From: Brachybacterium sp. YJGR34
Lineage (GTDB): Bacteria; Actinomycetota; Actinomycetes; Actinomycetales; Dermabacteraceae
Assembly (NCBI RefSeq): GCF_003347015.1
Contig: NZ_PNFB01000004.1
Span: 124,001-188,000 of the forward strand
DNA length: 64,000 nt
Direction: 5' to 3'
A program made the translations under genes and the position numbers. Within the stretch, counting starts at the first letter, position 1. Each line of letters begins with the position of its first letter. Positions 1 to 64,000 of this stretch are shown in pieces. The notes below the pieces were generated by a model. It was not told where the DNA came from. It saw nothing but the letters and a program-made list of their open reading frames with translations, and did not search any database.

Positions 1-1
1 C

Positions 2-397
2 GCCGTGCGCAGCACCGGGAGGCCCGCCCACCTGGTCGACGGCGCGATCGACGAGGAGGAGCAGGTGATCTCCTGGGCCCGCTCCGCGCTCGGCGCCGGG
101 CAGCGCGCGATCATCACCCCGGAGCCGTCGTGGGTGCTCGAGGCGCTCGCGGGGCAGGGCATCGCCGCCTCGGACGACGACCTGCGCGAGAGCCTCGTGG
201 TGCTGCCGGTGCCGGCCGCGAAGGGACTCGAGTTCGACCACGTCCTGGTCCACGCCCCGGACCGGATCGAGGCGGAGCACGGCACCGCGATGCTGTACGT
301 CGCCCTCACGCGCGCGACCAGCACCCTGGTCGCCGTGCAGCAGGGGAGCGTGCAGCGGGACCTCGGGCCTGGGTGGGAGCGGGGGCCGCTGGCCTGA
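2..397 (+). CDS. HelD/UvrD-like superfamily 1 helicase, C-terminal end (5' truncated)
   Basis: Only the last 131 or so codons are inside the window; the frame is open to the left edge, so the true start lies upstream. The visible part is the C-terminal RecA-like domain of a superfamily 1 helicase. It has an AKGLEFDHV motif (motif V region) around residue 72 of the fragment and LYVALTRAT (motif VI) around residue 97, where the Arg finger sits. These motifs are shared by UvrD/Rep and by the actinobacterial HelD/HelR proteins that remove stalled RNA polymerase. The compact ending soon after motif VI resembles HelD-type proteins, but the subfamily cannot be settled from this fragment. The stop at 395-397 is followed by a hairpin. 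Confidence 0.8.
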   Translation, partial: AVRSTGRPAHLVDGAIDEEEQVISWARSALGAGQRAIITPEPSWVLEALAGQGIAASDDDLRESLVVLPVPAAKGLEFDHVLVHAPDRIEAEHGTAMLYVALTRATSTLVAVQQGSVQRDLGPGWERGPLA

Positions 398-422
398 GCG
401 GCGGAGCGGCCTCCGTATCGCC

Positions 423-476
423 GAGCTGGTGATCTGGTCCGGAATGGGCGCTCATACCCGACCGGATCACCAGCTC
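423..476 (+). repeat. 54-nt inverted repeat, copy 1 (24-nt arms, 6-nt loop)
   Basis: The arms are 423-446 and 453-476 around the loop GGCGCT. The outer arm starts GAGCTGGTGATC and returns as GATCACCAGCTC; 21 of 24 positions pair as Watson-Crick. A second element with the same arm length, loop length and strand orientation lies at 1674-1727, on the other side of the DUF559 gene. It could serve as terminator for the helicase gene 26 nt upstream, but there is no T-tract. Confidence 0.8.
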
Positions 477-635
477 GATCTGCGGGGCGCTCCGGGGTCG
501 GTGCTCGGAACGGTGAGGGCGGGCGCTGGGGCGGACTGGGACGGGCCTCCCGTCCGAGTGGGGGCGTAGGTCGCGCTGACCTGGGCGTTGTGGGCAACTC
601 TGATCGGCACTCGGCGACTCGTCCATCCTGTGGCG

Positions 636-1640
636 ATGCCGAGACGACCGGATCCGCTTCCCGAGGGGTTCACGTCGCGCGTGTTCACGCGGAAGGAGGC
701 GGTCGAGGCCGGGATCGCGCCCCGGCGGCTGCTTCGCTCGGACCTCGAGCGGATTCGTGTCGGCCTGTACAGGCGGACGTCGACGGAGATCACCGAACTG
801 GACGTGGCGTCCGCGTACTGCCGCAGCAACGCGAGGGTCGCGGTGATGGGTCTGTCCGCAGCGCGGCTGCTGCACGTGCCGCTGCCCAGAAGGCTCGAGA
901 CCTGGACTTCGGGGACGCCGGTGCATCTGGCTGTCCCCGGTGGGTACAAGGGGTCGGACACCACGGTGCGCTGGCACAACATCACCCTCGCCCCCGCGGA
1001 CCTCCGATCGGTGGTCATCGTGCACCCGGGGTCCCTGGCCATCGTCAATGGGTCGGAGAATGCCTCGATCCGCGATCTCGAGAAGCTGCCGGTGCGGATC
1101 ACCTCGTACTCTCGGACCTGGCGGGACCTCGCCGGGCATCTGAGCCACGACGCCCTCGTGGCGGTAGGAGATCACCTGGTCAGGACGCCGCGCCCCCGCT
1201 TTGAGAGCGGGCGCAGGGCGCCGCGATGCACGGTGGAGGAGCTGGCTGCTCAGTGCACGGGACGTCACGCATCGGCCCTGCGGAGCGCCCTGGCCGATGT
1301 GCGAGTCGGTGCCGACTCACCGCGCGAGACCTTCGCCCGCCTGGCCTTCCTCCGCGCCGGCCTGCCGGAGCCGCAGATCAACGTCCCCCTGATCGGTGAG
1401 GACGGCGTGGCGCGGCACGCCCCGGACTTCCAATGGGCTCGCTACCGTGTCGCGGCCGAGTACGACGGTCGGACCCACAGCGACGACGACCAGGTGGCAC
1501 GGGATATCGCGCGCGCTCGGCGGGTCCGGGAGGCGGGGTGGACCGAGGTGCGCCTCCATGCCGCAGATGCGCGGAACTCCTTTGCGCGCGCTGTCCAGCT
1601 CGTGAGGGCAGAGCTCCGTGCGCAGGGGTGGACGCCCTGA
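636..1640 (+). CDS. AbiEi-like winged-helix / DUF559 endonuclease-fold protein
   Basis: A 334-residue protein of unknown role. The N-terminal 35 residues (FTRKEAVEAGI..RRLLRSDLERIRVGLYRR) look like the winged-helix start of AbiEi-type antitoxin or regulator proteins. The C-terminal part contains AAEYDGRTHSDDDQVARD (about residues 270-287) followed by GWTEVRL, the pattern of the DUF559/Vsr-like endonuclease fold in which the acidic residues and the following strand form the putative active site. The ATG at 636 is chosen because the AbiEi-type domain begins right after it; the in-frame extension to 588 looks non-coding. The gene stands alone and is bracketed by two matching hairpins. This architecture is widespread and unstudied in actinobacteria. 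No partner toxin gene is adjacent, so a toxin-antitoxin role is not supported here. Confidence 0.7.
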   Translation: MPRRPDPLPEGFTSRVFTRKEAVEAGIAPRRLLRSDLERIRVGLYRRTSTEITELDVASAYCRSNARVAVMGLSAARLLHVPLPRRLETWTSGTPVHLAVPGGYKGSDTTVRWHNITLAPADLRSVVIVHPGSLAIVNGSENASIRDLEKLPVRITSYSRTWRDLAGHLSHDALVAVGDHLVRTPRPRFESGRRAPRCTVEELAAQCTGRHASALRSALADVRVGADSPRETFARLAFLRAGLPEPQINVPLIGEDGVARHAPDFQWARYRVAAEYDGRTHSDDDQVARDIARARRVREAGWTEVRLHAADARNSFARAVQLVRAELRAQGWTP

Positions 1641-1673
1641 CCTCGTCACGGGGCGACCGGTGAGGCATCTGGC

Positions 1674-1727
1674 GAGCTGGTGATGTGGTCGCGTATGAAG
1701 GCCTATACCCGACCACATCACCAGGTC
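1674..1727 (+). repeat. 54-nt inverted repeat, copy 2 (24-nt arms, 6-nt loop)
   Basis: The arms are 1674-1697 and 1704-1727 around the loop AAGGCC. It has the same design as the element at 423-476. The outer arm reads GAGCTGGTGATG and returns as CATCACCAGGTC, with 21 of 24 positions pairing. At arm position 12, copy 1 has C paired with G while copy 2 has G paired with C, so pairing is kept by a compensatory change. It lies between the convergent DUF559 and adenosine deaminase genes, where it could also act as a two-way terminator. Confidence 0.8.
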
Positions 1728-1761
1728 GATGGGGCAGGTCGTGGCGCCCACCCGGGCCCCG

Positions 1762-2874
1762 TCAGGCTCCCCGGGCGGCGCGGAAGGCGGGGAGGACGAC
1801 CTCGTCGCGCAGCGCGGTGCGCTCGGCCTCCGGGATGAAGCTCGCGGCGAGCCCGGTGAGGACAACGGCCTCGACCTCCTCGAGGGTCCAGCCGCCCGCC
1901 TCCGCGGCGAGAGCGAGCTCGCGCGAGGTGGAGGTGCGGCTCATGAGGCGGTTGTCCGAGCTGATGGCCAGGGGGAGGCCCAGCTCCTGCAGACGCAGCA
2001 CCGGATGGCCGGCCAGGAGGGCCGCCGACGGGGAGTGCTCCGCATCCGTGCCGGTCGAGGTCGCCCCCGCCGCCGCCCCAGTCTGCAGGTTCGAGCTGGG
2101 GCACACCTCGAGGCACGCCTGCTCGCGCAGCACGCGGGCCGCGACGGGCCCCAACTCCTGGCCACGGACGTCCTCGAGCAGGCGCACCCCGTGCCCGATC
2201 CGCTCGGCCCCGCAGTCCAGGGCGGAGGCGATGGAGGAGGGGCCGTCGGCCTCCCCGGCGTGGATCGTGACGTGCAGACCCTCGGCGCGGGCCCGCTCGA
2301 ACTGCGCCCGGAAGCGCTCCGCCGGGAAGCCGGCCTCGGGTCCGGCCAGGTCCAGGCCCACCACCCCGGTGCCGCGGCGGGCCAGCGCGATCTCGACCAG
2401 GTCGTCCGTCGGCTCGAGGTGGCGGAGGTGGCACAGCAGCTGGCCCACGACGATCGGCGCGCCCGCCTCGCGCGCGGCGGCCACCCCCTCGTCGAGGCCG
2501 TCCTGAACGGCCTGCACGGCCTGGTCGAGGGTGAGTCCGCCGGCGGTGTGCTGGTGGGGAGCCCAGCGGGTCTCGGCGCAGACGACGCCGTCGGCCACCA
2601 TGTCCTCGACGAACTCGCGGGCGACGCGGCGCAGCGCGGGAGCGGTCTGCAGCAGCGCGACCGTGCGCTCGAAGGTCTCCAGGTAGGCGGGCAGGGAGCC
2701 GGAGTCCGCGGCGTCGTGGAACCAGCGGGCGACCTCCTCCGCGCTGCTCCCGGGCGGGGTGAGGCCCTGCTCGCGGGAGAGCTCTAGCACCGTGGCCGGG
2801 CGCAGCCCGCCGTCGAGGTGGTCGTGCAGGGCGACGGTCGGCAGCGAGCGCAGGACGGCGGGGGAGAGGCTCAT
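1762..2874 (-). CDS. add: adenosine deaminase
   Basis: A 370-residue cytosolic purine-salvage enzyme that deaminates adenosine or deoxyadenosine to inosine. It shows the metal-binding HxH as HDHLDG near residue 18, the catalytic HAGEA motif near residue 212, a GHG pair (ERIGHGVRL) and the C-terminal SSDNRLMS segment. The last matches the S/T-D-N variant common in actinobacterial adenosine deaminases, in place of the classical DDP. The length fits the family. The ATG at 2874 directly precedes the first conserved strand. It is divergent from rmlA and convergent with the DUF559 gene, so it is probably monocistronic. Confidence 0.92.
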   Translation of the reverse strand: MSLSPAVLRSLPTVALHDHLDGGLRPATVLELSREQGLTPPGSSAEEVARWFHDAADSGSLPAYLETFERTVALLQTAPALRRVAREFVEDMVADGVVCAETRWAPHQHTAGGLTLDQAVQAVQDGLDEGVAAAREAGAPIVVGQLLCHLRHLEPTDDLVEIALARRGTGVVGLDLAGPEAGFPAERFRAQFERARAEGLHVTIHAGEADGPSSIASALDCGAERIGHGVRLLEDVRGQELGPVAARVLREQACLEVCPSSNLQTGAAAGATSTGTDAEHSPSAALLAGHPVLRLQELGLPLAISSDNRLMSRTSTSRELALAAEAGGWTLEEVEAVVLTGLAASFIPEAERTALRDEVVLPAFRAARGA

Positions 2875-2988
2875 GGCGCCAGGGTACGCCGCCGCGCCAC
2901 CCGATGAACTCCGCGATGACCTGCGGAGGTGCCGCCACGAACCGGCGCTCCCACCCGCCGCGCCGTGAGACCTGAGAAACTGCGGAGC

Positions 2989-6450
<3,462 letters not shown>

Positions 6451-6491
6451 CCAGGGCGGACGGGAGCCGTCCGCGGGAAGGAGAGATCGCC

Positions 6492-6908
6492 ATGACCGAA
6501 CCTGTCCCCTTCGAGGTCTTCGCGGAGGGCGTCTACCTCCACGGCACGAAGGCCGAGCTCGCCCCGGGGGAGCTGCTGCGGCCGGCGCAGCCCTCCAACT
6601 ATCGCGAGGACCTGGCGATGCGCCACGTCTACCTCACGCAGACCCTGGCTGCCGCCGCCTGGGGAGCCCAGCTCGCCCGCGGCGCGGGGGAGCCGCGGAT
6701 CTACGTCGTGGAGCCGACGGGCGCGCTCGAGGACGATCCGAACGTCACCGACCAGCGCTTCCCCGGGAATCCCACCCGCTCGTATCGCACCCTGGAGCCG
6801 GTGCGGGTGGTCCGCGAGCTGGAGGACTGGCCCCGCCACAGCCCGGAGAGCGTCCGGGCCATGCAGGAGGGGATCGCCGGGACGGAGCCGGGGCAGATCA
6901 TCGACTGA
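6492..6908 (+). CDS. arr: NAD(+)--rifamycin ADP-ribosyltransferase (Arr family)
   Basis: A 138-residue Arr-family enzyme that inactivates rifamycins by transferring ADP-ribose from NAD. Diagnostic features are the start VYLHGTKAEL, the YREDLAMRHVYLT segment, the YVVEPTGALEDDPN stretch and the C-terminal FPGNPTRSYRTLEPVRVV with an RE-containing tail. The length fits the family (about 135-150). A clear AAGGAGA ribosome site lies 6 nt before the ATG. It sits 41 bp after rmlCD on the same strand and is closed by a hairpin at 6913. Arr homologues are common chromosomal genes in actinobacteria, and no mobile element is seen beside it. Confidence 0.92.
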   Translation: MTEPVPFEVFAEGVYLHGTKAELAPGELLRPAQPSNYREDLAMRHVYLTQTLAAAAWGAQLARGAGEPRIYVVEPTGALEDDPNVTDQRFPGNPTRSYRTLEPVRVVRELEDWPRHSPESVRAMQEGIAGTEPGQIID

Positions 6909-6912
6909 GATG

Positions 6913-6934
6913 CCGGGAGGCAGCAGCCTCCCGG
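6913..6934 (+). terminator. hairpin after arr
   Basis: A perfect 8-bp stem, CCGGGAGG (6913-6920) with CCTCCCGG (6927-6934), and a 6-nt loop CAGCAG begin 5 nt after the arr stop. There is no T-run, as is usual for actinobacterial terminators. Confidence 0.6.
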
Positions 6935-7019
6935 ACGCGCAGGGAACGACTCCCCGGGCTCTGTAGGATCTCCCGGTCCCTGCGGCCCGTGGTCGCTGCG
7001 CCGTCCGTCGTCCCAGAGA

Positions 7020-8264
7020 GTGTCGTTCGCACCCGTGTACTCCCTCCTCCTCGCGATCATCTATGTCGCCTTCATCAGCCTCGGCCTCCCGGATTCCCTC
7101 GTGGGCGCCGGCTGGCCGGCCATGCATGAGGACCTCGGGGTCCCCGTCGCCTTCGCCGGCTTCATCACGATGATCATCGCGAGCGGCACCATCGTCTCGA
7201 GCCTGGCCTCGGAGCGGGTGACCCGTCGCTTCGGCGCCGGTACGGTCACGGCCGTCAGCGTCGGGATCACCGCGACCGCCCTGCTGGGCTTCTCCGTCTC
7301 CGACTCCTTCTGGATGCTGTGCCTGTGGGCCGTCCCGTACGGGCTGGGGGCGGGAGCCGTCGATGCGGCGCTGAACAACTACGTGGCCCTCCACTACGCG
7401 GCGCGGCACATGAACTGGCTGCATTCCTTCTGGGGCGTGGGCGCCTCGATCAGCCCGTTCATCATGAGCTACGCGCTCACCTCCGGCCTGGAGTGGACCG
7501 GTGCGTACCGGATCGTCGGCCTCGTCCAGGTCGTGCTGACGGCCGCGCTGCTGTTCAGCATCCCGCTGTGGGGGAAGGTCGACCGTGTCGGTGCGCGCCG
7601 CAGCGTCCCCGGGGCGAGCACCGAGCAGGAGACCGGGGCCGGCGCCACCGGGGAGGAGACCGGCCACGTCCCGCTCGGGAAGGTGCTCCGCCTGCCCGGC
7701 GTCGTGCTCATCCTGGCCGCCTTCTGCGCCTACTGCGCGCTCGAGAGCACCGCGATCCTGTGGTCCGCGACCTACCTGGTCACCGACCGCGGGGTCGCCG
7801 CCGGGACGGCCGCGGCCTTCGCCTCGCTCTTCCTGCTGGGCATCACCGCCGGGCGGTTCCTGGCCGGGTTCGTCGCCGACCGGTTCGGGGACCGGCACCT
7901 GATCCGCGGTGGCTTCGCGGCCGTGGGCCTCGGCGCCGTGCTGATGGCGCTGCCGCTGGAGACGACGACCCTCGCGCTGGCCGGGCTCGTGATCGCGGGG
8001 CTCGGCTCGGCCCCGATCTATCCGGCCATCATCCACTCCACGCCGGGGAACTTCGGCGCCCGCAACTCCCAGGCCATTATCGGCATCCAGATGGCCGCGG
8101 CATACACGGGCTCGACCCTGGCGCCGCCGCTGTTCGGCGCGCTCTCCGCGGCCGTGGGGATGTGGATCCTCCCGGTCTTCCTCCTCGCCCTCGTCGCCCT
8201 GGGACTGGTCAGCTCCGAGCGGCTCAACCGGCTCATCCCGCACCCGGGAGCTCAGGCCTCGTAG
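7020..8264 (+). CDS. MFS transporter
   Basis: A 414-residue protein made almost wholly of hydrophobic segments, about 12 predicted membrane helices. It has an inter-helix charged loop SERVTRRFGAGT (MFS motif A-like, after helix 2) and a repeat of the same kind near residue 283 (FVADRFGDRH). The start resembles fucose-permease-like and other drug:H+ antiporter-1-related members. Substrate is not evident. The GTG at 7020 is taken as the start because the first membrane helix begins 7 residues later. A TAGGAT -10-like box is at 6964-6969. The 3' end overlaps the convergent amidohydrolase gene by 13 bp. Confidence 0.82.
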   Translation: MSFAPVYSLLLAIIYVAFISLGLPDSLVGAGWPAMHEDLGVPVAFAGFITMIIASGTIVSSLASERVTRRFGAGTVTAVSVGITATALLGFSVSDSFWMLCLWAVPYGLGAGAVDAALNNYVALHYAARHMNWLHSFWGVGASISPFIMSYALTSGLEWTGAYRIVGLVQVVLTAALLFSIPLWGKVDRVGARRSVPGASTEQETGAGATGEETGHVPLGKVLRLPGVVLILAAFCAYCALESTAILWSATYLVTDRGVAAGTAAAFASLFLLGITAGRFLAGFVADRFGDRHLIRGGFAAVGLGAVLMALPLETTTLALAGLVIAGLGSAPIYPAIIHSTPGNFGARNSQAIIGIQMAAAYTGSTLAPPLFGALSAAVGMWILPVFLLALVALGLVSSERLNRLIPHPGAQAS

Positions 8265-9880
8265 GCGACCTCGCCGTCCTTGATCGTGGCCAGCACCTCG
8301 ATGTCGCGCAGGTCCTGCGGGGCGGTGGCCAGGGGGTCCGCGGAGATGATCACGAGATCCGCCCGCATCCCCTCGCGCAGCTGCCCCTTGGAGTCCTCCT
8401 CGCCGTACTGGTAGGCCGCCTCGGTGGTGACCGCACGCAGCGCCTCCCAGGTGGAGATCCGCTCCTCGAGGCCCACGGGCGCGCCGCTGCGGCTGACGCG
8501 GTTCACGGCGGCCCACAGGGTCAGGATCATGTCCGGCGGCGTGACCGGGGAGTCCTGGTGCAGGGTGACGCGCACGCCGCGGTCCAGGGCGGAGCGGGCC
8601 GGGCTGACGCGCCGGCCGCGCACCGGGCCGAAGTTGCGCAGGTGCACATCGCCCCAGAACCAGGTGTGGACGGAGAAGATCGAGGCGATCATCCCGAGCT
8701 GCGCCATGCGGTCCAGCTGGTCGTCGCGCACGGTCTGGGCGTGGATCATGACGGGGCGCCGTTCGAGCAGGGCGGGCAGCTCGGCGCCCACGCGCTGGGC
8801 GGTGTCGATCCACAGCTCGGCGGCGGCGTCGCCGTTGCAGTGCACGATGAGCTGGCGGCCCTCCTCGGCGATGGCCCGCACGAAGCCCTCGACCTCCTCG
8901 GGGGAGTGGATCGGGTAGGCGCAACCGGGGCAGCCGTCGCCCTCGATCGGCTCGTAGGGGGCGCTCATCCAGGCCGAGCGGGCCTGCGGGGAGCCGTCGA
9001 GGATGAGCTTGTACCCGCCCAGACGCATCCGGCCCCGGTAGTCGCCCGCGAACTCCGCGTGCGTCGTGTACGCGCCGGTGTTCAGGTGGCCCACGGGGTA
9101 GACCACCACGTCCAGGCCCAGCGCGCCCGCGTCCGCCGCGGCGGCGAGGCCGGCGATGGTGGCGGGGTCCGCGGCGCCCTCCTGCGCGGTGGTGATGCCG
9201 TGGCGCAGGTAGTCCTCCGCCGCGAGGCGGACGGCACGGGCGGGGTCGGGGGAGGAGCCGGGCAGGAGGCCGCCGGCCCCCTCGGGGTCCAGCAGGGAGG
9301 CGAAGACGAACATCGCCGGGTGCTCCTCGACGTAGCCGTCCGGGGTGCCGTCCTCGGCGCGACCGAAGCGCCCGCCCTCGGGGTCCGGGGTCTGCGCGGT
9401 GAGGCCGGCGCCCTCGACGAGGAAGGAGTTGCCCACGGCGACGTGCATGCTGCGGTGCAGGGCGAACACGGGCAGCTCGGCGGAGACCCGGTCGAGGTCG
9501 TCGCGCGTGGGGTGGCGGCCCTCGGCGAGGAGGTCCGGATCGTACTTCGCGCCGATCAGGGCGCTGCGGTCGTCGGGATCGCGCTGTGCGAGGCGGGTGC
9601 GGAAGGCCTCGACGACCTCGTCGATGCTGCGGGCGTGCTCGAGGTCCACCAGGGCCGCGAGCGCCCCGTGGTGCATGAGGTGGCCGTGGGAGTCGATGAA
9701 GGAGGGCATGAGGGTGCGCCCCTCGAGGTCCACCTCGGTGATGGGGGCGTCGGCGGCCGCGCGCACCTCCTCGAGGCCGCCGACGGCCGCGATCAGCCCC
9801 TGCCGCACCAGCACCGCCTCGGGCGCATCGTCCTGGTCGACCATCGTGAGGATGCGGCCGGAGTGGTAGATCGTGTCCAT
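8252..9880 (-). CDS. amidohydrolase, YtcJ-like metal-dependent hydrolase
   Basis: A 542-residue member of the amidohydrolase superfamily, YtcJ-like group (cytosolic, substrate unknown). It starts with the small beta-sandwich part (YHSGRILTMVDQDD) and then the first metal-binding motif FIDSHGHL near residue 66. The long insertion typical of YtcJ follows, then GGYKLILDGSPQ, the HCNGDAA histidine motif, MIHAQTV and LHQDSPV near the end, which supplies the last metal-binding Asp. The ATG at 9880 follows an AGGAG site. The gene is adjacent to and on the same strand as the GltS-type symporter, with 119 bp between them. Physical overlap with the convergent MFS gene is 13 bp (8252-8264). Confidence 0.87.
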   Translation of the reverse strand: MDTIYHSGRILTMVDQDDAPEAVLVRQGLIAAVGGLEEVRAAADAPITEVDLEGRTLMPSFIDSHGHLMHHGALAALVDLEHARSIDEVVEAFRTRLAQRDPDDRSALIGAKYDPDLLAEGRHPTRDDLDRVSAELPVFALHRSMHVAVGNSFLVEGAGLTAQTPDPEGGRFGRAEDGTPDGYVEEHPAMFVFASLLDPEGAGGLLPGSSPDPARAVRLAAEDYLRHGITTAQEGAADPATIAGLAAAADAGALGLDVVVYPVGHLNTGAYTTHAEFAGDYRGRMRLGGYKLILDGSPQARSAWMSAPYEPIEGDGCPGCAYPIHSPEEVEGFVRAIAEEGRQLIVHCNGDAAAELWIDTAQRVGAELPALLERRPVMIHAQTVRDDQLDRMAQLGMIASIFSVHTWFWGDVHLRNFGPVRGRRVSPARSALDRGVRVTLHQDSPVTPPDMILTLWAAVNRVSRSGAPVGLEERISTWEALRAVTTEAAYQYGEEDSKGQLREGMRADLVIISADPLATAPQDLRDIEVLATIKDGEVAYEA

Positions 9881-9999
9881 GGGGGAAGCTCCTGGGGTTC
9901 TCGGATCGGGGGTCGGGGCAGGGCGCACAGTGGGGTGGCCGACGGGCGCGCGCGGGCCGGGCGTGGCGCCGGTCCGCGCCGTGCAGCGGCCCGCGCGGC

Positions 10000-11421
10000 T
10001 CAGCGGGTCGCGGCGGGCTCGGGGTCGGGGTCGGCGCCGGCCGAGGCACGGACGGGCCCGCGCAGCGACCAGGTGCGCGCCCCGAAGCAGCGGGTGACCA
10101 GCATGATCACGAAGTAGCCGGCGGTCAGCGCGGCCATGATGCCCACGGCGGGCAGCAGGCCCAGCTCCCCGGCGAAGGCCGCGGAGATCGCGAGCATCGC
10201 GGGGATGTAGAACATCTCGGGCAGGTTCATCAAGCCCATCTCCGCCATGGTGGAGGTGCGCATCCGCGGGTCCAGGATCCGCACCAGGGCCAGGCCCGTG
10301 GGGGTGGTGCCGGTGAGGGTGCCGAACATGCCCAGGGAGCGCTCGAAGTCGTGGTCGCTGCCGTAGCGCTGGCCGATGGCGAGGACCACCACCGCCGTGA
10401 CCGCGGCCGCGACCAGAGCGGTGACCAGCAGCGGCACCAGCCAGGCGGCGACCACGGCGACCTGGACGGCCATGAAGGATGCCACCACCACGTAGTCGGT
10501 GGTCACGCCCGTGATGCGGGCCTGCATCTGACGGTCCAGCAGGTGCTCCACCGCCATCTTCCGCATCACCCAGCGCAGGAAGTACGCGGCCAGCAGGCCG
10601 TTCATGAACATCATGCCGCTGATGGTCTCGCCGACGAAGCCGGGGATGTGCCCGAAGACCCAGGCCAGCACATGGGCGAGGAGGTAGGCCAGGCCCATCA
10701 TGGCGGCGTGGACGGTGAGGGTGTCGATGCTGCCGGAGAAGGTGGTCTCGCTGCCCATCGGCGCGGAGTCCTCGTCGTCGCGGAAGTAGCCCTTGCCCAC
10801 GGAGTCGGTGATCTCCATCGAATGGGTGGCCAGGCCGCGGCTCATGCCCCACTTCGCCAGCGGCACGCCCACCAGGAACGCGGCGGCGAAGCCGACGGAG
10901 GTGAAGGCGAGGCCGACGTCGACCGCATTGGCCCAGCCCTGCGCCTCGAAGATGCCGGCGAAGGTGACGGCCTGGCCGGGGCCCTGGGCGAAGGCGAAGG
11001 GCAGCATGAACCCGTAGATCGGGTCCATCCCGCCCAGGCTCCCGGTCGCGGCGACCAGGCCCACTCCCATCAGCGCCTGCAGGCCGAACACGAAGGTCCA
11101 GGTCAATCCCATCGCCCAGGCGCCGCGCAGCAGCACCTTCTGGGTCCTGCCGCCGGCGTCCCGGGTGCCGGGCGGCGGGGGCGTGAGGCCGATGGAGATG
11201 AAGGAGAGGGTGAACAGCTGGGCGGTGAGCATCGTGAACAGCTCGCTGTCCACCCCCTCGAGAACGCCGGAGAAGCCCAGGTTCATGACGATCGCGCCGA
11301 GGAATCCGGCGATCACGAAGGCAGGGACCATCGCGCTGCGGAAACCGGGGATCCACCGGCGCAGCAGCATGCCGAGCAGGCAGAACAGGCCGATGAGGGA
11401 CAGGCCGAACAGGACGGACAC
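10000..11421 (-). CDS. sodium/glutamate symporter family protein (GltS-like)
   Basis: A 473-residue polytopic membrane protein with about 10-12 hydrophobic segments. It matches the actinobacterial branch of the GltS family (Na+:glutamate symport). The AFAQGPGQAVTFAG segment near residue 134 and the TGTTPTGLALVRILDP segment near residue 370 are the family's re-entrant-loop-like Gly-rich motifs repeated in each half. It is longer than E. coli GltS (401) because of the hydrophilic linker (EITDSVGKGYFRDDEDS) between the halves. The GTG at 11421 is preferred because GAGGAG lies 7 nt upstream; in-frame upstream codons are Cys/Arg-rich and unlikely to be translated. Substrate specificity is inferred only from the family. 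Confidence 0.82.
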   Translation of the reverse strand: MSVLFGLSLIGLFCLLGMLLRRWIPGFRSAMVPAFVIAGFLGAIVMNLGFSGVLEGVDSELFTMLTAQLFTLSFISIGLTPPPPGTRDAGGRTQKVLLRGAWAMGLTWTFVFGLQALMGVGLVAATGSLGGMDPIYGFMLPFAFAQGPGQAVTFAGIFEAQGWANAVDVGLAFTSVGFAAAFLVGVPLAKWGMSRGLATHSMEITDSVGKGYFRDDEDSAPMGSETTFSGSIDTLTVHAAMMGLAYLLAHVLAWVFGHIPGFVGETISGMMFMNGLLAAYFLRWVMRKMAVEHLLDRQMQARITGVTTDYVVVASFMAVQVAVVAAWLVPLLVTALVAAAVTAVVVLAIGQRYGSDHDFERSLGMFGTLTGTTPTGLALVRILDPRMRTSTMAEMGLMNLPEMFYIPAMLAISAAFAGELGLLPAVGIMAALTAGYFVIMLVTRCFGARTWSLRGPVRASAGADPDPEPAATR

Positions 11422-11596
11422 GTCGGGCTCCTCGTCGCGGCCGCTCCGGTGCATCGGGCAGCACCGGCACATCGCCGCGTCATGGTGGTCGTGGATCGGG
11501 AGGGTATCGTGACCGGGCGACACGGAGATGCGTGGGTCACACTGTGGAGCCGACGCCCCTGGTCGCGATCGGGGAGCACGCCGTGGACAGCGGTGC

Positions 11597-11617
11597 CTCC
11601 CCGGCAGTTCCGGGGAG
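11597..11617 (+). other. stable hairpin in the leader of the taurine/nitrate-type ABC operon
   Basis: A perfect 8-bp stem CTCCCCGG/CCGGGGAG with loop CAGTT, followed by a second small stem GGCGG-CTCG-CCGCC, lies in the 272-bp gap between the divergent symporter and ABC permease genes. It may be a leader structure or a part of either promoter. It matches no riboswitch consensus I know. Confidence 0.25.
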
Positions 11618-11693
11618 CGCACCGGGCGGCTCGCCGCCGTCACCGTGTCGCCGCGACGATGACCACCGAGAGCCCGAAGGGAACCGCCCACCC

Positions 11694-12608
11694 ATGAGCG
11701 ATGGAGCGAGCACGGCCGCCACGGCGCCGTCGGCCGCCGCCGGCCCGGGGTCCGACGACGGATCACAGCAGGTCGCGCGCGCCGCGCGGCGCGGACGATC
11801 CCGGCGTCGTCGCCGGAACCGGCTGCTGCAGGCCGGGGTGCTGGTGGCGGTGCTGGCCCTGTGGTGGCTGATCACCGCGCTGAAGCTGGTGGACCCGCTG
11901 TACCTGCCCAGCCCGCAGGCGGTGCTGACCTCGTTCATCGACGCGAACCGCTGCCTGGTGGTGGACGAGTCCACCGGCCGCACCGTCTGCGGCGTCCAGA
12001 ACTACTACCTGTGGGAGCACCTGATCGCCTCGCTGCAGCGGATCGCGGTGGGCGTCTCCCTCGCGGCGCTCGCCGGCATCGCGCTGGGCTTCCTCATGAG
12101 CATGTGGGAGCCGGCGAACACGGCCCTGGCCCCGTACCTGAACTTCCTGCGGGCGCTGCCGCCGCTGGGCTACATCGGCCTGATCATCGTGTGGGTGGGC
12201 ATCGGCGACCTCTCGAAGTACCTGCTGCTGTTCCTGGCGGCCTTCCCGCCGATCGTCATCGCCACCGTCGAGGGGGTGCGCGGGGTGCGCGAGGACTACG
12301 TCTCCGCGGCGCGGAGCATGGGGGCGGGGTCCACCCAGGTGGCCCGCTTCGTGGTGCTCCCGGCGGCGACCGCCTCGATCTTCTCCGGCCTGCGCCTGGC
12401 GATCGGCTTCGCGTGGACCACCGTGGTGGCGGCGGAGCTGAACAACGGCATCCCCGGCATCGGCGGTCTCGCCTACATCTCCGGCACGCAGCTGAACACC
12501 TCGCTGACCATCGCGTGCATCATCGTGATCGGCCTGGTCGCGGTCTCGCTCGATGCCATCATCCGGATCATCGGCGACCGGCTCGTCCCCTGGCACGGAA
12601 AGGTCTGA
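11694..12608 (+). CDS. ABC transporter permease, taurine/nitrate/sulfonate type
   Basis: A 304-residue inner-membrane permease with about six membrane helices, of the SsuC/TauC/NrtB group. The EAA loop is present as EDYVSAARSMGAGSTQVARFVVLPAA (about residues 201-226, with the conserved Gly), which contacts the ATPase. The N terminus is a basic cytoplasmic tail of about 40 residues (RRGRSRRRRRNR) before the first helix. A long periplasm-side loop (ANRCLVVDESTGRTVCGVQNY) between helices 1 and 2 has two Cys that could pair. It forms an operon with the binding lipoprotein (5-nt gap) and ATPase (4-nt overlap). The cargo is unknown. Confidence 0.9.
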   Translation: MSDGASTAATAPSAAAGPGSDDGSQQVARAARRGRSRRRRRNRLLQAGVLVAVLALWWLITALKLVDPLYLPSPQAVLTSFIDANRCLVVDESTGRTVCGVQNYYLWEHLIASLQRIAVGVSLAALAGIALGFLMSMWEPANTALAPYLNFLRALPPLGYIGLIIVWVGIGDLSKYLLLFLAAFPPIVIATVEGVRGVREDYVSAARSMGAGSTQVARFVVLPAATASIFSGLRLAIGFAWTTVVAAELNNGIPGIGGLAYISGTQLNTSLTIACIIVIGLVAVSLDAIIRIIGDRLVPWHGKV

Positions 12609-12613
12609 ACCCC

Positions 12614-13702
12614 GTGAGCATCCCGACCCCGGCGCGCCCCCGCGGCGCCGCCCTGCGACTGGCCGCCGCCGCCCTGGCGGGGGCGCTGGCCCTGGGCGGC
12701 TGCGTCCAGTCCGGCCGCACCAGCCACCCCGACAACTCCGCCGGCGAGATGGCCTGCCCCGTCGAGCCCGACCCCTCGATCACCACCAGCGCACGGATCG
12801 CCTGGCAGGCGATCCCCAACGGGGACCTCGTGATCAAGGACCTCCAGCTGCTGGAGCAGTGCATGCCGAACGCGGACATCTCCTGGCTGAAGATGAACTC
12901 CGGCGGCGACGTCATCCAGGCCTTCGGCTCCAACTCCCTGGACATCGCGCAGGTGGGCTCGAGCCCGGTCACCAAGGCCGCCTCCCCGCCGCTGAGCCGG
13001 GACGTCAAGGTCATCTGGATCTCCGACGTGATCGGCGCCGCCGAGTCCCTCGTGGTCAAGGACCCGGAGGTGGAGACGCTGGCGGACATGTCCGGGATGA
13101 CCATCGGGGTGCCCTTCGGCTCCACCGCCCACTACTCCCTGCTCACCGCGCTGGGGGAGGAGGGGCTGACCGGCGAGGTGCGGGTCATCAACCTCGCGCC
13201 CGACGCGATCCTCGCCGCCTGGCAGCGGGACGAGATCGACGCCGCCTGGATCTGGGAGCCGACGCTCACCGAGCTGCTGGCGGAGGAGGGCCACACGATC
13301 CTCTCCAGCGAGGACAGCGCCGGTCTCGGGGCGCCGACGTTCGACCTGGTGGCCGGGACCGGCGCCTTCCTCACCGAGAACCCCGAGTTCCTGCGCATGT
13401 GGACGCTCGTGCAGGCCGAGGGCTCCCGGCTGCTGACCGAGGAGCCCGAGAGCGCGGCCACCTCGATCGCCGTGCAGCTGGGCATCGAGACCGAGGAGGC
13501 TCAGAAGCTCCTGGACGGGTACATCTACCCCAGCCTCGAGGAGCAGGCCGGGCCCGAGTACTTCGGCGGGGAGGGCCTGCCGGAGGCGCTCGCCGGCACC
13601 GCGGAGTTCCTCGAGGAGCAGGGCGAGATCGACGCCCTCGCCGAGGACGGCGTGTACCAGGAGATGCCCTACGGCGTCGCGATCGAGGAGGTCACCGAAT
13701 GA
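12614..13702 (+). CDS. ABC transporter substrate-binding lipoprotein, TauA/SsuA-like
   Basis: This 362-residue extracellular binding protein is anchored by lipid. A signal peptide of about 25 residues ends in the lipobox LGGC. The mature part has the NMT1/TauA-like pattern: an early ITTSARIAWQAIPNGDLVIKD strand with the GDxV binding segment, DIAQVGSSPV, GMTIGVPFGSTAHYSLL and AWQRDEIDAAWIWEPTL, the aromatic-lined ligand site region of taurine, sulfonate or nitrate binders. The GTG start is 5 nt after the permease stop. Its stop is in the ATGA overlap with the ATPase gene. Confidence 0.9.
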   Translation: MSIPTPARPRGAALRLAAAALAGALALGGCVQSGRTSHPDNSAGEMACPVEPDPSITTSARIAWQAIPNGDLVIKDLQLLEQCMPNADISWLKMNSGGDVIQAFGSNSLDIAQVGSSPVTKAASPPLSRDVKVIWISDVIGAAESLVVKDPEVETLADMSGMTIGVPFGSTAHYSLLTALGEEGLTGEVRVINLAPDAILAAWQRDEIDAAWIWEPTLTELLAEEGHTILSSEDSAGLGAPTFDLVAGTGAFLTENPEFLRMWTLVQAEGSRLLTEEPESAATSIAVQLGIETEEAQKLLDGYIYPSLEEQAGPEYFGGEGLPEALAGTAEFLEEQGEIDALAEDGVYQEMPYGVAIEEVTE

Positions 13703-14487
13703 CCGAGACCGTCCAGCAGGCCCCCGTCGTCGACCTCGACGGCGTCTCCCAGCGCTTCGTCACCGACTCCGGTGACGTCGTCCACGCGCTCGCCGAGACC
13801 AGCATCCAGATCCCCCAGGGGCAGTTCGTGTGCGTGGTGGGCCCCTCCGGCTGCGGGAAGACCACGCTGCTGAAGATCATCGCCGGCTTCCTCGACCCCA
13901 CCGGCGGCGCGGCCCGCTACCGGGGTGAGCAGATCACCGGTCCCGGCGCGGCGCGCGGCGTCGTCTTCCAGCAGCCGAACCTCTACCCCTGGTACTCGGT
14001 GCGGGACAACGTGGCCCTGGGAATGCGGATGCGCAAGGTGGGTAAGGCCGAGCGTGCCCGGAAGGCGCAGGAGCACCTGGAGCTGGTGGGGCTGGGCGAG
14101 TTCGGGGACGCCAAGCCCTACGAGCTCTCCGGAGGCATGCAGCAGCGCGCCCAGATCGCGCGCGTGCTCGCCAACGAGACCGACGTGATCCTCATGGACG
14201 AGCCGTTCGGGGCGCTGGACGCGATCACCCGCGCCCGCCTGCAGGCGGATCTGCTGGCCCTGCAGCGGGCCCAGCACCGGACGGTCTTCTTCATCACCCA
14301 CGACGTGGACGAGGCGGTGTTCCTCGGTGATCGGGTGCTGGTGATGAGCGCCCGGCCCGGCCGCGTGGTGCTGGACCAGGAGGTGACGCTGTCCCAGCAG
14401 GCCGGGCACCAGCTGGGCGAGGAGATGCGGCGCACCGCGGAGTTCATCGAGCTGCGGGAGCGGATCGCGGGGGCGATCGAGCACTGA
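13699..14487 (+). CDS. ABC transporter ATP-binding protein, taurine/nitrate type
   Basis: A 262-residue nucleotide-binding subunit of the importer encoded by the two genes before it. It has Walker A GPSGCGKTT near residue 50, a Q-loop FQQPNLYPW, the signature LSGGMQQR near residue 142, Walker B ILMDEPFGALD near residue 166 and the H-loop FITHDVDEA. These are those of TauB/SsuB-type ATPases. It starts at an ATGA overlap with the binding-protein gene, so the three subunits are translated in order from one transcript. Confidence 0.93.
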   Translation: MTETVQQAPVVDLDGVSQRFVTDSGDVVHALAETSIQIPQGQFVCVVGPSGCGKTTLLKIIAGFLDPTGGAARYRGEQITGPGAARGVVFQQPNLYPWYSVRDNVALGMRMRKVGKAERARKAQEHLELVGLGEFGDAKPYELSGGMQQRAQIARVLANETDVILMDEPFGALDAITRARLQADLLALQRAQHRTVFFITHDVDEAVFLGDRVLVMSARPGRVVLDQEVTLSQQAGHQLGEEMRRTAEFIELRERIAGAIEH

Positions 14488-14490
14488 GGG

Positions 14491-14525
14491 GCGGGGCGGA
14501 GGCCGACATCCCGGACACGCCCCGC
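14491..14525 (+). terminator. hairpin after the ABC operon
   Basis: An 8-bp perfect inverted repeat GCGGGGCG (14491-14498) / CGCCCCGC (14518-14525) starts 4 nt after the ATPase stop. The loop is long (19 nt), so this is only a moderate terminator candidate. The AT-richer gap that follows leads into the surface-polymer island. Confidence 0.4.
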
Positions 14526-14642
14526 ATGGCCGATGACTGAAGGGAAAGAGTAGTGTGCACCCTTCTGAAGGGCGAGGCATACTAGTGCAGATCGGGTGCA
14601 TCTCCAATGCGCCCTCGAGAATGACTATGTCAAGGAGGGCTC

Positions 14643-16169
14643 GTGGCGAGCAATATCGTCGAGGTGTCCGATAAGCTGTCCGGTCCGATGCTCTATCCTC
14701 GGGGCTACTATTTCGGCCCGGATGCCCAGGACGAGCTCGATCAGCTCTCTTATTTCGTGCGACGAGAACTTCCTGGATTCGTGATCCAGCACGATGAAGT
14801 CCTCGAGTGTGACGCTCACATCTCGGGGGCGGACTTCGTTGTCGTCCTCGGTAAAGCGTTTCCTCTGTCGACGGGCGAGATCCCCTCAGTCGTGCCGTCT
14901 GTCGCCGAGGCGCTGTGGACTCAGTTCGAGGCGGGCGGCTTGGATGCCGTCGAGCGGGCGCTCTATGATCTGGCCGGCCGCTACGCCGTCATTTTGCATG
15001 CTGATCGTCGTACTGCGGCCTACAATGATGCTGCCGGGACCCGCTCTGTTTTCTACGATGCGTCGCGGCGTCGCATCTCCTCGCACTACGACATTCTTGT
15101 CCGAGATGCTGATCCGGCGCTCGCCGACCATCGCTTGCCTGCTGCAATCGGACCCCAAGTCCGGTGGACCAGCACCGCGCACAAGTCTATCCGGGCCCTC
15201 ATCGCGAATCAGCGGCTGGAGCTCGAGACCGGTTCGCAGCGTCGCTTCTTCCCGATCTCGGAGAATCGTGCCGCGACTCTGGATCATGAGGAACGCGTCG
15301 ATCTCCTGGAGCGCTTGTGGGAGGAGCAGCTGGACTGGCTCGAGTCCTTGAACGTCCCGCTGGCGATGTCGATCACCGGAGGCATGGACTCACGATTCAT
15401 GCTGGCGATGGCAGAAGGGCGTGCCGACGCGTTCCGGGCATTGACCTACACGACCCCGGAGGCCCTGCGAGGCGAGGCTCCGAAAGACCGCTGGTCTGAG
15501 GTGATGTACGGGGATCAGGAGATCGTCAAGAAGCTCTCTCCTTTCCTTCCTGAGGACCACAGCTTCATCTGCCGGACGAAGGATGCGGCCTGGGTCAGGG
15601 CAGGGAAGGGGGTCATGGACCGCAACTCCGTCTCCCCGCACGGGCGGTGGATCCTCCCGGGCTATCTCACTCTCTTCCCCCAGCGCGACGCCGTGCACTA
15701 CCGAGGCAACCTCCTGGAGATCGGCCGCTATTACCAGGGCCAGCTGGGGAGCACGATCAGTGGCGCCGAGCGCCTCGAGAGACTGACTCAGGCATCCGCC
15801 AAGAAGTACGGCCCCGACGTCGTGGAGTCGGCGATGGCGCATCTGAGAGATGGGATGCGGCAGCTCTCCTATGACGCCGTGCACGAGAGCTATGAGTATC
15901 CGGACCTGTACTACTGGGAGAACCGGCACTCGCGCTGGTACGGCCAGGTGCTCAACGAGACCGACGTCGCCTTCGATACGATTACCCCGTTCAATGTGCG
16001 TCGTATCATAGATCTCTTTCTCGCCTATGACGTCAGGGATCGCAAGGCAGGGTTCCTGCAGCGGGAGATGATCTACCGCAAGAACCCCCTGCTTACTTTC
16101 TACGGGTTCAATGAGTCCAGCGACCTCTACCGTGCGCACGTCTCGAACGGGAAGCCGGTCGGCGGCTGA
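14643..16169 (+). CDS. asparagine-synthetase-like ATP-pyrophosphatase-domain protein without N-terminal Cys
   Basis: A 508-residue protein related to class B asparagine synthetases. The synthetase half has the PP-loop SITGGMDSR near residue 243, which binds ATP and pyrophosphate, and a conserved LDHEERVDLLERLWEEQL lead-in. The N-terminal half keeps the outline of the glutaminase-fold domain (DLAGRYAVILHADRR, NDAAGTRSVFYD) but begins Met-Ala. The Cys that hydrolyses glutamine in AsnB is therefore absent, as in beta-lactam-synthetase-like relatives. It uses a GTG after an AAGGAGGGC site. It leads the plus-strand arm of the polymer island, so amidation or another acyl transfer on the polymer is a reasonable guess, not shown. 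Codon use is less GC-biased than in the upstream genes. Confidence 0.8.
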   Translation: MASNIVEVSDKLSGPMLYPRGYYFGPDAQDELDQLSYFVRRELPGFVIQHDEVLECDAHISGADFVVVLGKAFPLSTGEIPSVVPSVAEALWTQFEAGGLDAVERALYDLAGRYAVILHADRRTAAYNDAAGTRSVFYDASRRRISSHYDILVRDADPALADHRLPAAIGPQVRWTSTAHKSIRALIANQRLELETGSQRRFFPISENRAATLDHEERVDLLERLWEEQLDWLESLNVPLAMSITGGMDSRFMLAMAEGRADAFRALTYTTPEALRGEAPKDRWSEVMYGDQEIVKKLSPFLPEDHSFICRTKDAAWVRAGKGVMDRNSVSPHGRWILPGYLTLFPQRDAVHYRGNLLEIGRYYQGQLGSTISGAERLERLTQASAKKYGPDVVESAMAHLRDGMRQLSYDAVHESYEYPDLYYWENRHSRWYGQVLNETDVAFDTITPFNVRRIIDLFLAYDVRDRKAGFLQREMIYRKNPLLTFYGFNESSDLYRAHVSNGKPVGG

Positions 16170-16197
16170 TCCGGGGGAGGAGGTGCCTCGCACTCGG

Positions 16198-16203
16198 TAC
16201 ACT
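16198..16203 (+). promoter_or_regulatory. possible -10 box for the glycosyltransferase-exporter genes
   Basis: TACACT lies 38 nt before the GTG start at 16241, in the 71-bp gap after the asparagine-synthetase-like gene. No convincing -35 is seen. Confidence 0.3.
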
Positions 16204-16240
16204 CCCCGAGCATCCTCCCGCCCCCGACGATCGGAGCCCC

Positions 16241-18004
16241 GTGTCGAGCCCACGCCCTGTGGGACGCAATGTGCGTCTCCTCTTGCAGGCGGGCCTGTAC
16301 CACTTCAGTGATGATCCGGCGCTGTTGGCAGTTCAGGCGAGCCGGAGGCTCCCGATGGCCTTGAGGGTGGGTGCTGGGCGTGCTCTGCGAGGCCTGGACA
16401 GGTGGACGCCGTGGTGGCGAGGAGTGGCGTCCCTGGGCTCTGTCATGGTCGGTGACATCGAGGGAGCGGAGCGGCGGCTCGACGCGCAGGAGCCGGGGTC
16501 GCGACTCGGTGACGAGGTGGCAGTGATGGTAGGCCGCGAAGACCTCATCGATCCGGACGCCTCTCCGGTCGTCCGGGCTCGCAGTGCCTGGTCCCGTGGC
16601 GACCTCCACGCGTCGGTGGAGATACTGGAGAACGCCGGCCGCGCGAGCAGTTTGTATGCGCAGAGGCTGCGCAGCGATCTGCGCCTGCTCTCCCCGGGGT
16701 ATCGCCTGCCGGTCACGCCCCACCCTGTCGACGAGACCCGCGGTCCGGGCCCGGAAGAGCATTTGCGCGTACTCCACCTGGTGACGAACTCTCTCCCGCA
16801 CACACAATCGGGCTACTCGCTGCGCACGCATCGCATCCTGAGAGCCCTGCGGGATGAGGGCGTCGAGTCCCTAGCCCTCACCCGCACCGGGTATCCGGTG
16901 ATGGTCGGGTTGGCCTGGGCCCGAAGCGAGGACGTCGTGGATGGCATCCGTTATGCCCGCACGCTTCCGAGATCTCTCCCGCGTACCCCACAGGAACGTC
17001 TCATCGCAGAGGTGGAGCATGCGCTCCAGCTGGTCGACGAGTTCCGTCCGCATGTCATACACGCGACGACGAACTATATGAATGCCCTCGTCGCGCAGGC
17101 GGTCTCCGAGGCCACCGGCCTGCCCTGGGTGCTCGAAGTACGTGGCCTCATGGAGCAGACTTGGATCGCCTCGCGTCGAACGGAACAGGACCGAACCGAA
17201 GCTGCTGCATCGGAGAAGGTCGCCCTGGTGGCAGCCCGAGAGGGCGAGCTCGCACGAGAGGCGGACGCCGTGGTGACTCTCAGCGAGGCCATGGCCGGCG
17301 AACTGCAGCGTCGGGGCGTGGCGCGCGAGGCGATCACCCTCGTGCCCAATGGAGTGGAGGCCGACCTGTTCGACGACGATCTGTCCCCCGCTGAGGCGAG
17401 GGAGCGAGTGGGCCTCGACGTGCCATCGGGTGCTGTGCTCGTCGGGGCCGTGAGCGCCCTGGTCGAGTACGAGGGTTTCGAGACGCTGCTCCGTGCGGCG
17501 GCGCGCATCATTCACGGCGATGAGCCCCTCGGTGAACGGCTCCACGTGCTGCTCGCCGGGGATGGCGTGGCCGCGCCGGGCCTCACAGCGCTCGCCGATG
17601 ATCTCGGAATCGCCGGCCGGCTGCATATGCCCGGCCGTGTACCTCGCGAGGACTCGGCGCGCTGGGTACAGGCGCTCGACATCGTGACCGTACCTCGTCT
17701 CGACCGTGAGGTCTCCCGATCTGTCACCCCGCAGAAGCCGGTCGAAGCCCTTGCTCTGGGGAGGCCGGTAGTCGTCAGTGATCTGCCGGCCCTCCGGGAG
17801 ACTGTGGTCGATCGTGAAGGGACCATCCAAGGGGTCCTCGTCCCGGCAGGTGACGTTGACGCTCTGGCGAACGCGCTGCGCGACCTCGATCTTGGGCATG
17901 CAGCCAAGTCTGCTGCCGCTGGACGTGACCTCGTCCGTGAGCGCTCGTGGCCTGCGTTGGTGGGACGATACAAGCAACTGTACGACCGTGCAGTGGGGAG
18001 TTGA
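16241..18004 (+). CDS. family 4 glycosyltransferase with N-terminal extension
   Basis: A 587-residue cytosolic retaining glycosyltransferase. Residues 1 to about 175 form an Arg/Ala-rich extension with no recognised domain. Residues about 178-585 are a GT-B fold: LRVLHLVTNSLPHTQSGYSLR at the acceptor side, LPWVLEVRG, VVTLSEAMAGEL, then the sugar-nucleotide half with VPNGVEADLF, GRVPREDSARW and the KPVEALALGRPVVVSD segment holding the usual E of the EX7E motif. It shares this plan with the GT at 23219-25681 in the same island. Probable role: addition of one sugar of the exported polymer. It is followed 12 nt later by the exporter permease. Confidence 0.88.
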   Translation: MSSPRPVGRNVRLLLQAGLYHFSDDPALLAVQASRRLPMALRVGAGRALRGLDRWTPWWRGVASLGSVMVGDIEGAERRLDAQEPGSRLGDEVAVMVGREDLIDPDASPVVRARSAWSRGDLHASVEILENAGRASSLYAQRLRSDLRLLSPGYRLPVTPHPVDETRGPGPEEHLRVLHLVTNSLPHTQSGYSLRTHRILRALRDEGVESLALTRTGYPVMVGLAWARSEDVVDGIRYARTLPRSLPRTPQERLIAEVEHALQLVDEFRPHVIHATTNYMNALVAQAVSEATGLPWVLEVRGLMEQTWIASRRTEQDRTEAAASEKVALVAAREGELAREADAVVTLSEAMAGELQRRGVAREAITLVPNGVEADLFDDDLSPAEARERVGLDVPSGAVLVGAVSALVEYEGFETLLRAAARIIHGDEPLGERLHVLLAGDGVAAPGLTALADDLGIAGRLHMPGRVPREDSARWVQALDIVTVPRLDREVSRSVTPQKPVEALALGRPVVVSDLPALRETVVDREGTIQGVLVPAGDVDALANALRDLDLGHAAKSAAAGRDLVRERSWPALVGRYKQLYDRAVGS

Positions 18005-18016
18005 GGACGTAGCGTC

Positions 18017-18910
18017 ATGGCGAATGACCTGATGACGAACCGGCAGATCGTCGAGGCGCTCGAAGCGCGCGGCGAGACGGTGGGAGCGTTGAGCCCTGTC
18101 GGGGTCCGACCCCCGCTGGGGGAATACATCCGGCGGCTCTGGGAGCGCCGGCACTTCATCTGGATGGATGCCGGTCATCGGGTCACCAATCAGAACAATC
18201 GGAACCGTCTCGGGAACGTCTGGCTGGTCCTGAAGCCCTTCCTCGATGCCTTCATGTACTGGGTGATCTTCGCGCTCATCCTCGGCATCGACCGCGGAAT
18301 GGAGAATTATACGGCCTATCTCATCATCGGAATATTGATGTTCCGGTCCACGATGAGCAGCATCTCGTCGGGACCCGGGATCCTCAGTAGCGGGCGTGCG
18401 ATGATACGCGCATTCTCGTTCCCTCGCGCATCCCTCGTGGTCTCTGCAGAGATGCGCTCCATGTTCCAGATGTTCTACTCGATCCCGGTGATGCTCGTCG
18501 CGATCATCGTGCTGCCGAACCATGAGACCCCGGAGTGGACCTGGTTGATTCTCCCGGCCGTGTTCGTCTTGCACCAGATCCTCAATCTGGGAATCGCGTT
18601 CTTCATGGCGCGGATCGGCCATATCGTTCCTGATGCGTCTCAGGTCATGAGCTTCTCGGCCAGGTTCCTGATGTATGGATCCGGCGTGATCTTCCCTGTG
18701 GACCGGTTCCTCGATAATCAGGTCGTCAGCGTCCTGATCCAGTTGAATCCCATCTATCACATGCTGGCGCTCTATCGCGGACTCCTGATGGACGGCGTGG
18801 TCCCCCCGCTCGGTCACTGGTTGTACCTCGCGGGCTGGGGGATCGGCCTGACGGTTCTCGGGTTCGTGTTCTTCTGGCGAGGGGAGGCCACCTATGGCGG
18901 CGACGAGTGA
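18017..18910 (+). CDS. polysaccharide ABC exporter permease (Wzm/TagG-like)
   Basis: A 297-residue ABC-2-type membrane protein with about six helices between residues 60 and 290. It has an N-terminal cytoplasmic part ending RRLWERRHFIWMDAGHR and the YWVIFALILG, PRASLVVSAEMRSMFQM and LIQLNPIYHMLALYRG segments typical of the Wzm/TagG family. These carry lipid-linked O-antigen or teichoic acid chains across the membrane. It overlaps the ATPase gene by 17 bp, a sign of a fixed pair. Confidence 0.9.
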   Translation: MANDLMTNRQIVEALEARGETVGALSPVGVRPPLGEYIRRLWERRHFIWMDAGHRVTNQNNRNRLGNVWLVLKPFLDAFMYWVIFALILGIDRGMENYTAYLIIGILMFRSTMSSISSGPGILSSGRAMIRAFSFPRASLVVSAEMRSMFQMFYSIPVMLVAIIVLPNHETPEWTWLILPAVFVLHQILNLGIAFFMARIGHIVPDASQVMSFSARFLMYGSGVIFPVDRFLDNQVVSVLIQLNPIYHMLALYRGLLMDGVVPPLGHWLYLAGWGIGLTVLGFVFFWRGEATYGGDE

Positions 18911-19937
18911 GTCGACGATCGTGGACGGCGGTGCGGGGGCCGACGAGCGCTGGACGGCACCCGCTGAATCTCCGGTCACGGTCGTAGCCCACGACCTGCG
19001 GATGCGGTACCAGGTGCTGAGGACTGACCGCGAGCGCCGCAAGGGGTGGGCGGGAAAGGTCGCCCGAAAGCAGAAGGTTTCCGTCTCCGCGCTGCGAGGG
19101 GTGTCGCTGACCGTGCGCTCGGGCGAGTTCGTCGGTGTCATCGGGCGCAACGGGTCGGGGAAGTCGACGTTGCTGCGGACGTTGGCAGGGCTCGAGACCC
19201 CGAGCTCCGGTTCCGTTCTGACGTCCGCCAGGCCCGTGCTGCTCGGGGTCAGCGCGGCGCTCATCCCGGACCTGACCGGCGCGCAGAACGTGAAACTGGG
19301 CGCCCTTGCGATGGGCCTGACCCCCAATCGGGCTGATGAGGTCTTCGAGAGCGTCGTGGAGCTCTCTGCGCTCGGCGACTCCATCGACCTGCCGATGAAG
19401 ACCTACTCCTCAGGCATGGCAGCACGCCTGAAGTTCGCCATATCCCTCGCATCCGACCCGTCGATCCTCATGATCGACGAGGCGCTCTCCACCGGTGATG
19501 CGACGTTCGCCGAGCGCTCGACCCGTGCGATGGATTCGCTCCTCGAGAACGCCGGGACGGTCTTCCTCGTCAATCACGCGGCGCAGACGATCGAGAACAT
19601 GTGCTCCCGAGCTGTCTGGATGGAGAGGGGCCAGGTAGTTCTTGACGGCGATGCCGTGGACGTCGCTCGCAAGTATCGGTGGTTCGCCCACAACCTGGCA
19701 CAGGGCAACGAGGAGAAGGCCGCAGTCCTCCTGCGGGACGCGATGGAGGAGGGTGAGCCGCAGCGAGGCGCTGCGCAACTGGCGAAGCCCGCGGTGCTCG
19801 ACGTGGAGCGCTCGGTCGACCGAGGTGAGCAGGCCCCTGAGTTCGAGCCGGATCCGTTCACCCGTGTCTACGACCGGGAGTTCTCACCGCCGAAGAAGAG
19901 TTTTCCCGGGATGTCGAGCTCCGATGAGGAGGCGTAG
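18894..19937 (+). CDS. polysaccharide ABC exporter ATPase (Wzt/TagH-like)
   Basis: A 347-residue ATPase that powers export with the preceding permease. Walker A GRNGSGKST is near residues 84-92, the signature YSSGMAARL near residue 171 and Walker B ILMIDEALSTGD near residue 191. The SSGM signature and the 'ALSTGD' D-loop are those of the Wzt/TagH/RfbE subfamily. An extension of about 50 residues before the domain and about 90 after it (rich in Glu/Arg) is present. The tail is shorter than the carbohydrate-binding domain of E. coli O9a Wzt, so chain-end recognition is not suggested. A TAGTCT box overlapping the stop may start transcription of the next gene. Confidence 0.9.
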   Translation: MAATSESTIVDGGAGADERWTAPAESPVTVVAHDLRMRYQVLRTDRERRKGWAGKVARKQKVSVSALRGVSLTVRSGEFVGVIGRNGSGKSTLLRTLAGLETPSSGSVLTSARPVLLGVSAALIPDLTGAQNVKLGALAMGLTPNRADEVFESVVELSALGDSIDLPMKTYSSGMAARLKFAISLASDPSILMIDEALSTGDATFAERSTRAMDSLLENAGTVFLVNHAAQTIENMCSRAVWMERGQVVLDGDAVDVARKYRWFAHNLAQGNEEKAAVLLRDAMEEGEPQRGAAQLAKPAVLDVERSVDRGEQAPEFEPDPFTRVYDREFSPPKKSFPGMSSSDEEA

Positions 19938-20020
19938 TCTGGCCTTGCTTCCCCAGCGAGACTCGATCGCATCATCGGTCGGATTGTGGTCCGTGTGAAA
20001 CCCAGACGAACGGAGTTGCT

Positions 20021-20887
20021 GTGCGCGACAAGGTAAATGAATCGGGCGTGCCGGATCCTGTTCGTCGTGCAGCTGCGGACGTGGGCAGCGAGGTCCTGGA
20101 GTCCGAGGGTCTGGCCGGTGAACGCGAGGCGCGCATCCGTCGTTACGTGGATGATTATCCATTGGTGTCGACGGGTGGCAAAGGCGCCGTGGTCTTCCGC
20201 TATGACCACGGCTTGAACAATTTTCGAGATGTTCTCCTGCCTCTCCACGGCCAGTATGGGTTGCCGTCCTACGTCGCCATGAACTCACGGAACTGGGAGT
20301 TTGCTCAGAGCGATCTCGTCACACCTGCGGAGGCTTCGACGTGGGAGGGCGTCGAGTGGGGTAATCACACGACGGACCACCAAGATAAGACGGGCCGTGA
20401 CGCGATCTGGGAGAGCGTCGTGGACGGTCGCACCGAGCTCGAGGGCCAGCTGGGGAGAACTGTTCACGGGTTCACGGTGCCCGGAGTGTCGGGGTTGCAG
20501 CGGTTCGACGGCTTCGGCAGCGGCAGCGCCCATGGTTACTCCAGGACCTTCGCCGGGGCCGTGATCTTGGCCCATCATGCGATCGCGTCGGGGTCAATCG
20601 GAGACGAACTGCGGCCCTTGGACGGGGCGATCCGGGTCGGAGGGAAGCACTGGGCATGGGAGGCGAAACCCTGGCCCGAGATCAAGGAGAAGATCGACGC
20701 GGCGGTGGAGAGCCGATGCGCGCTGACCTTGATGTGCCACCCATCCCGTATGGAGGCCAGCCGCTCCTTCTGGAACGAAGATCTTGCCAGGAAGGTGATC
20801 GCATACGTCCGTGCACAGATCGACGCCGGAAGCCTGGCCGACATCTCCTACTATCAGTCCCATCACGCAACGGTCGACGCCATCTGA
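20021..20887 (+). CDS. polysaccharide-deacetylase-like (NodB-type) protein
   Basis: A 288-residue protein with the general layout of carbohydrate esterase family 4. The first motif is VVFRYDHGLNNF near residue 57, where FDDG would be expected, so the second Asp (metal ligand) is His here. The second motif EWGNHTTDHQ supplies the H-x3-H metal pair near residue 118. TLMCHPSRM near residue 238 resembles the later His-containing motif. No signal peptide is visible, which would place it in the cytoplasm. It is the last plus-strand gene before the strand switch and starts at a GTG. A role in deacetylating the polymer or its lipid-linked precursor is plausible, with the altered first motif as a caution. 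Confidence 0.65.
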   Translation: MRDKVNESGVPDPVRRAAADVGSEVLESEGLAGEREARIRRYVDDYPLVSTGGKGAVVFRYDHGLNNFRDVLLPLHGQYGLPSYVAMNSRNWEFAQSDLVTPAEASTWEGVEWGNHTTDHQDKTGRDAIWESVVDGRTELEGQLGRTVHGFTVPGVSGLQRFDGFGSGSAHGYSRTFAGAVILAHHAIASGSIGDELRPLDGAIRVGGKHWAWEAKPWPEIKEKIDAAVESRCALTLMCHPSRMEASRSFWNEDLARKVIAYVRAQIDAGSLADISYYQSHHATVDAI

Positions 20888-20968
20888 CCGGCACCGAGGT
20901 CGCGCGCTTTCATGGCCGACCGGGGGTGCTCGCCGACTGCACCTCGTGACCGCGCGGCTCCTTCGACC

Positions 20969-21805
20969 TCAGCGCGTCGCGGGAACCGATCCGGTGGGTC
21001 CGTGAGCGAGAAACTCCGTCGCAGATTCCGTGAGCAGCGCCTTCAGCTGGGCCTTCGGCGGGGGAACGTGTCCGTCCCCGACGTCCACGAGCACAGGTTC
21101 GACATGATGGCCTGCCGGAAGCGCCTCCATGAAGGGTTCGAAGTGGTTGCTCATGTGGGAGCTGTCGCCCGTGTTCTGGATGTAGCGGACGGAGGTATCG
21201 ACGCCGGCGGCGTAGGCATCAGCGAGATCATGCGTGACCGGGATCCTGTCGAGGGCCTCCCCCTGCCAAGCGAGCTTGAGATAGCGCTCCACAATGATCT
21301 GGTTATACTTCGCGAGGCTCGTCTGCGGGTTGACCGGTACTGCCAGCGCACGGGGCAGGCGGCTGGCGTAGTAGAGGGACGCGAAGCCGCCGCCGGAAGC
21401 CCCGAAGCAGATCGTTCGGCCGGTCTCGCTGCTGAGACCACGGATGATGTTCGTGATGTCCTTCTGCAGGGTGGGTTGCCGGGAACTGCCCGCGAACCAC
21501 GCGAGGGAGAGGTTGGCACTGATGTACAGGGAAGGGTCGCAGAGGAAGAGTCGATTCACGGGAAGATGCTCCGAGATGGAGACCCCTGTGAAGACGGGGA
21601 GCGTGAACTTCGCGGGGCTCATCGCAGCATGAAACGAGACGAGAGTGTCGTCGTACCCTCGGTTCTCGAACTTCACATCGACGGGATGTCCATTGCTCAT
21701 GATCGTGTGGACACCGGAGGCAGCCCGCTCTGGACTCGCCAGGAATGCGTTGACGCTCGCGTGGTGGAAGGCGCCTTCCGGCAGATTTCGTTTGATCACG
21801 GCCAC
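20969..21805 (-). CDS. alpha/beta-hydrolase-like protein of the polymer island (paralogue B)
   Basis: A 278-residue protein of unknown function. Its nucleophile-elbow-like motif is CFGASGGGFASL near residue 130, the last conserved motif is GDGHVPPPK with a His at the position expected for a catalytic base, and there is a characteristic LFLCDPSLY..NLSLAWF segment. All three motifs recur in the gene at 25685-26545, so the two are relatives. The start at GTG 21805 is preferred because GAGGAG is 5 nt upstream; GTG 21811 would overlap the pyruvyltransferase stop by 4 nt and is also possible. It is the last gene of the minus-strand arm. Confidence 0.6.
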   Translation of the reverse strand: MAVIKRNLPEGAFHHASVNAFLASPERAASGVHTIMSNGHPVDVKFENRGYDDTLVSFHAAMSPAKFTLPVFTGVSISEHLPVNRLFLCDPSLYISANLSLAWFAGSSRQPTLQKDITNIIRGLSSETGRTICFGASGGGFASLYYASRLPRALAVPVNPQTSLAKYNQIIVERYLKLAWQGEALDRIPVTHDLADAYAAGVDTSVRYIQNTGDSSHMSNHFEPFMEALPAGHHVEPVLVDVGDGHVPPPKAQLKALLTESATEFLAHGPTGSVPATR

Positions 21806-21807
21806 GG

Positions 21808-23187
21808 TCACTCCTCGGTCATCAGTCGGGTGAGTTTCTGCACCGAGCGGCGGAGATCCGCGATGTCGCGCTCGGCGGCGAGCTCGGTGCCGGTGCGCGT
21901 CAGCGCGGCCAGAGCGCTGAGCCGAAGATCCACGGCGGTGGCTCCGATTCGCGCCGGGGCGCGGAGCGCCTTGCCGAACCATGCCGCCGTCGTGTCCTGC
22001 AGCGCGTCGATCCGGTCGTACACGGCGTCCGCGGCGTCAAGGGCGTCCGCTGCCGCCGCCATCACCTCGTCCGCTGTCAGATCGGGCAGACGATCGTCGA
22101 GACGGACCGCGGTCGTCGGCTTTCCCAGGACTCCCATCAGGCCCGGCATCTTGTGACCGTGAGCCCCTGAGTAGATCCCGACCGAGGGGACGCCTCGCGT
22201 CTCACCCAGGATGACGGTGTGGAAGCGGGAGGTGATGAGCAGGTCCACCTCGCTGATGGCCGCCAGGTACTCCTCGTAGGAGGAGGGGTCATTCAGCGTG
22301 ATGCTGTCGGGGCCGAACTCTTGCTGGAGGGAGTCATGGAGGGCAGCGGTGATCTCGCGGTCCGCCCGGGTCTGGATCGTGAGCGACACCTGACGGCCGT
22401 CTCGGAGGATCCGAGCTGCGACCTCGCGGAACAGGCGGAACGCCTGGGACTCTACGAATCCCGACGCACGGTTCTTCGCCTGCACGTAGCTGCTGCGGCG
22501 CGATCCGCTGCGCAGACCGGCGTCCTCGAGTCGCAGCACCAGACCGACGCGCTCCGCGACGTCGACGTGCCGAGGGCCGGACCGCTCGCCAGCGGCGAAG
22601 AAGCCCGGGTCCAGCAACAGGGGAGCGTCGGAGTCCCACTGGGTGCCGGTCATCCGCTGCGACTCTGCATCGCGGAACGCCGAGGCGGAGAGAGATGAGT
22701 CGAGAAAGCGGTCGATCTCCCTGCCCAGCCCCGTGAGGAAGGGGCCGATCGTCGAGGGCAGAAGGATGACAGGACGCCCGACATGGACAGCGGCGATGGC
22801 AGGCAGGAGCCGCCAGAGCAGGTCGGTCAGGTTTCCTCCGTGAGCCGCCTCGAAGAGGTGCTCGCCGGCGTTCAGCAGGACCACGTCGTGGTCCAGGATC
22901 CCGATGTCCTCGGCGAACCGACGCGGGTTCTCGAGTGCGTCCGCGAGCTGCGCGTACTCCTCTGCGCCACCCTTGGGCACTCCGGCGAGGGGGAGATCGT
23001 GGACCCGCAGACCAGGCGCGGAGAGCGAGGCGAGACGAGAATACGCCTCGCCAGGCCTCATACGCACTATCGACGAGTTCTCGACGTCGGCGCCCGCGCG
23101 CCGCAGCAGCTCCTCGGCTCCGGTGTTGATCGCGAGGTCGCCCCAGTTCGAGGCGACGTGCTCGTAGAACAGAATCGCAGTGACCAT
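21808..23187 (-). CDS. polysaccharide pyruvyl transferase family protein (CsaB/WcaK-like)
   Basis: A 459-residue member of the family that adds ketal-linked pyruvate from phosphoenolpyruvate to a sugar of a surface polymer. Diagnostic segments are the start FYEHVASNWGDLAINTGAEELL, VILLPSTIGPF in the middle and ITSRFHTVILG near residue 345, with the conserved RxH. The C-terminal 80 residues are an Ala/Asp/Arg-rich helical tail beyond the usual domain. The ATG at 23187 has GGAG 6 nt upstream. Pyruvylated cell-wall polymers bind SLH-type surface proteins in other Gram-positives; whether that applies here is unknown. Confidence 0.85.
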   Translation of the reverse strand: MVTAILFYEHVASNWGDLAINTGAEELLRRAGADVENSSIVRMRPGEAYSRLASLSAPGLRVHDLPLAGVPKGGAEEYAQLADALENPRRFAEDIGILDHDVVLLNAGEHLFEAAHGGNLTDLLWRLLPAIAAVHVGRPVILLPSTIGPFLTGLGREIDRFLDSSLSASAFRDAESQRMTGTQWDSDAPLLLDPGFFAAGERSGPRHVDVAERVGLVLRLEDAGLRSGSRRSSYVQAKNRASGFVESQAFRLFREVAARILRDGRQVSLTIQTRADREITAALHDSLQQEFGPDSITLNDPSSYEEYLAAISEVDLLITSRFHTVILGETRGVPSVGIYSGAHGHKMPGLMGVLGKPTTAVRLDDRLPDLTADEVMAAAADALDAADAVYDRIDALQDTTAAWFGKALRAPARIGATAVDLRLSALAALTRTGTELAAERDIADLRRSVQKLTRLMTEE

Positions 23188-23218
23188 GGAAGGCTCCAGG
23201 GGGATCGGGGGAACGCTG

Positions 23219-25681
23219 TCAGTGCAGCAGCGACGTGATGAGGGCGGTGAACGAGTCGCCGACAGCATCCCAGCTGCGCTCGCGACGCACCCACCCCTGA
23301 GCAGCGGATCGGGTAGCGGCCGTCGCCTCGAGGTCGGTGATGACTGCTTCAAGAGCATCAGCCAGTGCGCTCGAAGAACCATTGGCCACCATGCGGCCCC
23401 GTTCCCCGTGATTCACGATCTCGGCGAGGGCGGGGACGTCGGAGACGATCACTGGCTTACCGGCAGCCATCGCCTCGAACGGCTTCAGTGGGGAGACCGC
23501 CTCGGTAGCGGGTGTCAGGAGCCGCGGGTAGGCGAAGACATCGACGATCGCGGCGTACCTGGCCACCTGCTCGTGCGGAACCCGTCCGGTGAACGTCAGA
23601 TGCTCGGGACCGAGGTCTAGCGATGACGCCAATGAGTACAGCGCCGACGCGGCGGCGCCGTCACCGACGAACAGTCCGTGGAAAGCGATGCCGCGCGTCC
23701 GCAGCTCGGCCAAGGCACGCAGATAGACGTCCAATCCCTCATAGCCGACGAAGCTGCCGATATAACCGAGGACGGGTACGTCATCGCCCCAGCCGAGGGA
23801 TTGCAGAAGCGCCGGATCACGGTAGGCCTCCGCGAAAACCTCGACGTCCACAGCATTGGGAACGATCTGGACAGGGGCCTTGGTGGTGACTCGACCCGCA
23901 ATGATGCGTGCCATCGCCTCGGTGATGGTCGCCACCGTGTCCGCTTGGGCGAGAACTGCGTTCTCGAGCCGTACAGTCTGCGCGCGGAGCACTTCCTTGC
24001 GCGGGGAATGATCGGCCTCATAGACCAGCTCCCACATCCCGGAGACCTCGTAAATGGTCGGGATCCCGAAGTGCTTGGCGGCGATCAGCCCAGGGAGGGC
24101 CGAGACATAGGTCGAGCGCAGATGCACGACCGATGGGCGCTCCTGGCGGATCACGTTGCAATAGTGCTCGAGCGATTCGAGCATGTACTGGAACTGGCCG
24201 GCCTTCCGAGCGTGCTGTGTGCCCAGGCGTCGGTAGCGCACACCCTCGAAATCGACCTCGGCGATCTCGCCCGGTGCCAGCGAGTTGCTCTCTTCAGGGA
24301 ACCCGGGACGCGTGTACGCCACATGATCGTCCACGGACGAGACGAGATGGCGCAGCAGGCTCTGGGCACGGACGGCGTAGCCGCCGCTCTGCTCGGGCGC
24401 ACTGGCATGAAGGATCGTGAGAACCTTGCCGGGCCGAAGCTCCACGGATTCCTTCGGTCCAGCACTCACCTCATCCAACGCGTCGAGGAGCGCGGCCGCG
24501 GCGGTGGCTTCCTGCGTGATGCGGTCTGACGCAGCGAAACCGGCAGCCTCCGCGAAGTTCCCGACTGCGAACTGGGCTCGCTGCATACGTGCTCGGTAGT
24601 ACTTGCCCTCGAATCTTGCGGGGATGTCATGGAGCAGGGCGAGTGCCTCGGCGGCGAACCCCGCCTCGAGCAGATGGCCGGCGAGTGACTCCCTCAGGTC
24701 AGCGGCGTCCCGGCCGGCGGCCTGGAAGTGCGCCAGCCGTGTGAATCCGCGAGTGTCGCTGTACAGCGGGAGCTGAGGACGGTGCTCCTTGCGGAGCGCC
24801 TCGAGGATCATTCCGCGAAAACTCCGCAGGACCGGATCACACAGCAGGTCCAGAGCACCCTGGAAGACAGCCAGGATGACGAGTTCCTCCTCAGAACCAA
24901 CGCAGAGGTCGTCGATCGGGATGACGTCCAGGAGAGCGGCTCCGCCCGCATCGATGACCTGGTAGTTCCCCTCGTCGGAACGTACCGCGTGCAGTGAACG
25001 CGAAGGGAGGCTCGAGGAGATCGTCGCGCTGATGGCCGTGGAGCACTGGTCTGTGGACGAAAAAATCGTCGCCGCCGTCACTGGGAGGATCTGGCAGGCG
25101 GTGAGTACAGCGGTGACGATGTCGTCCGGCGCATCGGCGTCGACGTCCACCAGGAGGACATCGCGGTGCATTCCGAGGGGGCGCTCGCTCAGGGAGTCGA
25201 CGAACTCCTCGAGCCACGTGGCCGAATCGACGGCTGTGCCGACGGCATCATCCGAACCGGCTGGGTCCCGAAGGCGCGCCTCGTCGAGCACGCCCTCCGC
25301 GGTGACGCGGATGGAGTGGACGAGCCGCTCCCCGAGAATGGCGGGAAGAGAATGCTGCTCCGCCAGCAGAGCCTCCAGCCGCCTCTTCTGCCAGGCCTTG
25401 GCGGCTGACGGCAGCGCGTTCTGAGCCAGAAGAAATGCGAGCCAGCGAGCACCCTCCCCGGTCAGCACCTCGGCCGCGAAACGGCAGCGCCCGGCGCTGC
25501 CATCCGCCAGGGCGAGGTGGAACATCATCCGCTGCACGAGTGGAGAGGAAGAGAAGGGGCGCAGCAAGGAGCTCAACCGAGCGCTCTTGGCCGCCGGCGG
25601 CCCGGGGGTGGAGAGCTGCTCCACGGAGAGCCGGACGGCATCCCTCAAGGATTCCGGTGCGATCGACGCATCAGGGGACAT
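23219..25681 (-). CDS. large family 4 glycosyltransferase with N-terminal helical extension
   Basis: An 820-residue protein. Residues 1 to about 415 are a helical, Ala/Leu/Arg-rich region without a recognised fold. Residues about 420-820 are a GT-B glycosyltransferase with HASAPEQSGGYAVRA at the acceptor side, IPTIYEVSGMWE, ATITEAMARII, VPNAVDVEVF, GRVPHEQVARY and LKPFEAMAAGKPVIVSDVPALAEI (EX7E-type end). The GT part is related to that at 16241-18004. It begins 3 nt after the stop of the preceding hydrolase-like gene, so the minus arm is a tight operon. Donor sugar unknown. Confidence 0.85.
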   Translation of the reverse strand: MSPDASIAPESLRDAVRLSVEQLSTPGPPAAKSARLSSLLRPFSSSPLVQRMMFHLALADGSAGRCRFAAEVLTGEGARWLAFLLAQNALPSAAKAWQKRRLEALLAEQHSLPAILGERLVHSIRVTAEGVLDEARLRDPAGSDDAVGTAVDSATWLEEFVDSLSERPLGMHRDVLLVDVDADAPDDIVTAVLTACQILPVTAATIFSSTDQCSTAISATISSSLPSRSLHAVRSDEGNYQVIDAGGAALLDVIPIDDLCVGSEEELVILAVFQGALDLLCDPVLRSFRGMILEALRKEHRPQLPLYSDTRGFTRLAHFQAAGRDAADLRESLAGHLLEAGFAAEALALLHDIPARFEGKYYRARMQRAQFAVGNFAEAAGFAASDRITQEATAAAALLDALDEVSAGPKESVELRPGKVLTILHASAPEQSGGYAVRAQSLLRHLVSSVDDHVAYTRPGFPEESNSLAPGEIAEVDFEGVRYRRLGTQHARKAGQFQYMLESLEHYCNVIRQERPSVVHLRSTYVSALPGLIAAKHFGIPTIYEVSGMWELVYEADHSPRKEVLRAQTVRLENAVLAQADTVATITEAMARIIAGRVTTKAPVQIVPNAVDVEVFAEAYRDPALLQSLGWGDDVPVLGYIGSFVGYEGLDVYLRALAELRTRGIAFHGLFVGDGAAASALYSLASSLDLGPEHLTFTGRVPHEQVARYAAIVDVFAYPRLLTPATEAVSPLKPFEAMAAGKPVIVSDVPALAEIVNHGERGRMVANGSSSALADALEAVITDLEATAATRSAAQGWVRRERSWDAVGDSFTALITSLLH

Positions 25682-25684
25682 CGG

Positions 25685-26545
25685 TCAGTGCACCATCCCA
25701 TCGAGCTGGGCATTGATCTCCTGCAGTGTGCGCAGCTTCGGGATCGGCATGTGACCGGACTTCTCGTCGTAGTACGTGGCGACGTCGATCCGGGGAAGCG
25801 CGCTCAACGAGGCGATGGACTTCATACCGCGTAGCAGAGCGTCCATCTGACGCGTGACGTCGTTCTTGCTCGCTGTGTTCAGAAGATAGCGCACGGGAGG
25901 CACGTACCCGGTCTCGGCGAAGGCCTTCACGGCATGGGTCCTGGCGGGGAACTGAGCGCTGACCTCGGCGGAATCCGCGGTTCCGTACGAGTGCCGACAG
26001 ATCGACCGGACGTTCGCCTCCATGTACCGAGTCCAGTCGATCTGCGGATTGTTGACCAGACTGCGGCTGTGCTCATCACGCGCCGCGAGCTGCATGGCTT
26101 GGAATCCGCCCGCGCTGCTTCCGTAGTAGAGCCGCCTCGAGGAGGGGACATCCAGGTGCCGGGCGACATACTGGGCCGTCTGCGCCATCGCGGGAAGTGC
26201 GAAGCCCCGGGGCGCCCCCTGCCCCCACGCGATAGCGAGGGAGTTGTCCGGACGGATGGTCGGATCCGAGAGGAACAGCGCGGAGCCTCGGAAGTCCTCG
26301 ACCCAGGTACGGCGCTGGAACACCTCCCGCGGGTCGATGCCGGGCTTCCGCGCGACCGCCCCATTGGTCGCGATCACCAGACGGTCGGGGAACGACTCGT
26401 TGATCCAGAGGAGCGCATTCACGCGGACTGTTCCGATCAACAGGTCGAAGCGGTTGAAGGACCCCGGGACGGGGGCGAGTTCAGAGCCCAGATGCAAGGT
26501 GCCCAGCGCGGCGAACTCGGATCGGCCAGCGACGGTCGTCGTCAT
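25685..26545 (-). CDS. alpha/beta-hydrolase-like protein of the polymer island (paralogue A)
   Basis: A 286-residue protein without recognised function. It has the elbow YYGSSAGGFQAM (GxSxGG) near residue 143, ALFLSDPTI..NSLAIAW before it, NNPQIDWTRYM after it, VRYLLNTASKND, and GHMPIPKLRTL at the end, where the His may be the catalytic base. The same five segments occur in order in the product of 20969-21805. The Ser-His arrangement suggests an esterase or acyltransferase acting on the polymer or a precursor, as inference only. It starts 4 nt after the stop of the next gene upstream in the transcript. Confidence 0.6.
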   Translation of the reverse strand: MTTTVAGRSEFAALGTLHLGSELAPVPGSFNRFDLLIGTVRVNALLWINESFPDRLVIATNGAVARKPGIDPREVFQRRTWVEDFRGSALFLSDPTIRPDNSLAIAWGQGAPRGFALPAMAQTAQYVARHLDVPSSRRLYYGSSAGGFQAMQLAARDEHSRSLVNNPQIDWTRYMEANVRSICRHSYGTADSAEVSAQFPARTHAVKAFAETGYVPPVRYLLNTASKNDVTRQMDALLRGMKSIASLSALPRIDVATYYDEKSGHMPIPKLRTLQEINAQLDGMVH

Positions 26546-26549
26546 GCGA

Positions 26550-29204
26550 TCACCTGGCCGGGACCGCGTGGGAGAAGAACTCCACCAGCTCCGGGTCATC
26601 CCATTCCGTCTTCTCGTAGAACGCGACCAGTCGATGAATCAGTTCGGTCGCGTACTCACGGTCCTCGGGAGCGACCAGGGCCAGCTTCTTCACGTACCAG
26701 CCCTTGACGAACTTCTCGAGCCGACGATGGTTGTAGTCCTCGAGCAGTCCGACGGACTTGAGCCACGCGGCGCGGTCCTCTTCGAGCGGGAGGTACTTCT
26801 CGTAGAAGCGCGGACTGATCGAGTTCACCGTGGAGCCGGAGATCGCCGCGTAGTACGTGTGGATCGCGAGCGGATAGATCCCGACCTTGGACGCGTGGTA
26901 CAGCATCTGCTGGAAGAAGTACGAGTCCTGGCCCACGGCGCCCAGCGGCTGATAGATCCCGAGTCCGCGGAGCCAGTCGGTGCGAGCGACGAGGGCCTGG
27001 ATGCTCATCGGCTGGTAGTTCGCCGAGGAGAGAGCGTTCTCCTGGACCTCACCAGACTCCCTGTCGACCACATGGCGCAGGACGCCGAAGTTGTTGACCG
27101 GTGCGCGACGGCTCTTGAACCGCACGATGTTGCCGATCGCGAAATGCAGGTCGCGCTGCTTCACCTTGTCCAGGAGGAAGGCGAAACCGTCGTTCGTCTG
27201 CTCGTTGTCAGGATCGAGATAGGTGATGTACGGCGTGCGCGCGAGCTCGAGCCCCTTGTTGCGCGGACGCGAGGCGCTGCCCGAACCGCCCACCGGGAAC
27301 TGGAACAGGCGGACATTCGAATAGCGCCGCTCGAGGTCGTGCAGGATCCATTGGGTTTCTGGGTCACTGGATCCGTCGTCGACGAGAAGGATCTCCGAGC
27401 GCTCGAAGCTGGTGGAGCGTCGAAGGGACTCGAAGCACTTGAACTTCAGATGGGGGCCGTTGTTGTACACCGGCACCACGACCGTGAGCTCGGGCTCCTC
27501 GGCGATCTCGACGACCGGTGTGCTCTCCGATCGCAGCTCGCCGACGACGGTAACCGAGGTCGACGCCTCGGCGCGGGCCTGTTCGAGGGTGCGTCCCTCG
27601 GCGACCCACACGGCAGTCACGGGTGCGCCGGCCAGAGAATCCACGCCGCCGTACTCGAACAGCTCGGCGCCGGTGTCGATCGGACGCAGGGCGGAACAGT
27701 CGGCATCGCTGAAGCGGAAGGCGTTCACGGCGTCCTGAATGATGTGCGGGCCGTATTCGTAACCGGCCTCCGCGTGGAGGTGCAGATCGCCGTCGCGCCC
27801 GCCCCTGACCTCGGTGCCCTCACTGACCCGGACGACACGGGAGAGGAGCTCCTCGGAGAGCGTTGAGCTCTCGAGCAGAGCGGACACAGCCGCGTCGTCG
27901 CCCGTGATGTACACACGGTGGTCCGGCCGGTGGGAGGGCAGTCCGACAGCTTCGATGATCGTGTCGACGCGATCGAACGCCGTCGCCTCCGTGAAGGCGG
28001 CACGGATGCCAGCGGTCTGAGCCTCGCGGATGCTGTGCTCGGTCATCGCAGAATAGGACTGCTCGGCGTCGACCCGACTGTCCGGCATAGTGACCTGTGG
28101 ATAGAGCGAGTTCACCCCAGCGCTGTAGTTCGAGATCAGCGCCGTTCCCATCGCCTGCAGCTCGATCACGCGATTGGCGAACATGGTCTGGCTTCCGGTG
28201 ACTGAGTTCAGATTGATCGCAGTCGGCAGGAGGCGCTGCAACGCAAGCAGGTTGTCGTGCTCGATCGGCTTGTGAAGGTACGGCAGATACCGCTCCGGGT
28301 AGAGGTACTTGTCCGCGCCGGGGAACTTCTCCGGATCGAGTTCGAGGTTGCGGTCGACGAGGATCAAGTCAGCGTCTGCATCGAGCAGACCGTCGAAGAT
28401 CTTCTGGGCGGCCTGGCGACGGTCGTGGTACTTGTGCTCGAACCAAGAGCCGGCGAACAGGATCTCGTGGCCCCGGTGGCGCATGCACCCCATCGGATTG
28501 TGATGGGTGTGGTTCACAGCGAACGGAAGCACAGCGACAGGCCGGTCCTCGCCGAACTTCTTGTGATAACCGGAGACGGACTCGGCAGCCGTGGTGAAGA
28601 TGTAGTCCGCTTGGCGCCCCAGGTTCGAGAAACGATCGAAGTTGGGCGGGTCTTCTTTCGAGTAGAAGACCACCGGGATGCCGAGCTCCTTTGCTCGGGG
28701 GATGATCGACTCGTCCAGGATCCTGCCCGCGGCCGTCTTCCCGTTGGCGACACCGGCCCACTCCCCGTCCAGTCCGCGCCAGGCGGAGGTGATGAGCAGG
28801 ATGTCGAGCGACTCCATGTGCTCGCCGTAGTTGCGCGGCGACAGCGGCACGAAATGCGCGGCGTCCTTGAGGCTGTCGTACAGGAACTGATCGGCGATGA
28901 TGCCGATCCTCACGTCCCGTCGCCTGTCCCAGAGAGGCTGGCTGACCTCCGGGAGGTCCTGTGCCTCCGCCATCAGCGCGGAGACCGTCTCGGCGACGGG
29001 CTCACCGAGCGCCCGCTGACGCTCGAGGTACGTCTCGCGGTCCTTCGACGGCATGAGGTAGGGATGCTTCCCCTCGAGCGCGTCCTGGAAGTACTGGGAG
29101 CGCACGTGTCCGGACAGCTTCTTGTGGACGGTGCGTGAGGCGTTGAGCGCTTCCTTGCGCGCCGCGATCTTCTCGAGGCGCTTTTCGATGTCTGCCTGTT
29201 TCAT
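26550..29204 (-). CDS. two-domain glycosyltransferase (CgeB/GT-B-like N half, GT2 C half)
   Basis: An 884-residue protein with three parts. Residues 1-90: basic coiled-coil-like helix (KRLEKIAARKEAL). Residues about 95-460: a GT-B-like domain of the CgeB type with VVFYSKEDPPNFDRF, AVLPFAVNHTHHNP, EILFAGSWFEHKYHDRR and ANRVIELQAMGTALISNY. Residues about 570-780: a family 2 glycosyltransferase with LTVVVPVYNNGP, EILLVDDGSSD and the DxD-like TYLDPDNEQ. Two active domains would let it add two residues or act as a polymerase. The gene at 49958-51901 has the same N-half-plus-GT2 plan. Overall it fits synthesis of the island's polymer. Confidence 0.85.
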   Translation of the reverse strand: MKQADIEKRLEKIAARKEALNASRTVHKKLSGHVRSQYFQDALEGKHPYLMPSKDRETYLERQRALGEPVAETVSALMAEAQDLPEVSQPLWDRRRDVRIGIIADQFLYDSLKDAAHFVPLSPRNYGEHMESLDILLITSAWRGLDGEWAGVANGKTAAGRILDESIIPRAKELGIPVVFYSKEDPPNFDRFSNLGRQADYIFTTAAESVSGYHKKFGEDRPVAVLPFAVNHTHHNPMGCMRHRGHEILFAGSWFEHKYHDRRQAAQKIFDGLLDADADLILVDRNLELDPEKFPGADKYLYPERYLPYLHKPIEHDNLLALQRLLPTAINLNSVTGSQTMFANRVIELQAMGTALISNYSAGVNSLYPQVTMPDSRVDAEQSYSAMTEHSIREAQTAGIRAAFTEATAFDRVDTIIEAVGLPSHRPDHRVYITGDDAAVSALLESSTLSEELLSRVVRVSEGTEVRGGRDGDLHLHAEAGYEYGPHIIQDAVNAFRFSDADCSALRPIDTGAELFEYGGVDSLAGAPVTAVWVAEGRTLEQARAEASTSVTVVGELRSESTPVVEIAEEPELTVVVPVYNNGPHLKFKCFESLRRSTSFERSEILLVDDGSSDPETQWILHDLERRYSNVRLFQFPVGGSGSASRPRNKGLELARTPYITYLDPDNEQTNDGFAFLLDKVKQRDLHFAIGNIVRFKSRRAPVNNFGVLRHVVDRESGEVQENALSSANYQPMSIQALVARTDWLRGLGIYQPLGAVGQDSYFFQQMLYHASKVGIYPLAIHTYYAAISGSTVNSISPRFYEKYLPLEEDRAAWLKSVGLLEDYNHRRLEKFVKGWYVKKLALVAPEDREYATELIHRLVAFYEKTEWDDPELVEFFSHAVPAR

Positions 29205-29219
29205 GTCCTCGGAACCTGC

Positions 29220-29576
29220 TTATCGTGCGTTCGGACGGCGGATCGAGCGCGTGGCACGCCAATAGGCGCGCTGCAACTGGAGGCCCTTGGTCTGCTCGAG
29301 CCGATTGAGTCGCTCCTCGACGTCTGCGAGTCGCTTCTCAGCGGCTGCGAGCTTCTCCTCAGCGGCTTTGCGCCTGGTTTTCTCGGCGGACAACTGCTCG
29401 GTGATCGCGGAGATCTTCTCTTCACGCTTCGTGATGCCGCCCAGGAGCCGCTCCTCGCGCTCGTACTGGGACAGCAGCTCCTTGGCGACGGAGTCGTACT
29501 CGCTCGCGACGCTGTCGATGAATCGTGCAGTGTTATCGCGGACTGTCGACCCGTGGTCGCTCGTCGCGGTTGTCAT
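29220..29576 (-). CDS. small coiled-coil protein
   Basis: A 118-residue protein, predicted to be almost all helix from residue 20 to 95. The Glu/Lys/Ala-rich heptads (EKISAITEQLSAEK, KRLADVEERLNRLEQ) mark a long coiled coil, followed by a basic tail (RAYWRATRSIRR). No membrane segment or enzyme motif is seen. It lies in the tight minus-strand operon between the epimerase and the two-domain glycosyltransferase, 15 nt before the latter. It could be a scaffold or chain-length spacer for the polymer machinery, as small coiled-coil partners are in other polymerase systems; this is inference. Confidence 0.65.
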   Translation of the reverse strand: MTTATSDHGSTVRDNTARFIDSVASEYDSVAKELLSQYEREERLLGGITKREEKISAITEQLSAEKTRRKAAEEKLAAAEKRLADVEERLNRLEQTKGLQLQRAYWRATRSIRRPNAR

Positions 29577-29601
29577 GGAGCCCTCTTCGATGGTGTCGGG
29601 G

Positions 29602-30774
29602 TCAGGAGACGTCGGTGCCGAAGTCGGCCGGCTTCTCGCCGCCGGAGAACTTCCACTTGATGGCTGCGATCGTGCGCTCAGCGGCCTTGCCATCGCCGTA
29701 GGGGTTCACAGCGTTGGCCATGCCCTTGTAAGCCTCCTCGGAGTCCAGCAGCAGGGAGACCTCGTCGATGATTCGTTGACGCTTGGTGCCGATCAGCTTC
29801 ACCGTCCCGGCCACGACAGCCTCGGGGCGCTCGGTGTTCTCTCGCATGACGAGTACCGGCTTGCCCAGGGAGGGGGCTTCCTCCTGCACGCCGCCGGAGT
29901 CGGTGAGCACGATGTCGGCCAAGGAGAGCGCGCGTGTGAACTCGGCATAGGCCAGCGGCTCGATGAGCAGGACGTTCTCGAGGTCGGCGACGGCGGGCAT
30001 GATGGACTCGCGCACCTTCGGATTCCGGTGGATCGGGAACACGACGGTGAGATCCGGGTAGCGGCGCGCGAGCTCGGCCACGCCCGCACCGATATCGGCC
30101 ATTCCTTCGCCGATGTTCTCCCGTCGATGTGCCGTGACCAGGAGGATCCGCCCTCCGGAACCGGCCTTCTTGGCCTGCTGCAGCGCCTCCAGACGCTCGT
30201 CGCCGAAGTGCACCTCGAGAGTCCTCGTCGCGAACATGAGCGTGTCGATCACGCTGTTGCCCGTGATGACGATGTCGTTCTCGCTGATGTCCTCGCGGGT
30301 CAGATTGTCCTTGGAGGTGGAGGTGGGTGCGAGATGCAGGGCCGTGATCTGGCTCGTGAGTTTGCGGTTCGCTTCCTCCGGGAACGGCGAGTCGATGTGT
30401 CCGGAGCGGAGCCCCGCCTCGAGGTGCACCACGGGGATCTGGCGGTTGAACGTCGCGATGGCCGCACCCATCACTGTCGTGGTGTCGCCCTGGACGATCA
30501 CGACGTCGGGCTTCTCCTCGGCGAGGATCTCGTCCAGACCGGCAATGACCTTTGCGGCGACGCCGTTGAGCGTCTGGCCAGCGGCCATGATGTTCATGTC
30601 GTGGTCAGGCTCGATTCCGAACATGGTGTTCACCTGGTCGAGCATCTCTCGGTGCTGACCTGTGACGACGGTGGTCGACTCGAGCTCCGGATCGGCTTCG
30701 ATCGCGGTGATGATGGGGGCGACTTTGATCGCCTCGGGGCGCGTTCCGTAAACAGTCATGATGCGCAGGGACAT
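29602..30774 (-). CDS. wecB: UDP-N-acetylglucosamine 2-epimerase (non-hydrolysing)
   Basis: A 390-residue GT-B-fold enzyme that interconverts UDP-GlcNAc and UDP-ManNAc. It has the start IMTVYGTRPEAIKVAPII, VVQGDTTT near residue 95, HLEAGLRSG near residue 120 and TDSGGVQEEAPSLGKPVLVMRE near residue 284, with the catalytic-site His/Glu residues of the WecB/MnaA family. Length is typical. With the adjacent dehydrogenase it supplies UDP-ManNAcA. The gene is also called mnaA in Gram-positives. Confidence 0.95.
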   Translation of the reverse strand: MSLRIMTVYGTRPEAIKVAPIITAIEADPELESTTVVTGQHREMLDQVNTMFGIEPDHDMNIMAAGQTLNGVAAKVIAGLDEILAEEKPDVVIVQGDTTTVMGAAIATFNRQIPVVHLEAGLRSGHIDSPFPEEANRKLTSQITALHLAPTSTSKDNLTREDISENDIVITGNSVIDTLMFATRTLEVHFGDERLEALQQAKKAGSGGRILLVTAHRRENIGEGMADIGAGVAELARRYPDLTVVFPIHRNPKVRESIMPAVADLENVLLIEPLAYAEFTRALSLADIVLTDSGGVQEEAPSLGKPVLVMRENTERPEAVVAGTVKLIGTKRQRIIDEVSLLLDSEEAYKGMANAVNPYGDGKAAERTIAAIKWKFSGGEKPADFGTDVS

Positions 30775-30926
30775 GGTGGGCCTCCTATGAGGAAGGGGTG
30801 GGGGAGGGTGTGTCTCTGCGTGAACGTGATCGCGAGACGTGGAGGAATGGTGCGGTGGGACGACTTATCCCGGCTCGGCGCGGGAGCGTGCCGAGCCGGG
30901 ATGTGGAGCGCGCCGTCCGTGGGAAA

Positions 30927-32180
30927 TCAGCGCCACAGCCCCTTGGTGTCGATGACGATCTTCTCCTGGAGCAGTTCGCGGTTCACAGTCTTGAAGGGGT
31001 CATGGTCGACCATGAGCAGCACGATGTCCGCGCGCTCGAGCGCGGACTCGAGCTCGGCGAGCTCCACGTTCGCGCGCTCCTCGAGCTCGGAGGGGAGCTC
31101 GTCGACGTTGGGCTCGACCACCAGGACGGTGCCGTCGGTGAGCTGATCGGCGAGGGAGCCGGCGATGTTCCGGCTGGGGGACTCGCGCAGGTCGTCGATA
31201 TTGGCCTTGAAGGCGATGCCGAGGGCGGCGACGGTGGGGTCCTTGAACCGGTCGGCGCGCTCGAGGACCTTCTGGATCACGAGCTCCGGCTTGGAGTCGT
31301 TGACCTCGCGCGCGGTGCGGATGAGGTTCGAGTACTCCCGGTCCGCCGAGACGATGAACCAGGGATCCACGGCGATGCAGTGGCCGCCCACGCCGGGGCC
31401 GGGCTGGAGGATGTTCACGCGCGGGTGGTGGTTGGCGAGCTCGATGAGCTCCCACACGTCGATGCCCTGGCGGTCGGCGATGATCGAGAGCTCGTTGGCG
31501 AAGGCGATGTTCACGTCGCGGAAAGCGTTCTCGGTCAGCTTCGCCATCTCGGCGGTACGCGCGTCGGTGAGCAGCAGCTCGCCCTTGCAGAAGCTCGCAT
31601 AGAGGTCGCGGTTCAGTGCGGCGGCCTCCGGCGTCATGCCGCCGATGATGCGGTCGTTGTCGACCATCTCGATCATGATGCGGCCCGGCAGCACACGCTC
31701 CGGGGCGTGCGAGAAGTACAGCGAGTTGGGGAGGTTGGGCTCCTTGGTGAACTCCGGACGCGCCTCGAGGATCACCTCGGCCATCCGCTCCGTCGCGCCG
31801 GGAGGAGCGGTCGACTCCAGGACGATGAGCTCACCGCCGGAGAGCTTGGGCGCGATGCCGCCGGCGGCGGCCTCGATGTAGGAGAGGTCGGCGTCGTGGT
31901 CGCCCTTGAACGGGGTGGGAACGGAGACGATGTACGCATCGGCCTCCGGGGTCTCCAGCTGTGCGGAGAGCTTGCCCTGGGCGACGCAGCCGGCCACGAC
32001 GGATTCGAGGCCCTCCTCGACGAACGGCACGGTGCCTGCATTGATCGCATCGACGTTGCTCTGCTTGACGTCGACGCCGATCACGTTCTTGCCGGCCTGG
32101 GCGAGAACGGCAGCGGTCGGCAGGCCGATGTAGCCGAGACCGATCACGCTGACGGTGTCGAGGGGGACGTTCGGGCTCAT
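30927..32180 (-). CDS. wecC: UDP-N-acetyl-D-mannosamine dehydrogenase
   Basis: A 417-residue member of the UDP-glucose/GDP-mannose dehydrogenase family. Pairing with a UDP-GlcNAc 2-epimerase makes oxidation of UDP-ManNAc to UDP-ManNAcA the likely reaction. Rossmann motif VIGLGYIGLP near residue 12; central ENAFRDVNIAFANE helix; catalytic Cys268 in GPGVGGHCIAVDP; KANIDDLRESPS before the C-terminal domain. The ATG at 32180 follows AGGAG. It is first in the minus-strand arm. A minus-strand TACAGT box at 32243-32238 could be its -10. Confidence 0.93.
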   Translation of the reverse strand: MSPNVPLDTVSVIGLGYIGLPTAAVLAQAGKNVIGVDVKQSNVDAINAGTVPFVEEGLESVVAGCVAQGKLSAQLETPEADAYIVSVPTPFKGDHDADLSYIEAAAGGIAPKLSGGELIVLESTAPPGATERMAEVILEARPEFTKEPNLPNSLYFSHAPERVLPGRIMIEMVDNDRIIGGMTPEAAALNRDLYASFCKGELLLTDARTAEMAKLTENAFRDVNIAFANELSIIADRQGIDVWELIELANHHPRVNILQPGPGVGGHCIAVDPWFIVSADREYSNLIRTAREVNDSKPELVIQKVLERADRFKDPTVAALGIAFKANIDDLRESPSRNIAGSLADQLTDGTVLVVEPNVDELPSELEERANVELAELESALERADIVLLMVDHDPFKTVNRELLQEKIVIDTKGLWR

Positions 32181-32512
32181 CTGATCTCCTGGCGATCGGG
32201 GTAGGGAGAAACGCCCGGGTGACCCGAGCCGCCCCACACTGTAGCGGCTGGGCCCTCCCTGGGAAACGTGGCGTCCACGCTGGAGCTCTTGCAACAGGCC
32301 AGGGTCACGGAATCGTAAAGTATGCACCAGGACGAAGCCTGCGCACACATGGAACCTGTTGATGCAGGGAGCGTGTCGGCGCTGAGTCGAGTCCGCTAGC
32401 GGCGCATACTGCGTTGATTTCATCACCCAGACATCATTCGTTCATCGGGGGAGTGGTGTATCTGGCGAAGGTACGCTCGGTGGTGACCCTCACCGTGCGC
32501 CCAAGGAGCAGG
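32181..32512. promoter_or_regulatory. divergent intergenic region between wecC and an exported protein
   Basis: This 332-bp gap is less GC-rich than its surroundings and has no credible reading frame. On the minus strand, TACAGT at 32243-32238 is a possible -10 for the wecC arm, giving a leader of about 50 nt. On the plus strand, CATACT at 32405-32410 is a weak -10 candidate for the gene at 32513. No operator-like palindrome was found. Confidence 0.4.
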
Positions 32513-33586
32513 ATGCCAGGACGACTCGCCCCCTTCTCCCGCCTTGGGCAGATGGCCACCGTTGCAGTCTGCATCCTTCTCGTCCTCGTGACCGGCCTCG
32601 TCATGAGGCAGATGTGGTTGGGCGATGTGCAAGTGCGCAGTGAGAGCGGCGTCAGCGAGAGCTCGGACGGAGGTGGTGAGGCATCGCCGCAGCCCGAAAG
32701 TCCCGCCCGGGAATCGCAGGCGCCGCAGCACGTCGTGGATGCGACAGGGGTAGGTTCGCTGACTCTGCCGGAGTACGTCTACATGGCGAAAGAGAGTTTC
32801 TCTGTCGAAGCGGGTCGTTCATATTTGCTGAGTTTCGAGCTCGACACGGTGAAGCCGGAAGGCGAGCCAGGTCGCATAATGTACCTAGGTGTGACTCTCA
32901 GCTGTACTGGTGCGGCGTCGGGCAGTGTCGGGGGAACCGAGAATCTGATTCCTGAAGAGCCCGTCACCTATGCAAACCAGATGCTCCTCACGCCGTCGGA
33001 GGACGGGGTCGTGACCTGTCAGGTGCTGGCGAGCTCTCCCATTGAGGAGGTGGCGGCGCGGGGCACGACGATCGAGCTGGAGGCGGAGTGGAGCGCTGTT
33101 CGACTCGGAGGGTACGCGGTCGAGACTCCGGCGGGGGAGGAGCTTCCCATGACCGTTCCTGCGGGCGAGCGAAGCTCGGCGTTCAGCCAGGTGGTGCCTC
33201 TCCACTCTGTCCCCAGCCGCCGTCTCGACGTTCTCTCCACCCTTCACGTGACCACGTGCACCGGCACGGGCGGTTCGCGAGAGAACGGAAAAGTGTGGTG
33301 CGCCAGAAAGGATCTCGACGGTGACGGCAGCGAGTTCGATCTCGAGCTCACGGTCGATGTCATCAATGCCGACGGGTCTGTGTGCGAGTCGTTGCGAAGG
33401 GTTGTGAGCTCTCAGCACGTCGATGTGGACCAGCATCACGCGCTGTTCCAGCTCTACGACTCCGCCATCGTTCCTGAGTCCGCCTGTGGCAGCGCACTGC
33501 GCGTCAGCGTGGTGGTGATCAACTCCGGACCTGCATCCCTCGTCGTCCACGAGTCCAACTCCTCGCTGATCGCGGCGGAGATGTAG
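32513..33586 (+). CDS. membrane-anchored exported protein of unknown function
   Basis: A 357-residue protein with one hydrophobic segment at about residues 16-38 (VAVCILLVLVTGLVM after a basic start), so it is either anchored with an outside C-terminal part or secreted. A Ser/Gly/Pro/Glu-rich linker (residues about 42-75) leads to a beta-rich region with two Cys-containing halves (VTLSCTG..VVTCQV; VTTCTGTGG..KVWCARKDLDGDGSEFDLE). The DLDGDGSEFD run resembles a calcium-binding loop. AAGGAG lies 5 nt before the ATG at 32513, which decides the start. It stands next to the polymer genes and is probably a wall-associated protein; no family is recognised. Confidence 0.65.
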   Translation: MPGRLAPFSRLGQMATVAVCILLVLVTGLVMRQMWLGDVQVRSESGVSESSDGGGEASPQPESPARESQAPQHVVDATGVGSLTLPEYVYMAKESFSVEAGRSYLLSFELDTVKPEGEPGRIMYLGVTLSCTGAASGSVGGTENLIPEEPVTYANQMLLTPSEDGVVTCQVLASSPIEEVAARGTTIELEAEWSAVRLGGYAVETPAGEELPMTVPAGERSSAFSQVVPLHSVPSRRLDVLSTLHVTTCTGTGGSRENGKVWCARKDLDGDGSEFDLELTVDVINADGSVCESLRRVVSSQHVDVDQHHALFQLYDSAIVPESACGSALRVSVVVINSGPASLVVHESNSSLIAAEM

Positions 33587-33619
33587 CGGAGGGCATCGCA
33601 GGCGCCGCAACTCCGTCCC

Positions 33620-33911
33620 TCACTTCACATACTCGGCGCTCCCGTCGCCGGACGTGCCGCCCGCCGTCGCCGCCATGAACACCAGTACCGTCACGGTCCT
33701 CTCGTCACGCTCAGCGAGCGTTCGGCCCGGGGTGAGCGCGATCGAGTTCACGTGCGACGGGCGCGAGGGCGACTACGGTGTCTTCCCGGGCCTCGAGGGG
33801 TGCGCTCGTCAGCAGCGCGCCCCGGGTCATCTTCCAACCGTTCGGGATGAAGAGGGCGACCGACTTCGGCACGGCACCTCGACTGGCCAGGACGAGTACA
33901 GATCGTCGGTC
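33620..33911 (-). pseudogene. remnant of a glycosidase-like gene (C-terminal part), frameshifted
   Basis: On the minus strand, SVLVLASRGAVPKS, NGWKMTRGALLTSAPLEAR and VALAPVAREL match, in order, LTLVLVDLRDPADG, DGWELSRGAQLTGASLEAQ and AGLAPVAGEL near the C terminus of the intact protein encoded at 41101-42753. The match continues after a shift of reading frame near 33735-33760 as TVTVLVFMAATAGGTS, against TVTVLELAATEGGAS, and ends at a stop at 33622-33620. Only the last 95 or so codons are left and no upstream part was found. The rest of the 33587-34038 gap shows nothing else. Confidence 0.6.
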
Positions 33912-34038
33912 ACGCAACCTGACAACCCGACCCGTCCCAGATCCCGCCCGAGTACCTCCCCATCTCCGTCGCCGCCCATCGCCGCGGTCCAGACACCCCC
34001 GATACTTCCACCACCCCGCCGTCCGCGATCGCGTCACC

Positions 34039-35472
34039 TCAGAACGGCGCAAGGCGCTTGCGAGAGCGCTCCTCGGTGGCGACAAGGACGTCCAGGAGGA
34101 AGTTCAGCATGTCCACGCGCTGCTCCTGCTGCTCGGGTACATCCCAGAGATTGTGTAACTCCTGCGGGTCCGCCGCGAGATCGTACAGCTCGCCGGTGCG
34201 GGCGCGGTCGGTCGCCGGGCGGCCATGGTGGGCCACGATCTTCCAGCTGCCGCGCCGCACCATGGTAGTGAACACCGGCGGGTCGTAAGCCCAGCAGCCG
34301 TCGCGGTACTCCGAGAGCACCCAGCCGCGGTCTTCCCAGTCCTCGCCGCGCCACAGCGGCGCCAGGTCCCGGCCCTGGGCGCGGGAGAGCCCTTGCGAAC
34401 CTCCCGCGGCGAGGAACGTGCTGGTGAGGTCGATCCACTCCACTAGCTCCTCGCGCACATGGCCAGCGGGCACATGGCCGGGGTGGCGCACGATCAGCGG
34501 CACCCTCACCGAGCAGTCGAACATCATCGGCCCCTTGAGGAGCATCCGGTGATCACCCAGCATCTCGCCGTGGTCGCTGGTGAACACCACGATCGTGTCC
34601 TCGGCGAGCCCTTCGCGGTCCACGGCCTCGAGAATCCGGCCCACCTCCTCGTCCACCAGGGAGACCATCGCGTAGTACTGGGCGATGATCTCCTGTACCT
34701 CCTCGGCGGTGTAGTCGTCGAAGCCCGGCATGTGCCCGGCGTACGACTTCGCCGATTCCTGCCGGTAGATCGGCGGCTTCGTGGCGAGCTCATCCTCGAT
34801 CGTGACCGGGCGGGGCAGCGACTCCGCGTCGTACATCGCGCGGAAGCGCTCGGGAGCCTCGAAGCCGTGATGGGGATCGAAGAAGTTCGCGATGAAGCAG
34901 AACGGTTTGTCCCGATCGCGGGTGTGCGCGAGGAACTCGATGGTCTCCTCGGCGATCCAGCGACTGTAGTGGGCCTCCTGAGGGAGCGCGTCGATGGAGC
35001 GCTCGCGGTCCACGACCGCTTCGCGGTACAGCGCCGGGTGGGTGCGCCGCAGCCAGTTGTGGTACTCGTTCGCGGGGGAGCGCACGTACGGGTCATGCGC
35101 CCAGCGAAAAATGCGGAAGCCGTCGTCCAGCCTCGGCTCGATCCTCCCGGCGAAAGCGGAGCCGAGGTGGAACTTCCCGGCCAGACCACAGTCGTAGCCC
35201 TCATCAGTCAGGACCTTTGTGAACAACTCCTGGCGCGGGTCCATGTCCACGCCGTTGGCCCACAGGCCGTGGTGGCGCGGGTACTGCCCCGTCATGAGGC
35301 TGCCGCGGGAGGGAGCGCAGACCGAGGACTGCGTGTAGCAGTTCGAGAATCGGGTTCCCTGGGCGGCCAGGCGGTCCAGATGCGGGGTGTAAATATGGGG
35401 GTTGCCGGCGGCACCGAGAGCGTCGTAGCGCTGCTGGTCCGTGCTGATCAGAAGGATGTTCGGGCGGGACAT
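34039..35472 (-). CDS. sulfatase (type I, formylglycine-dependent)
   Basis: A 477-residue alkaline-phosphatase-superfamily sulfatase. The maturation motif CAPSR has Cys52, the residue converted to formylglycine. Asp12 in the NILLISTDQQR start is a metal ligand, and TSDHGEMLGDH (near residue 297) supplies the later Asp/His ligands. GRDLAPLWRGE is typical of the C-terminal region. No signal peptide is visible, so it would act in the cytoplasm on imported sulfated sugars. It lies 74 bp after a sugar ABC permease gene on the same strand, suggesting that the importer brings in its substrate. A separate maturation enzyme must be elsewhere. Confidence 0.92.
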   Translation of the reverse strand: MSRPNILLISTDQQRYDALGAAGNPHIYTPHLDRLAAQGTRFSNCYTQSSVCAPSRGSLMTGQYPRHHGLWANGVDMDPRQELFTKVLTDEGYDCGLAGKFHLGSAFAGRIEPRLDDGFRIFRWAHDPYVRSPANEYHNWLRRTHPALYREAVVDRERSIDALPQEAHYSRWIAEETIEFLAHTRDRDKPFCFIANFFDPHHGFEAPERFRAMYDAESLPRPVTIEDELATKPPIYRQESAKSYAGHMPGFDDYTAEEVQEIIAQYYAMVSLVDEEVGRILEAVDREGLAEDTIVVFTSDHGEMLGDHRMLLKGPMMFDCSVRVPLIVRHPGHVPAGHVREELVEWIDLTSTFLAAGGSQGLSRAQGRDLAPLWRGEDWEDRGWVLSEYRDGCWAYDPPVFTTMVRRGSWKIVAHHGRPATDRARTGELYDLAADPQELHNLWDVPEQQEQRVDMLNFLLDVLVATEERSRKRLAPF

Positions 35473-35546
35473 GGGTTCTCACTTCCGGACTGGCGGGGAA
35501 TGCGCGCAGTGTCGCGCACGGTGACTGCTGGAGGCGGGACCAGCGC

Positions 35547-36437
35547 TCAGCTCTTCACGGCACCGGCGATCCCTTCGACGAAGTGGCGCTGGAGCAGCAG
35601 GAACAGCACGAGGATGGGGATCAGGGAGATCGAGGCCGCCGCGGCCAGCCCCGCCCAGTCCGTGGAGTTGGTCCCCTGGAAGGCGAGCATGCCCACGGCC
35701 AGGGTGCGGTTCTCGGGCGTGGAGAAGGTGAACACCAGGGGCAGAAAGAAGTTGTTCCAGGTGCCCAGGAAGGTCAGAACCACCACGGTGGCGGTGACCG
35801 GCCCCGACAGCGGCAGCATCACCCGGAAGAACGTGCGCAGGAAGCCGGCGCCGTCGATCACCGCGGCCTCCTCCAGCTCCTTCGGGATCCGGGAGAAGAA
35901 GCCCATGTACAGCAGCACCGCGGCGACGTTGCCGCCGCCGGCCATGGCGAGCACCAGGCCGGTGCGGGTGTTCAGCAGCCCCATCAGGTCGCTGAGCTCC
36001 ACGACCGGCACGATGAACAGGCCGGTGGGGATGAACATGGTCGCCACCAGGACCGCCACGATGACCCGGCGTCCCCGGAAGTGGAAGCGGGCCAGCACGT
36101 AGCCCGCCGTGGCGCAGCGCACCACGACCAGCACAATGCTCGCCGTTGTGATCACCACGGAGTTGAGCATGTACTGGGAGAAACCGGCCTCGGACCAGGC
36201 GACCGCATAGTTTTCCGGGTGCCAGGTCTCGGGGACCAGGTTCAGGCCGCTGGCGAAGATCTCCAGGGAGTCCTTGAACGAGGCGGAGAGCACCCAGAGG
36301 AGCGGATACAGCCAGATCAGGCCGATTGCGGCCAGCACGATGGTCTGGATCCAGCGCAGGATGCGGCGGGGGATGCGCCGGCTCTTTACCGCAGCGGGAC
36401 GCTCGCCGGCGGCGCGAGCGGGGGCGGCGGCGGTCAT
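35547..36437 (-). CDS. carbohydrate ABC transporter permease (MalG-like)
   Basis: A 296-residue inner-membrane permease with about six helices. The EAA loop is EELEEAAVIDGAGFLRTFFRVMLPLSGP (with the conserved G), and it ends FVEGIAGAVKS, the usual MalG/UgpE C terminus. Its start codon overlaps the stop of the MalF-type gene (ATGA). It belongs to the sugar importer 35547-38887, upstream of the sulfatase. Confidence 0.93.
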   Translation of the reverse strand: MTAAAPARAAGERPAAVKSRRIPRRILRWIQTIVLAAIGLIWLYPLLWVLSASFKDSLEIFASGLNLVPETWHPENYAVAWSEAGFSQYMLNSVVITTASIVLVVVRCATAGYVLARFHFRGRRVIVAVLVATMFIPTGLFIVPVVELSDLMGLLNTRTGLVLAMAGGGNVAAVLLYMGFFSRIPKELEEAAVIDGAGFLRTFFRVMLPLSGPVTATVVVLTFLGTWNNFFLPLVFTFSTPENRTLAVGMLAFQGTNSTDWAGLAAAASISLIPILVLFLLLQRHFVEGIAGAVKS

Positions 36438-37414
36438 TGGTGGCCCTCCTGTCGCCGCCGGGCCAGGGACATCAGGCCGGTCAGCAGGGCGATGAGCAGG
36501 ACGGTGATCACCCCGAAGGCGACGCCGATCGCCGAGGCGTACCCGAGGTCCGGGCGGCCCTCGCCGAAGGCGGTGTCGTAGATGTAGACCTCGGTGACCA
36601 TCGTCGAGAAGTAGGGTCCGCCTCCGGTCATCGTGACCACCAGATCGAAGATCTGCATCGTCTCCACCACCGTCAGCACGGTGATGATGATGGTGAAGGG
36701 CGTGAGCAGCGGCAGGGTGACGTGCCGCAGCCGCTGCCAGGAGCTCGCTCCGTCGATCTCCGCGGCCTCCAGCAGCTCGCGGGGCACGGTCTGCAGAGCG
36801 GCCAGCCAGTAGATCAGGGTCACGCCCAGCCACTTCCACACGTGCACCGCCATGACGCTGCCGAGCGCGGTGTCGGAGCTGCCCAGGAAGTCGATGGGGG
36901 CGAGCCCCACGAGCTCCCGCAGAGCATTGACCGGCCCGCTGGAGGGATCGAGCACGAACCCCATGAGGATCCCCACGATCGCGGTGGTCGCCACCACGGG
37001 GACGAAGAACGCCGTGCGCAACAGGCCGGCGAAGGGCAGACGCGGGTCGTTGAGCATGATGGCGAGCAGGAGTGAGGCGCCCACACGGATCGGCACCGTG
37101 ACCACGATGATGAGCAGGGTGATGCCGAGCGAGGCCCAGAACAGGTCATCGGTCAGCAGCCGAGCGAAGTTTGCCAGGCCGGTGAAGCTGCGGTCCTGCC
37201 CCAGGCCGCGCCACTCGAGCATCGAGTAGTACAGGCTCGACAGGCTCGGCCAGACCGTGTACAGCGTGAATAGGATCAACGTGGGCGCCAGGAACAGGGC
37301 GATCCATAGCGTGGAGCGGCGGCCTCCCGGACGACGGCCCCCGGGACGGCTCCTGGGCACCGGAGGCGGGGCGGACCGCTCCGGTGCCGGCGTGCTCGCG
37401 AGAGCCTCCGTCAT
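36434..37414 (-). CDS. carbohydrate ABC transporter permease (MalF/UgpA-like)
   Basis: A 326-residue permease. It has a basic, Pro/Gly-rich cytoplasmic N terminus (about 33 residues), then six helices and the EAA loop RELLEAAEIDGASSWQRLRHVTLPLL. It partners with the MalG-type subunit (4-nt overlap) and with the binding lipoprotein 12 bp upstream in the transcript. No ATPase gene is in the cluster; sugar importers of this type often share one MsiK-like ATPase encoded elsewhere. Confidence 0.93.
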   Translation of the reverse strand: MTEALASTPAPERSAPPPVPRSRPGGRRPGGRRSTLWIALFLAPTLILFTLYTVWPSLSSLYYSMLEWRGLGQDRSFTGLANFARLLTDDLFWASLGITLLIIVVTVPIRVGASLLLAIMLNDPRLPFAGLLRTAFFVPVVATTAIVGILMGFVLDPSSGPVNALRELVGLAPIDFLGSSDTALGSVMAVHVWKWLGVTLIYWLAALQTVPRELLEAAEIDGASSWQRLRHVTLPLLTPFTIIITVLTVVETMQIFDLVVTMTGGGPYFSTMVTEVYIYDTAFGEGRPDLGYASAIGVAFGVITVLLIALLTGLMSLARRRQEGHQ

Positions 37415-37426
37415 CTCGGTTCCTCC

Positions 37427-38887
37427 TCAGTACTTCGTCGCGTCGTAGTCGTCGCCCAGGCGGTAGTCCTCGAAAACCCAGTCCGCGAGGGAGACCTCGG
37501 TGCCCTCGGCAGCGACGGCGTCGATCGCGTTCTGCCGCTCCTCGGTGAGGGCGTCCGAGTAGGTCTTCAGCGCAGAACGGGCATCGTCGAGGTCGCCCCC
37601 CAGATAGCCCTGGGCGATCTCTCCCAGGTTCGGCCGCACCTCGTCCATCCGGGCGATGACGGTGCCCACGGCCGCGTTGCGGGCCACCGGGCTGGGAGCG
37701 AGGAAGCAGTTCTCGCGGAAGATGTCGATCGCCGTCGCGTAGGAATCCGCGACGTCAGCGGAGCTCACGGCATCGAGATCGGCAGGAGGCTGGTCCATGT
37801 TCGCTGCGAGCGCCGCGCTGAAGTCCGGGCGTGTGAGCAGGGAGAACAGTTCGCCGACGGCATCGGCCTGGTCGGAGGCGGCGTTCCACCAGAACTGACC
37901 CTCGGCCGGTCCCCGGGCGGTCACGCCCTCACCATCGGGTGAGGGCAGGTTCGCCACCGCGAGATTCGGCAGGAAGTCCTCGAACTGGCCGGCGACGACC
38001 CCGGCGTTCCACGGGCCGTCCAGGAAGATCGCGGCGTCCCCTGATGCCCAGCGCACACGCGCCTCCCGCGCGTCCAGAGAGGTGGAGGCAGGAAGCATGT
38101 AGCCGTCGGAGATCAGGGACTTCAAGAACTCCAGGGAGTCGACGAAGGCATCGGCATGGAAGACGTAGTCGCCGGTGGCGGGATCGGTGGCGCCGGAGAT
38201 GCCGGCGCTGTACACCAGCGCCTGACCGGCGGCCTGGGCCAGGTCCGTCAGATGCTCGCCCATGCGGTCGGAGAAGGCGAGGTTCGTGACCCACGGGAGC
38301 GCCGTCCCGGACGAGGCCAGATCGGCGCAGAGGGAGCGGAACTCGTCCCAGCTCAGCGCCCTGACATCCGGGTCATGGCCTGCGGCCTCGACCATCTCGC
38401 GGTTCATCCAGGTCAGCGTCGAATGCTGCTGGTGGCTGAATATCGGGACGGAATGCACCTTCCCGTCGAAGAGGTGGATCCCTTCGAACAGCACGTCGGC
38501 GACGGCCTGCTGCGCCTCGTCGTCCAGCTCGACGGGGCCGACGGTCCCGTCAGCCACCAAAGAGGTGGACGGAACCCCGAAGAGATTGGTGAACACGTCC
38601 GGCAGCTGGCTGCTGGTCTGGGCGAGCTGGAGCGCCTGGCCCATGTCGTTGGGGTTGTAGACGGTCCGCTCGACCGCCGCTCCGCCCTCCGCGGCGAAGG
38701 CGTCGAACAGACCCGTCAGAGCGTTCTCCAGCGGATCGAAGTGATCCCACCAGGTCACCCCCGCGGTCCCGGAGTCACCCCCGCCGGTCTCGGGCGCCGA
38801 GGAGCGGGAGCAGGCGGCGGCGGTCGCTGCTGTGGTGGGGGCGAGGACGGCGAGGGCGAGCAATCGGCGGCGGTCGATGGTGGCCAT
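37427..38887 (-). CDS. sugar ABC transporter substrate-binding lipoprotein
   Basis: A 486-residue family 1 extracellular solute-binding protein. The signal peptide contains the Arg-rich start DRRRLLALAVLAP and the lipobox TAAAC, so the mature protein starts at Cys26. The pattern VTWWDHFDP, then GDAAIFLDGPWNAG (near residue 285) and a C-terminal SYATAIDIF region fits oligosaccharide binders. First gene of the importer operon, divergent from the IS630-LacI fusion regulator at 39090. Confidence 0.92.
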   Translation of the reverse strand: MATIDRRRLLALAVLAPTTAATAAACSRSSAPETGGGDSGTAGVTWWDHFDPLENALTGLFDAFAAEGGAAVERTVYNPNDMGQALQLAQTSSQLPDVFTNLFGVPSTSLVADGTVGPVELDDEAQQAVADVLFEGIHLFDGKVHSVPIFSHQQHSTLTWMNREMVEAAGHDPDVRALSWDEFRSLCADLASSGTALPWVTNLAFSDRMGEHLTDLAQAAGQALVYSAGISGATDPATGDYVFHADAFVDSLEFLKSLISDGYMLPASTSLDAREARVRWASGDAAIFLDGPWNAGVVAGQFEDFLPNLAVANLPSPDGEGVTARGPAEGQFWWNAASDQADAVGELFSLLTRPDFSAALAANMDQPPADLDAVSSADVADSYATAIDIFRENCFLAPSPVARNAAVGTVIARMDEVRPNLGEIAQGYLGGDLDDARSALKTYSDALTEERQNAIDAVAAEGTEVSLADWVFEDYRLGDDYDATKY

Positions 38888-38987
38888 GAGGAGCTCCTGA
38901 GGTCGCGGTACGACGTTGTACTGCGCGTGACGCTAGACCTCTCATGCGAGGGTGTCAACGCCTGACGGAACAACAAATCTGCACGTC

Positions 38988-39050
38988 AAGGTCCCGTTTG
39001 AGTCACTTCTTCCACTGGAAGGTCCCGATAGATCGCGACAGAAGAAGTGA
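38988..39050. promoter_or_regulatory. repeat-rich control region between the sugar importer and the IS630-LacI regulator
   Basis: Within the 202-bp divergent gap, TCACTTCTTC (39003-39012) and GAAGAAGTGA (39041-39050) form a perfect 10-bp inverted repeat with a 28-bp spacer. AAGGTCCCG occurs twice, at 38988-38996 and 39019-39027. Both arrangements fit binding of a dimeric or multi-domain regulator; the neighbouring gene at 39090 is the obvious candidate. Placement about 40 bp before 39090 suggests control of both directions. Confidence 0.5.
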
Positions 39051-39089
39051 TACGTTAGGTGCCGCCCGACGAGGACGGAAGGGGATGTC

Positions 39090-41024
39090 ATGGGGAGATC
39101 ACCTGCGGCTCCGCTGAGACTGCGCGCGGGGGACCGGGAGGTGCTTGAAGCGGTCGCCGAGGGTGCCGACCCGGCGGCTGCACGACGGGCGCAGATCCTC
39201 CTCGCCGCAGCCGAAGGCCTCTCTAACACCGAGATCGCCGAGCGCCTCGGAGCCTCGCGACAGAGCGTTCTGCGATGGCGTGGGCGCTACGGCGCGGAGG
39301 GCGTCGACGGGCTCCGCGGCCATGCGCGTCCGGGCCGGCCCCCTGTGCAGAGCCCGGCGGAGATCGTGGCCCGCGCCCTGCGAGCGCCGACCCCGGCGGA
39401 GGCGCCGAGCGGGCGGTGGAGCACGCGCACGCTCGCGGCGGCACTGGAGATCAGCTCTGCGACGGTGGCGCGAGCTTGGACTCGATATGCCGTGGCTCCT
39501 GCAGAGGCCGGTGCGCTCGAGCTCGGCACCCGGCCGGCGACGATCCTCCGCCCGGGGCGCGTGGTGGGACTGCTCCTTGCCCCGCCCATCGGGCTCGCGG
39601 CCTTCGTCGAGGCGGAGCGCGGGACGGGCGGGCAGGCGTCGGCGCAGACGGTCACCCGTCAGGGACGCGGACGCTCCGGGATGGAGGCCGCGCGCGAGGT
39701 CGCCGTTGAACTCGCGTCAGTTGTCGGCCCTTCCGGACGCACCCGGGGCCCCCGTCCGAGCACCGAGGACCTCGAAGGCTTCCTCGAGCGGGCTCGTGAG
39801 CGCGGGGCGCTCGTGATCGCCACTGGAGCCGGCCATCCCCAGCTCGAGGGCGTGGCCACGGTGGACACCTTCTCCGCCTGGACGCGGATGGTCGAGGCGC
39901 TCGCGGTGGCCGCAGCGGTCGCCGGCGATGCCGAGGGGCTGCGCGGCGTTCGTGATGCCCTGCGGGCCCCGGCGCCCTCCCGGGAGCCTGTCACCTGGTA
40001 CGACGGGACCATGCCCCTTGCAGGGGCCTCCCGCGTGACCATGCGGGACGTCGCTGTGACGTCCGGAGTGTCGGTGAAGACCGTCTCCAATGCGCTCACC
40101 GGCGCCAAGCCCGTCGCCCCGGAGACGCGGCACCGTATCGACCAGGCCGTCCAGGACCTGGGCTACCAGGTGAACACCGCCGCCCGCCAGCTGCGCACAG
40201 GGCGCCACGGCGCGGTGGTGCTCGCGGTCCCGGAGCTTCGCCTGAGCTACTACGCGGAACTGGCCGAGCAGATTATCGACGAGGCCGAGCGGCATCAGCT
40301 CAGCGTGCTCGTGCAGACCACACGGGGCGACCTGGAGCGGGAGATGCGCGTCATCGACAGCGCACGGCGCCGGGCGGACGGGTTGATCATCGCGGCCCAA
40401 GCGCTGAGCCACGACACCCTGAGCCGCCTGACGACCACCGGCCCCCTCGTGGTCCTCGGCGAGGCGGTCCACGACATAGGCGCCGATCAGATCACGATCG
40501 ACAACACCGCGGCCTCGACCACCGCTATGGACCACCTACTCGACATCGGCCGTCGCCGCGTGGTTCTGCTGGGCATCGCACCGCGCGCGGTGGCCGAGGC
40601 GCGGATCCGCGGCTGCCGCGCCTCGGCCGACGGTCACGGGGTGGACCTCGACCCGGCGCTGATGCTCCCGACCGCGATATGGCGCCGGGACGAAGGAGTG
40701 CGGGCCGTGCTCGAGCTGCTGGATCGCGGCGCAGCATTCGATGCCGTCATCGGCTTCAACGACGAACTCGCACTCGGTGCGCAGCACGCCCTGCTGGCAC
40801 GCGGCGTCAGGATCCCCGAGGACGTCGCCGTCCTCGGGTTCGACAACTCCGCCGACGCCGCGTACTCCACCCCGGGCCTCACCTCGATCGCTCCGGCCTT
40901 CGACGTCATCGCCCGCACAGCGGTCTCCCTGGTCACCGACCATCCGGAACGAGGCAGTGCCGGCAGGTCGCCGACGGAGACCATCGCTCCCCACCGGCTG
41001 GTGGTACGCGGCTCCACCACCTGA
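39090..41024 (+). CDS. fusion of a degenerate IS630-family transposase with a LacI-type regulator
   Basis: One uninterrupted 644-residue frame. Residues about 10-145 resemble the IS630 transposase DNA-binding region: RRAQILLAAAEGLSNTEIAERLGASRQSVLRWRGRYG, then GRWSTRTLAAALEISSATVARAW. Residues 155-180 (RVVGLLLAPPIGLAAFVEAERGT) align with the IS630 catalytic strand usually written VVGLYLDPP..VDEKS; the catalytic Asp is Glu174. Around residue 244 the DNYATH-like motif reads ATGAGH, and the C-terminal WLNQVE-like motif reads WTRMVE. The transposase part is thus unlikely to be active. From about residue 315 a full LacI-family protein follows (VTMRDVAVTSGVSVKTVSNAL, then the sugar-binding domain to VLGFDNSADAAYS and the end). 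An internal start at GTG 40035 or ATG 40041 could also yield the LacI part alone. Divergent from the sugar importer. Confidence 0.85.
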   Translation: MGRSPAAPLRLRAGDREVLEAVAEGADPAAARRAQILLAAAEGLSNTEIAERLGASRQSVLRWRGRYGAEGVDGLRGHARPGRPPVQSPAEIVARALRAPTPAEAPSGRWSTRTLAAALEISSATVARAWTRYAVAPAEAGALELGTRPATILRPGRVVGLLLAPPIGLAAFVEAERGTGGQASAQTVTRQGRGRSGMEAAREVAVELASVVGPSGRTRGPRPSTEDLEGFLERARERGALVIATGAGHPQLEGVATVDTFSAWTRMVEALAVAAAVAGDAEGLRGVRDALRAPAPSREPVTWYDGTMPLAGASRVTMRDVAVTSGVSVKTVSNALTGAKPVAPETRHRIDQAVQDLGYQVNTAARQLRTGRHGAVVLAVPELRLSYYAELAEQIIDEAERHQLSVLVQTTRGDLEREMRVIDSARRRADGLIIAAQALSHDTLSRLTTTGPLVVLGEAVHDIGADQITIDNTAASTTAMDHLLDIGRRRVVLLGIAPRAVAEARIRGCRASADGHGVDLDPALMLPTAIWRRDEGVRAVLELLDRGAAFDAVIGFNDELALGAQHALLARGVRIPEDVAVLGFDNSADAAYSTPGLTSIAPAFDVIARTAVSLVTDHPERGSAGRSPTETIAPHRLVVRGSTT

Positions 41025-41086
41025 GGACCTCCGCAGGACTCGAGGTCACCGATGGCGTCGGAGCAGGTCGAGCTCGGGGCTGAGGC

Positions 41087-41110
41087 CGCCAGGTGGCTCG
41101 CTACCTGGCG
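41087..41110. terminator. two-way hairpin between convergent genes
   Basis: A perfect 8-bp stem CGCCAGGT (41087-41094) / ACCTGGCG (41103-41110) with an 8-nt loop. It lies between the regulator stop and the glycosidase-like gene, overlapping the latter's stop codon. Confidence 0.5.
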
Positions 41111-42753
41111 CTGGTTCCACCGCCCCCGTCGGACGCCCCGCCCTCCGTCGCCGCGAGCTCGAGCACCGTCACGGTCCCCGGATCGCTCGTGAGGGTCAGC
41201 GGCTCCTCGAGCGCGAGCCGAGCGCCGGCGAGCTCACCTGCGACGGGAGCGAGGCCGGCCGCGGAGCTCTCCTGGGCCTCGAGCGATGCGCCCGTCAGCT
41301 GGGCGCCTCGGCTCAGCTCCCAGCCGTCGGCCGCGACGGCGCCCAGTGCCTCCGGCGCGGTGACCTCGACCGGCCGGGCTGCCGCCTCGCCATCCGCCGG
41401 ATCGCGCAGATCCACGAGCACCAGGGTCAATGCGCCGTCCTCGGCCAGCACGGCGTGGACGGAGGTGGTGCCGTCGCCGCTGACCTCCGTGGAGAGGATG
41501 CGGCCGGCGGGAACCTCGTCCAGCAGCATCAGCGCCAGGAAGCTGGAGCGGCCCCGGATGATCTGTCCCGGCTCCGCGTGCGGTCCGGTGGCGCAGATCG
41601 GGCTCATCGGGGCGCCGCCGCGGCAGGCGTGCAGCGTGGAGTGGAAGGCGGTGCGCGTGACGCCCAGCTCCGCGAGGGTCATCGTGTAGTCCACGGTCCA
41701 CAGGGCCTGGGCGTGGGTGCGGGAGGTGTCGTTCGTGCCGGGGCAGGAGGTGGGGCCGGTCTCCTCCATCCACAGCGGCAGCTCGTGCCGGTCGGCGACC
41801 CCGGCGCCGCGGCCCACGATCGCCGCGGCCCGCTCCCGCTGGACGGGGGAGGTGAGGTCCTCGATGGAGGGATTCGCGTCCGAGGTGTCCGGTCCCTGGC
41901 ACTCCCACAGCGGATACCAGTGCAGGCTCAGCGCCTCCTGATGCGGGATGTCGGAGGTGGCGAAGGCCCGCCACCACTGCGCGTCGTACGCGCCGGGGCC
42001 GGCGACCGGGATCCCCGGCGCGGCCTGCTCGAGCGCCGCGGAGTACTCCCGCAGCGAGCGCTGGTACTCCTGCGGGGTCCAGCTCTCGTCCCGCACCGCG
42101 AGCTGGGGCTGGTTGTCGTGGAAGAAGCCGTTGGGCTCATTGCCGATCGCGACCGCGAGCAACTGGTCCCCGAAGGCCTCCTGCGCGTGGGCGGCCATGT
42201 CCGCGGCGCGCTCGGGGTCGTCGTGCCCGAGGTCCAGATCGATCGTGACCTGCGCATCGACCTGCTCGGCGACGGAGGCCACCCGCTGCAGGTCCTCCGG
42301 CGTGAGCGTCACCTCCGCCCAGTCCGGCGCGGGCTCCTCGGCCGAGGTCCACCACACCGAACGGTCGATGCCGTTGCCGCCGAAGCGCAGCGCCGGCTCC
42401 TCGAGCGCGTCGAGGGTCAGGGCGAGGTTCGAGTCCGACGAGCTCCACATCGGATTGTCGAGATCGCGGGCATCGAAGCTCAGCCCCACCACGTGCTCCC
42501 GGTGCGCGGCGCCCTCGGGCAGCGCGAGGTCCACCGTGATCGCCGGGCCCTCCGCCTCGGTGACCGGGGTCATCGTGAAGTCACCGGGGGAGTCGTCGTA
42601 ACCGGGCAGGAACAGTCGCTCCGCATCCGGGATCGGGGGAGCGGCGCGGTCCGGATCCTGCCCGTCCGGCCGCAGGGCGAGGATCCCGACGGTCACCAGG
42701 AGCGCCAGCACGAGGGCCCCGGCTCCCGCCATCAGCCAGCGACGCTGCGTCAT
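41101..42753 (-). CDS. membrane-anchored glycoside-hydrolase-like protein (clan GH-A, GH79-like)
   Basis: A 550-residue protein. Residues 7-27 are a hydrophobic signal anchor (LMAGAGALVLALLVTVGIL). The rest looks like a TIM-barrel glycosidase: ALRFGGNGIDRS near residue 132, AIGNEPNGFF with Glu206 as likely acid/base, WMEETGP with Glu330 or Glu331 as likely nucleophile, and a C-terminal beta-sandwich (ALTLVLVDLRD..TVTVLEL). The GGN/GNEP/EE pattern resembles GH79 beta-glucuronidases and heparanase-like enzymes more than GH5. It could trim a uronic-acid-containing polymer outside the cell. A decayed relative is at 33620-33911. Confidence 0.72.
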   Translation of the reverse strand: MTQRRWLMAGAGALVLALLVTVGILALRPDGQDPDRAAPPIPDAERLFLPGYDDSPGDFTMTPVTEAEGPAITVDLALPEGAAHREHVVGLSFDARDLDNPMWSSSDSNLALTLDALEEPALRFGGNGIDRSVWWTSAEEPAPDWAEVTLTPEDLQRVASVAEQVDAQVTIDLDLGHDDPERAADMAAHAQEAFGDQLLAVAIGNEPNGFFHDNQPQLAVRDESWTPQEYQRSLREYSAALEQAAPGIPVAGPGAYDAQWWRAFATSDIPHQEALSLHWYPLWECQGPDTSDANPSIEDLTSPVQRERAAAIVGRGAGVADRHELPLWMEETGPTSCPGTNDTSRTHAQALWTVDYTMTLAELGVTRTAFHSTLHACRGGAPMSPICATGPHAEPGQIIRGRSSFLALMLLDEVPAGRILSTEVSGDGTTSVHAVLAEDGALTLVLVDLRDPADGEAAARPVEVTAPEALGAVAADGWELSRGAQLTGASLEAQESSAAGLAPVAGELAGARLALEEPLTLTSDPGTVTVLELAATEGGASDGGGGTSAR

Positions 42754-42844
42754 CGGACCCTCCCTTCCCGTGCAGACCCCGTGAGGATCCCACAGGTGGG
42801 GCGGGGTGCGGAGCCGGGTTCGGAAGGCCCAGGACCCGCGTCGC

Positions 42845-42850
42845 TACACT
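42845..42850 (+). promoter_or_regulatory. -10 box of a probably leaderless transcript (GTPase gene)
   Basis: TACACT ends only 6 nt before the ATG at 42857, and no ribosome-binding sequence lies between, so transcription would start at or next to the start codon. Leaderless mRNAs of this kind are common in actinobacteria. TTCGGA at 42819-42824 is a possible but distant -35. Confidence 0.5.
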
Positions 42851-42856
42851 CCGGAC

Positions 42857-44041
42857 ATGGCGAACATCAGGAAGCTCGAGCAGCACATCGCCGTGTTCGG
42901 GCAGAGCGGCAGCGGGAAGACCGTGCTGCTGTCCTCGTTCTACGGCGGGCTCCAGGGAGCCTTCGACGGCAGTGAGCTCTACGACGTGGTCGCCGATGAC
43001 ACCGGCCAGGGCGACCGGCTGCTGAAGAACTACTACCGCATGGCGAAGGCCCACGAGGTTCCCTCGGCCACGCGGTTCGCGGCGGAGACCTTCCGGTTCT
43101 CCCTCAACCCGAAGGGCTACCTGGACCCCGCGACGCAGAAGAAGGCGCCCTTCGACGCCATCCGAATCGTCTGGCACGACTACCCCGGGGAGTGGTTCGA
43201 GGCGTCGGTCAGCGGCGCCGAGGAGGAGCGCCGACGCGTCCAGGCGTTCCAGGACCTCCTGGTCTCCGACGTCGCGCTGATCATGGTCGACGGGGAGAAG
43301 GTGGCCGCCAACGCCGGGCAGGAGGAGCGCTACCTCAAGGAGCTCTTCCACTCCCTGCGCCACGGCCTGCTTCGGCTGCGCGGCGACCTCCTCGAGGGCG
43401 GCAAGCCGCTGGTCCAGTTCCCGCGGATCTGGATCGTGGCGCTCTCCAAGGCCGACGTCCTGCTCGAGATGACCGTGGAGGACCTGAAGTCGATGGTCCT
43501 CGAGAAGTCCGCCGAGGAGCTGGGGCAGCTGCGGGAGACGATTCAGGGCATGGTCCAGGGCGGGGCCGCGCTCTCGGTGGGCGAGGACTTCATGCTGCTC
43601 TCCTCCGCCACCTTCGAACCGCAGACGATCGACCTGCAGCGGCGCATCGGGGTGGACCTCATGCTGCCGATCGCTGCCGTGATGCCCTTCGAGCGGCACG
43701 TGGCCTGGGCGAAGAAGAAGGAGATCCCCACGAAGGTCGCCCAGAAGATCCTGGAGAACTCCGCGGCCATCGGCGCCGGGGCCATGGCGCTCGCACTGCT
43801 GGGGAAGAAGGTGAAGCTGCCGGGGGTGCTCGCCCTGGTGCCGGTGGCGATCGCCGGGCTGCAGGCCGTCGTCCCCCGGAAGACGATCGACGCCGCCGCC
43901 ACCACCGTCGGCGAGGAGCTGGCCAAGTTGCACGCCAAGGCCGTCGCGAACAAGGAGTACCTCGCGGCGATCCTCACCGGATTCAGGATGCAGCTCGAGA
44001 AGGGCGAGCGGGACCACGTCCTGCTGAGGAGCAGGAAGTGA
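42857..44041 (+). CDS. TRAFAC-like P-loop GTPase with C-terminal hydrophobic segments
   Basis: A 394-residue protein. P-loop GQSGSGKT at residues 15-22; a VWHDYPGEWF segment at 105-114 occupies the Walker B/G3 place (D-x-P-G), and ALSKAD (K198, D200) the G4 [NTS]KxD place. Together these indicate a TRAFAC-class GTPase. The SVSGAEEERRRVQAFQDLLVSDVALIMVDGEKVA part is the usual G3-G4 linker. Residues about 302-340 contain two hydrophobic stretches (AAIGAGAMALALLG; LPGVLALVPVAIAG) that may insert in or contact membrane. No family name can be given. It overlaps the small downstream gene by 4 nt, so the two are a unit. Confidence 0.75.
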   Translation: MANIRKLEQHIAVFGQSGSGKTVLLSSFYGGLQGAFDGSELYDVVADDTGQGDRLLKNYYRMAKAHEVPSATRFAAETFRFSLNPKGYLDPATQKKAPFDAIRIVWHDYPGEWFEASVSGAEEERRRVQAFQDLLVSDVALIMVDGEKVAANAGQEERYLKELFHSLRHGLLRLRGDLLEGGKPLVQFPRIWIVALSKADVLLEMTVEDLKSMVLEKSAEELGQLRETIQGMVQGGAALSVGEDFMLLSSATFEPQTIDLQRRIGVDLMLPIAAVMPFERHVAWAKKKEIPTKVAQKILENSAAIGAGAMALALLGKKVKLPGVLALVPVAIAGLQAVVPRKTIDAAATTVGEELAKLHAKAVANKEYLAAILTGFRMQLEKGERDHVLLRSRK

Positions 44042-44373
44042 GCTTCCTCTGGGCCACGCGAGGCCGCACCTGGGGATTCCGCTTCCTCCGCCGCGGCGAG
44101 GGCGGCGACCCGCTGCTCACCTACGACGCGGCCTTCCGCGGCCACGAGGACGAGCGCGAAGGCTGCTGGTCCTCCGCCGGCCGCGTGGCCCTGCGGTTCC
44201 CGGATCCCGAAGGCCGGCGCGACGAGGCCGGGCGCGTGATCCCCCACGAGTTCGTGCTGCTGGGCCCGCTGGCCGCGGGGGTGGACTCGCTGCAGGCGGG
44301 GAAGGACCGGATCTGGCCCGTCGTCGCCGAGGAGTACGCGGCGGTCTGGGACGCGGAGGATCCGCAGGGGTAG
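44038..44373 (+). CDS. small partner of the GTPase, unknown function
   Basis: A 111-residue soluble protein with no recognised domain. It is rich in Trp, Arg and acidic residues (TWGFRFLRRGEGGDPLL, AGRVALRFPDPEGRRDE, IWPVVAEEYAAVWD). It starts at a GTG whose GTGA overlaps the GTPase stop, a strong sign of a functional pair. It could be an effector or a regulator of the GTPase. Convergent with the oxidoreductase gene 8 bp away. Confidence 0.6.
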   Translation: MSFLWATRGRTWGFRFLRRGEGGDPLLTYDAAFRGHEDEREGCWSSAGRVALRFPDPEGRRDEAGRVIPHEFVLLGPLAAGVDSLQAGKDRIWPVVAEEYAAVWDAEDPQG

Positions 44374-44381
44374 ACGGCCCC

Positions 44382-45458
44382 TCAGGCGGTCCGGGCGTCG
44401 CGGTGCGCGACCTCGATGAGCCGCAGCACCTCGACGCTGTCCTGCGGATCCACGGGCACGGTGCCGCCGGTGCGCAGGGCCACGGCGAGTTCGCGGTAGA
44501 AGCGGCCGTAGTCGCCGGTGCCGGGCGGCGTGGCCGTGACACCCTCGCCGCGGCTCAGCTCCCCGGCCTGCTCCACGCTCTCCCGGCCGAAGCCGGGAGC
44601 GTCCGGGCGGGTGCCCGCGCGCAGCGCCGCCTCCTGCGGGTCCTTGCCCGCGGTGCGCCAGGCGCCCTCGGTGCCCAGGGCCAGGAAGCGCGGCCCCTCG
44701 AGGGCGGACAGGCTCGACATCGTCAGGCGCGACTCGACGCCCGAGGCGTGGGTGAGCAGGAGGTGGGCGGTGTTCTCCGGGGCCTGCGGGTCGTCGGCCG
44801 GAGCGTCATCTGCCAGGGAGATCCGACGCAGCGAGGCGGTGCAGGAGGTGACCGGACCCAGCAGCTGGATCGCCTGGTCGATGAGGTGCGGTCCCAGGTC
44901 GTAGAGGATGCCACCGCCGGCGTCGACCGGGGTGGCGGCCTTCCAGGCGCGCTCGCCGGCGGGCTTCCACCACTCGAAGCGGGATTCCAGGGTGTGCACC
45001 CGCCCCAGCTCTCCGCCGTCGATCAGCTGCTTCAGGGTCAGGAAGTCCGCGTCGTAGCGGCGGTTCTGGAACACCGTGAGGCGCCGGCCCCGGGATGCGG
45101 CCTCCGCGATCAGCGCGGCGCCCTCGGCGCTGCTGGGGGCGAAGGGCTTGTCCACCACCACGTCCAGCCCCGCGCGCAGCGCGCTCTGGGCGAGCTCGAC
45201 GTGGGAGGCGGGCGGGGTGGCCACGACGACGAGGTCGAGGTCCTCGGCGTGCTCGGCGATCTTCTGCGGGTCCTCGAGGATCTGCACCCCGGGATGCTCC
45301 GCGCGGGCCTGCGCGGCGCGCTCCGGATTCGCGGTCGCGATCAGCGTGACCTCGTAGTCCGGGTCGACGCCGAGGAACGCCCCGTGGAAGTAGCGGCCCG
45401 CGACGCCGTAGCCGAGGATCGCGGTGCGCAGCGGGGACGGGCGAGTGGACTGGTTCAT
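44382..45458 (-). CDS. Gfo/Idh/MocA family oxidoreductase
   Basis: A 358-residue NAD(P)-dependent sugar-type oxidoreductase. Rossmann start LRTAILGYGVAGRYFHGAFL, VVVDKPFAPSSAEG (the EKP-like signature with D for E, catalytic Lys) near residue 99, and YDLGPHLIDQAIQLLG (conserved D-x-x-x-H). It probably works on a monosaccharide or inositol imported by a nearby transporter. It lies 36 bp downstream of a LacI-type regulator on the same strand. Confidence 0.87.
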   Translation of the reverse strand: MNQSTRPSPLRTAILGYGVAGRYFHGAFLGVDPDYEVTLIATANPERAAQARAEHPGVQILEDPQKIAEHAEDLDLVVVATPPASHVELAQSALRAGLDVVVDKPFAPSSAEGAALIAEAASRGRRLTVFQNRRYDADFLTLKQLIDGGELGRVHTLESRFEWWKPAGERAWKAATPVDAGGGILYDLGPHLIDQAIQLLGPVTSCTASLRRISLADDAPADDPQAPENTAHLLLTHASGVESRLTMSSLSALEGPRFLALGTEGAWRTAGKDPQEAALRAGTRPDAPGFGRESVEQAGELSRGEGVTATPPGTGDYGRFYRELAVALRTGGTVPVDPQDSVEVLRLIEVAHRDARTA

Positions 45459-45494
45459 GGGGCGCTCCTTCGATGAGTGGTGGATCGGTGCGGT

Positions 45495-46505
45495 TCAGGC
45501 GCTGCCGCGCCGCACCAGTGCGTGGGGGATCACGAGGTCCTGCGGGGGGACGGAGTTGCCGGGGCTGTAGATCCGGTCGGCGAGGCACTGCAGCGCGCGG
45601 TCGGCGATCTGCTGCTTGTCGGGGGCGATCGTCGTGAGGCCGGGACCGGAGAAGGCGCCGTCCTCGATATCGTCGATCCCCATCACCAGGAGGTCCTCCG
45701 GGATGCGCAGTCCGCGCTCGCGGGCGGTGCTCATCGCCCCGAGGGCGAGCTCGTCGCTGAAGGCGAAGACGGCGTCCGGGGCGGGGGAGCGGTCCAGGAG
45801 CTCGGACATGGCCTGGGCGCCGTCCCGGCGGTGGAGCTCGGTCACGGGGATCTGGGCGGACTCCTGCGGGGTCAGTCCGGCGCGGTGCAGGGCCCGGCGG
45901 TATCCCTCGGTCCGCAGCTGGGCGGTCCTGTTCTCGAGGTGGGGCTGGAGGCCGATCACAGCGACCCGGCGGGCTCCGCGAGCCAGGAGGTGGGTGACGG
46001 CATCGTCCGCTGCGGCGACGTTGTCGATGGCCACCCGGTCCATGCGGTCGTCGGGGCTGCGCTCCCCGAGCAGCACGAGGGGGACGGGCCGGGCGCTGGA
46101 GGAGCTCGCGGCCAGCTCGGAGGGCGCCAGGGCCCAGGGGCTGATGATGAGTCCGTCCACCACCCGCTCGCCGCCGCGGAGGAGGCGGCGCTCGGCCTCG
46201 GGGTCCCCGTGGGTCTGCTCGATGACCACGGTCCAGCCGCGGCGCCGGGCGCCCTCGACCAGCAGCGCCGCGATCTCGGCGAAGTAGGGGGAGGTGAGCT
46301 CGGGGATCGCCAGGCCGATCATCCCGGTGTGGCCGGCGCGCAGGCTGCGGGCGGCGAGGTTCGGGCGGTACCCCAGCTCGGCGATGGCGGCCTCGACGCG
46401 CTGCCGGGTCGCCTGCGCGACGGCGGCGGATCCGCTCACGACGTTGGAGACCGTGCGCGGGGAGACCCCGGCGCGATCCGCCACGTCCTTCATCCGTACG
46501 CCCAT
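45495..46505 (-). CDS. LacI-family transcriptional regulator
   Basis: A 336-residue repressor. The HTH is at residues about 4-30 (MKDVADRAGVSPRTVSNVVSG), followed by the hinge and the periplasmic-binding-like ligand domain (GLAIPELTSPYFAEI, VDGLIISPW, MGIDDIEDGAFSGPGLTTI). Its C-terminal part is similar to the LacI part of the fusion at 39090. Start at ATG 46505; Met at 46493 is an alternative. It is divergent from the dioxygenase/MFS genes and has the perfect palindrome TGCCACGTGGCA 54 bp upstream. Confidence 0.92.
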   Translation of the reverse strand: MGVRMKDVADRAGVSPRTVSNVVSGSAAVAQATRQRVEAAIAELGYRPNLAARSLRAGHTGMIGLAIPELTSPYFAEIAALLVEGARRRGWTVVIEQTHGDPEAERRLLRGGERVVDGLIISPWALAPSELAASSSSARPVPLVLLGERSPDDRMDRVAIDNVAAADDAVTHLLARGARRVAVIGLQPHLENRTAQLRTEGYRRALHRAGLTPQESAQIPVTELHRRDGAQAMSELLDRSPAPDAVFAFSDELALGAMSTARERGLRIPEDLLVMGIDDIEDGAFSGPGLTTIAPDKQQIADRALQCLADRIYSPGNSVPPQDLVIPHALVRRGSA

Positions 46506-46558
46506 CGGGCCATCTTCGCACGGTCTGCCTGGGGTGATCCGTCTCCTCCCACTCGGGT

Positions 46559-46570
46559 TGCCACGTGGCA
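46559..46570. promoter_or_regulatory. LacI-type operator palindrome
   Basis: TGCCACGTGGCA is a perfect 12-bp palindrome with a central CG, the usual shape of LacI/GalR-family operators. It lies between the LacI gene and the dioxygenase/MFS operon, about 80 bp before the latter, so it could control both. Confidence 0.55.
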
Positions 46571-46651
46571 TTCCGCGATGCAATAGTGGGCCGCGCCACA
46601 GGCCGGCGCACGGCCGGCCTGCCGCCCGCACATCTCGCGAAGGAGCACATG

Positions 46652-47503
46652 ATGACTGCGCATGCCTACCCCGGCATCACCCCGAACGCCCTGGACGTCG
46701 ACGTCACGGACGACGTCGATCGTCTCTACACCGACGGGATCACCGCCCGGAAGGGCGCCTTCACCACCGCATGGGCCGATGAGATGCGGGAGGACATCGA
46801 GACCGCCTTCGAGGAGGCCCGGTCCCGTCAGGACGGCGCCGTGGGCCGCGGCCCGAACCGCTACTACGTCGAGATCCACCCCGAGCAGATGCGCGGCTTC
46901 GTCGACCTGGTCGACCACCCCTGGGTCCGATCGGTGGCGACCGCCGTCCTGGGCCCCGAGTACAAGATCGTCGAGCTCGGCTTCGACATCCCCTTCGCCG
47001 GCGCTGTCAACCAGCCCTGGCACCGGGACTTCCCGAGCCCCGAGGAGACCCGCACCGAGAAGCGCCTGACCTCCCTCGCCTTCAACCTCACCGGCGTCGA
47101 CACCGGCGAGGACATGGGCCCCTTCGAGGTCGCCCTCGGCACCCAGTTCGAGACCGGCGAGGACTTCAAGCACGAGATGTTCCCGGCACGGGAGACCTTC
47201 GGCCGCTACGAGGAGCGGGCGGTGCGCAAGTATCCCCAGCGCGGCGACATCTCCGCCCGCTCGGCCCTGACGATCCATCGGGGGACGATCAACCACTCGC
47301 AGGCCTCCCGGCCGGTCCTCGTCCTGGGGATGGACGGCCCGGAGGCGGACAACGCGGAGCAGCACGACCTCGCCGTCACCCGCGGCTACTGGGAGGCGCT
47401 GCCCGAGCGGGTCCGCGCGCACCTGGACTGCCCCGTGGTCGACGAGCTGACGCCGATCACCCAGAAGCACACCATCGAGGGCCTGGTCATGGGTGATGCG
47501 TGA
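46652..47503 (+). CDS. phytanoyl-CoA dioxygenase (PhyH) family protein
   Basis: A 283-residue Fe(II)/2-oxoglutarate oxygenase fold. WHRDFPSP near residue 129 gives the H-x-D iron ligands, and SALTIHRGTINHS near residue 208 supplies the distal His. The substrate is unknown. ATG 46652 is favoured over ATG 46649 because AAGGAG is then 6 nt upstream. It overlaps the sugar-porter gene by 8 nt, so oxygenase and carrier are one operon under the nearby LacI-type regulator. Confidence 0.82.
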   Translation: MTAHAYPGITPNALDVDVTDDVDRLYTDGITARKGAFTTAWADEMREDIETAFEEARSRQDGAVGRGPNRYYVEIHPEQMRGFVDLVDHPWVRSVATAVLGPEYKIVELGFDIPFAGAVNQPWHRDFPSPEETRTEKRLTSLAFNLTGVDTGEDMGPFEVALGTQFETGEDFKHEMFPARETFGRYEERAVRKYPQRGDISARSALTIHRGTINHSQASRPVLVLGMDGPEADNAEQHDLAVTRGYWEALPERVRAHLDCPVVDELTPITQKHTIEGLVMGDA

Positions 47504-48890
47504 GGTGAGCGCCCGCACCCCGCGGCTCGTCTACGCCGTCGCCGGGGTCGCGGCCCTCGGCGGACTGCTGTTCGGGTACGACACCGGCATCATCGCCGGC
47601 GCCCTCCTCCAGCTGCGCGAGGACCTGGATCTCTCCTCCCGCGAGCAGGAGATCGTGGTGAGCGTGATCCTGCTGGGGGCGATGGTCGGTGCCCTCATCG
47701 CCGGCCGCCTGGCCGTGCGGTACGGGAGGCGCTCGGTGGTCACCGGGGTCGCGGTCGTCTTCGGTCTCGGGGCGATCGCGGCCGCCCTGTCCCCGAACGT
47801 CGCCGTGCTCATCGCCTCCCGTTTCGTCCTGGGGCTGGCCGTCGGCGGGGCGTCGAGCATGGTCCCGGTCTACATCGCCGAGCTCTCCCCGCCGGTGATC
47901 CGCGGACGCCTCATGGTGGCGTTCCAGCTCATGGTGGCCATCGGGCAGCTGATCTCCTTCGTCTGCGGGCTGGTCCTCGCCGAGGCCGGCGGGTGGCGGC
48001 TGATGTTCTTCCTCGCCGTCATCCCCGCGGTGGTCCTGGCCATCGGCATGGTCTTCCTCCCCGAGAGCCCGCGCTGGCTGATCGAGAGGGGCCGCCGGGA
48101 CGAGGCGCTGCGCACCCTGCGGCGGCTGCGCCCTCACGGAGCGGACATCGAGGCCGAGGCCGAGGGGATCGCCGCCGTGGCCACCTCCTCCGGGACGGTG
48201 GCCTCGCCGTGGCGCTCCCTGGGGCAGCGCTGGGTGCGCCCCGCCCTGTTCATCGCGATCGGCATCGCGGCGTTCTCACAGCTGACCGGGATCAACGCGA
48301 TCGTCTACTACGCGCCGACGATCCTGGCCGATGCGGGATTCGGCGACTCGGTGGCGCTGCTGACCGGGGTGGGGATCGGCGTGATGCTCGTGATCGCCGG
48401 AGTCGTCGGCGCGATCGCCGTCGACAAGATCGGCCGACGTCGCACCATGCTGTGGTTCCTCCCCGGATCGGCCCTGGCGATGGCCGTTCTCTCCGTGGTG
48501 TTCATCGACATCCCCAGCACGGACCTCCAGCAGTGGGTGGTGATCGGATCCCTGTTCGCCTACATCCTGTTCAACGGCATCGGCATGCAGGCCGTGGTGT
48601 GGCTCATCGGACCCGAGATCCTTCCCCTGTCCATCCGCGGGCCGGGCGTCAGCCTCTCGACCCTCAGCCTGTGGGCCTTCGACCTGCTGATCGCGGCGAC
48701 GGCGCTGACCGCCATCAGGCTCATCGGCCAGTCGGGGACGTTCGCCCTCTACGCGCTGATGAACGTCCTGTGCATCGTCTTCGTGGCGCGGAAGGTCCCG
48801 GAGACGAAGGGACGCTCCCTCGAGGAGATCGAGAACGCGCTGCACACCCCGGAGCCGTTCCGCCGGGCGCTCGCCGGAACGAGATCCTGA
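47496..48890 (+). CDS. MFS sugar porter
   Basis: A 464-residue, 12-helix transporter of the sugar-porter group. Diagnostic motifs: GGLLFGYDTGIIAGAL in helix 1, RYGRRS after helix 2, VPVYIAELSPPVIRG, PESPRWLIERGR before the central loop, QLTGINAIVYYAPTI in helix 7, and PETKGRSLEEIE at the end. The start is uncertain among GTG 47493, ATG 47496 and GTG 47505, all upstream of helix 1. Probably a proton-coupled monosaccharide or inositol importer. Confidence 0.93.
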   Translation: MREVSARTPRLVYAVAGVAALGGLLFGYDTGIIAGALLQLREDLDLSSREQEIVVSVILLGAMVGALIAGRLAVRYGRRSVVTGVAVVFGLGAIAAALSPNVAVLIASRFVLGLAVGGASSMVPVYIAELSPPVIRGRLMVAFQLMVAIGQLISFVCGLVLAEAGGWRLMFFLAVIPAVVLAIGMVFLPESPRWLIERGRRDEALRTLRRLRPHGADIEAEAEGIAAVATSSGTVASPWRSLGQRWVRPALFIAIGIAAFSQLTGINAIVYYAPTILADAGFGDSVALLTGVGIGVMLVIAGVVGAIAVDKIGRRRTMLWFLPGSALAMAVLSVVFIDIPSTDLQQWVVIGSLFAYILFNGIGMQAVVWLIGPEILPLSIRGPGVSLSTLSLWAFDLLIAATALTAIRLIGQSGTFALYALMNVLCIVFVARKVPETKGRSLEEIENALHTPEPFRRALAGTRS

Positions 48891-48910
48891 GCAGCTCCCG
48901 GAGTGCTCCT

Positions 48911-48941
48911 CGCCCCGGACCGGTCCTCCCGGTCCGGGGCG
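48911..48941. terminator. strong two-way hairpin terminator
   Basis: A perfect 13-bp stem (48911-48923 with 48929-48941, starting CGCCCCGG) and a 5-nt loop TCCTC. It lies 20 nt after the sugar-porter stop and 37 nt before the end of the convergent hydrolase-like gene. Confidence 0.75.
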
Positions 48942-48950
48942 AGGTGCGTC

Positions 48951-48962
48951 GGGGGGGGGGGG
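48951..48962 (+). repeat. run of 12 G
   Basis: A 12-base poly-G homopolymer follows the terminator hairpin. A second G9 run is near 49843-49851, upstream of the same convergent gene. Such runs are prone to length change in replication or sequencing. Confidence 0.85.
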
Positions 48963-48978
48963 CGCAGCACCGGCGCGC

Positions 48979-49818
48979 TCAGAGCGCCAGCATCGCCGCC
49001 GCGACCTCGTCCGACGCCGCGTCCGGGAGCGCGCCCGCGGCGTCATCGAGCACCAGGAGCCGGGCCTCGGGGATCTCCCGCGCCAGGGCCTCGCCGTTGC
49101 CGAGCGGGAAGAACAGGTCGCGGCGTCCGTGCACCACGAGCGCCGGCAGGGCGAGGTCCGCGAGGCGTTCGCGCCAGCGCGGGCTGCAGTCCAGCCGGGA
49201 GAACACCATCGCCAGCTGGTCGGCTCGGTGCGCCTCCGGCTGCGTGCCGGGCGTCCGGTCCCAGATGCGCGCGGCGAGGTCCCGGGCGGCAGCGGGATCG
49301 TCGCCGAGGATCCGGGCGCTCTCGGCGGCGTGCTCCGCGACGGCCTCGCGATCGGCCCAGTCGGGTTCGGGACGGGAGAAGAGCCCCTCCAGCGTTGCGG
49401 CGTCGTGGTCGGGGAGGTCCGCATCGACCGGACCGGGCGCGAGAGGCCGGGTTCCGACGAGGGTGAGCGCCGAGAACGACTCCGGGTGGTCGAGCGCCGC
49501 CACCTGCGCGACCATCCCGCTCACCCCGATGCCCGCCAGGTGGGCGGGGCGTTCATCGAGAGCGCCGGCGAGGGCGGCGGCGTCGGCGGCGAGATCGCGC
49601 AGCGTGTACGCCGGCGCCGTGAGGTCGCCGATGGTCGATGCCCCCGCATCGCGCAGGTCGCAGCGCACCACCTGCCGACCTCCCCGCGCGAGGGCGGTGC
49701 AGAGCGCATCCGGCCAGGAGAGCATCGTGGTGGCGCCCAGGCAGAGCACCAGCGGATCGGCCTCGTCGCCGAAGCGCTCGATGCCGAGGCTCACGCCGTT
49801 CACGTCCAGGATCGTCAT
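48979..49818 (-). CDS. alpha/beta-hydrolase-fold protein, probably catalytically inactive
   Basis: A 279-residue alpha/beta-hydrolase of the group containing anthracycline-methylesterase-like enzymes (LVLCLGATTMLSWPDAL start, DLRDAGAST, HGRRDLFFPLGNGEALA). Where active relatives have VGxSMGGMIAQ, this one reads AGIGVSGMVAQ, so the nucleophile Ser position is Gly. Where they have GMGHxLP, it reads DAAGALP, so the catalytic His is missing. The Asp (GRRD) remains. It therefore looks like a binding protein or a decayed enzyme. Separate from the sugar porter (convergent). Confidence 0.75.
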   Translation of the reverse strand: MTILDVNGVSLGIERFGDEADPLVLCLGATTMLSWPDALCTALARGGRQVVRCDLRDAGASTIGDLTAPAYTLRDLAADAAALAGALDERPAHLAGIGVSGMVAQVAALDHPESFSALTLVGTRPLAPGPVDADLPDHDAATLEGLFSRPEPDWADREAVAEHAAESARILGDDPAAARDLAARIWDRTPGTQPEAHRADQLAMVFSRLDCSPRWRERLADLALPALVVHGRRDLFFPLGNGEALAREIPEARLLVLDDAAGALPDAASDEVAAAMLAL

Positions 49819-49957
49819 CGTCTGCTCGCTCCGGTGGGGGTCGGGGGGGGGCGCTCCGCGCCGCGTCGTCGGGGCCGACGGGTGGTGGCACTGTCCATCC
49901 TGATCCGCGGGGGACGGGGTGTCGAGCACATATCCCCTGGATGTCAGCGCCGCACCC

Positions 49958-51901
49958 TCACACCATCACGTGCTCCTCGTTCACCCCGAACCACGCCACC
50001 TCGCCGGTGGCCAGCACCTCGCGGTCGCTGACGGACCAGGCGTGCCCGCCCGTCTCGCCCCGCCGCATCTGCGTGAAGTTGAAGCGGTCCGCGGAATAGA
50101 TCCGGCCGCCGGCGGAGACCACGGCCTCGAGGAAGCCGGAGTCCTCCCCGCGACTGACGTCCGCGAAGGGGTGCGCGGCGAAGACCTCGGCCCCGGCGGT
50201 GATCGTCGGCCCCATGACGTGGTCGGTGAAGCGGTGCTCCATCCAGGGGAAGCGCAGCAGCGTCGCATCGGGTCCGGCGACGTGCATGTAGTGGGCGTGC
50301 TTTCCCACCACGTCCGCGCCCGAGAACTCCCGCGCCCGCAGCAGGTCGTGGAGGTAGAAGGCGCCGTAGAGGTCGTCGTCGTCCATCTTGGTCAGCACGC
50401 CGCCCTCGGCCCGCTCCACCGCGGCGTTCAGGCACGCGCCCAGGGACCAGTCGCTCGGCGCCTCCATCACCACCACGTCCTCGACGCCCAGTTCGCGGGC
50501 GCGCAGCGCCACCGCCTCGGGCGCCTCGAAACCGTGCGTGACCAGAAGCAGCTGCCGCTGCACCCCCGCCTGCCGGCCGATCTGCCCCACCAGGTGATCC
50601 AGCTGCTCGGGCCGGTTGGTCACGGCCAGGATGCTCACCGCGGGCAGGCCCGCTCCGCCCACCAGCCCCGCGCGGCCGGCCCGCTCGCCGAGGCCCACCG
50701 CGTCGAGCACCTGGCGGGCGCGGTGGGTGTAAGTGTGCTCGTGCCAGATCCGGCGCTGGGCGAGGTGGACGGTGCGGTCGCGCAGCTCGCGGGAGCGCAC
50801 CAGCGCGCGCACCACATGCGCGGCGTCCTCCCGCTCGGCGACCACGGGCACCTCCTCCTCGGCGAAGAACTTCCCGATCGCGGGGGAGGGGGCGGAGACC
50901 ACGGGAGTACCCGAGGCGCTGATCTCGAAGATGCGCCGAGCGCACATCGAGGGGCTCGTGACCACGGAGTTCACGTTGAGGAACACCTTGTACGCCTTGT
51001 ACGCGGTGAGCATCCGGTCATAGCTCAGCGAGCCCACCACCCGATCGGCCAGCTCTCCGGGGAACTGGTAGTTCTCGTCGTCGCCGAGGAAGCGGGAGAA
51101 GATCTCCAGGCCCTTGTCCATCCGCGCCGAGGCCTCCAGTGCCCCGCCCAGCAGCATGTCCATCTGCGTGCGGCGCTCGGGGAACTTGTGTGCGAAGTAC
51201 ATCCCGGCGAAGGCCACGTCCCGCGCCTGGTGCCCGTGCTGGGGACGGATCGGGTTGTGGACCGCGGACTGCGCGGCGAAGGGCAGCACCGCCACCCGGT
51301 CATGCCCCAGCTCCTCCCGGTACCGGGGCAGCAGGGTCACGTCCGTGGTGAAGACCTGGTCGAACAGCCGCGCCGTGTCCAGGAAGTCCTCGAAGTGCGG
51401 CGGGTCCTCCTTGTTCCAGAACACGGTGGGGATCCCCTGCTCACGGCAGTGCGCCACCAGCTCCTGCAGCGGCGGGCTGGGGGCCTTCGAGCCGGTGAGC
51501 TGGTACTGCCAGGCGTCGTCGTTGCCGTGCCAGGCGGACTCCACCAGCAGCAGATCCACCGCCGTCTCCGCGAGCTGCTCCCGCCACCGCGCCGGGGTCA
51601 CCGCCACGGTCTCGAACTCGTGGCTCCAGGCCAGCAGCGAGAAGTCGTCGAGGATGACCGCGGCGCGCAGGCCGGCCAGGTGCGGGGCGCGCTCCGGCAT
51701 CACGGCCGGCGCGAAGTCGAGGCCGCCGTCCCGGGCGGGCATGCCCGAGCCGTCGGCCGTGGAGGCGGCGATCCGCCGCCGCTGCTGCCAGGTGCGCAGC
51801 TGGGAGATCCCGCCCGTGCGCAGATGCCACAGGGCGGTGCGGGCGGTGCGGAGGGTGGACTCCGAGCGCCGGCCGGAGGGGCCGGGAGACTGCGCTGACA
51901 T
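49958..51901 (-). CDS. two-domain glycosyltransferase (CgeB/GT-B-like N half, GT2-like C half)
   Basis: A 647-residue relative of the protein at 26550-29204. The N half has PTVFWNKEDPPHFEDF, VAVLPFAAQSAVHNP, DVAFAGMYFAHKFPERR and ARRIFEISASGTPVVSAPS. The C half begins PAVSILAVTNRP and has KMDDDDLYG (DxD), the sugar-nucleotide/metal site of GT2 enzymes. The order of motifs matches its relative, but the central region is shorter. Standing alone here and divergent from an aldo/keto reductase, it probably decorates a surface glycan. Confidence 0.82.
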   Translation of the reverse strand: MSAQSPGPSGRRSESTLRTARTALWHLRTGGISQLRTWQQRRRIAASTADGSGMPARDGGLDFAPAVMPERAPHLAGLRAAVILDDFSLLAWSHEFETVAVTPARWREQLAETAVDLLLVESAWHGNDDAWQYQLTGSKAPSPPLQELVAHCREQGIPTVFWNKEDPPHFEDFLDTARLFDQVFTTDVTLLPRYREELGHDRVAVLPFAAQSAVHNPIRPQHGHQARDVAFAGMYFAHKFPERRTQMDMLLGGALEASARMDKGLEIFSRFLGDDENYQFPGELADRVVGSLSYDRMLTAYKAYKVFLNVNSVVTSPSMCARRIFEISASGTPVVSAPSPAIGKFFAEEEVPVVAEREDAAHVVRALVRSRELRDRTVHLAQRRIWHEHTYTHRARQVLDAVGLGERAGRAGLVGGAGLPAVSILAVTNRPEQLDHLVGQIGRQAGVQRQLLLVTHGFEAPEAVALRARELGVEDVVVMEAPSDWSLGACLNAAVERAEGGVLTKMDDDDLYGAFYLHDLLRAREFSGADVVGKHAHYMHVAGPDATLLRFPWMEHRFTDHVMGPTITAGAEVFAAHPFADVSRGEDSGFLEAVVSAGGRIYSADRFNFTQMRRGETGGHAWSVSDREVLATGEVAWFGVNEEHVMV

Positions 51902-52106
51902 GCGGCGGGACCTCGAGGGGACGGTGGGGCAGGGGCGGGGCCAGCCTACGTGCTCGCCCCTCCGGCCCGGGGTCGTGCGGAGGGCGCCCGGAGCCTGGAC
52001 GGGGCGGCCCCGGTGTGATGGGGTCGAGCACGGCGGCGTCGCCCGGAGCGGAATCGGCCGCGAGCCGCCGCCGGCCCGCCCACCACCCCCTTGCGAAACG
52101 AGCTCC

Positions 52107-53075
52107 ATGGACAGCGATCGCCCCACCACCCCCGCCCCGAGCCTCCCGATCGGCGCCCGCCCGCTGCCCGGCACCGCCCTGGACGCCGGCCCCCTCACAC
52201 TGGGCACCACCAGCCTGGGCGCCGACACCGCGCCGGGCAGCGCCGAGGAGGCACAGGCCGTGGAGCTCGCGACCGCGATGCTGCACGGCCCCTACGCCCT
52301 CATCGACACCTCCAACGCCTACGCGGGCGGACGCAGCGAAGCCGTGCTGGGCCTCGCCCTGCGCGAGGCCGGCATCGCCGAAGGCCGCGCGATCGTCACC
52401 AAGGTCGATGCCGACCCCACCACCGGCGCCTTCGACCGCGACCGCGTGCTGCGCTCCGTCGAGGAGAGCCGTGAGCGGCTGGGCCTGGACACGATCGGCC
52501 TGCTGCACCTGCACGACCCCTACGGGATCACGGTCGAGGAGGGCATGGCCGCCGGCGGCCCGGTCGCCGGTCTGCAGGAGCTCAAGGAGCAGGGCGTCGT
52601 CGGCGCGATCGGCATCGCCGCCGGGAAGCTCGACCTGATGCACCGCTACGTGGGCACCGGGGCGTTCGACGCGGTGCTCAACCACAACCGGTTCACCCTC
52701 GCCGACCGCAGCGCGACCGCGCTCTTCGAGGAGGCGAACAAGCGCGGCATGGGCGTGTTCAACGCCGCCCCCTTCGGCGGCGCGCTGCTGGCCAAGGGGT
52801 CCGCCAGCGGCGCCACCTACGCCTACCAGCAGCCGCCGGCGGAGCTGGTGGCCTGGGTGCGGCGCGTCGAGGAGCTCTGCGCGCGCCACGGGATCACCCT
52901 GCCCGCCGCGGCGCTGCAGTTCTCCCTCCGCTCGCCGCTGGTGCACTCCACCGTGGTGGGCATCTCCTCCGCGGCGCGGATCGAGCAGCTGGAGCAGCTG
53001 CGCACCGTCCCCGTGCCGGAGGCCTTCTGGGAGGAGCTCGAGGCACTGGAGCGGCCGGCGACGGGCACCGCGTAG
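52107..53075 (+). CDS. aldo/keto reductase
   Basis: A 322-residue (beta/alpha)8 NADPH-dependent reductase of the group containing D-threo-aldose/L-fucose 1-dehydrogenase. IDTSNAYAGGRSEAVLG contains the catalytic Asp and Tyr near residues 68-73, VTKVDAD the Lys near residue 94, and LHLHDPYG the usual His segment. PLTLGTTSLG is the typical start. The gene is divergent from the glycosyltransferase, with a 205-bp gap where no clear operator is seen. Confidence 0.88.
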   Translation: MDSDRPTTPAPSLPIGARPLPGTALDAGPLTLGTTSLGADTAPGSAEEAQAVELATAMLHGPYALIDTSNAYAGGRSEAVLGLALREAGIAEGRAIVTKVDADPTTGAFDRDRVLRSVEESRERLGLDTIGLLHLHDPYGITVEEGMAAGGPVAGLQELKEQGVVGAIGIAAGKLDLMHRYVGTGAFDAVLNHNRFTLADRSATALFEEANKRGMGVFNAAPFGGALLAKGSASGATYAYQQPPAELVAWVRRVEELCARHGITLPAAALQFSLRSPLVHSTVVGISSAARIEQLEQLRTVPVPEAFWEELEALERPATGTA

Positions 53076-53154
53076 GAGGGCGTGCGGAGGGTCTGTGACC
53101 TGGCACGAACGTGCGATCCGCCATGCGGACCGGTCGCGAGCACCGGGGTGCGGG

Positions 53155-53160
53155 TACTCT
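53155..53160 (+). promoter_or_regulatory. possible -10 box of the DUF6270 gene
   Basis: TACTCT lies 36 nt before the GTG start at 53196, in a 120-bp gap after the aldo/keto reductase gene. Confidence 0.3.
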
Positions 53161-53195
53161 GATGCGCGCTTCCGCTCGTGCCCCGAAGGAGACCC

Positions 53196-53960
53196 GTGAC
53201 CGCCGATTCGACTGCCAGCGCGCATCCCGTGCGCGTCGTCATCTACGGCAGCTGCGTGGCCCGGGACACCGTGGACCTCGCCGGCGGTGACCGCTTCGAC
53301 GTCATCGCCTACATCGCCCGGCAGTCGCTGCTCTCCGCGGAGCACGACGCCAGTGCGCACTTCCCCGGCGACGCCTCGATCGAGTCCGACTTCCAGCGCC
53401 GCATGATGGAGGGCGACTTCGCCGGGAACCTCGCCGAGCGCCTCGCCGAGGCCGCGCAGGAGGCCGATCTGCTGCTGTGGGACCTGGTCGACGAGCGCCA
53501 CGGCGTGCACGTCTTCGACGACGGCGGCGTCGCCACCCGCAGCATCGACCTGGTCCGGGTGCCCGAGGTGCTGGCCGCCGTCGAGGACGCCCGCCACCTC
53601 GAGTTCGGCGCCGAGGAGCACTTCGCGCTGTGGTCCGAGCGCGCCAGCACCCTCCGCGACGAGCTCGCCGAGCTCTCCCTGCTGGAGAAGACCGTGGTGC
53701 TGCAGGTGCCCTGGGCGCTGGTCACCGTGGACGGCCGCCACACCCCGCGCAGCATGGGCACCTCCGCCAAGGAGGCCAACGAGGCGTACCTGCGCTACTA
53801 CCAGCGCCTGCGCGAGCTCGGCTTCCGGATCCTCGAGCTGCAGCCCCTCGGCGTGCTCGCCGATCCCGAGCACCGCTGGGGCCTGGCGCCCTTCCACTAC
53901 AGCCAGGACGTCTACGAGGAGATCGTGGAGCGCCTGAGCGCCGAGGACCCCTCCGCCTGA
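53196..53960 (+). CDS. DUF6270 family, SGNH-like protein
   Basis: A 254-residue protein whose start RVVIYGSCVARDT is the hallmark of DUF6270; the Ser of GSC sits where the SGNH-hydrolase nucleophile would be. LLLWDLVDERHGV and a C-terminal WGLAPFHYSQDVY, where the His may be the base, fit the rest of the family. GTG 53196 is chosen because AAGGAG precedes it by 4-5 nt. Members are often found with wall-polysaccharide genes; the reaction is not known. Convergent with an exported protein gene. Confidence 0.75.
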   Translation: MTADSTASAHPVRVVIYGSCVARDTVDLAGGDRFDVIAYIARQSLLSAEHDASAHFPGDASIESDFQRRMMEGDFAGNLAERLAEAAQEADLLLWDLVDERHGVHVFDDGGVATRSIDLVRVPEVLAAVEDARHLEFGAEEHFALWSERASTLRDELAELSLLEKTVVLQVPWALVTVDGRHTPRSMGTSAKEANEAYLRYYQRLRELGFRILELQPLGVLADPEHRWGLAPFHYSQDVYEEIVERLSAEDPSA

Positions 53961-54002
53961 GAGGCGCGGCGGCCGACGGGATCACCGGTCAGCGAGGCAG
54001 GT

Positions 54003-54668
54003 TCAGACCTCGCAGGTGACCAGCGGCATGCGCACCAGCACGTCGTCGTTGTACGTGTCGCTCGACTCACGCAGCAGATTGGACATCCCGACCGTGACCG
54101 TCTCGTCCTGCGTGGCGGTGAAGGTCACCGAGTAGGTCTGCCAGACGGGATCTCCCTCGGACATCGGCAGCGCCTCGGTGCCGTTGAAATCTTCCGGTCG
54201 GGTCGCGACCGCGGTCCGCGCCAGCGAACCGCCGTCCGCACCGGTGACGGTGAGCTGCATGGCCTGCCCGGCCGTCTCCGCCGCTTCCGGGTCCGCAGAT
54301 TCGGCGGACCACTGCCCTGCCGCCTCGAAGGAGATGGTGTAGGTGACCCCCGCGACCACCGGAAGCTCGGCGTCCGTGAAGATCGTCGCGCCCTGGACGA
54401 TGTCGTCCGGGGAGCTGTTGCGCTGCGAGATCCAGGTGTCGACGCCGTCGCGGTTCTGCCAGCTGGTGGTGGAGGTGTCCGTCTCGGCATCGAGCGCACC
54501 GGAGGGCATGGTGGTCTCCCACTCCTCCGCCGCCGGGAGCGTGGGGCACTCCTGGAGCGAGGCGGCGATCGCGGGGGCGGCGACGGCGATGCCCACCACG
54601 GGCGCGGTCCAGGCGACCCCGCGCAGGAGGGCGCGGCGCCGGAGCGGGGCGTCCGATGGGCTGGTCAT
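54003..54668 (-). CDS. Tat-exported beta-sandwich protein of unknown function
   Basis: A 221-residue protein. RRRALLRGVAWTAPVVGIAVAAPAIAA is a signal peptide of Tat type, with cleavage likely after AIAA near residue 35. The mature part contains FTDAELPVVAGVTYTISFEAAG and WQTYSVTFTATQDETVTV, the strand pattern of a CBM-like or jellyroll carbohydrate-binding module, with Cys at both ends (QECPTLP near the start, VTCEV at the end) that may pair. It is 73 bp downstream of the ABC permease gene and may belong to that operon. Confidence 0.65.
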   Translation of the reverse strand: MTSPSDAPLRRRALLRGVAWTAPVVGIAVAAPAIAASLQECPTLPAAEEWETTMPSGALDAETDTSTTSWQNRDGVDTWISQRNSSPDDIVQGATIFTDAELPVVAGVTYTISFEAAGQWSAESADPEAAETAGQAMQLTVTGADGGSLARTAVATRPEDFNGTEALPMSEGDPVWQTYSVTFTATQDETVTVGMSNLLRESSDTYNDDVLVRMPLVTCEV

Positions 54669-54741
54669 CTGCCCTGTCTAGCAGGATGATGCGCCCAGCT
54701 CAATGGTCCTGTGCCCACGGCCTCGGACTCGCCTCCGCGCA

Positions 54742-55563
54742 TCAGTCCTTGAGCCCGCCCTCGGCGAGGCCGGCCACGACGTGCTTCTGCAGCGCGATGA
54801 ACACCACGATGATCGGGATCGCGATGACCGTGGAGACGGCCATGAGGTTCGTCCATTGGGTGCCGAAGCTGGCGATGAACCGATTGAGCACCACGGTGAT
54901 CGGCTGCTTGTCGTCGCTCGTGGCGAGCGTGAGCCCGAAGACGAACTCGCCCCAGGTCATCACGAAGGTCAAGGTGGCCACCATGATCAGGCCCGGCCGG
55001 GCAAGCGGCAGCCCCACCCGGAGGAACGCCCCGACGATCGAGCAGCCGTCCAGCCGGGCGGCCTCCAGCAGCTCCCCGGGGATCGCGCCCATGTAGGGGC
55101 GCAGCAGCACCACCGCGAAGGGCAGTGTGACCGAGACGTTCGCGATGATCAGCCCCGTATAGGTGTCCACCAGGCCGTACTGGCTGAAGATCGCGAACAG
55201 CGGCAGGGCGAGGCTGATCGTCGGCAGCATCTGGGCGGCGAGCAGCAGGAACAGCACGGCACCGGTGATGCGGAACCGGTATTTCGCCAGCGCGTAGGCG
55301 GCCGGGGCGCTGAGGACCAGGGTCAGCGCGAGCGCGGGCAGGGTGATGATCGCACTCGAGCGCAGGCCGCTCCAGACCGCCGGGTCGGAGAGCACCGTGT
55401 CCGCGTAGGCCTGCAGCGTCGCGGGGCTCGGGATGATGTCCGGCGGGGTGGCGAAGACGTCGGCGGGGAGCTTGAGGGACGTCGCGACCATCCAGTACAC
55501 GGGGACGAGGTAGATGAGCACCAGCACGGTCGCGGCGACGGTGAGGACGGCGGGTCGCTGCAT
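54742..55563 (-). CDS. carbohydrate ABC transporter permease (MalG-like)
   Basis: A 273-residue permease with six helices. PVYWMVATSLKLPADVF is at the typical MalG start, GELLEAARLDGCSIVGAFLRVGLPLARP is the EAA loop, and VVAGLAEGGLKD the C terminus. It is separated by 3 nt from the MalF-type gene. Part of the importer 54742-57847. Confidence 0.93.
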   Translation of the reverse strand: MQRPAVLTVAATVLVLIYLVPVYWMVATSLKLPADVFATPPDIIPSPATLQAYADTVLSDPAVWSGLRSSAIITLPALALTLVLSAPAAYALAKYRFRITGAVLFLLLAAQMLPTISLALPLFAIFSQYGLVDTYTGLIIANVSVTLPFAVVLLRPYMGAIPGELLEAARLDGCSIVGAFLRVGLPLARPGLIMVATLTFVMTWGEFVFGLTLATSDDKQPITVVLNRFIASFGTQWTNLMAVSTVIAIPIIVVFIALQKHVVAGLAEGGLKD

Positions 55564-55566
55564 CGC

Positions 55567-56496
55567 TCAGCCCTCCGTCCGGGTGGAACGGAAGTACAGG
55601 ATCGCCAGCAGCACCGGGATCACCAGCAGCAGCGTGGTCACCGTGGCACCCGCGCCGAGGTCGAAGTTCACGAAGGCCTCGTTGTACGCGAGGATCGGCA
55701 GCACCGTGGTGGCATCGCCCGGCCCGCCGCGCGTCATGACGAAGATCGTGTCGAAGGTCTTGAAGGTGTAGATGAAGCCCAGCAGCGCCACCACGGCGAG
55801 GACCGGGCGCAGCAGCGGCACCGTGACATGCCGGAAGGACGCCCACGCCCCGGCTCCGTCGAGCGCGGCCGCCTCGTAGGTGGTGCGCGGGATGCCCTGG
55901 AGACCGGCGATGAGCAGCAGCATCGCGAAGGGGATCATGGTCCAGGCGGTCGCGAGGATCACCGCCGGCAGCGCCAGCACGGGACTGCCCAGCCAGAACA
56001 GCGGCTCGGGGATGATCCGCAGGGTGACCAGCACGTGGTTGAGCAGGCCGTTGGTGCCGTCCAGCATCCACCGCCACACGTTCGCCGCCACCACCGAGGG
56101 CAGGACGTAGGGCAGGAACAGCAGCGAGCGCAGCAGCTTGTTGCCCGGGAAGGGCCGGGTGAACAGCATCGCGAGCGCCGTGCCGATCACCAGCATCAGA
56201 CCGATCGTGCACAGCGTGTACGCGAGCGAGGTGCCCAGGCCCGTCCAGAGCGCGGGATCCGTGAGCGCCGCGCGGTACTGCGCGAGCCCCACCCACTCCA
56301 CGGTGCCGCGCAGGAACTTCTGGATCGGCGCGTCGTAGAAGCCGAGATTCACGGTGTACAGCAGCGGATACACGGTCGTGGCCAGGACGAAGAGCAGCGC
56401 CGGCAGGAGGAAGAGGTACTGCGCGCCGCGGCCGGCCCATCGGCGCCGCCGCCGACGGGCCGGCGGCGCGGAGCGCCGATCCACGGCGGCGGTCAT
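55567..56496 (-). CDS. carbohydrate ABC transporter permease (MalF-like)
   Basis: A 309-residue permease, six helices, with an Arg-rich N-terminal tail (ARRRRRRWAGR). The EAA loop is TYEAAALDGAGAWASFRHVTVPLLRP. FVMTRGGPGDATTVLPILAYNEAF is a MalF hallmark. Located between the binding protein and the MalG-type gene. Confidence 0.93.
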   Translation of the reverse strand: MTAAVDRRSAPPARRRRRRWAGRGAQYLFLLPALLFVLATTVYPLLYTVNLGFYDAPIQKFLRGTVEWVGLAQYRAALTDPALWTGLGTSLAYTLCTIGLMLVIGTALAMLFTRPFPGNKLLRSLLFLPYVLPSVVAANVWRWMLDGTNGLLNHVLVTLRIIPEPLFWLGSPVLALPAVILATAWTMIPFAMLLLIAGLQGIPRTTYEAAALDGAGAWASFRHVTVPLLRPVLAVVALLGFIYTFKTFDTIFVMTRGGPGDATTVLPILAYNEAFVNFDLGAGATVTTLLLVIPVLLAILYFRSTRTEG

Positions 56497-56572
56497 CGTC
56501 GACCTCCCGTCCGGAGCCGACGGACGGTCCGCAGGTCCTGCCGCGTCCCGCGCGGGGTGTCGACGAGTGCCC

Positions 56573-57847
56573 TCACTCCGTCAGGGCCTTGTCCGTCGTG
56601 ACCTGGAGGGTGGCCAGGGCGTCCTCGGTGCTCGCCGCGCCCGAGAGCACGGACTGCATCGCCAGTTGGACGGCGGTGAAGATCTCCGCGGAGGCCGGGG
56701 CCACCGACTCCTCGGGCGCCCAGGCGATCTCGAGCTGGTCGATGAAGACCTTCTTCACCGGATCCTGCCACTGCGTGTCCTCGGCGATGTCGGTGCGCAC
56801 GGGCAGCTTGTTGCGCTCGGGGAGGTAGTCGTTCATCACCTCGGGCCGCTGCATCCAGACGATCAGCTCCCAGGCCGCGTCGGGATCGCTCGCGCCGCGG
56901 GTGATCGTGAGGTTCTCCGCGGACAGCCACGAGACGGGCTCGGCGTCGGCCGGCATCGGGACGATCTCCACCTCGAGGTCCGGCGCCTCCTCGGCGAGGG
57001 AGGTGAGGTACGAGGCGGAGTTGATCATCATGGCCGCGGCCTCGGTGCGGAACTGCGTGTAGGTGTCGTCCTCGTTCCACGTCAGCACCCCCTCGGAGAA
57101 GCCGTTCCCCTCGAGCATCCGGGTGAAGGACTCCATCGCGGCGGTCCCGGCGTCGCTGTCCGGGGCGGTGAGGTCGCCGCCCGCGGCGAGGAAGCGCAGC
57201 ATCCAGGAGGTGGCGCCCTCGACGCCGGTGATCCCGCAGAAGGCGAGGCCGTAGCTACCGTCACCGGCGGCGGCGATCGCCGCCTCCTCGGTCTCCTGCC
57301 AGGTGCTGGGTGCCTGCGTTCCGGCGGCGGAGAGGGCAGTGGTGTTCGTCCACAGCGCGTAGGTGTCCGCGACGTGCGGCAGCGCGAAGGTCGCGCCGCC
57401 CACCTGGGTGGTGTCCCACGGACCCGCGGCATAGGCGTCCTGCTCGCCCCAATCGCCGACGCGATCGCTGAGATCGGTGAGCATGTCGGAGCCGGCGAAG
57501 AGGGCCGTGTCGAAGGCGTTGATCAGGGCGATGTCCGGCAGGTCGTCGCCGGTCGCCGCCTGCAGCAGGGTGCGGTTGAAGTCGCCGAAGGGGATGAAGC
57601 GGACCTCGACCTCGGTGCCGGTCTCCTCGGTGTACCGCTGGATCAGGGCCTCCAGCGGCGCGGTCGCGGCCCCTCCGTAGTAGTGCCAGAGGGTGAGGGG
57701 TCCGCCGTCCCCGCCGCCGTCGCTCGCGGCGGAGTCGTCGGCGGCGGGCGAGCCGCCCGGGGTGCAGGCGCCCAGGGCGGCTGCGGTGAGGCCGAGGCCT
57801 CCGGCGAGGGCGGTGCGACGGGTCAGGGGTGAGGGGGTGATGGGCAT
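56573..57847 (-). CDS. sugar ABC transporter substrate-binding lipoprotein
   Basis: A 424-residue family 1 solute-binding protein. The signal peptide has RRTALAGGLGLTAAALGAC with lipobox LGAC, so it is lipid-anchored. LTLWHYYGGAA and AAAMMINSASYLTSLAE mark the binding cleft region, and AAWELIVWMQRPEVM is typical. With the lyase upstream in the transcript it suggests an importer for a sialic-acid-like or other 2-keto sugar acid. Confidence 0.92.
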   Translation of the reverse strand: MPITPSPLTRRTALAGGLGLTAAALGACTPGGSPAADDSAASDGGGDGGPLTLWHYYGGAATAPLEALIQRYTEETGTEVEVRFIPFGDFNRTLLQAATGDDLPDIALINAFDTALFAGSDMLTDLSDRVGDWGEQDAYAAGPWDTTQVGGATFALPHVADTYALWTNTTALSAAGTQAPSTWQETEEAAIAAAGDGSYGLAFCGITGVEGATSWMLRFLAAGGDLTAPDSDAGTAAMESFTRMLEGNGFSEGVLTWNEDDTYTQFRTEAAAMMINSASYLTSLAEEAPDLEVEIVPMPADAEPVSWLSAENLTITRGASDPDAAWELIVWMQRPEVMNDYLPERNKLPVRTDIAEDTQWQDPVKKVFIDQLEIAWAPEESVAPASAEIFTAVQLAMQSVLSGAASTEDALATLQVTTDKALTE

Positions 57848-57863
57848 GACGACTCCTTCGTGG

Positions 57864-58763
57864 TCAGGCGGGCAGTTCGAGGGCGGCGACGTCGGCGAGG
57901 AGGCGCTGGCGCGCGGCCGCATCGAGATCGCGCTGGGGGCGCCGGCTGGGTCCCATGTCGAGGCCGCGCGCGGCGAGCAGCGCGCGCAGCGAGGGCATGA
58001 CGCCGTGGTGCGCGAGCACGCGCACCAGCTCCTCGATGCGGCGCTGCGAGGCGAGCGCGGTCCCGTGGTCACCGGCGCGAAAGCTGCGCAGGAGGTCCTG
58101 ATACAGGCGCGGGAAGACGTTGAAGGTGCTGCCGATCGCGCCACAGGCGCCGACGGACAGCCCGGCGTAGAGCACCTCGTCGTGCCCGTTCCAGACCCGG
58201 AACTTCCCCCCGCGCAGGCGCGTGAAGCCGGACATCTCGAAGACGTCCCGCGAGGTGTTCTTCAGTCCGTGGAGGTTCTCTTCCGCGGCGAGCTCGGCGA
58301 GCAGATCATCGGCGAGGCCCACGCCCGCCCGGGCGGGGAAGTTGTAGGCGATGAAGGGCGCGGGGGAGGAGCGGACCACCTCGAGGAAGTAGTCGCGGAC
58401 CTCCGCCGGCGTCAGCGGGATCGCCGGGAGGATCGAGGAGACCGCGGCGGCGCCCGCCTGCGCCGAGCGCTCCGCGAGGCGCAGTGTGAGCGCCGTGGCG
58501 TTGGTGCCGACGTGCGCGATGACCGGGACCTCCCCGTCGGCGGCCTCGACGGCCGTCCGAGTGCAGAGCACGCGGTCGTCCTCGTCCAGGGTGACGCCGT
58601 CCCCGGTGGAGCCGCACACGTAGAGCCCGTCGATGCCGGCGGCGACGAGAGAGGCGGTGTGGGTCCGGAGGGTGTCCACGTCGATCGAGCCGTCGGCGCG
58701 GTAGGGCGTGATCAGGGCGGCGACGATGCCGTCGGCGCGGTCGAGGAGGTCGGTGTGCGGCAT
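57864..58763 (-). CDS. DHDPS/N-acetylneuraminate lyase family aldolase
   Basis: A 299-residue Schiff-base (beta/alpha)8 lyase of the DapA/NanA family. LYVCGSTGDGVTL near residue 48 resembles the GSTGE form of N-acetylneuraminate lyases better than the GTTGE of DHDPS. FIAYNFPAR contains the catalytic Tyr near residue 140, and LHGLKNTS the Schiff-base Lys168. Neither exact substrate nor stereochemistry can be read from the sequence. It follows the GntR gene by 3 nt and leads into the sugar importer, so catabolism is far more likely than lysine synthesis. Confidence 0.88.
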   Translation of the reverse strand: MPHTDLLDRADGIVAALITPYRADGSIDVDTLRTHTASLVAAGIDGLYVCGSTGDGVTLDEDDRVLCTRTAVEAADGEVPVIAHVGTNATALTLRLAERSAQAGAAAVSSILPAIPLTPAEVRDYFLEVVRSSPAPFIAYNFPARAGVGLADDLLAELAAEENLHGLKNTSRDVFEMSGFTRLRGGKFRVWNGHDEVLYAGLSVGACGAIGSTFNVFPRLYQDLLRSFRAGDHGTALASQRRIEELVRVLAHHGVMPSLRALLAARGLDMGPSRRPQRDLDAAARQRLLADVAALELPA

Positions 58764-58766
58764 GGG

Positions 58767-59471
58767 TCAGCGTCCTTCGGAGGTCTCGGGCCGTTGCTGG
58801 CCGAAGTCCTCGGCACGTTGGCGGATGTCGAGGAAGTGGTCGTCGAGAGCGATGACGGGATCCAGGCGCTCGAGGTCTCGCAGCGCCCGCACGATGGCGG
58901 CGTGGCGCTCGGCGAGGTCGTCGTAGCGCAGGGGCGGGAGGCGGTCGCGCATACGGTCCATGAGCTGCCAGAAGGCCTCGAGGGTCCCCTCGACGACGCG
59001 GTTGTGCAGGTCGACGTACAGGCTGCGGTGGAACTCGCGATCCTCCTCCGGGAAGGCGAGCCCCCGGCTCTCGCGCTCGCGCATCTGCTCGACGATCTCG
59101 TCCAGGTGGGCGAGTCGCTCCTCGTCGAGGCGGCCGGCGACCTCGCGGATCAGTCCGCGCTCGAGGGCGGCGCGGGCCATGAGCAGCTCGTCGAGATCGG
59201 CACCGGACTCGATGAGCTGGTAGGGCAGGCGCGAGATGACCGGGGCCACGGAGAAGGAGCGCAGGAACAGTCCGCGCCCCTGCTGCGCCTCGAGCACCCC
59301 CTGGGATTGCAGGGCGCGGGTCGCCTCCCGGAGCGAGGCGCGGCTGACGCCGAGCTGCTCGGCCAGCACGGCCTCGGAGGGCAGGGCGTCACGGGGCTTC
59401 AGGTCGAGCTGCTGGATGAGCTCCAGCAGATCGCTCTGCAGCGTCTCGAATCGTGCTCCGGTGCGTGCCAT
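58767..59471 (-). CDS. GntR-family regulator (FadR/FCD subfamily)
   Basis: A 234-residue regulator. Winged helix at about residues 10-75 with PSEAVLAEQLGVSRASLREATRALQSQGVLE; FCD ligand domain from about 88 to 220 (LMARAALERGLIREVAGRL; EFHRSLYVDLHNRV; RYDDLAERHAAIVRAL), where Asp/His residues can bind metal. First gene of the operon 54742-59471. A near-perfect palindrome lies 10 bp before its start codon, so it probably represses itself and the operon. Confidence 0.92.
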   Translation of the reverse strand: MARTGARFETLQSDLLELIQQLDLKPRDALPSEAVLAEQLGVSRASLREATRALQSQGVLEAQQGRGLFLRSFSVAPVISRLPYQLIESGADLDELLMARAALERGLIREVAGRLDEERLAHLDEIVEQMRERESRGLAFPEEDREFHRSLYVDLHNRVVEGTLEAFWQLMDRMRDRLPPLRYDDLAERHAAIVRALRDLERLDPVIALDDHFLDIRQRAEDFGQQRPETSEGR

Positions 59472-59480
59472 GACGGCAAG

Positions 59481-59498
59481 TTATCAGATATCTGACAA
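59481..59498. promoter_or_regulatory. GntR/FadR-type operator
   Basis: TTATCAGATATCTGACAA is an 18-bp palindrome with 16 of 18 positions symmetrical, centred on GATATC. It lies 10 bp upstream of the GntR start, in the position expected for autoregulation; the spacing and half-sites (TTGTCAGAT) are typical of FadR-group operators. Confidence 0.7.
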
Positions 59499-59612
59499 GT
59501 GGGGGCGTCCGTGGTTCGGCCGATTGGGGCAGGGGGCGTGCTTGCGCCTGCCCGTGGATCGTGGTGATCTGTGCGGGTGGGCCCCGCGGCGCCAGGGAGG
59601 TTCGATCCGCAT

Positions 59613-60155
59613 ATGACCGCCATCCGCTCGCGGACTGCGCCTCGCCGGCTCCCCTTGTTCGGGCGCCTGCGTGTGGTCCTCGCTGCGGGGCTGGTCCTCG
59701 GGCTCGGGGCGACGTCGACGGTCGCGACGTGGACGGATTCGGAGCGCGTGACCGCGAGCTTCGAGGCGGGCGTGGTCCCCGCGCCGAGACTCACCCAGGC
59801 GTGCCGCTTCGTACCCGGGGTCCTCGGGATCGGCGCGAGGGTGCGTGTGTTCTGGGCCCTCCCGGAGGGGTACACGCTCAGCGACGTCCGGGTCGAGGCG
59901 TCGACCCGCGGACTCGGGTCCGTGCTCGCACCGCTGACGGGTTTCAGCCTGACCGCCAACACCCAGCGCCAGAGCGACGGCACCTATCGCACCGACGTCC
60001 CGACGAACCTCCTGGGAGGGCTGCTCGGGCTGGGGTCGGAGCTGGAGATCGCGTTCCGGGTCGTCGACGGCGGCTGGGAGTCGACCCGTGCCTCAGTCGC
60101 GAGCAATGCCGGCCTGATCGGCGGGATCGGTGGGAACTGCCGCAATCTGAGCTGA
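59613..60155 (+). CDS. SipW-type signal protein (secreted/surface), unknown function
   Basis: A 180-residue exported protein. The signal has VVLAAGLVLGLGATSTVATWTDSE, close to the signal of the next gene (AGGLVLGVGAAVTLAAWTDEE): both keep GLVLGxGAxxTxAxWTDxE, the pattern recognised by SipW-type peptidases in TasA/CalY-like proteins. The mature part is beta-rich (YTLSDVRVEAST, ELEIAFRVVDGGWE). ATG 59613 is taken as start; AGGGAGG is 11 nt upstream, a little distant. A palindromic operator and the GntR gene are on the left, divergent. Confidence 0.75.
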   Translation: MTAIRSRTAPRRLPLFGRLRVVLAAGLVLGLGATSTVATWTDSERVTASFEAGVVPAPRLTQACRFVPGVLGIGARVRVFWALPEGYTLSDVRVEASTRGLGSVLAPLTGFSLTANTQRQSDGTYRTDVPTNLLGGLLGLGSELEIAFRVVDGGWESTRASVASNAGLIGGIGGNCRNLS

Positions 60156-60261
60156 CGGGCGCGCCTCCACGGCGCGAACCGGGGCCGGCTGCGCCCGTGC
60201 CTCGCTGTGGGCGGCGTCGGCCGTCTTCCGTCAAGGCGGCGCGCGACGGCACCGCAGTCGC

Positions 60262-60267
60262 TAGTCT
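60262..60267 (+). promoter_or_regulatory. possible -10 box
   Basis: TAGTCT lies 41 nt before the ATG of the second SipW-substrate gene (60308), in the 152-bp gap after the first one, suggesting a separate promoter. Confidence 0.35.
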
Positions 60268-60307
60268 GGCCGTGCGAGATCGCCACTGCGTCGTGAGGGG
60301 AACACCG

Positions 60308-60919
60308 ATGTCCACTGCCACCACCAACTCCACCCGACGCGGACGAAAGATCCGCGCCCTCCTCGCCGGCGGTCTGGTGCTCGGAGTGGGAGCAGCCGTC
60401 ACGCTCGCCGCGTGGACCGACGAGGAATGGGCGATCGGCACCTTCGGGGCCGGGAGCTTCAACGTCGAGGGCAGCACCGACGGCACCACCTTCGCCGATC
60501 ACACCTCGGCAGACGGCGCGGCGGAGCTGGCCTTCGATCTCGAGGCGGCGGAGAACCTCACGCCCGATGACGTCGTGGCCGCCCCCTTCGTCCTCCGCCT
60601 GGATGCGGACACCAGCTACGACGCCGTCGTGGAGCTGACCGATGTGAGCGGAGCGGGGGCGAACGCCGCGAACCTGACCTACGGGATCATCACCGTGCCC
60701 TCGGCCGCAGAGTGCACGGCCGCCGCCACCGGCACCGAGATCGTCCCCGCGGGAACCGGACTCGATGCCGGCACCGGCACCTTCGACCTCACCGCCGGCA
60801 CCGAGGGGGCTGCCGGCGACGAGGTCACCCTCTGCTTCCGGGTCACCGCCGGTCCCGACCTGGTGCAGGGCGAGTCCGGCACTGCGACGTGGGGGTTCAC
60901 TGCCACATCGGCCGAGTGA
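60308..60919 (+). CDS. SipW-type signal, TasA/CalY-like secreted protein
   Basis: A 203-residue protein with signal KIRALLAGGLVLGVGAAVTLAAWTDEE and mature part of TasA/CalY style: WAIGTFGAGSFNVEG, strand-rich core (DTSYDAVVELTDVSG; VTLCFRVTAG) and two Cys (SAAECTAA, VTLCFRV). Related proteins form surface fibres or are secreted together with a dedicated signal peptidase; the next gene codes for such a peptidase. Ends 43 bp before that gene. Confidence 0.8.
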   Translation: MSTATTNSTRRGRKIRALLAGGLVLGVGAAVTLAAWTDEEWAIGTFGAGSFNVEGSTDGTTFADHTSADGAAELAFDLEAAENLTPDDVVAAPFVLRLDADTSYDAVVELTDVSGAGANAANLTYGIITVPSAAECTAAATGTEIVPAGTGLDAGTGTFDLTAGTEGAAGDEVTLCFRVTAGPDLVQGESGTATWGFTATSAE

Positions 60920-60962
60920 TGGCGTCGCGGCTGGTCGTACCGCCCTGCGCGGGGTCGGAGCG

Positions 60963-62243
60963 ATGAGAGCTCGGATCCCGTCCACCGGCACGAGAGCGGT
61001 GCGGCGACTGGGTGACCTCCTGCTCACGCTTCTGGCCGCCGGCGGTGCGCTGTGCATCGTGCTGGTGATCCTCAGCGTGTTCTTCAGCATCTCGATCATG
61101 ATGTTCCGCACCGGATCGATGAGCCCGACGATCACCGCCGGCTCGATCGCCCTGGTGCGTGAGATCCCGGCGGTCGAGATGTCCGAGGGGGATGTCGTCA
61201 CCGTCGACCGTGGCGAGGGCATGCTTCCGGTGACGCATCGGGTCGTCGAGATCCGCGCGCGCGACAGCACCTCCGGCGAGGTCACCTTCACGATGCAGGG
61301 CGACGCCAACGACGTCCCGGACCCCGACGCCTACTCCGCCGTCGAGGTGCGGCGCGTGATGTTCTCCGTCCCCGGGGCGGCGGGCGTGGTCCAGTGGTTC
61401 GGTGATCCGCTCGTCCTCGGGGCGCTCACCCTCGGCGCCGCCACCCTTGTGGTCTGGGCCTTCTGGCCGCGGGCCGATGATCCCGACGGCGGCCTGCAGG
61501 CCGTCCGGAGCTCCTCCCCTCGCGAGCCCCCATCGCACACGGCGTTCGGCGTGCCCGCTCTCGCCGCCCTGGTGCTCGCGGCTCCTGCACTCGGCCACGC
61601 CGACGTCACCCTGACCACGGGCGAGCACCTGCGCATCCAGACCGAGGGGGACCCCGGCCAGATGCAGAACCTCGCCCCCGGTGACTCCGCGGTGTGGGAG
61701 GTCGGGATCTGGGCGGAGGCGCCGGAGCCCGGGGAGATCCGGCTCGGTCTCACCGGGCGCGGTGATCTGGTCGAGGCCCCGGGCGCGCTGCTGGTCACCG
61801 TGGACAGCTGTGGAGAGCCCTGGCGTGCCGAGACGTGTCGGTCGGGTCCGACGACGCTGCTGGACGAACAGAACCTCGCCGATATCGCTGCGCAGTCGAG
61901 GAGTCACCACCTTGCCGCCATGCCCAGCGATCAGCAGCGCTGGCTGCGTATCACGGTCACCCTCTCGGAGGCGGCCGGGCTGCACGGCCTGGAGGGCGCC
62001 CGGGGTGACGTGCTCATCCATGCTGCCGGCGCCGGGGAGCATCTCACCTCCGCGGGTCCCTCGCCCGTGGCGCCGGAGGTCGATGGCGAGGATGGCCGTG
62101 CGGCCGACGGCGCGGGCCTGGCCAGGACCGGTGCCGCCGGTCTGCTTTCGGTGGTCGTCGCGGCCCTCGTCCTCGGCATCGTCGGCGCCGCTCTGGGGTG
62201 GGCTGCGCGACGGTCGGGGAGTTCGCGGCCTCCAGTCTCCTGA
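60963..62243 (+). CDS. SipW-type signal peptidase fused to an exported domain with LAxTG sorting signal
   Basis: A 426-residue chimera. Residues 1 to about 180 are a type I signal peptidase of the SipW/ER class: helix at 20-48, RTGSMSPTI with Ser52 as nucleophile, VTHRVVEI with His92 replacing the bacterial Lys, MQGDANDVPDP near 112-122, and a second helix. From about residue 200 a new hydrophobic stretch (AFGVPALAALVLAAPALGHA) leads into a beta-rich domain (GQMQNLAPGDSAVWEVGIWAEAPEPGEI; SCGEPWRAETCRSG). The end is LARTG (386-390), a hydrophobic helix and AARRSG, the layout of a class E sortase signal. Many actinobacteria have the peptidase and the second domain as separate neighbouring genes, so this looks like a fusion. 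Confidence 0.85.
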   Translation: MRARIPSTGTRAVRRLGDLLLTLLAAGGALCIVLVILSVFFSISIMMFRTGSMSPTITAGSIALVREIPAVEMSEGDVVTVDRGEGMLPVTHRVVEIRARDSTSGEVTFTMQGDANDVPDPDAYSAVEVRRVMFSVPGAAGVVQWFGDPLVLGALTLGAATLVVWAFWPRADDPDGGLQAVRSSSPREPPSHTAFGVPALAALVLAAPALGHADVTLTTGEHLRIQTEGDPGQMQNLAPGDSAVWEVGIWAEAPEPGEIRLGLTGRGDLVEAPGALLVTVDSCGEPWRAETCRSGPTTLLDEQNLADIAAQSRSHHLAAMPSDQQRWLRITVTLSEAAGLHGLEGARGDVLIHAAGAGEHLTSAGPSPVAPEVDGEDGRAADGAGLARTGAAGLLSVVVAALVLGIVGAALGWAARRSGSSRPPVS

Positions 62244-62299
62244 GCCTCCTGAGCATCTGTGCTTCGGGGCGATGGAACGTGCGGAGCGTGGGGTGATCG

Positions 62300-62323
62300 G
62301 CGCGCGGGGCCGCGCCCGCGCGC
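62300..62323 (+). terminator. hairpin after the SipW operon
   Basis: A perfect 9-bp stem GCGCGCGGG (62300-62308) / CCCGCGCGC (62315-62323) with a 6-nt loop, followed by GCTTTCC. It begins 57 nt after the stop of the SipW fusion. Confidence 0.6.
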
Positions 62324-62695
62324 GCTTTCCGACATGCGCCGTCACTGTCGTGCGAAGGGTCGTGAGCGGCGCCTGAGGTCAGTGTCGAGCCGGAGAGGGG
62401 GTGTGGAGAACCTCGTGCACTCAAGGGGAAAAAACTCTGACCCTACCAAGAGGTGTGATCAATGGGTAGTTACTCGCTGGTCATTACAGGCCCTCTCGGA
62501 AAGCGCTTGGAAAGATTGTGACGGTTGGTAACTTTCTGGCAACAAGTGCACGGCTGTCCAGAAGAAGCATTCCGCTGCGGGGCGGCGCCTGCGAGGCTGT
62601 CGAGGTCACCTGTGTGACCCCGCCCACCGCGTAGGCCTTCCCCCTTGGTGCGCTCGTGCGGGCCCTGTCCCCGACTCATCGATGATGGAGTGAAT
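62324..62695 (+). promoter_or_regulatory. AT-richer upstream region of the choice-of-anchor G gene
   Basis: This 372-bp gap contains a clearly less GC-rich stretch (about 62420-62560, with GGGGAAAAAACTC and TGGTAACTTTCTGG). Its position suggests the promoter and leader of the gene at 62696. No clear -10/-35 pair or palindrome can be assigned, and there is no credible reading frame. Confidence 0.4.
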
Positions 62696-64000
62696 GTGGA
62701 ACGACTGCAGCCCCCACGATCCTCGACGCACCGAGGGAGCCCACCCCTCCTGAAGGGCGTTGTCGCGGCCGTCGCCGCAGCGAGCCTGACCCTTCTCGGA
62801 CTCCCGCCGGCGGTCGCCGCCGAGACGGACGACTCCGAAGCGCTGGGCCGCGTGATCAACGCCGATGCGCTGGGTCTCGACCTGGCCGATGTCGGCACCA
62901 GCGCCTCCGGCTTCCCGAGCGATGCGGGCCCGAACGCCAACCCGCTGAACGTCGGCCTGATCGACGACTCGATCGCGCTCGACCTCGGCACTCTCACCCT
63001 GCCGCTGATCGGCGACGAGAACAACGTCGGCCTGCTGCACCTCGGCGAGGCGGGGGCTCTCTCGAGCTTCGCCACGTCGCCGGATGCGGTCAGCTCGACC
63101 GCGAGCGCCGGAGCCGTGGGGGAAGGCGGAGGCCTGGACCTCGACGGGATCGCGAATGGCACGTACGGCACCTCCCGCGTCGACCTGACGACCCTGCTCG
63201 CGCAGGCGGGTGTGGACGGGCTGACCGATGACATCGTCGACGAGCTCGCTCTCGAGCTCGGCGCCATGGGGTCCACGGCCTCGGAGGCCAACGGGGAGAC
63301 CTCGTCCGAGTACGTGATCGTGGACGGTCAGCTGATGATCAGCTCGCCGCTGGTCGGGGAGCTCGCCACCGAGCTCGACACCGCGGTGACAGGCGTCGGC
63401 ACGACTCTCGACGCGGCCGTCGGGGCGGAAGGTGCGCTGGGAAGCATCGCGCAGGCCGCGTCGATCGATCTCAATGTCGGCCTGGTCGCCGTCGAGGCCG
63501 GCGGCGGGACGATCGGACTGACGGGGCTCGACGCGGCGCTCGAGCAGGCGAGCTCCTCGCTCCTCGAGCAGCCGTTGACCGATGAGAACGGCCTGGTCTC
63601 CATCAGCCTTGCGGACGGGACCATCGCTGTCGACCTGCAGCAGCTGGGCGGAGCGGACGGCCTCAACGGCCTCCCCGCGAACACCGAGCTCCTGGACGCG
63701 GAGACCATCGGACTGATCACGGGAGCCACGAGCGAAGCTCTCGGCACCGTCTCCGAGCGTGCCGGTCAGGTGCTCATCGACGACGTGTTCAACACTGTCG
63801 GTCTCACGGTCGAGCTCCCCGCCTCGGTCTCGGCCCTCGGGCTGCCCGCGGCCGATGTCGACATCGTCGTGGAGACGACGCTCGGCCAGCTCGCCGGCAC
63901 CGCCGAGGGCGAGCCGACCATCGACATCGACGGAAGCCTGCTCGGTATCATCCCGATCGGCACTCTGCTCGATGCGGTCGAGCCGGTTCTCGAGACCGTC
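62696..64000 (+). CDS. choice-of-anchor G family surface protein (3' truncated by window end)
   Basis: The frame is open for 435 codons to the last base and has no stop in the window. GTG 62696 is preferred because GGAG lies 5 nt upstream; GTG 62690 is possible. A signal peptide of about 41 residues (LLKGVVAAVAAASLTLLGLPPAVAA) is followed by EALGRVINADALGLDLADVG, a long Ala/Gly/Asp-rich exported region, and repeated segments such as LIDDSIALDLGTLTLPLIGDENNVGLLHLGEAGALSSF-type strands. This is the pattern of the choice-of-anchor G family of Gram-positive surface proteins. The C-terminal anchor lies beyond the window. It follows the SipW locus and may share its secretion context. Confidence 0.8.
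   Translation, partial: MERLQPPRSSTHRGSPPLLKGVVAAVAAASLTLLGLPPAVAAETDDSEALGRVINADALGLDLADVGTSASGFPSDAGPNANPLNVGLIDDSIALDLGTLTLPLIGDENNVGLLHLGEAGALSSFATSPDAVSSTASAGAVGEGGGLDLDGIANGTYGTSRVDLTTLLAQAGVDGLTDDIVDELALELGAMGSTASEANGETSSEYVIVDGQLMISSPLVGELATELDTAVTGVGTTLDAAVGAEGALGSIAQAASIDLNVGLVAVEAGGGTIGLTGLDAALEQASSSLLEQPLTDENGLVSISLADGTIAVDLQQLGGADGLNGLPANTELLDAETIGLITGATSEALGTVSERAGQVLIDDVFNTVGLTVELPASVSALGLPAADVDIVVETTLGQLAGTAEGEPTIDIDGSLLGIIPIGTLLDAVEPVLETV

Follow-up and report, generated by a model that had tools for sequence, protein, structure and literature searches.

Recurrent fusion of a SipW-type signal peptidase and a wall-sorted beta-sandwich domain in actinobacterial SipW loci

The window, that is, the whole stretch of DNA analyzed here (64,000 nucleotides), contains at positions 60963-62243 of the forward strand one open frame of 426 amino acids without an inner stop, in which a signal peptidase is followed by an exported domain. 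This locus raises the question of whether the two halves form a true fusion or were joined by an assembly error, and, if the fusion is true, what a signal peptidase joined to a wall-sorted protein may do. The features of the locus are the following:

59571..60155, + strand: second protein with a SipW-dependent-type signal peptide (TIGR04088, 30.5 bits, cut-off 19)
60308..60919, + strand: protein with a SipW-dependent-type signal peptide (TIGR04088, 33.1 bits, cut-off 19; scanned from 60314, start read from the frame), likely a SipW substrate
60963..62243, + strand: fusion of a SipW-type signal peptidase and a wall-sorted domain, 426 aa (ORF translation, TIGR02228, alignment A1)
61005..61121, + strand: hydrophobic segment 1, residues 15-53 (hydropathy; helix 11-41 in the AlphaFold model)
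61056..61346, + strand: TIGR02228 match, residues 32-128 (57.9 bits)
61116-61118, 61236-61238, 61302-61304, and 61320-61322, + strand: catalytic-type residues Ser52, His92, Asp114, and Asp120, respectively (invariant in all 86 distinct peptidases)
61398..61469, + strand: hydrophobic segment 2, residues 146-169 (hydropathy; helix 149-166 in the AlphaFold model)
61470..61535, + strand: variable linker, residues 170-191, probably on the cytoplasmic side (low pLDDT at 172-190; length varies in alignment A1)
61536..61601, + strand: hydrophobic segment 3, residues 192-213 (to 217 by hydropathy), with the candidate cleavage site GHA|D; split relatives have their signal peptide here
61602..62060, + strand: exported beta-sandwich domain, residues 214-366 (alignment A2, model pLDDT, fold searches)
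62118..62132, + strand: LARTG sorting signal, residues 386-390 (translation, alignment A1)
62133..62240, + strand: C-terminal membrane segment and Arg-containing tail (hydropathy)
62645..64000, + strand: start of the next gene downstream, encoding a 1492-aa choice-of-anchor G protein (NF033766, 219.8 bits, cut-off 45)

From the N- to the C-terminus, the protein consists of a SipW/ER-type signal peptidase, two successive hydrophobic segments, the beta-sandwich domain, LARTG, a membrane segment, and the Arg-containing tail. The original prediction had placed a protease, an exported domain with its own hydrophobic segment, and an LAxTG signal in one protein, and all of these parts were recovered by the TIGR02228 match, the hydropathy profile, and the translation. 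Four hydrophobic stretches were found by hydropathy, at residues 15-53, 146-169, 192-217, and 384-416. AlphaFold modeled the full-length protein with a mean pLDDT of 76.1 and a pTM of 0.47.

Signal peptidases I of the ER/archaeal type use a catalytic Ser and a His with an Asp, not a Ser-Lys pair. The N-terminal half of the fusion belongs to this type, as its TIGR02228 score exceeds the cut-off of 51.85 bits and the Ser, His, and both Asp residues are kept in all the collected peptidases. In a Foldseek search with the whole-protein model, a chain of human SPC-C (7p2q) ranked second and the TasA fibre (8aur) fourteenth. The equivalog model for Bacillus SipW (NF046067) gave only 43 bits, far below its cut-off of 190, and in this respect the peptidase differs from the SipW of Bacillus subtilis.

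A frame error in the assembly, for example a base missing near 61500 that joined two genes, had been named as the finding that would overturn the prediction. Such an error is not far-fetched in itself: the same genome has a split copy of the two genes in two different frames, and a single indel could be enough to merge a pair of this kind. One of the two remaining forward frames is closed by stops near the junction, and the other stays open through it to about 61612; because of this second frame, the frames alone are insufficient to decide the matter. Nevertheless, the third-position G+C content stays at 0.82-0.94 in windows across residues 121-250 and does not change abruptly where the halves meet, and the same one-frame join was found in 15 other rows of alignment A1 (rows picked as fused), in 39 of the 86 distinct peptidases of the fetched loci, and in other genomes including the single-contig assemblies G010 and G024. 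A lost base was rejected on these grounds as having practically no chance of being the explanation, and the fusion at 60963-62243 is confirmed as real.

A comparison of homologues for fused and split genes, proposed together with the prediction, revealed both forms. The 86 distinct peptidases, defined by an E-value below 1e-25 and at least 130 matched profile positions (weaker or partial ones, e.g., L015, L021, and L093, were excluded), comprise 39 fused forms, 21 split forms with the exported gene next, 8 split forms in the reversed order, and 18 lone peptidases, where lone means that no exported domain lies in the available stretch, which was often a 1.5 kb flank or was ended by a contig end.

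In the genus of the source, a match was found in 12 of 38 genomes, six of which (G000, G003, G009, G010, G024, and G026) have the one-frame fusion. An order-level scan of 396 genomes at an E-value of 1e-20 yielded matches in 79. The fused form was found in at least 31 of these 396 genomes, belonging to six family codes and including one (G226) cut by the contig end; this number is a lower bound, with 18 places from the scan left unclassified. In a phylum-level scan of 396 genomes at an E-value of 1e-30, matches were found in 5 genomes, 4 of them from the source's own order and the fifth being G679. Named records with the fusion include Brevibacterium (six), Enteractinococcus helveticum, a Micrococcaceae MAG, Micromonospora (two), and an Actinomycetales MAG. 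The fusion therefore recurs across several actinobacterial families and is not unique to the source genome.

The source genome itself (G000) carries both forms, namely the fusion and a split pair on contig C33. This second SipW locus (L020:1441-2972) has separate genes for the peptidase and an LAATG wall protein, together with SipW-type neighbours of its own. In 17 of the 21 split loci with the peptidase first, the peptidase stop overlaps a candidate start of the exported gene by 4 bases; as a TGA stop preceded by A, G, or T makes such a start automatically, the informative part of this count is the shared frame relation. In G237 (L089:2374-3918), the peptidase and the exported domain lie in one frame with a single TAG between them, an intermediate of the split and fused forms.

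On the peptidase tree, the fused state requires 9 changes, at least 5 of which are forced by well-supported branches, and gains and losses are indistinguishable. The source protein belongs to an all-fused clade of 26 rows that also contains Brevibacterium and Enteractinococcus. This clade is supported at 100/98 in a tree lacking ten of the 86 sequences (L103, L104, L105, L106, L107, L108, L109, L112, L113, and L116) and at 98 in a quick tree lacking the last seven of these.

The peptidase is linked to genes for SipW-type signal peptides, as expected of a SipW-dependent secretion locus: both such genes of the source, starting at 59571 and 60308, lie upstream of the fusion. At least one same-strand gene of this kind was found in all 39 fused, all 29 split, and 12 of the 18 lone loci, as counted with our own profile from alignment A3, the ten rows of which come from some of the counted loci. 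A further SipW-type signal peptide was observed downstream of the fusion in 17 of the 39 fused loci, 1.2-1.5 kb after the peptidase start (L027, L029, L034, L049, L052, L055, L057, and others) or, in L007, 2.3 kb after it; in the source, the second such gene lies upstream, at 59571. A promoter and terminator scan of 59300-63000 gave a single promoter-like site, located on the opposite strand.

Class E sortases display LAXTG proteins (PMC5148588). The search for a class E sortase, which had been suggested along with the prediction, was successful: the only PF04203 match in the source genome is a sortase of this class (NF033747, 259.5 bits, cut-off 160). The C-terminal half of the fusion thus combines LARTG, a hydrophobic stretch, a basic tail, and a cognate type of sortase gene in the genome, as expected of a wall protein sorted by class E sortase. 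Two LepB-type signal peptidases above the TIGR02227 cut-off were also found in this genome.

The exported domain, modeled separately with a mean pLDDT of 94.5, has two Cys residues (Cys283 and Cys292) that are invariant in all 26 aligned exported domains of alignment A2. In the Foldseek search, its top match was the TasA fibre 8aur (E-value 4.8e-5, probability 1.00, TM-score 0.59 by query length, 12% identity). In VIA-align, the best match was FnBPA (4b60) with a Z of 9.4, followed by six more MSCRAMM entries at 8.6-9.2, and TasA reached 8.3 over 129 residues. Because the MSCRAMM scores equal or exceed that of TasA, and a best Z of 7-8 is typical of models that match nothing clearly, TasA is not singled out by the fold.

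The exported-domain profile matched a set of substrates encoded beside the peptidase with a probability of 86.9 (E-value 4.1e-6, 116 columns), but this set (sub2) was mixed and included the source's first-type gene and single-substrate loci. Against the cleaner alignment A4, which retains 39 of 55 listed rows, the probability was 87.9 (E-value 3.2e-6, 114 columns). The other two substrate sets gave weak or absent matches (26.6 and 0.1), and A3, representing the source's own substrate type, gave 3.0. Among the controls, reversed profiles did not exceed 2.3, and 20 column shuffles for each of three sets did not exceed 1.0. These comparisons of profiles suggest that the exported domain is distantly akin to one of three families of SipW substrates.

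No match to PF12389 (TasA/camelysin) was found in the fusion or in the 26 exported domains by Pfam at E-values up to 0.1, and TasA was absent from PDB sequence searches with the exported domain and the substrate alignments A3 and A4. The best PDB rows for A4, cytokine receptor beta chains with an E-value of 0.0011, were taken as a chance likeness between beta-sandwich proteins. Pfam matches to five families were found among the 26 exported domains, including the LPXTG anchor in two of them, and no family matched that of the source protein. For six substrates, Pfam gave a single sub-threshold PF12389 row (E-value 0.12, 12.7 bits, cut-off 22.5), located in the signal-peptide part.

We propose that this true and recurrent fusion represents a biogenesis module of an actinobacterial SipW locus, the exported half being an anchor or nucleator for TasA-like subunits, and we lean modestly towards this reading. 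The N-terminal half would act as a membrane-bound SipW/ER-type peptidase with Ser, His, and Asp, and, judging from gene linkage, would cut the SipW-type signal peptides from the secreted proteins encoded nearby. Segment 3 would re-enter the membrane and export the second half, a predicted wall-sorted beta-sandwich protein that in many relatives is encoded by the next gene, and the class E sortase would join this half to the wall at LARTG. There it may anchor, and perhaps nucleate, TasA-like subunits, as is ascribed to TapA in B. subtilis; this role is proposed because of the TasA-like fold and the distant likeness to SipW substrates. TapA proper has an N-terminal strand by which a TasA subunit is completed and the fibre initiated. 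We know of no fibre in these bacteria.

Alternatively, the sorted domain may be an MSCRAMM-like adhesin of general function, independent of the SipW substrates, with the fusion a by-product of adjacent overlapping genes. The seven top rows of VIA-align are MSCRAMM adhesins, and overlapping genes fuse readily. However, a domain of this kind would not readily account for the wide margin by which the profile match to neighbouring substrates exceeds the reversed and shuffled controls, for a same-strand SipW-type signal peptide gene in 68 of 68 fused and split loci, or for a fused state that changed at least five times on the tree and was kept through a whole clade, and we consider the adhesin unlikely. 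Returning to the biogenesis module, its two halves could separate at segment 3 or stay joined.

The original prediction that the peptidase part itself releases the second half is unsupported though not disproved. The model of SipW-type signal peptides, TIGR04088, has no match in the fusion protein, so the exported half shows no SipW-type signal peptide of its own like that of TasA/camelysin proteins. Furthermore, segment 3 of the split relatives resembles a conventional signal peptide and has an AxA-type site, and the two LepB-type peptidases are present in the genome. Thus, the original interpretation was correct on the component parts and their fusion, on the LAxTG signal, and on the class E sortase, but self-release is not supported.

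A site with Ala at -1 and a small residue at -3, located 2-14 residues past the hydrophobic core, was found in 17 of 26 rows of the source's clade, in all 29 split relatives, and in 12 of 13 other fusions. Ala or Val at -3 was present in 6 of 26, 25 of 29, and 11 of 13, respectively. Fisher tests of 26 against 42 gave 5e-4 for a small residue and 3e-7 for Ala or Val at -3, values that ignore relatedness and refer to groups set post hoc; the site rule is crude, and its strict form was set after a first count that allowed sites within the core. The clade also has a proline among the first 8 core residues in 26 of 26 rows (2 of 29 split relatives, 2 of 13 other fusions) and a longer spacing from core to domain (median 24 residues, versus 13 in split relatives and 17 in other fusions).

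The site in this clade is often weak, and therefore the halves may stay joined. In that case, segment 3 would be a permanent anchor, the sortase would link the fused domain to peptidoglycan, and the peptidase would be covalently stapled to the wall where the subunits are released. The reduced frequency of the site, the clade-wide early proline, the long stretch before the domain, and the strong support of the clade agree with this reading, which we regard as tentative and doubtful. A permanent anchor is not favoured by the segment itself, whose length and hydrophobicity in the clade fall below those in split relatives (median uncharged run 18 versus 22; median best 19-residue mean hydropathy 1.71 versus 2.03), and a G-x-A site directly before the domain is still kept in the source protein and in 4 of its 5 same-genus fused relatives. 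The source protein keeps a site fit for use, GHA|D, and cleavage of segment 3 at this candidate site by a LepB-type peptidase appears a little more likely than non-cleavage. Somewhat unlikely, in our estimation, is the evolutionary form of the joined reading, in which a former signal peptide turned into a permanent membrane segment throughout one large clade, leaving an active wall-stapled peptidase as a fixed site for the release and assembly of TasA-like subunits.

The closest described system is the tapA-sipW-tasA locus of B. subtilis, in which a SipW-type peptidase is likewise encoded beside secreted subunits. In PMC10151520, the sipW start is overlapped by the stop of tapA, the nucleator gene, and the authors read this overlap as a hint of association. 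A role in anchoring TasA to the wall (PMC9674648) and in starting TasA fibres (PMC9674648 and PMC10151520) has been proposed for TapA. In contrast to B. subtilis, the partner in the present locus lies downstream of the peptidase, is fused to it, carries a sorting signal, and lacks a TIGR04088-type signal peptide. The split loci of actinobacteria (Microbacterium, Ruania, Pseudactinotalea, Agrococcus, and the source's own C33) share the peptidase family, the family of sorted beta-sandwich proteins, and the SipW-type neighbours, but they have two genes, with the exported one first in Ruania, Pseudactinotalea, and Agrococcus. The Streptomyces chaplins ChpA, ChpB, and ChpC, which are class E sortase substrates, have a similar LAXTG-type sorting signal, and the accessible part of PMC5148588 describes no joining of them to a peptidase.

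Neither a fusion of a peptidase with a wall protein nor a sortase-anchored counterpart of TapA in actinobacteria is described in the open-access literature, among the matches listed. That a SipW-type peptidase is naturally joined to a wall-sorted partner argues circumstantially for cooperation between the two, and it hints at a coupling of signal-peptide trimming with wall attachment; in Bacillus, the link between peptidase and partner is only hinted at by the gene overlap (PMC10151520). The fusion suggests that actinobacteria have a sortase-anchored counterpart of TapA, and a single protein is enough to test the coupling. Should the two halves remain together, a signal peptidase would be covalently tied to the wall.

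Two further proteins were observed in the source genome. The choice-of-anchor G protein downstream of the fusion (also L117:3246-7724) contains many NTEVN/NTAEN-like repeats and ends, past the 64,000-nt window, with LARTG, a membrane segment, and an Arg tail. The protein encoded at 54003-54668 of the reverse strand has a twin-arginine-like N-terminus (RRRALLRG) and is apparently unrelated to the fusion.
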